This document shows positions 1 through 20,996 of a stretch of 20,996 nucleotides of DNA, in pieces (position 1 is the stretch's first letter; every line of letters starts with the position of its first letter). The position numbers and the translations under genes were made by a program. The notes beneath the pieces are model-generated. The model was given only the letters and a program-made list of their open reading frames with translations, had not been told where the DNA came from and ran no database searches. Origin of the DNA: a virus. The stretch spans positions 1-20,996 of IMG/VR virus record IMGVR_UViG_3300023082_000042; one strand, 5' to 3'.

Positions 1-90
1 GCCCACGGCTACCCCCAGCGCTTCGTAATGCGTTGCAGCTTCGCGTGTCCGCTTGGCTGCGCTGCGCAGATCGTTACTGGAGAGGGCCAC
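1..90 (-). CDS. Start of an unidentified gene, cut by the left edge (partial)
   Basis: On the minus strand a GTG at 90 opens a frame that stays open for 30 codons to the window edge, beginning MALSSNDLRSAAKRTREAAT. It overlaps the end of the preceding gene by 17 bases, as is common in this compact operon. A GGGGA stretch lies about seven bases upstream as a possible weak ribosome binding site. The visible residues are charged and helical in character but match no family I recognise. This is only a fragment, so the start codon and even the reality of the gene are uncertain. Confidence 0.4.
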   Translation of the reverse strand, partial: MALSSNDLRSAAKRTREAATHYEALGVAVG

Positions 91-388
91 CGAAATTCCC
101 CGCAATGATGTTGGCCGCAAACATGTGCGGGTCGCGGCGGGGCTCGCCCGGGGGCCGGCACGGCACGAACGGCTCCACGCACTCCGTGCTGGGGTTGACC
201 ATGCCCAGATGCGTCTGCGTCAGAGCGAGCGCCCAGAACTCCGGTTCGTTGGTGTAGAAGAAGCGCATGCGGTGCTTGCTGAGCCGGCAGACCTCGCAAA
301 CCTCCTGGCCGTCCGGGACGAAGTGCAACACCTTGTCGGCCATGTGGGTGTTGTCCGCGATCAGCAGCGGGTGTACTTTGACGCTCAT
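74..388 (-). CDS. Hypothetical phage protein, 104 aa
   Basis: A 104-residue protein of unknown function, third gene of the leftward operon. The ATG at 388 sits one base beyond the TGA of the upstream gene and is preceded by a strong AAGGAG site, so the start is well supported. The protein begins MSVKVHPLLIADNTHMADKV. It has a Cys-x2-Cys pair near residues 31-34 (EVCEVC), a further Cys near 70 and another near 77, so metal binding is possible but not shown. No signal peptide or membrane segment is visible. Its position after a replication helicase suggests an accessory early function, which is inference from context only. Confidence 0.7.
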   Translation of the reverse strand: MSVKVHPLLIADNTHMADKVLHFVPDGQEVCEVCRLSKHRMRFFYTNEPEFWALALTQTHLGMVNPSTECVEPFVPCRPPGEPRRDPHMFAANIIAGNFGGPLQ

Positions 389-389
389 C

Positions 390-1919
390 TCATTCTCCTT
401 GGAGTTTCGCCAGGAACCGACCGAACCAGCCGCGCGTCCGGCGCCGCAGCTCGCACGAAGTCAGGATGCCGATGTTGAAGGTGGTGCGGCAGCGCTCCAT
501 GGCGCTCACCCACTGGTGGCGGGCATCGCCGTTGTCCAGCGCGCTCTGGGCCTTCTGGGTGAGGTTCAGCAGATCGTCCTCGAAGCGGTAGCGCATCGCG
601 GTCGGGGAGAGCAGCGGGAGGTTTTCCACGTCCTTCTCCCAGCACATCATCAGGTACGCGCCGGCATCGATGATGTTGCCGCCCACGCTGTGGCGGTGGT
701 AGCGGTTCACCAGGTCGTAGGCGTCGGCCTCGCGCCAGCCCTTGTAGCCCAGCTCGCCCTTGGCCCGCATGCGCGCTTTGATCGCCGCTGCGAAGCGGTC
801 CACGCTGGCGGAGTCCTGTTGGACTTCCAGCTCACCGTGTCGGTAGCTGCGCGTGGCCGGCTGGGCGCGGCGGGCATCGTCGGTCACTTGACGCAGGTGC
901 TCCAAGTCCTTCTCATCCGTGAACGGGAACATGCCGATGCTCGCCAGCTGGTCTGGAGAGAGCTGTTCAACGATCCACTGAAGGCGCGCGGTGTCTTCGA
1001 TCTCACTGCGCGGATCGTAGGCAATCACGACTGCTGCGCACGGACCTTCGTGGCCCTTGGCGCGCGTGCAGCTCCAGCCGATGGGTGTCTTGCTGACGCC
1101 GCACTGCCCCGGCTCTGGGCCGTACTCCCGATCCAGCTTGATGGCTCGCTGGTTGTAGTCGAAGTGGTTGCGCTCGCCAACATCGTTGAGGGTGCCGTCC
1201 TCCGGCTCGGCCATGGTGAGGGTGCTGGTGGCGCGGTCTTCAGGCCCAGTCTGCTCCTCCACGCCGGTGAAGACATACGTCAAGGCGTCGGCCGGACCCT
1301 CGCCAAAGTTCATGAGCCAGCTGTTGCGGCCTTCGTGCGTGCGGGGGAGCTGACGGATGAGACCCTCAGCCCACTTGACGCGGTCGTGGCCGCTCTGGAC
1401 TTCGGCCGGAGTCAGCCCGATCACCGGCATGCTCGACTGGTGAGCCTCCACGCACGTCTCCATTAGCTGCGCCAGCGCCTGGGTGTTCCACTCCAAGCCT
1501 GCGGTCGGCTTCGTCTCCTCGCCGCAGTGAGGGCACTTCGTGTCCTCGATCACGTTGATGTAGCAGCCCTCCAGCGCTTCAGCGAAGATGCCGGCCTCAT
1601 ACTCAGTCGGCTTCTCGAAGGGGCGCATGGTCACGAGGTTGTCCACGTTGTAGCCCTTGGCGCGGAGCCAGGCCAACTGGATCATCCAGCCTTCACTGGC
1701 GAGCGCTGCGGCGAACTGAACGCGCAGACGCTGCCCGTTGGGGATAGCCTCATCCAAGGCGGAGGTCGCCAGGTCCATCGCGGACCCGCCCACGGCGTAG
1801 TCGATCACCCCGTCAAGCGGGGTTGCGTTCATCGTCGGCTTCTCGCGCTGGTTGAGGACCATCTGCGCCGTGAGGTGCTTGAGGTTCGCCAGTTTCAGGT
1901 CTTGTTTCGTGTCGGTCAT
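390..1919 (-). CDS. Composite phage protein of unknown function, 509 aa, with cysteine clusters
   Basis: Second gene of the leftward operon, 29 bases after the helicase gene. I chose ATG at 1919 because TTGGAG lies eight bases upstream; a TTG at 1952 overlapping the helicase stop would add 11 residues. The protein looks assembled from modules: an N-terminal mostly helical part; a CPHC knuckle at 129-132; a second cysteine cluster at C273, C284 and C294 (CTRAKGHEGPC, a pattern I recall from other phage proteins); a helical module at about 373-430 containing GWREADAYDLVNRYHRH and DAGAYLMMCWEKD, resembling a short block I recall from many phage hypotheticals; and a basic C-terminus. No catalytic motif is evident. 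Zinc binding and a role with the replication helicase are inference. Confidence 0.75.
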   Translation of the reverse strand: MTDTKQDLKLANLKHLTAQMVLNQREKPTMNATPLDGVIDYAVGGSAMDLATSALDEAIPNGQRLRVQFAAALASEGWMIQLAWLRAKGYNVDNLVTMRPFEKPTEYEAGIFAEALEGCYINVIEDTKCPHCGEETKPTAGLEWNTQALAQLMETCVEAHQSSMPVIGLTPAEVQSGHDRVKWAEGLIRQLPRTHEGRNSWLMNFGEGPADALTYVFTGVEEQTGPEDRATSTLTMAEPEDGTLNDVGERNHFDYNQRAIKLDREYGPEPGQCGVSKTPIGWSCTRAKGHEGPCAAVVIAYDPRSEIEDTARLQWIVEQLSPDQLASIGMFPFTDEKDLEHLRQVTDDARRAQPATRSYRHGELEVQQDSASVDRFAAAIKARMRAKGELGYKGWREADAYDLVNRYHRHSVGGNIIDAGAYLMMCWEKDVENLPLLSPTAMRYRFEDDLLNLTQKAQSALDNGDARHQWVSAMERCRTTFNIGILTSCELRRRTRGWFGRFLAKLQGE

Positions 1920-1948
1920 TGTCGGTGCTCCAAGTGTTACGCCTGATG

Positions 1949-4048
1949 TCAAAACTTCTTACCTACAGGCTTGGCGGTAAGGTCGGGGTGATGCTCGATG
2001 TAGTGGTCACAAGCCTCTTTCCAGGCGCAGTGGTCCCACTTGTCGGTGTTGCGCACGGAGTACGCGGTGATCTGTTTGCCGTCTGGCATACGCAGCTTGT
2101 TGCCGGTCGCTGGTGACGAGAATCCGGCGCGCTTCAGCTCCCGCGCGAGTGCGTTGGCTGAGGCTCGCTTGTCGCCGTGCGGATCGAACAGCATGTGGAG
2201 CTCAGCGATGCTGAAGATGTCGCCCTTCATCTTGCCCTTGGCCAGAATCTGGTCGGTGTTCGTCTTCAGCTCGTGGACCCAAGCGCCCAGCTCGCTCTTG
2301 CCCAGCTCGATCATCTGCTGCTTGCCGACCGTGGAGGGGGCCGGGGCGTGCGGGTCGAAGCCCGTCATGTCGATGTGGAGGAGGTGGTGCCACAGTGCGG
2401 CCGTCCCGCTCGCGCTCTTCATCCAGTCCACGTACCAGCCGGTGTTCTTGAGCTTGCCGGCGCGGACCTCGTGGACAAAGAACCGCCTGTCCTCATCGTC
2501 CATGAACAGGGCGTCCGGGTCGTTGGACGTGTAGTAGTAGTTGATACAATCCTCAATCACGTAGCTGGGGATGTACTTGGGGTTCATCCGCATCGAGTAC
2601 TGAGTGATCATCGTCATCAGCTTCCGCATGAACTTGCGGTCGCCTCGCGCCGTGATGTCGTCGGCCAGCACGAACTGCTGATTCTCCGCCCACTCAAAGC
2701 GCGCGTCCTCCAGGTCCGCGTCCTTCAGCTCCGTGGAGTGCTTGTTGCCGTAGATGCGCCGCAGCATAGCGCCCATCAGCGTCTTCCCGGAGCCGTGGAC
2801 CGGCCCCCAGATCGCACACGCCACGTGCATCTTGCCGCCTGGGTTCTGTAGCGGCCAAGCGGCCCACTGCTCGAAGTACCTGCGCGCGGCGTGGTCGTCG
2901 GCAAAGATGTGGTCCAGCAGGCTCACCCACGGGTCAATGTTGCCCTCCTCCGGCTCCGGGACTCCCCAGCCTGTCCAGCTGTTGAGCTTGCCCAGCTCCG
3001 TGATACGGTCCTGGCCGGGAGCGAACGACACGCCGGGGACTTCCGCCCGGTGCTCCCACTCCAGCCACGCCTTGGCCGCTGAGACCTTGGTGAGCGTCTC
3101 GTTGCCCTTCTTGTCCACGCGCTTCTCGAAGTAGTGGAGGTTGCTGAAGGCGTGCTCCTTGAACGCGGACGGCGCCATGCGCATGCGTGTGGAGTGATCC
3201 CAGATCAGGCCGGGGTCGCGCACGTACAACACGCGCTCATTTAGCTTGTGGAGAGCTGCGCTTGCGTCGTACTCGAAGGCAGTGTCCAGCACCTGCGAGC
3301 GGAGGGAGTCCACGCCGTGAGCCACGATGTAGTCGTCCAGCCCGACCTTGGGCGCCAAGGACTCCTCGCCCTCCTCGCTGGCGCTGTGGTCCGGTACGGG
3401 GATGCGGCAGATGAAGACCACCGCGCCCTTCTCCACAAGGCGTTGAGCAAGCCGGGACTCTGCATTCACCACGTCCGGGTTCGTCGCGCCGTCGCTGTCG
3501 TAACAGATGAAGACGGTGCGCCCCTCCCAGTCGAAGTCTGCGAAGCCCTTCACGATTGCCTCGCCTCTGGGCTTGCTCTGGAACGACCAGACACCGCCCA
3601 GGCCGATAGTCGGGATGCCGTGCTTGGTGGCGCACGCCGCCTTCAGCTCGCCTTCCGTGATGAGCACCGGCACCTCCGGGTCGGCCGCGATGCCTTCCCA
3701 CTTCACCAGTGGCGGCAGGTACAGCTCCACGGTGGAGTCCTTGGGCTGCGCGTACCTGAGCGCCTTCACCTTCGCCGCCGCTTGGAAGCCCTTGCGGGTG
3801 TCCTCCATGTAGCGGAAACGGAAGAACCTGAGCGGCTTGCCCTTCAGGTCGAAGTATGGAATGAGAAACCCCGCCTTGGTGGCGGGGAGTTTGAGTGCCT
3901 TGGCCTCTTCAGCCGTGTAGGGTCTGGTCTGTAACGCCTTGGCGTCCTTCAGGTCCAGCGCACTGCCTTCTAACTTGCGGATCATCGCCTCACGCACTTG
4001 CGCGGACGTCATGGGGGTCTTTGTCTTCGATGTCGGGGCCGTGGCCAT
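1949..4048 (-). CDS. Phage DNA primase-helicase (Toprim-like DUF3854 plus D5/DUF5906-type helicase), 699 aa
   Basis: Probably the phage replicative helicase, possibly with primase activity, acting at the replication fork in the cytoplasm. An N-terminal Toprim-like part shows VLITEGELKAA at about 128-138 (acidic residue E132) and ICYDSD at 181-186, the two conserved blocks expected of a DUF3854/Toprim domain. The C-terminal superfamily 3-like ATPase has Walker A GPVHGSGKT at 415-423, Walker B FVLADDI at 459-465 and the segment TSNDPDALFMDDEDRRFF at about 507-524, typical of the D5/DUF5906 group. ATG at 4048 has ATGGAG upstream. It is the first gene of the leftward operon, divergent from the virion genes across a 1 kb repeat-rich gap. 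Primase activity is a family inference; the helicase call is firm. Confidence 0.9.
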   Translation of the reverse strand: MATAPTSKTKTPMTSAQVREAMIRKLEGSALDLKDAKALQTRPYTAEEAKALKLPATKAGFLIPYFDLKGKPLRFFRFRYMEDTRKGFQAAAKVKALRYAQPKDSTVELYLPPLVKWEGIAADPEVPVLITEGELKAACATKHGIPTIGLGGVWSFQSKPRGEAIVKGFADFDWEGRTVFICYDSDGATNPDVVNAESRLAQRLVEKGAVVFICRIPVPDHSASEEGEESLAPKVGLDDYIVAHGVDSLRSQVLDTAFEYDASAALHKLNERVLYVRDPGLIWDHSTRMRMAPSAFKEHAFSNLHYFEKRVDKKGNETLTKVSAAKAWLEWEHRAEVPGVSFAPGQDRITELGKLNSWTGWGVPEPEEGNIDPWVSLLDHIFADDHAARRYFEQWAAWPLQNPGGKMHVACAIWGPVHGSGKTLMGAMLRRIYGNKHSTELKDADLEDARFEWAENQQFVLADDITARGDRKFMRKLMTMITQYSMRMNPKYIPSYVIEDCINYYYTSNDPDALFMDDEDRRFFVHEVRAGKLKNTGWYVDWMKSASGTAALWHHLLHIDMTGFDPHAPAPSTVGKQQMIELGKSELGAWVHELKTNTDQILAKGKMKGDIFSIAELHMLFDPHGDKRASANALARELKRAGFSSPATGNKLRMPDGKQITAYSVRNTDKWDHCAWKEACDHYIEHHPDLTAKPVGKKF

Positions 4049-4217
4049 TGTCGCTCCATAGATGTGTACGAGTCATCTGGCGTTACGCACCAGCTTGACA
4101 AGGTCGCTAACCCCGGGCTGCAGGCAGAGTGGTGTGATGGAGCCGACAAGCAAACCACGACCACCTCGCCCGCCGTAACTCAGGTGCCTGAAGCCCGGGG
4201 CGCGACGCGGACCGAAC

Positions 4218-4246
4218 TATATACGACCGCTTTTGTGTTGCTTTAA
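4218..4246 (-). promoter_or_regulatory. Possible promoter for the leftward replication operon
   Basis: Read on the minus strand, TTAAAG (complement of 4241-4246) is followed after 17 bases by TATATA (4218-4223). The -35 box matches the sigma70 consensus at three of six positions and the -10 box at four of six. The site would give a leader of about 160 bases before the helicase start at 4048. It is the best AT-rich candidate close to that gene but weak on its own. Confidence 0.25.
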
Positions 4247-4488
4247 GGTGTCAGCCGCCTTCGCCGGCAGTCAACGGCCGCTCTTGATACTACACCTTTG
4301 ATTGCGTAGCATCGAGGGACCGGAAAATTTGAGACCACTCAACGGTTGCGCCACGGTGTACGCCGTTGTACAGATTGACCGCCACCCGCTCGCCCCGTGT
4401 CTGGGCTTGCTGAGCGATGTCGGCCCGCCCCGTTCCTGAGCCTTCTGCGTCTCTGGGCTCCTTCGTGTCTTCGGTGCTGAGAAATGGC

Positions 4489-4792
4489 GGGAACTGCTAC
4501 AAGTGTATGCTGTAGTGGCGGGTGACTTTCTCTCAACGATCTGCTGAGAGTTAAGAAAAGTGAGCTCTCAAAGGAGAACTGAGGAGCTGTCTAGAACTGA
4601 ATTTGACGTTGAGAATCGTGGCCCGACTGGCCTTCCGGCAGGGTCAGTTCTCGGTTCTTCTAGTTCTTCACGCTCGCGCACCTTTCTCCCCACTATCTAT
4701 TACTAACTTTTCTTCCCTAAACAAAGGGGAAAAGAGGAACTAAAGAACTGAGTGCGGAGAGCGTGTACCCGCCACAGTTTACAGCAGTTCCC
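4489..4792. repeat. Imperfect inverted repeat with arms about 35 and 26 bases
   Basis: The left arm (4489-4523) contains GGGAACTGCT at 4489-4498, GCTGTA at 4509-4514 and GTGGCGGGT at 4515-4523. The right arm (4767-4792) read on the minus strand gives GGGAACTGCT, then GTA, AACT and GTGGCGGGT. The arms therefore share the same blocks in the same order with different internal spacing, and are about 240 bases apart. The -35 box of the rightward promoter candidate lies inside the right arm. Confidence 0.6.
4530..4550. repeat. Short inverted repeat CTCTCA-N9-TGAGAG
   Basis: CTCTCA at 4530-4535 is the reverse complement of TGAGAG at 4545-4550, with nine bases between. The left half extended, CTCTCAACG (4530-4538), is also the reverse complement of CGTTGAGAG at 4923-4931, and CGTTGAGA recurs at about 4607-4614. 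CTCAACG is also at 4338-4344. It could be an operator half-site pair; no T-run follows it, so it is not a terminator. Confidence 0.4.
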
Positions 4793-4956
4793 CATTTTTA
4801 AATAATGAAGAACTCCTTGGTATTTATCGAGAACTAAGCCCCATCGCTCATATGAGCACTTTTGCTGTACCTTGCCGGAGGTGTGACGGGGCCACGATCC
4901 TGAGCAATTCTTGATTTCCCGGCGTTGAGAGCGTTTTTCACCGAATGGAGAACTAA
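4573..4956. repeat. Array of AGAACT-type sites in both orientations
   Basis: Exact AGAACT occurs on the plus strand at 4575, 4593, 4744, 4809, 4830 and 4949, and as AGTTCT (minus strand) at 4646 and 4662. Near matches are GGAACT at 4736 and 4490 and AGTTCC at 4786. Six of the eight exact copies are followed by purine-A, giving a consensus close to AGAACTRA. By simple one-in-4096 arithmetic only about 0.2 copies would be expected in this length. The sites are irregularly spaced, so they look more like binding sites for a phage regulator or replication initiator than strict iterons. Confidence 0.7.
4778..4806 (+). promoter_or_regulatory. Sigma70-like promoter pointing toward the virion genes
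   Basis: TTTACA at 4778-4783 matches the -35 consensus at five of six positions. After exactly 17 bases, AATAAT at 4801-4806 matches the -10 consensus at five of six. Transcription would start near 4813 and run about 290 bases before the first gene of the packaging operon. AGTTCC (4786) lies in the spacer and AGAACT (4809) over the predicted start, so a protein bound to the repeat array could control it. Confidence 0.45.
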
Positions 4957-5101
4957 CCTTATCCAAACGTAACTCAGCCTAGAACACGCAGAAGCTGAGC
5001 GCCTGTACCCTTCGCTGCTGTCGCCAATTTCACCTGCCAGGACGCTCAGTTTGCTTGGTCGCTGCGTGGCTCAGGAGCCAGCCGATAGAATCGCGCGCAC
5101 T

Positions 5102-5533
5102 ATGGCAAGCAAACCTCCCTCCAGGTCAGCCCTTCCGCGCGCTCCACGCAGCTCGCTGAAGGCCACGGACGTTCCTGGCGTCTACAAGAACCGCGCCGGC
5201 CTGACGGTCGATGAGAACGGCGTGGCCCTCAGCTTCAAGTCGATCAAGCAGAAGGACGATGCCCGCTTCACTGAGGTGCTGGGCAAGTCCGCTGACACGC
5301 CGCTGGACATCCTCGAAGGTGTCGCCCGTGATCCTCGCTATCCGATGCACGTGCGGATGGATGCCGCCAACAAGGCTGCGCCGTATCGCCACGCCAAGCG
5401 GGTCGCCATCCAGGGCGTCGATGGTGCGCCACCTATCAACATGGGCCTCGAAGGCTTGCCCAAGGCGAAGCTCGATGAGTACGAAGCCTTGCTGAAGCAG
5501 GCTCTGGCCGTCGCCAGCGGGGTTGCTAAGTGA
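5102..5533 (+). CDS. Putative terminase small subunit, 143 aa
   Basis: First gene of the rightward operon. A small terminase would recognise viral DNA and hand it to the large subunit for packaging. The protein begins MASKPPSRSALPRAPRSSLK and has a basic, Pro/Ser-rich N-terminus. A central segment (DTPLDILEGVARDP followed by VRMDAANKAAPYRH) resembles the short helical block seen in many phage small-terminase or pre-terminase proteins. I used ATG at 5102 although no good ribosome binding site precedes it; an in-frame TTG at 5051 with AGGA eight bases upstream would add 17 residues. The call rests mainly on size and position three genes before the large terminase, so it is moderate. Confidence 0.55.
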   Translation: MASKPPSRSALPRAPRSSLKATDVPGVYKNRAGLTVDENGVALSFKSIKQKDDARFTEVLGKSADTPLDILEGVARDPRYPMHVRMDAANKAAPYRHAKRVAIQGVDGAPPINMGLEGLPKAKLDEYEALLKQALAVASGVAK

Positions 5534-5739
5534 GGACGCGCCTGGAGGTCGGGGTTGACCCCGTGGAAGTGCTGCGTCAGTTCGATGTCTACTTGGACGG
5601 CGTGCTACAGACCAAGTGTCTCGTGGCAGACGTGAAGGCCGGGTTTGTCCGACGCTACGTGCGCACCGGCATCCCGGCCTCTTGGCGTCCTCCCCGCGTG
5701 GAGTACGTGCGTGGTGTCGTGGAGATCAAGCCCAAATGA
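5530..5739 (+). CDS. Hypothetical small phage protein, 69 aa
   Basis: Starts at a GTG that overlaps the TGA of the upstream gene (GTGA), so translation is probably coupled. The 69 residues include FDVYLDGVLQTKCLVADVKA and VEYVRGVVEIKPK, alternating polar and hydrophobic residues that suggest a small beta-rich fold. I recognise no family. The stop overlaps the next ATG, placing it firmly in the packaging operon. The residues and coupling favour a real gene; function is unknown. Confidence 0.65.
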   Translation: MRTRLEVGVDPVEVLRQFDVYLDGVLQTKCLVADVKAGFVRRYVRTGIPASWRPPRVEYVRGVVEIKPK

Positions 5740-5936
5740 GCGCAGCACCATTCGACCGTGGCCGCGCAGCACGCCGTAAGGGCTTGCCCAAGAGCGCTTC
5801 GCCATACAAGCACCCAGATCGCCAGACAGGCAGCGCCTTCGACTGGGAGCGACGCGCCTCTGAGTGGGACGAAGGCTGGCACTCTGAGCTTCCACGCAAG
5901 ATGGATGAGCAAGAGCGCAAGGGAGCGATGACATGA
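5736..5936 (+). CDS. Rmf/CrpP-like small protein, 66 aa
   Basis: ATG at 5736 overlaps the preceding TGA, and the TGA of this gene overlaps the ATG of the large terminase, so all three are tightly coupled. The sequence pattern GRAARRKGLPKSASPY near residues 9-24 followed by an aromatic-rich helix ending WDEGWHSE near 44-51 resembles ribosome modulation factor (Rmf) and the related short phage and plasmid proteins grouped with CrpP: a basic helix, an S/NPY turn, then a helix with W-x2-GW. Rmf binds and dimerises ribosomes in resting cells; whether this phage protein touches ribosomes is unknown. The resemblance is by eye only and short, so the family call is tentative while the gene itself is likely real. 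Confidence 0.6.
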   Translation: MSAAPFDRGRAARRKGLPKSASPYKHPDRQTGSAFDWERRASEWDEGWHSELPRKMDEQERKGAMT

Positions 5937-7471
5937 GGGGCGGTCGCAAGGCGGATGTCGCCACCGTGCCGCTCAACCCCGCCCAGCTCCTCCAACGCCT
6001 CGAAGGCGTCAAGGCGGAGCAAGCCAAGCGCTCACTACACCGCTTCTTCACTGACTTCGCTTGGCCTGTCCTTCAGCCAGGCACTCAGTACGTGGACAAC
6101 TGGCATGTCCACGCTATCTGCGAGCACTTGGAGGCTGTGAGCCTGGGTCAGATCAAGCGCCTGCTCATCAACCTGCCCTTCCGCATGTTGAAGTCCACCA
6201 TCATTTCGCAGGCGTGGCCTGCCTGGGAGTGGATCGAGCGCCCGTCACTCCAGTACCTGACCGCCTCCTACGCCAAGGACGTGGCCACCCGGGATGCTGT
6301 GGACTCCCGGCGCATCATCGAGAGCGAAGCCTATCAGCGCTGCTGGGGTGACAAGTACCGCATGACGTCAGACCAGAACGTCAAGACCCGGTATGAGAAC
6401 AACCACAAGGGCTCCCGGATCGTCACCGCCACGGACGCAGCGGGCACGGGCTTCGGTGGCAACCGCATCGTGGTGGACGATCCTGTGTCAGCCCTGGAGG
6501 CCGACTCAGTTGTCAAGCTGGCCACGTCCATCGAGTGGTGGAAGGGCACGGCATCCACGCGCCTGAACAACCCAGAAAGCGACGCCATCGTGGTGGTCCA
6601 TCAGCGCTTGGCTCAAGGCGACCTCACAGGCTACATCCTTGAGCATGAGATGGGCGCATCGATGGGCTGGGAACACCTCGTGCTGCCCATGCGCTACGAC
6701 AAGGCACTCACGAAGACCACGTCACTGGGCTTCGTGGACCCTCGCAAGAAGCAAGGCGAGCTGCTGTCGCCTGCCCGGCTGTCTGAGCCCACCGTGGTTG
6801 AGATGGAAAACCGCTTGGGCAAGTACCACACAGCCGCTCAGCTCCAACAGAACCCAGGAAGCCGGGAGGGCACGCTGTTCAAGGCCAAGGACTGGCGCTA
6901 CTACCATGCCCCGCCTGCTCAGCTCTTCAGCCAGATGGAGGAGATCATTTGGAGCTGGGACTGCTCGTTCAAGGACGGCTTGGGCAACGACCCGGTGAGC
7001 GGGCTTTGTATCGGCCGGCGCGGTGCCGACAAATACCTGCTTGCCCGGGTCAACGACACCATGGGCTTCAGCAAGACCAAGACCGCCATCCAGAACTCAG
7101 CAGCCATGCTGCCATTCAAGCGCAAGCTGATCGCAGTGCTCATCGAGGACAAGGCCAACGGCCCAGCCGTCATCGACGCCTTGGAGCACGAAGTGGCTGC
7201 GCTCACCCCGATCACGCCACAGGGCGGCAAGGTGGTGCGCGCCAACGCTGTCCAGCCCCAACACGAGGCCGGAAACTTCTACTTGCCCAGCCCCACCCTT
7301 CCAGGGTATGAGTGGGTGATCGACTTCGTGGACGTGTTCACCAAGTTCCCAGGCGTACCCCACGACGATGACGTGGATGCCTGGACGCAAGGTGTCAATT
7401 GGTTCCAGACCCGTGAAAACGACAAACCCAAGTCCCCAACTCCTGCCTCCGGTGGCGGGCGAACAATGTAA
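5933..7471 (+). CDS. terL: Terminase large subunit (packaging ATPase and nuclease), 512 aa
   Basis: Motor that drives DNA into the prohead and cuts it. The N-terminal ATPase shows a deviant Walker A, NLPFRMLKST at 80-89, with a phage-style lysine-serine-threonine end instead of the classic GKS/T. Walker B is RIVVDD at 178-183, followed by GTAS and a coupling-like segment at HQRLAQGD (223-230). The C-terminal RNase H-like nuclease has acidic positions in IWSWDCSF (D343), IEDKANGP (E405, D406) and HDDDVDAW (about 477-484). Length is normal for the family. ATG at 5933 has GGGAG seven bases upstream and overlaps the previous stop. It is followed 12 bases later by the portal gene, the usual order. 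Confidence 0.93.
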   Translation: MRGGRKADVATVPLNPAQLLQRLEGVKAEQAKRSLHRFFTDFAWPVLQPGTQYVDNWHVHAICEHLEAVSLGQIKRLLINLPFRMLKSTIISQAWPAWEWIERPSLQYLTASYAKDVATRDAVDSRRIIESEAYQRCWGDKYRMTSDQNVKTRYENNHKGSRIVTATDAAGTGFGGNRIVVDDPVSALEADSVVKLATSIEWWKGTASTRLNNPESDAIVVVHQRLAQGDLTGYILEHEMGASMGWEHLVLPMRYDKALTKTTSLGFVDPRKKQGELLSPARLSEPTVVEMENRLGKYHTAAQLQQNPGSREGTLFKAKDWRYYHAPPAQLFSQMEEIIWSWDCSFKDGLGNDPVSGLCIGRRGADKYLLARVNDTMGFSKTKTAIQNSAAMLPFKRKLIAVLIEDKANGPAVIDALEHEVAALTPITPQGGKVVRANAVQPQHEAGNFYLPSPTLPGYEWVIDFVDVFTKFPGVPHDDDVDAWTQGVNWFQTRENDKPKSPTPASGGGRTM

Positions 7472-7483
7472 CTCAGGATCGCA

Positions 7484-9121
7484 ATGAAGCTCTCACACAT
7501 CGCCAACGGTGTCACCACGTTCCTCCGGGACTTCGGTGCGCCCAAGAACACTTCTGTTGCGGTCGGCCAGCCGCTCGCCAACCCGGGGTCGCTCAGCACG
7601 CCCTTGGCAGCGCAGCTCTACGATGAGCAGGCCACTGACCTCTTGGTCCAGATGCTCACCAAGATGCCTGACCTGGAGGACACGCTGCGCCAAGCGGGCA
7701 TCCAGCGCTACAAGCTCAGGGTCTTGCTCACTGACGACGAAATCAGCCAAGTGTGCGAGACGCGCCGGGACGCGCTGCTGGCCACCCCCGTTCACTTGGA
7801 GCCCGGGGATACGGAGCAGTCGAAGCGCCTCATGGAGCTGCTTCAGCCGCACATGGCGGGCCTCGTGGCCACGGTGTTCAAGGCGCGGCTGTTCGGCTAC
7901 AGCGTCATTGAAGCCGTGTATGCCCAGACCGACAAGGGCGACATTGGCTTCGCCTTCCTGGGTGAGAAGCCCATGCAGTGGTTCGAGCCCAAGAGCGACG
8001 GCAAGCTGATATTCTACCCCAACGATGGCCGCAGCTCAGGGTACGGCCTGGAGGTGGACCAGGAGTACAAGTTTTTCTGCACCCGCAACATGCCCACGTA
8101 TGAGATGCCCTACGGCGAGGCGATCTTGGCCAAGCTGTACTGGCCCTGGTTCTTTCGCACCAATGGCTGGAAGTTCTGGGGCAAGTTCCTGGAGCGCTTC
8201 GGCACTCCGCTGTTGGTGGGCAACTCCTCCGACCCGACCGCCATGGTCAAGGCGCTGCTCATGGCGCACAGCAACGCAGTCGTGGGCATCGGACCTGACG
8301 ACAAGGTCGCAGCAGTTGGCGCCGCTCAGGGCGCAGGCACTGTGTTCGCTGACTTCGAGGCCGCATCGCTGCGGCGCATCCAGAAAGTCGTGCTGGGCCA
8401 GACCCTGACGAGTGGCACGGACGGCGGCTCAGGCAACCGCGCCCTGGGGCAGGTACACGAGCTGGTACGCATGGACAAGCGCAACGCCGACATCATGATG
8501 GCCACGGCGACCCTCCAGCGGGTTGTCGACGCTCTGTGTAAGGTGAACAGCTGGGCTCCCGTGAAGGTCTGGTTCGCAGACGACCAGGGGCTGGAGAGCG
8601 ACCGGGCTGAGCGTGACAGCAAGCTGTACACCCAAGGGGTGCGCTTCACACCGGACTACTACCAAGACAACTACGATTTACGTGCCACGGACTTTGAGAT
8701 GGCAAGCGAAGCCGCACCTGAAGGCGAAACTCCGCCAGCCCTCCCGGGCGCACCAGCTAAGGGGGCCAAGGTCGGCCAGCCTCCTGCCAAGAGTGGTGCG
8801 AAGAAGGACAGTGCGGTCAAGGCAAGCCAACTCCCGGGGCATCTTTTCTCCCAGCTGCCAGGTGGACGCAAGAAGTTCACCAAGCAGCAACAGCAGGTGG
8901 AGGACCAGGCTGACGCGGGGCTGGAGGAGGCTGGGTTGCCCCTGGACCTGGACGCGATCCGCACCGCCATCACTGCCGCCACGTCACCTGAAGACCTGGA
9001 GGACCGCTTGTTTGCCCTCATCGGCGACCAAGTAGCCCAGGAGGACTTCGTGGAGGTGTTGGAGCGCGCGCTGTTCGCAGCAGACGTGCTGGGCTACGTC
9101 CACGCCGAAGGGAAGGTGTGA
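7484..9121 (+). CDS. Portal protein, DUF935 (Mu gp29-like) family, 545 aa
   Basis: Forms the dodecameric ring at the head vertex through which DNA enters and leaves. Length and features agree with the DUF935/Mu gp29-like portals: an early segment with DLLVQMLTKMPDL and VCETRRDALLATP, a core with ARLFGYSVIEAVYA, then YEMPYGEAILAKLYWPWFFR and FLERFGTPLLVG in the clip and stem region, and the later RVVDALCKVNSWAPVKVWF. The C-terminal 140 residues are linker-rich (Pro, Ala, Lys) then helical, as is usual in this family. AGGA lies upstream of ATG 7484. Its neighbours are the large terminase before it and a Mu F-like protein after it, as in Mu-like phages. Confidence 0.92.
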   Translation: MKLSHIANGVTTFLRDFGAPKNTSVAVGQPLANPGSLSTPLAAQLYDEQATDLLVQMLTKMPDLEDTLRQAGIQRYKLRVLLTDDEISQVCETRRDALLATPVHLEPGDTEQSKRLMELLQPHMAGLVATVFKARLFGYSVIEAVYAQTDKGDIGFAFLGEKPMQWFEPKSDGKLIFYPNDGRSSGYGLEVDQEYKFFCTRNMPTYEMPYGEAILAKLYWPWFFRTNGWKFWGKFLERFGTPLLVGNSSDPTAMVKALLMAHSNAVVGIGPDDKVAAVGAAQGAGTVFADFEAASLRRIQKVVLGQTLTSGTDGGSGNRALGQVHELVRMDKRNADIMMATATLQRVVDALCKVNSWAPVKVWFADDQGLESDRAERDSKLYTQGVRFTPDYYQDNYDLRATDFEMASEAAPEGETPPALPGAPAKGAKVGQPPAKSGAKKDSAVKASQLPGHLFSQLPGGRKKFTKQQQQVEDQADAGLEEAGLPLDLDAIRTAITAATSPEDLEDRLFALIGDQVAQEDFVEVLERALFAADVLGYVHAEGKV

Positions 9122-9122
9122 C

Positions 9123-9332
9123 ATGCGGCCCAGCTGCTCAGGTTGCCAGCACGTGGTCAAGCCGCGTGAGCAATGGTGTACAGCGCCCCAGCTCGCTGAG
9201 GTGCTTGACATGTCCAACGGCCATCAGAACACGATGACGCCGTGCGAAGGGGTCCGCGACATCAAGCTGGCGTGCGGCCACGATGCCAAGTGGTTCGTGC
9301 CGCGCTCACCGGAGCCCCGCTATGGCAGCTGA
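9123..9332 (+). CDS. Small cysteine-rich protein, possible zinc ribbon, 69 aa
   Basis: Starts one base after the portal stop with AAGG in the preceding portal codons, and its end overlaps the next gene by 11 bases. It carries CSGC near residues 5-8, single cysteines at about 19 and 41, and a CGH group near 51-53, arranged like paired metal-binding knuckles. This fits a small zinc-binding protein, though the residues do not match a named family that I know. Its place between portal and minor head protein hints at a head role or at a small accessory factor; both are inference. Confidence 0.65.
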   Translation: MRPSCSGCQHVVKPREQWCTAPQLAEVLDMSNGHQNTMTPCEGVRDIKLACGHDAKWFVPRSPEPRYGS

Positions 9333-10080
9333 AGCCCTTGTCAAGAAGAATCTCAGCTTCAAGGAGGCTGTCAAGTACGCCGTTGAGCGTGATGTCGTCC
9401 TCCCTGACGAGTATTACGGCAAGCTGGTGGGCGTCCAGCGCTCCCAGGCCACGACGATTGCCGGGCTCGCCAGCCTGGAGCAGATCAAGTTCGTGATCGA
9501 CGCCGTGAGCAAGGTGCTGAAGGACGGCGGCACGTTCGCCAGCTTCCAAGAGGCGGTGAAGAAGGGCGACATGGGCATCAAGCTGCCCAAGCATCGCCTG
9601 GACAACATCTTCCGCACCAACATGCAGGCGAGCTACGCGCGTGGGCGCTGGGACCAGCAGGGTCGGGTCATGAGCACTCGCCCATACCTGATGTACGATG
9701 CGATCAATGACAGCCGTACCCGGGCCGCGCACAGTGCGATGGACAACACGATCCTCCACCGTGACGACCCGTTCTGGAAAACGCACTACCCACCCAACGG
9801 ATACCGCTGCCGCTGCACGGTCATCAGCCTCAGTGAGAAGCAAGCCCAGAAACGCGGCATCACGGTGCTGCCTCCCGTGGCTGATCCTGATGACGGATGG
9901 GACTACAACCCAGGCGCGGAGTACGTCCAAGGCGCAAAAGACGCACTGACGGTGTTCGATATTCCTGACAAGCCACGCCTCGCAGCAGCCATGAAGGCCA
10001 AAAAGAAGGACATCAGGGAGGCTTCGGACCGCGCCGGATCGAACAGGGATGGCGCCCCGGAACGCGAAGCTGACCAGTAA
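9322..10080 (+). CDS. Mu F-like minor head (head morphogenesis) protein, 252 aa
   Basis: Belongs to the phage Mu protein F-like family (PF04233), minor capsid proteins made next to the portal and thought to help head assembly or to enter the head with DNA. The family signature is in the second half: YDAINDSRTRAAHSAMDN, DPFWKTHYPPNGYRCRCTVI, which carries the conserved PPNG and RCRC. I chose ATG at 9322 because GGAG lies seven bases before it; an upstream in-frame start at 9283 would be inside the previous gene and lacks a site. The protein is shorter than some F proteins but complete for the domain. Confidence 0.88.
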   Translation: MAAEALVKKNLSFKEAVKYAVERDVVLPDEYYGKLVGVQRSQATTIAGLASLEQIKFVIDAVSKVLKDGGTFASFQEAVKKGDMGIKLPKHRLDNIFRTNMQASYARGRWDQQGRVMSTRPYLMYDAINDSRTRAAHSAMDNTILHRDDPFWKTHYPPNGYRCRCTVISLSEKQAQKRGITVLPPVADPDDGWDYNPGAEYVQGAKDALTVFDIPDKPRLAAAMKAKKKDIREASDRAGSNRDGAPEREADQ

Positions 10081-10250
10081 ATCGCACGCGCTGCCACTTT
10101 TCGGAGCCCCGGCCTGCACTACCCCGCACGCGGGGGCTTCTAGGTGCAGGAATTTGCTGAGACGCTTGCCTTGGAATTCATTTCCGGTATAAGCGTGGTT
10201 CTCTCAGGTGGGGCTCCACCACAAGCTCTTCAACCACCCCAGGAAAACAC
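10081..10250. other. Intergenic gap with hairpin and candidate promoter
   Basis: This 170-base gap separates the portal module from the capsid module. A hairpin CCCCG-CACG-CGGGG sits at 10122-10135, with a competing AGCCCC (10105-10110) to GGGGCT (10133-10138) pairing, but it is followed only by CTTCT, so it is at best a weak terminator. A sigma70-like promoter candidate follows. Confidence 0.5.
10166..10193 (+). promoter_or_regulatory. Candidate promoter for the capsid genes
   Basis: TTGCCT at 10166-10171 is followed after 16 bases by TATAAG at 10188-10193, the latter matching the -10 consensus at five of six positions. The -35 match is poor. It would allow capsid genes, needed in far larger numbers than portal, to be made at a higher level. 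The transcript would start near 10200 and carry about 50 bases before the protease ATG. Confidence 0.35.
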
Positions 10251-11240
10251 ATGCCCTCTGCTACTGCTCGCCAACTCGCCCCGGACAACCGGGTTTTTCA
10301 GTTTCTGACGCAGCCGCAGATGACCCAGGAGGGCGAAGGCACCAAGACCAAGCGCAAGTTCGCTGGCGTGGGCTACAGCGGCGAGGTCATCCCCGGTCAT
10401 TGGTACTGGGACAACGTGATCTTTGACCTCCACACGATGGCGGTCAACCCCTCCCTGCCAGCCCTCATCGACCACGACCGCAGCCAACGCGCCGGCTACG
10501 TGACCGACCACTCCATCAGCGACGCCGAAGGCTTCAAGGTCGAAGGCGTCCTGATGTCGAACCCCGCTGGTGTCGCAGTCGCCCAGGAGTCGGATGACGG
10601 CTTTCCCTGGCAGATGAGCGTCCACATCGAGCCCGGCAGCATCGAGGAGATCAAGGCCGGCACCTCCACCACCGTCAATGGCAAGTCCCTGCCTGGGCCG
10701 CTGACGGTGTTTCGCAATTCGAGGATCGTGGAGGTGTCGTTCACAGCGACCGGCCACGACTCGAACACCTCCGCCACCGCAATGTCGCGGCCCAGTGGCG
10801 GGCAACCTCAGCAACCCTCCACTGGAGAATTTTCTATGACCCCGGAACAGATCGCAGCAATGCAGGCGGAAAACGCCCGCCTCACCGCAGCCAACACCGC
10901 CCTCACCGGCGAGCGCGACGCAGCCGTCACGGAACTGAACAAGTTCAGCGCCGACCGCCGCGAAGCCGACATCAAGACGCTCTTCAGCGACACCGGCCGC
11001 GAGTACAAGGCCGACGACGCAGACGCCGTGATGCTCAAGTCCCTGCCGCAAGGCGCCTTCGACTTCTCCGCCAAGCAGATGCGCGAAGCCAAGAAGCCGG
11101 CGCCCACCCAGCAAGTCCCCTCCACGCTGTTCTCGCACATCGCGCAGACCGGCAAGGAACCCGAACAAGCGCCAGCGAACCCGCTGCTGGCCAACGCGCA
11201 GGCCCGCAAGGACCAGCACGCCCAATTCTCCAAGCGCTGA
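10251..11240 (+). CDS. Prohead protease with C-terminal scaffold, Mu I-like/S78-like, 329 aa
   Basis: Probable head maturation protease that trims the scaffold and itself during assembly. The N-terminal half has the expected conserved elements: LIDHDRS near 72-78 with a likely catalytic H75, then WQMSVH near 120-125 with a likely catalytic S123, and the downstream EVSFTATGHD near 161-170. The second half from about 196 on is helical and Gln/Glu/Ala-rich (QAENARLTAANTAL), as expected for a scaffold. AGGA precedes ATG 10251 by six bases. It is followed by decoration and major capsid genes. The catalytic assignments come from family resemblance by eye, not from alignment. Confidence 0.8.
   Translation: MPSATARQLAPDNRVFQFLTQPQMTQEGEGTKTKRKFAGVGYSGEVIPGHWYWDNVIFDLHTMAVNPSLPALIDHDRSQRAGYVTDHSISDAEGFKVEGVLMSNPAGVAVAQESDDGFPWQMSVHIEPGSIEEIKAGTSTTVNGKSLPGPLTVFRNSRIVEVSFTATGHDSNTSATAMSRPSGGQPQQPSTGEFSMTPEQIAAMQAENARLTAANTALTGERDAAVTELNKFSADRREADIKTLFSDTGREYKADDADAVMLKSLPQGAFDFSAKQMREAKKPAPTQQVPSTLFSHIAQTGKEPEQAPANPLLANAQARKDQHAQFSKR
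10836..11240 (+). CDS. Nested in-frame scaffold protein, about 134 aa
   Basis: An internal ATG at 10836-10838 (codon 196 of the protease gene) is preceded by GGAGA at 10824-10828, seven bases away, which is a better site than that of many full genes here. It would yield the C-terminal half alone, starting MTPEQIAAMQAENARLTAAN: a highly helical protein with coiled-coil character, followed by a basic tail. The arrangement matches the nested C/Nu3 pair of lambda and the I/Z pair of Mu, where the shorter product is the true scaffold made in excess. Confidence 0.7.
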   Translation: MTPEQIAAMQAENARLTAANTALTGERDAAVTELNKFSADRREADIKTLFSDTGREYKADDADAVMLKSLPQGAFDFSAKQMREAKKPAPTQQVPSTLFSHIAQTGKEPEQAPANPLLANAQARKDQHAQFSKR

Positions 11241-11288
11241 GACCAGCACTGGCGAAGCAACCCCGCAACTACCTGAAGGATACGCAAC

Positions 11289-11942
11289 ATGCACACCGCA
11301 CCGCTGGTCAATCTCTCCGTCCAAGGCGATTGGCTCAAGTTTGAAGAGGACCAACGCTACAGCCGCGACAACATCGTGGTCAAGGGTCTGTCCGGCCTCC
11401 TGCGCACGGGCACCGTCCTGGGCCTGGTCGCACTGGGCGTCGGCGCCTTCTCCCTGTCGGCCGGCACCGCTGGCAACGGCACCTCCAGCGTCCCCGTGAT
11501 CGGCAAGGGCGCACAAGCTGGCGTGTACAACGTCATCTTCACCGCAGCCACCAAGTTCGATGTCGAAGACCCGGCTGGCGTCAACATCGGCACCGGCACG
11601 GTCGGCCAAGCGTTCAACAAGAAGGGCGTGGCGTTCACGATCACCGCAGGCGCAACCCCGTTCGTGGCTGGCGACCGCGCCACCATCGCTGTCGAGCCCG
11701 GCACCGGCAAGTACGTCCCCCACAACCCGGCCGGCGCAGCTGGCGAGGACGTGGCGGCTGGCATCCTGGCTGTGGACCTGGACGCACGCGGCGCTGCCGA
11801 TGTCCCCGCCGCTGCCGTGGTGCGCCACGCCCACATCGCCCCGGGCGGTCTGGTCTTCAAGGAAGGCATCAGCGACGCCGACAAGGCCGCAGCCCTCGCA
11901 GCCCTCAAGCTGCAAGGCATTCTCACCGTCCGCGAGGTCTGA
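11289..11942 (+). CDS. Head decoration protein (lambda gpD-like), 217 aa
   Basis: Stabilises the expanded head by binding at capsid three-fold sites. The C-terminal half has the decoration-domain signature: GKYVPHNPAGAAGEDVAAGI, VDLDARGAADVPAAAVVRH, then a short helix (DADKAAALAALKLQGI). The first 110 residues form an extra domain rich in Gly, Val and Thr (KGAQAGVYNVIFTAATKF, GQAFNKKGVAFTITAGATPF) not found in lambda gpD, so the protein is about twice as long; many phage homologues have this. AAGGA lies upstream of ATG 11289. It sits before the major capsid gene, as gpD does before gpE. Confidence 0.85.
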   Translation: MHTAPLVNLSVQGDWLKFEEDQRYSRDNIVVKGLSGLLRTGTVLGLVALGVGAFSLSAGTAGNGTSSVPVIGKGAQAGVYNVIFTAATKFDVEDPAGVNIGTGTVGQAFNKKGVAFTITAGATPFVAGDRATIAVEPGTGKYVPHNPAGAAGEDVAAGILAVDLDARGAADVPAAAVVRHAHIAPGGLVFKEGISDADKAAALAALKLQGILTVREV

Positions 11943-11986
11943 TCGACCACGCACCCTCAGCACCTCGCAACTCCGAAAGCAACACC

Positions 11987-12976
11987 ATGATTCTCGATCC
12001 GTTCAAGGATGGCTTCTCCCTGGTCCAACTGAGCCAGGCCATCAACGTCCTGCCCAACGTGTACGACCGCGTCACGAACCTGGGCCTGTTCAACTTCCGT
12101 GGCCAGACCAACCAGTCTGTCGCCATCGAAATGAAGAACGGCGTGCTCACGCTCGTGCCGACCACCCCGTGGGGCGGTGTCGCGCCCAAGAACCAGAGCG
12201 GCAAGCGCAATGTGCGCACCTTCACCATCCCGCACATGCCACTGGAAGACGTGGTGATGGCGGCTGACGTGATGGGCGTCCGCTCCTTCGGCACCGACAA
12301 CGCGCTGGAAGCCGTCACCACCCGGGTGAACGACAAGCTCCAGGAAATGAAGAACAAAATCGACCAAACGATGGAGTTCCGCAAGTTCACGGCGCTGCAA
12401 GGCATCGTGCTGGACGCCGACCTGTCGCCCATCGAAGACTACTTCGCAGCCTTCGGCGTCACCAAGAAGGTCATCGACTTCGAGCTGGACAACGCCAACA
12501 CCGATGTGCGCGGCAAGTGCGTCGAGATCATCCGCTACATGGAAGACAACGCCCAGGGCGAAGTCATCACCGGCGTGCACGCGCTGGTCAGCGGCGAATT
12601 CTTCGACCTGCTGATCAACCACAAGTCGGTGCGTGAAGCGTACCTGGGCTGGGCCGAAGCCAAGAACGCACTGGGCGGCGATCTGCGCAAGGGCTTCACC
12701 TGGGGCGGCGTGACCTTCGAGGAGTACCGCGCGACCGTGGACGGCCACCGCTTCATCGCGGAAGGCAAGGGCCACGCCTTCCCGCAAGGCACGAACAGCA
12801 CGTTCAGCATGTACGGCGCCCCGGCCGACTTCATGGAGACGGTGAACACCATCGCCATCCCCTACTACGCCCGCCAGCAGAACAAGGACTACAACCGTGG
12901 TATCGACCTCCACGTGCAGTCCAACCAGCTGCCCATGGTGACGCGCCCGCACCTGATCATCGAACTCACGGCCTGA
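11987..12976 (+). CDS. Major capsid protein, lambda gpE family, 329 aa
   Basis: Builds the icosahedral head shell, with an HK97-like fold. It matches the phage major capsid protein E family in length and pattern: an opening MILDPFKDGFSLVQLSQAIN, then RVTNLGLF, the region GGVAPKNQSGKRNVRTFTIP, the long helix VTTRVNDKLQEMKNKIDQTM with the strand FRKFTALQGIVLDAD, and late segments KGFTWGGVTFEEYRA, NSTFSMYGAPADFMETVNTI and a C-terminal LIIELTA. The start ATG 11987 lacks a strong ribosome binding site (only CGAAAG), odd for the most abundant virion protein. Gene order (protease, decoration, capsid) supports the call. Confidence 0.93.
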   Translation: MILDPFKDGFSLVQLSQAINVLPNVYDRVTNLGLFNFRGQTNQSVAIEMKNGVLTLVPTTPWGGVAPKNQSGKRNVRTFTIPHMPLEDVVMAADVMGVRSFGTDNALEAVTTRVNDKLQEMKNKIDQTMEFRKFTALQGIVLDADLSPIEDYFAAFGVTKKVIDFELDNANTDVRGKCVEIIRYMEDNAQGEVITGVHALVSGEFFDLLINHKSVREAYLGWAEAKNALGGDLRKGFTWGGVTFEEYRATVDGHRFIAEGKGHAFPQGTNSTFSMYGAPADFMETVNTIAIPYYARQQNKDYNRGIDLHVQSNQLPMVTRPHLIIELTA

Positions 12977-13001
12977 TCAGCCGAGCCCCAAGGAGCGCTT
13001 G

Positions 13002-13490
13002 ATGGAAACGACCCTGTACGCAGACAAAGCCGCAATGGTGGCCAGCTTCGGCAACGAGGAACTGGACTCACTGTTGGAGGGCGACCCTGCGGCGCAGGAC
13101 GCAGCCATTGAGCGCGCCCTGAAGGACGCATCTGAAGAGGCCGCGAGCTACATCACCATGGTGTACACGCCGCCCTTCCCCAACATCCCGCGCCCGCTGA
13201 CGTCAGCGGTGTGCGACATCGCGCGGTTCCGTCTCTACAAGGACCGCCCGACTGAGAATGTCAAGTACCGCTATGAGCAGGCCGTCAAGTGGCTGCTGCT
13301 GGTGAGCACCGGCAAGGCGCGCTTGACCTTCGACCCTCCCCCGGAGGAGCCCGTCATCACCGTGCCGTTGGAGCCTGCCGCTGTTGGCGCTCAAGCCGTG
13401 TGCGGGGTCTTCTCTGACCGGGTTTTTGAACTCCAGCCGACCGTCAGTGAGTTCGTGTCGTACCGTCGCCGCAGTGTCTGGGACATCTGA
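13002..13490 (+). CDS. Head-tail connector, DUF1320 (Mu gp36-like), 162 aa
   Basis: Probably the adaptor ring that joins portal to tail. The sequence shows the DUF1320 pattern: a start with ADKAAMVASFGNEELDSL, a helix pair, VYTPPFPNIPRPLTSAVCDI followed by FRLYKD, then KYRYEQAVKWLLLVSTGKA. I chose ATG 13002 because AGGAG (12991-12995) lies six bases upstream; a TTG one codon earlier is possible. It follows the capsid gene, and its stop overlaps the next ATG (TGATG), so it begins a translationally coupled connector set. Confidence 0.85.
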   Translation: METTLYADKAAMVASFGNEELDSLLEGDPAAQDAAIERALKDASEEAASYITMVYTPPFPNIPRPLTSAVCDIARFRLYKDRPTENVKYRYEQAVKWLLLVSTGKARLTFDPPPEEPVITVPLEPAAVGAQAVCGVFSDRVFELQPTVSEFVSYRRRSVWDI

Positions 13491-13972
13491 TGTCTATCGC
13501 AGTTCGCGCCATCGTCAAGCCGGGCACGGTGCTCGAAGCCATGACCAAACTGGGCCTTGCGCCCGGGGACAAGCGCGACCTGCTGGACCAGATCGGCATT
13601 GGGCTGGCCGAGAACACGCGCCTGCGCTTCTCTGACGGTGTTTCGCCGGACGGCGAGGCCTGGGTGCAGTCGCTGCGCGCGAAGCTGCAGGGCGGTGAGA
13701 CAATGCGCGACACCGGCGCCCTGATGAACAGCATCAGCCACTTCGTGGGCACCGACTTCGTTGAGGTCGGCACCAACATCCCATACGGTCCATGGCTCCA
13801 CTTCGGCGCCGTCATCCAGGCCAAGAACGGCGAGTATTTGCGTTTCCGCGTTCCAGGCGGCGCCTGGGCGTCCAAGCGCGAGGTCACGCTGCCGGCTCGC
13901 CCGTGGCTCGGCATCAGCGAAGACGACGAAGAAGAAATTGTCGACATCATCACGGCTTTCCTCGCACCATGA
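13490..13972 (+). CDS. Phage virion morphogenesis protein, Mu gpG-like tail completion, 160 aa
   Basis: Belongs to the virion morphogenesis family (PF05069), stopper or tail-completion proteins that act at the head-tail joint. Diagnostic segments are GEAWVQSLRAKLQGG, MRDTGALMNSISHFVG, EVGTNIPYGPWLHFGA and the end LPARPWLGISEDDEEEIVDI. Start and stop overlap both neighbours by four bases or fewer (TGATG before, ATGA after). Length fits the family. No odd features were seen. Confidence 0.9.
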   Translation: MSIAVRAIVKPGTVLEAMTKLGLAPGDKRDLLDQIGIGLAENTRLRFSDGVSPDGEAWVQSLRAKLQGGETMRDTGALMNSISHFVGTDFVEVGTNIPYGPWLHFGAVIQAKNGEYLRFRVPGGAWASKREVTLPARPWLGISEDDEEEIVDIITAFLAP

Positions 13973-14436
13973 ACAACATCACCGATTACTTTGGCGCTGA
14001 AGAGGCCATCCTGGCACGGCTCAAGGAGCTGGTCACGGAGGTCAAGCCGGCTCACGTGATGACGCCGTTCAGCGTAGCTGACATGATGGAGTCCTCGCAG
14101 CCTTCGCCGTCGCTCCACGTCATCTACGCGGGCGACATCGTCGCCAACGCAGGCAACGCAGCACCGGGCGAGCGTCGCCCCGGTCAGACGCGCCAACCAA
14201 TTGATCAGCGCTGGCTGATCATCCTGGCAGTTCGCTCCGCCAAGGCGCAGCTCCAGGACACCGCAGAAATTCGCAGCAAGGCGGGGGTCATCATCCCCAA
14301 GGTGCTCGACGCTCTACAGGGTTGGGCTCCTGTGGAGTGGATGCGGCCTCTCAGCCGTGTGGGCGGTCCGGCAGCGGGCTACTCATCTTCGTTCGCCTAT
14401 TTTCCCTTCATGTTTGAAGGTCGCATCGTCACGTAA
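13969..14436 (+). CDS. Gp37-like tail terminator candidate, 155 aa
   Basis: Starts with ATGA overlapping the previous stop. The protein, MNNITDYFGAEEAILARLKE onward, has an N-terminal helix, a hydrophobic strand (SPSLHVIYAGDIV), QRWLIILAVRSAK in the centre and a C-terminal half ending FAYFPFMFEGRIVT, the pattern of the phage Gp37/DUF1834-like proteins that follow gpG in Mu- and B3-like phages. By position, between tail completion and tail tube, it likely caps the tube (tail terminator). The position-based role is inference; the family likeness is fair. Confidence 0.75.
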   Translation: MNNITDYFGAEEAILARLKELVTEVKPAHVMTPFSVADMMESSQPSPSLHVIYAGDIVANAGNAAPGERRPGQTRQPIDQRWLIILAVRSAKAQLQDTAEIRSKAGVIIPKVLDALQGWAPVEWMRPLSRVGGPAAGYSSSFAYFPFMFEGRIVT

Positions 14437-14451
14437 ACCAAGGAATCAATC

Positions 14452-15195
14452 ATGTACATGTCCGGTCAAGGCAAGGTTTTCGTCGCTCCCATCGAGGACG
14501 GCGTCACGGGTCAGTTCCGTTGGGTCGGCAACGTCCCCGACTTCTCGCCCAAGTTCGACACCAGCAAGCTGGAGCACAAGGAGTCGTGGAGCGGCCAGCG
14601 CCTGCTCGACAAGTCCATCACCACGGAAAACAAGTCCACCATCAGCGCCACGCTGGAAGACTGGTCGCCGGAAAACCTGGCGCTGGCCGTGCGCGGCACC
14701 GTGGGCAAGACCGCTGCTGGCAACGTCACCGGCGAGCTGTCCCCGGCAGAGCTGGCTGAAGGCGACATCTGGGCACTCAAGGGCGTGAAGGTCAGCTCGC
14801 TGGTCATCACCGACTCCAGCGTGGGCCCAGCGACCGTCAACGCCAGCAAGTACACGCTGGACCCGGACTACGGCACGGTGGTGTTCAAGGCCGATGGTCT
14901 CGATGGTCTGACGCTGCCCCTCAAGGCCGCGTACACGACCGCCGCAGCTGACGTGGTCGCCTTCTTCACGAAGGGTGTCCAGGAAGTCGCAGTGCGCTTT
15001 GAGGGCATCAACACGGCGGACGGCAACAAGAAGGTGCTGGCTGAAATCTACAAGGTCGCGCTGGACCCGACTGCCGAGCTGGGCCTGATCACGGAGGAGC
15101 TGGGCCAGTTCGTCCTCGAAGGCTCCTGCCTGGCAGACGCCTCCCGCCCGGATGACGTGCTGTTCGGCAAGTTCGGCCGGCTCGTGTACCTCTGA
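14452..15195 (+). CDS. Major tail tube protein, 247 aa
   Basis: Probably polymerises into the hollow tail tube. AGGA at 14441 gives a good site for ATG 14452; a second ATG follows at 14458. The protein has the beta-rich, Gly/Thr/Asp/Lys-rich make-up of tube proteins: YMSGQGKVFVAPI, VPDFSPKFDTSKLEHKESWS, TTENKSTISATLEDWSPENL, the YTLDPDYGTVVFKAD core and a final VLEGSCLADASRPDD. The early part with a cap strand and helix then LALAVRG is typical. It lies between tail terminator and tail chaperones, where the tube gene is expected. No sheath gene accompanies it, which fits a non-contractile tail. Confidence 0.85.
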   Translation: MYMSGQGKVFVAPIEDGVTGQFRWVGNVPDFSPKFDTSKLEHKESWSGQRLLDKSITTENKSTISATLEDWSPENLALAVRGTVGKTAAGNVTGELSPAELAEGDIWALKGVKVSSLVITDSSVGPATVNASKYTLDPDYGTVVFKADGLDGLTLPLKAAYTTAAADVVAFFTKGVQEVAVRFEGINTADGNKKVLAEIYKVALDPTAELGLITEELGQFVLEGSCLADASRPDDVLFGKFGRLVYL

Positions 15196-15223
15196 TCAGG
15201 GCTGCGCCCTCAACAACCTAAGA

Positions 15224-15249
15224 AGGGCGGCTGTCAGGCCGCTCTTTTT
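15224..15249 (+). terminator. Rho-independent terminator after the tail tube gene
   Basis: An eight-base stem AGGGCGGC (15224-15231) with GCCGCTCT (15238-15245), one G-T pair and a loop TGTCAG, runs directly into TTTTT (15245-15249). It lies in the 71-base gap between the tail tube and the tail chaperone genes. It would cut the level of transcription into the tail chaperone and tape measure genes, which are needed in few copies relative to tube. Confidence 0.8.
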
Positions 15250-15266
15250 GTATCTGGAGTTTGGAA

Positions 15267-15737
15267 ATGACGGACAAATCACTGGAACAGCTGGCACCTG
15301 AAGAGGACGCCCGCACGGTCACGGTCGGGGCCACCAAGATCGTTGTTCAGGAGGTCACCATGAAGCACCTCCAGGGCTTCACTCGCGCGTGCGCGCCCTT
15401 CCTGAGCGCCTTCGAGGACAAGGGGCCGATGGCCAACCGGATCGTGGACGGTGCCGAGCTGCCACCTGACGAGTTCGCGCTGCTCAAGCTCATCAGCGAT
15501 CACTCAGACGCCATGATGGTCGCAGCGGCTCTGGTGACCAACGCGCCCAAGGAGTTCTATGAGCGCATGCTGCCTGACGACTTCTTCCGGGTCGCAGCCA
15601 AGGTGCTGGAGGTCAACGGGGCTTTTTTCGTCCGAAGGCTCGCACCGCAGCTGATCCGGTTCGCGCTGGCGATGTCCCAGATTGGTATGACTTTACACAA
15701 CGCCTCATCGCTGCAGGCCACTCCTACCCAGCAGTGA
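15267..15737 (+). CDS. Tail assembly chaperone, G-like (upstream frame), 156 aa
   Basis: Lambda G-like chaperone that coats the tape measure and recruits tube subunits; not in the virion. Start ATG 15267 has TGGAG (15255-15259) seven bases upstream; the TTG at 15261 is too near that site. The protein begins MTDKSLEQLAPEEDARTVTV, contains FTRACAPFLSAFEDKG and KLISDHSDAMMVAAALVTNA, and ends PTQQ. Codons 120-121 (TTT TTC) form the shift site described separately. It ends just before a frame that continues as T, the normal layout of G and T genes. Confidence 0.85.
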   Translation: MTDKSLEQLAPEEDARTVTVGATKIVVQEVTMKHLQGFTRACAPFLSAFEDKGPMANRIVDGAELPPDEFALLKLISDHSDAMMVAAALVTNAPKEFYERMLPDDFFRVAAKVLEVNGAFFVRRLAPQLIRFALAMSQIGMTLHNASSLQATPTQQ

Positions 15738-15898
15738 TGGACTACCCATACAGCGTGTTCATGGGCTTCGGCAAGGCGGCTGACCGCCACGAGACCAACC
15801 GGCTGAAGACGCTGCTGAACATCATCCGGGTCGGAGCGTCGGACAACGACGACCGGGCCAAGAAACTCTGGAAGGACTTGAGCAGTGTCAAACCTTAA
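15267..15898 (+). CDS. Tail assembly chaperone GT fusion by -1 programmed frameshift, about 210 aa
   Basis: Translation of G residues 1-121 followed by a -1 shift at 15623-15629 gives 89 further residues in a frame that stays open from the site to the TAA at 15896-15898. The extension starts RPKARTAADPVRAGDVPDWY and contains TQRLIAAGHSYPAVMDYPYS, the typical T-domain segment of phage GT proteins. It overlaps the tape measure start by 14 bases. The T domain in lambda contacts the tube protein. The open frame, correct phase of the heptamer, gene position and the familiar extension all agree, although translation has not been measured. Confidence 0.85.
15608..15629 (+). promoter_or_regulatory. 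-1 frameshift signal: internal GGAGG and slippery T_TTT_TTC
   Basis: The heptamer TTTTTTC at 15623-15629 is in the right phase for slippage: zero-frame codons are TTT (15624) and TTC (15627), and both re-pair as TTT in the -1 frame. An internal Shine-Dalgarno-like GGAGG at 15608-15612 lies ten bases before the heptamer, near the spacing known to stimulate -1 shifting in dnaX. I did not identify a clear downstream pseudoknot. Confidence 0.8.
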
Positions 15899-18800
15899 AT
15901 TCTCAGTCGTGCTGGAGGCGGTCACGGCCGCTTTCAACAAGGCTGTCAAGGACTCCAAGGACAACTACACGTCCACCACCACGAGCATCGTCAACGACTC
16001 GAACAAGATGGCCCGCACAACGGAGGCTGTCGGCGCTGCGCTGGACAAGGTGTTCACCGCCACGGACGCGAAGGGCGTGACGACCGCCCTCCAAGGCGCC
16101 ACCAAGGAACTGAACAACACGAAGCAGGGCGCGACGCTCACCGGCCAAGAGCTGGGCAAGATCGGCCAAGCCGCCAAGCAGTCGGTCGGCATCCTGAACG
16201 GTGAGCTCAAGACGGCCCAAGCCGAGCTGAAGCTGCTCGCCGCCTCGAAGGCGACCCCGGCCGACCTGGACGCCGCCAAGGCCAAGGTCACGGCGCTGAA
16301 GACCGAAGTGGCCAACGCTCAGGCAGAGTTCGGCCGCTTTCAGACCGCAGCGAGCACGGCCATGCGACGCGCCGCAGCCGACACCGACACCGCGACGGCG
16401 AGCGCCAAGAAGGCGGGCAGCGCGATCTATGAGACGCTGAACATGAAGTCCGGTGGCTCGCTCAAGAGCGAGATTGCCGCGATCACGACGCAGCTGGCGA
16501 CCTTCCAAGCCAACGCCAAGGCGCCGGCTGAGGAGCTTCAGCGCGTCACGACTGCCGCCAAGGCTCGCATCGCAGAGCTGCGCGGTGAGATGGGCGGGAT
16601 CAAGCCTGCCGCCGACAACGCCGCCACCTCCCTGGCGAGCATCGGCAAGGCAGCAATCGGATTCGCCGGCATCACAGCCGGCTTCGCTGCGATCAAGGAG
16701 GGCATCCAGGCCGTGGTGGACACCACGATCAAGTTTGAAGCCGTCATGAAGCAGCTGGAGTTCGCCACGGGCTCCGCAGAGCGCGCCGGGGTTGAATTCG
16801 ACTTCGTGCGCAAGGTGGCGAAGGACTTGGGCCTGGAGTTGCTGTCCAGCGCCAACAGCTACGCCAAGCTGACGTCAGCCACGAAGGGCACCGCCCTCGA
16901 AGGCGAGGCCACCCGGCAGGTCTTCCTGGGCGTGGCGAGCGCAGCGGCCTCCCTGGGCCTGTCCGTGGACGACACCAACGGCGTCATGCTGGCCATCGCG
17001 CAGATCGCGTCCAAGGGCGTGGTGTCGATGGAAGAATTGCGCCAACAGCTGGGCGAGCGCTTGCCGCCAGCCATGGCCATCGCAGCCAAGTCGATGGGCG
17101 TCACGGTCGCGGAGCTGGGCAAGCTGGTTGAGAACGGCCTGGACAGCGTCACGTTCCTCAAGGCATTCGGTCCGGCGATGGTCGAAGCCTTCGGGCCGAC
17201 CGCCTCCAAGAACGCACAGAGCCTCCAGGGCTCGATCAACAACCTGAAGAACACCTTCAGCGAGCTGCTGATCAATCTCGGCAAGGGCGGCATCGGGCAA
17301 GGCGTCGCAACTGTCCTCCAGGACGTGGCCATGGGCGTCGGCACCATCCAGCTCGCCGTCAACAACCTGGACCCCTCCACGGTGGACGCGGTCAAGCTGG
17401 TGTTCGAGCAGCTGTATGGCGTGATCACCACGACCTTCGGCGGGCTCATGTCGGCCATCGCGGACGCCGCCCGGGTACTCGACACGCTGGCTGACGGTGT
17501 AGTCGGCATCGTAGGCGCGTTCACCGGCATCGACACAGCGTCTGACAAGGTGAGCTTCCTGACGCGTGTCCTGCAAGGCGTAGGCATCATCCTGGGCACG
17601 ATTCAGGACGGTATCAGCGCCCTGTCCATCGCTTTCACGGTCGTCGCAGGCATTTCCCAGCAGTGGATCGGCGGTTTGGCGCTCGCCCTGAGCAAGCTCA
17701 CCTTCGGGCAGCTCAGCAAAGACCTGCAGCAGCTCGGCACCGACTTGCAGCGATCGGCCACCGATTCGTTCAAGAAGGCGGAGGATCAGGCGCTTTCCTT
17801 CCGTTCCGCAGCCGTCGCGGCACTAGATCGTGCGGCGGAGGCAGGCGAATCGGGAAGTGCAAGGGTGGGTGCAGCCGCGACCGCTGCGGCAGGCGTAACC
17901 AACTCAGCCTTCGGGAAGGTCGGCTCAGACGTCAAGATGACGTTCCAGCAGATCGAAGCCGCAGCGACCGCCGCAGGCAACATCATCAAGCTGAGCACGG
18001 TCCAAGGCGCAGAGGCGACGCTGGGGCTGGCCAAGGCGGGCAACGAGGTCCGCGACGTGTTCACGAACTTGAGCAAGGACATCGGCGTGTCCCTGCCGCC
18101 GTCCATCAAGACGGTCGCCCAGTTGGGCGCGGTGTTCGGCGAGATCGCGGTCAAGAGCAAGGCGACTGCGGCGCTCATCGCCAAGGAGCTGCCGGAGGCC
18201 ATCGGCAAGCTGAACGGTCCTGAGCTCCAACAGTTCCAGACAGCCTTCATCGGCGGGCTGACCAAGGCGGGTGCTTCGGCGGAGTACGTCCAGAAGGCGC
18301 TGCTGGACATCGCTTCGGCCGGCGCGAAGGCGCTTGGGGTAGACCTGACCGCCTCCCTCACGCGCACGTCGCAGGCGTTCAACGACAACCGGGTCACGCT
18401 CGATGCGTTCGTGAAGGACTTCGACCGCCTCAAGGCGAGCGGGGTCAACGCCAGCCTGCTCATTCAGCAGTCCCTCGAAGCGATGCTGGCCAAGGCGAAC
18501 AACCCGGCAGAGCTGAACGCGCTGATTGCGTCCTTCCAACAGCTCGGCAAGGAGGGCAAGATCAGCGGCGACGCAATGACGGAGGGCATCACCAAGGCCA
18601 AGGCGAAGCTGGATGAGCTCACGCCCGGCATCAACTCGTTGGCTGAAGCCTTCAAGACCTTCGGCATGAAGAGCCGGGAGGAGGCGACCGCCACTGCCGC
18701 CAAGTACCAAGAAGCCTTCAAGGTCATGAAGGACAGCGGCCAATCGACCACTGCCGAGCTGCGCACCGCCTTCACCACCTATGCGCAAGCGGCGGTCGAT

Positions 18801-19553
18801 GCTAACAAGGGCGTTGCCTCCGGGTTCCTCCAGGGTCAGGCGGCAGCTCAGGGGCTGTCGGTGAAGGTGGACGAAACCGGCAAGGTGATCGTGGACAAGA
18901 TCGGAGGCACCGCCGTCGCGGCTCACGGCAAGCTGGACACCGCAGTGGCCGGCACCTCCCAGAGCTACAACGACTTGGGGACCGCAGCGACGCGAGCGGC
19001 TGACGCCATCATCGCAGCGGCCGAAGCCCAGGTTGCCGCCCAGCAGCGGATCAACAAGCTGAAGGAGGACCAGAAGGCGCTGGAGGACAAGCGCTTGGGC
19101 CGCGACGCCAAGGGCTTCTCGACCGACACGACCGGGCAGACGGTGAGCGCCGTCCAAGAGACGTGGATGAGCATCCTGAACACGCTCAAGGGTTACGGCG
19201 TGGACGACGACGCAATGGCGCGCAAGATCGCCAGCGAGTTCACCGACTCCAAGGGCAACGTCCAGTACTTCAACAACCCGGGGCAGAAGAAGTACGGCAA
19301 CAGCGAGACGCTGTCACTGGCCGTCCAGCGCGCGGCGCAGGAGTACCTGATGAAGAACCCGCCCAGCTCAGGAGGCGCAGCTGCCACGGGGCAAGCGGTC
19401 GGAGCATCGGGCAGCAGCACCAACGCGGTCACCATCACGTTCAAGAATGCGGCAGGCCAAGCGGCCAGCGTAACTACAGCACCTGGAAGTTCAGTAGAAG
19501 ACGTGATTAATGTGTTGCGGCAGTCGGGCGCGACCGCCATCACCAAGAAGTAA
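15885..19553 (+). CDS. Tail tape measure protein, 1222 aa
   Basis: Sets tail length and is probably ejected with DNA. It starts at GTG 15885, inside the end of the GT frame, with GGAAGGAC a few bases upstream. The order is: coiled-coil-rich N-terminal 250 residues (Ala, Lys, Thr-rich, many heptads); a hydrophobic segment AAIGFAGITAGFAAIKEGIQ; the tape-measure domain at about 283-470 with FEAVMKQLEFATGSAERAGV, GVASAAASLGLSVDDTNGVM, the conserved LRQQLGERLPPAMAIAAK; long helical and Ala-rich middle; and a C-terminus with QAAQ/KLKEDQKALEDKR coiled coil then a mixed globular end. Using the rough 1.5 angstrom per residue rule, the length predicts a tail near 180 nm. Confidence 0.93.
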   Translation: MSNLKFSVVLEAVTAAFNKAVKDSKDNYTSTTTSIVNDSNKMARTTEAVGAALDKVFTATDAKGVTTALQGATKELNNTKQGATLTGQELGKIGQAAKQSVGILNGELKTAQAELKLLAASKATPADLDAAKAKVTALKTEVANAQAEFGRFQTAASTAMRRAAADTDTATASAKKAGSAIYETLNMKSGGSLKSEIAAITTQLATFQANAKAPAEELQRVTTAAKARIAELRGEMGGIKPAADNAATSLASIGKAAIGFAGITAGFAAIKEGIQAVVDTTIKFEAVMKQLEFATGSAERAGVEFDFVRKVAKDLGLELLSSANSYAKLTSATKGTALEGEATRQVFLGVASAAASLGLSVDDTNGVMLAIAQIASKGVVSMEELRQQLGERLPPAMAIAAKSMGVTVAELGKLVENGLDSVTFLKAFGPAMVEAFGPTASKNAQSLQGSINNLKNTFSELLINLGKGGIGQGVATVLQDVAMGVGTIQLAVNNLDPSTVDAVKLVFEQLYGVITTTFGGLMSAIADAARVLDTLADGVVGIVGAFTGIDTASDKVSFLTRVLQGVGIILGTIQDGISALSIAFTVVAGISQQWIGGLALALSKLTFGQLSKDLQQLGTDLQRSATDSFKKAEDQALSFRSAAVAALDRAAEAGESGSARVGAAATAAAGVTNSAFGKVGSDVKMTFQQIEAAATAAGNIIKLSTVQGAEATLGLAKAGNEVRDVFTNLSKDIGVSLPPSIKTVAQLGAVFGEIAVKSKATAALIAKELPEAIGKLNGPELQQFQTAFIGGLTKAGASAEYVQKALLDIASAGAKALGVDLTASLTRTSQAFNDNRVTLDAFVKDFDRLKASGVNASLLIQQSLEAMLAKANNPAELNALIASFQQLGKEGKISGDAMTEGITKAKAKLDELTPGINSLAEAFKTFGMKSREEATATAAKYQEAFKVMKDSGQSTTAELRTAFTTYAQAAVDANKGVASGFLQGQAAAQGLSVKVDETGKVIVDKIGGTAVAAHGKLDTAVAGTSQSYNDLGTAATRAADAIIAAAEAQVAAQQRINKLKEDQKALEDKRLGRDAKGFSTDTTGQTVSAVQETWMSILNTLKGYGVDDDAMARKIASEFTDSKGNVQYFNNPGQKKYGNSETLSLAVQRAAQEYLMKNPPSSGGAAATGQAVGASGSSTNAVTITFKNAAGQAASVTTAPGSSVEDVINVLRQSGATAITKK

Positions 19554-19556
19554 ATC

Positions 19557-19946
19557 ATGCCAACCCTCAACGTCAACGCCATTGCGCTGCGCCCGGACCT
19601 GTACTGGTCCAACGAGTTCTCATGGTCGCCCATCACGGCCAACGAGGCTATCTCAATCACGGGCGCAGCAATCATCCAACGCGGCAAGCGCATCGCCGGT
19701 CGCCGCATCAACCTCGAATCGGGAGACGACACCGCGTGGGTCACGCGAGCCCAGTTGGACGCTCTTGTGGCGCTCCGCAACACGAAGCCTGAACTGGTCA
19801 CCCTGACCTTCGGCGACGGCCGCACCTTCAACGTCATCTTCAACGATGTTGACGGCCAATCCATCGAGGCGGATGCCCTCCAGCCCGGCAAGAAGCCGGA
19901 GCCGGGGGACTCCTTCCGAATCAAACTGAAATTCCTGGAGGTCTGA
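19557..19946 (+). CDS. Tail-associated protein of unknown class, 129 aa
   Basis: Directly follows the tape measure stop by three bases, in the place where distal tail or baseplate-hub parts are encoded. The sequence starts MPTLNVNAIALRPDLYWSNE and has ISITGAAIIQRGKRIAGRRI, a helix LDALVALRNTKPELV and TLTFGDGRTFNVIFNDVDGQ, with alternating strands, ending FRIKLKFLEV. It may form a compact beta-barrel tail subunit. I do not recognise a named family, and the ribosome site is weak (AAGAAG), so the role is inferred from position. The gene itself is convincing. Confidence 0.75.
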   Translation: MPTLNVNAIALRPDLYWSNEFSWSPITANEAISITGAAIIQRGKRIAGRRINLESGDDTAWVTRAQLDALVALRNTKPELVTLTFGDGRTFNVIFNDVDGQSIEADALQPGKKPEPGDSFRIKLKFLEV

Positions 19947-19947
19947 T

Positions 19948-20996
19948 ATGCCCATTCAAAAAGGCGACGTAAAGCTGGTCAAGTCCGAAGTCATGGACGA
20001 TGTCGAAGAAGGCGGCGGCGCCCCTACGGCCAACGTGATCGCGGACGGCGTGAGCAACGCCATCTTCCCTGACGTGTCGGAGTCGGACCGCGCTGCCGGC
20101 CGCGTCTCCGCGCGCAAGGTCCACGTCTGGGTTCAGTCCCCGGACACCGCAACGTACTTGGGACCCAACGTCATCGTGGCGGAGCCTCCCAACGACCCCA
20201 ACGTGTCGATCACCCTGTTCACGACCAACGAGGTGTTTGACCGGCGCTCAGCCGCCATCAGCCGCATCGAGTCGTACCTGAACCGGGGCGCCAACTACGC
20301 GGGGTTTCTGTACGGCGACCACATCGAAGGTCAGGCCGTCATCAGCGTCATCCAGCGCACGGCCGACCTGCCGCCCATCGGGGGCACCTTGGCGCTCACG
20401 CACCGCCAGGGCTACTCCAACGAGTTCATCCAGTACGTGCGGATCATCGAAGCCTCAGCAACCCTGCGGACCTTCACGGATGAGACAGGCGACTTCCAGC
20501 GCTATACGCTCGCGCTGAAGCTCAGCGACCCGCTGCGCCAGGACTTCCCCGGCTTCGACGCGCGCCGCATCGACCCGACGAAGGAGCAGCTGGCGCTGTC
20601 CACGAAGATCAGCGACGTTGTGGTGGCGGACGCGGCCAAGTATTACGGCGTGGTCAAGACCACGGAGGCCGCAGTCATTGGCGACTTCAGCATCAAGGCG
20701 GAGGGCATCTTCAGCCAGCTGGTGCCGTCTGCGCAGATCGAAACCCCGGTGGCAGACGCGCGGACCAATCAGCTGCTGGTCGGTGTCGTGTCGGGCGGGG
20801 GTTCCGTCACTCGCAGCGTCTCTGCCGCCTTCGCGCCAACCAAGAACTTGTTCTTGGGCGGATCGGTCAAGCCCGGCACCCTGACCATCGCGCGCAGCGG
20901 TGTGAGCGTCACGGACTCCGGCAGCAAGCTGCTGTACGGCGGCTCCCAGGTCGGTATCATCGACTATGAGAACGGCGTTGCCCAGCTCACCACTGA
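19948..20996 (+). CDS. Tail protein, conserved in Mu/B3-like phages (partial, 349+ aa, cut by right edge)
   Basis: ATG at 19948 follows the previous stop by one base, with GGAG at 19937-19940, seven bases upstream. The frame is open to the window end. It begins MPIQKGDVKLVKSEVMDDVE and contains ADGVSNAIFPDVSESDRAAG, GRVSARKVHVWVQSPDTATY and FTTNEVFDRRSAAISRIESY. I recall similar starts in proteins of Mu- and B3-like phages after the tape measure that carry no firm function. A tail tip or baseplate role is likely by position. The missing C-terminus prevents domain assignment. Confidence 0.8.
   Translation, partial: MPIQKGDVKLVKSEVMDDVEEGGGAPTANVIADGVSNAIFPDVSESDRAAGRVSARKVHVWVQSPDTATYLGPNVIVAEPPNDPNVSITLFTTNEVFDRRSAAISRIESYLNRGANYAGFLYGDHIEGQAVISVIQRTADLPPIGGTLALTHRQGYSNEFIQYVRIIEASATLRTFTDETGDFQRYTLALKLSDPLRQDFPGFDARRIDPTKEQLALSTKISDVVVADAAKYYGVVKTTEAAVIGDFSIKAEGIFSQLVPSAQIETPVADARTNQLLVGVVSGGGSVTRSVSAAFAPTKNLFLGGSVKPGTLTIARSGVSVTDSGSKLLYGGSQVGIIDYENGVAQLTT

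Follow-up and report, generated by a model that had tools for sequence, protein, structure and literature searches.

Iteron origins that are bound by a primase-helicase have been described in P4 and in PICIs. The iterons of PICI/SaPI rep-ori regions are element-specific, and PICI origins contain two sets of iterons that flank an AT-rich region (PMC6092414). The alpha protein of P4 binds the repeats of its origin through a winged helix, and then unwinds the DNA and primes synthesis (PMC4234260). In SCCmec, the D5-family helicase Cch2 binds direct repeats beside its own gene (PMC7581432), and the primase-helicase of phage NrS-1 primes at an 8-nt site (PMC8718748), of which only two are present in the NrS-1 genome (PMC7102993).

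We analyzed a fragment of a phage genome, 20,996 bp long, which constitutes an entire IMG/VR record (hereafter "the window"). A sequence-only reading of this DNA had pointed to a cluster of AGAACT hexamers and had stated that it knew of no described phage control element with this motif; this holds for the exact motif but not for the kind of element, given the P4 and PICI origins. As in these origins, the window has a cluster of short repeats in both orientations that exceeds chance expectation, the repeats lie on both sides of an AT-rich region, and the array adjoins the gene for a primase with an SF3 (D5-like) helicase. The repeat sequence, however, differs from that of P4, and the phage in the window is tailed and encodes packaging genes of its own. 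A second cis region corresponding to the P4 crr, searched for as a second AGAACT cluster, was not seen in the 20,996-bp fragment of this incomplete genome. In PICIs the origin lies immediately 3' of rep, whereas the window array lies 5' of the primase gene, between the replication and packaging operons. The Cch2 origin differs in having three iterons only, a separate polymerase-primase and another gene order. NrS-1 provides the closest solved helicase domain by sequence and a similar C-terminal domain, but its protein is a PrimPol with two recognition sites in the genome, while the protein in the window has a DUF3854 primase. The array is probably an iteron-type replication origin of the P4/PICI kind, bound by the adjacent primase-helicase, and most likely belongs to a known general type of origin, here in a new context.

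The iteron array and its genomic setting

The window contains a real and statistically strong iteron array. Exact AGAACT copies were recovered at 4575+, 4593+, 4646-, 4662-, 4744+, 4809+, 4830+ and 4949+ (span 4575-4954), matching the six forward and two reverse sites of the sequence-only reading. That reading had estimated about 0.2 copies by chance; the enrichment stood but the figure did not, as dinucleotide-preserving shuffles of 4573-4956 gave a mean of about 0.38. None of 3000 shuffles matched the density of eight copies, the maximum being 4 both in this region and in 4049-5101 (3000 shuffles each), and no hexamer of any sequence occurred more than 6 times per 384 bp when either region was shuffled, as compared to the 8 AGAACT copies observed. 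Across the whole window there were 14 copies against 6.3 expected, with 13 being the largest count in 100 shuffles. Motif discovery without a preset motif in 4049-5101 retrieved aTcnAGAACTgnn with a score of 41.9, compared with at most 27.8 in 12 shuffles, and gave a possible additional near match at 4486+. A weight matrix built from the eight exact sites located near matches at 4732+, 4782- and 4902-. Since lower-scoring matrix matches also occur elsewhere in the window, the signal is the cluster and not the single sites.

4571..4958, both orientations: iteron array, about 11 sites of ATNNAGAACTNA with near matches included, proposed replication origin (motif counts, shuffles, weight matrix)
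4571..4584, plus strand: iteron AAGGAGAACTGAGG (weight matrix)
4589..4602, plus strand: iteron GTCTAGAACTGAAT (weight matrix)
4642..4655, minus strand: iteron ACCGAGAACTGACC (weight matrix)
4658..4671, minus strand: iteron GTGAAGAACTAGAA (weight matrix)
4732..4745, plus strand: near-match iteron AAGAGGAACTAAAG, overlapping the iteron at 4740..4753 (weight matrix)
4740..4753, plus strand: iteron CTAAAGAACTGAGT (weight matrix)
4782..4795, minus strand: near-match iteron ATGGGGAACTGCTG (motif discovery and weight matrix)
4805..4818, plus strand: iteron ATGAAGAACTCCTT (weight matrix)
4826..4839, plus strand: iteron ATCGAGAACTAAGC, best score (weight matrix)
4902..4915, minus strand: near-match iteron ATCAAGAATTGCTC (motif discovery and weight matrix)
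4945..4958, plus strand: iteron ATGGAGAACTAACC (weight matrix)
4794..4833: candidate DNA unwinding element, 25% GC, the lowest-GC 40 bp of the whole record (GC scan)
4778..4806, plus strand: candidate sigma-70-like promoter of the packaging operon; two iterons overlap it (consensus match only)
1949..4048, minus strand: primase-helicase of 699 aa with DUF3854 (TOPRIM-like), DUF5906 (D5-like helicase) and a predicted C-terminal winged helix; proposed initiator
5102..5533, plus strand: terminase small subunit (TerS), a neighbour not favoured as the binder

The array was correctly placed in an AT-rich section between the replication and packaging operons: GC content is 48% in 4501-5000 as compared to about 63% overall, with the minus-strand primase gene on the left and plus-strand TerS and TerL on the right, followed by genes for the portal, Mu-like head proteins, the major head protein and the tape measure. 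The iterons flank the AT-rich core (4794-4833) unevenly: counted from the core's centre, 8 sites lie to one side and 3 to the other. The promoter-like site, which reads TTTACA-17-AATAAT, lies within the array, in agreement with the overlap seen by the first reading. An exact DnaA box was absent from 4049-5101, with TTATCCAAA at 4959 being one mismatch off, and the GC-skew check that had been suggested showed no clean switch at the array, in a profile confounded by divergent transcription. Downstream of the primase, positions 390-1952 (minus strand) encode a 520-aa protein with a weak PHROG match, which overlaps the primase end by 4 bases; a relative of it follows the primase in the related contig L046 (10369-11475).

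The adjacent primase-helicase

The 699-aa protein matches phage DNA primases, and by sequence its nearest solved relative is the NrS-1 primase-helicase. We modelled its C-terminal region:

1952..2368, minus strand: primase C-terminal region, residues 561-699, modelled winged helix (structure model)

The model forms a winged-helix-like fold with a mean pLDDT of 80. Structure comparison gave Z scores of 4.8-4.9 over 77 residues to the C-terminal domain of the NrS-1 primase-helicase, and middling Z scores to many winged helices. The origin-binding domain of P4 was absent among the structural matches listed, so that a direct fold match to it was not returned; a Foldseek search with this region gave no significant match, and a profile search of solved structures retrieved calmodulin-like noise only. 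The presumed recognition helix, ASxNALARELKRAGF, is conserved far more than the iterons, and specificity would therefore have to lie elsewhere in the protein.

The relation to NrS-1 raises an alternative in which the iterons are sequence-specific priming sites, comparable to the template sequence TTTGGTTA of the NrS-1 PrimPol, rather than recognition sites of a double-stranded origin. The sequence-specific priming of this nearest solved relative (PMC8718748) speaks for such a role, but just two such sites exist in the whole NrS-1 genome (PMC7102993), and recognition there resides in the PrimPol/HBD module, in place of which the window protein carries a DUF3854 TOPRIM-like primase. We regard priming sites as a very unlikely explanation.

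Arrays in related phages

A nucleotide search of a phage collection with the window gave no matches, and the AGAACT array is absent from TerL relatives at 71-77% identity. Primase relatives were found by an alignment-based scan (a single-sequence primase scan found nothing). The sequence-only reading had named conservation in related phages as a test: the exact AGAACT failed it, but the array as such did not, as arrays with diverged motifs occur in relatives. Phages with a homologous DUF3854-DUF5906 primase-helicase often carry, at the corresponding place, an array with a motif of their own: ATTNGGGTACT; AGAAGCCGA in the TerL relatives L017 and L045 (8 copies of GAAGCCGA against a shuffle maximum of 3); and, in more distant primase relatives, GGGGAACT in L046, AATGTGAACC in L052 and L053, GCAAAACA in L056 and L067, and CTACACATT in L060 and L088. 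Together with L068 (CCGAAACA) and L090 (CAACATAT), which are also among these more distant relatives, the contigs combining their own array with a homologous primase are L045, L046, L052, L053, L056, L060, L067, L068, L088 and L090. In L008, the closest relative by TerL (77%), the array motif is AGTACCC and the primase is off the contig. Weaker arrays were seen in the TerL relatives L047/L048 (AACTTCAC) and L015/L016 (AACTTTG); within-motif conservation was 0.91 against a background of 0.75 for the close pair L015/L016, and 0.76 against 0.76 for L047/L048. The motifs of the window, L008 and L046 (ATnGAGAACT, ATTnGGGTACT and AATGGGGAACT) look like diverged forms of one iteron.

The arrays of relatives came from an exploratory search, from which we left out L054, L058, L071 and L083, where motif-discovery matches overlap called or likely coding sequence, and the tandem repeats of L069 and L070. 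The median excess over the shuffle mean was 15.5 score units for arrays compared with 3.4 for 64 control windows from the same contigs, and 8 of 16 arrays exceeded 8 units as against 2 of the 64 controls, although many coding controls also beat their own shuffles. Two other approaches were abandoned: in a degenerate 8-mer scan, palindromes were misleading and the arrays themselves inflated the composition, and in a whole-contig k-mer rank test, the codon bias of coding windows acted as a confounder. AXL3, PW916 and ctUtU524, which are named isolates whose primases are 36-41% identical, showed no clear array beside the primase, and neither did contigs L062, L073, L091 and L092.

The association with an AT-rich core extends to the relatives. 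The lowest-GC 40 bp of the locus falls inside the array in 12 of 16 loci (window included), with the array making up 1-5% of the locus, and the window has sites to either side of the core, as do the seven relatives tested that are uncut by a contig end. In the eighth, L088, the other set of sites lies at the opposite contig end; array copies at both ends are what a circular genome opened within the array would give, and TerS and TerL are also at the other end. A similar arrangement appears in the 34,686-bp contig JALTPW010000176.1 from a Chromatiales MAG, where the same iteron array stands at both ends (L123:1-180 and the end of L124), which suggests that the contig is a complete circular phage genome with the break inside its array.

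Several further repeats were noted in these contigs. Very dense direct repeats of CAACATATN, spaced about 11-12 bp, occupy L090 4599-4810 upstream of the primase operon. The intergenic regions L047:5028-5810 and L048:6656-7440 contain conserved inverted-repeat-like blocks (for example AACGCAATTGCGTT and TCTACAACAAAAACACCTTGTAGGA) that are separate from the iterons, and L048 also has a short tandem cluster of AAGCCTGC at 16039-16221, distant from the primase. The tandem repeats of L069 (4374-4457, TACCTTCACATAG six times) and L070 (3537-3715, ACCTACCTC every 16-28 bp or so) lie 3.5-4.4 kb upstream of the primase and are not clearly iteron-like in kind.

The position of the array relative to neighbouring genes bears on what binds it. 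Integrase arm-type sites, like the repeats of the array, are short, occur in both orientations and lie in AT-rich DNA, and an attP bearing such sites could resemble the array; yet the genes next to it in the window fragment are those for primase and terminase and not for an integrase, and the arrays of relatives adjoin the same replication genes, which makes an attP extremely improbable.

A packaging initiation site (pac or cos-type) bound by the TerS encoded alongside must also be weighed, as TerS is the next gene on the right, the array of most relatives sits between the TerS side and the replication side, and in other phages TerS is known to bind repeats close to its own gene. The repeat does not co-segregate with TerS, however. 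L060 and L088 have the iteron CTACACATT in common and primases that are 47% identical, along with further genes downstream of the primase including DNA polymerase, but their TerS and TerL show no detectable relation beyond very short segments. Conversely, TerS is about 50% identical among the window, L045, L046 and L047, yet the iterons differ. Array carriers encode several unrelated TerS families, in L068 about 2.3 kb, including an endolysin gene, separate the array from TerS, and the modelled TerS gave no DNA-binding fold match, in a model that was poor. Judged by these sequence comparisons, the array follows the replication genes and not the terminase, and a packaging site is unlikely.

A multi-site operator, through which a transcription regulator of phage or host origin would control both divergent operons, would fit the location of the array in a divergent promoter region and its overlap with the promoter-like site. 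The replication operon of L060 has, immediately upstream of the primase gene, a gene for a sigma-factor-like protein (phrog_351; 6781-7722), which also speaks for an operator. But some 11 irregularly spaced sites over nearly 400 bp around an AT-rich core would be unusual for one, and no regulator gene was identified beside the window array. The gene common to array carriers is the primase; no other gene separates it from the array in the window, L053, L056, L057 and L088, whereas it lies 3-4 kb away in L045, L060 and L087. An operator therefore seems improbable to us. Of the three binders that the sequence-only reading had proposed (a regulator, a replication initiator or a packaging protein), the initiator is favoured, and the packaging protein is argued against by the independence of the iteron from TerS type.

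A model for initiation and its implications

From the evidence above we infer binding by the primase, melting of the core and origin function. In the origin model, the primase-helicase would bind the iterons of about 12 bp, probably via its predicted C-terminal winged-helix domain, and would assemble as hexamers on the repeats that flank the core at 4794-4833 to its left and right. It would then melt this core, load itself as helicase and prime synthesis, in a manner similar to P4 alpha and PICI/SaPI Rep. Given the promoter overlap, one may speculate that the initiator also affects transcription of the packaging operon.

It is possible, though doubtful, that these arrays represent a widespread and undescribed class of tailed-phage origins located between the replication and packaging operons, in which iterons change wholesale even where TerL is 70-77% identical, although the presumed recognition helix hardly varies among these close relatives. 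If so, a different region of the initiator would determine specificity and would be under diversifying selection, which might favour, for instance, incompatibility between the origins of co-infecting phages. The origin model itself, if right, would provide a simple rule for finding origins in many uncultivated tailed phages with DUF3854-DUF5906 primases, namely to look beside the replication operon for an array of iterons that surrounds the most AT-rich spot, and would offer a natural series of diverged iteron-initiator pairs from which to learn how primase-helicases read DNA and why origins diversify.
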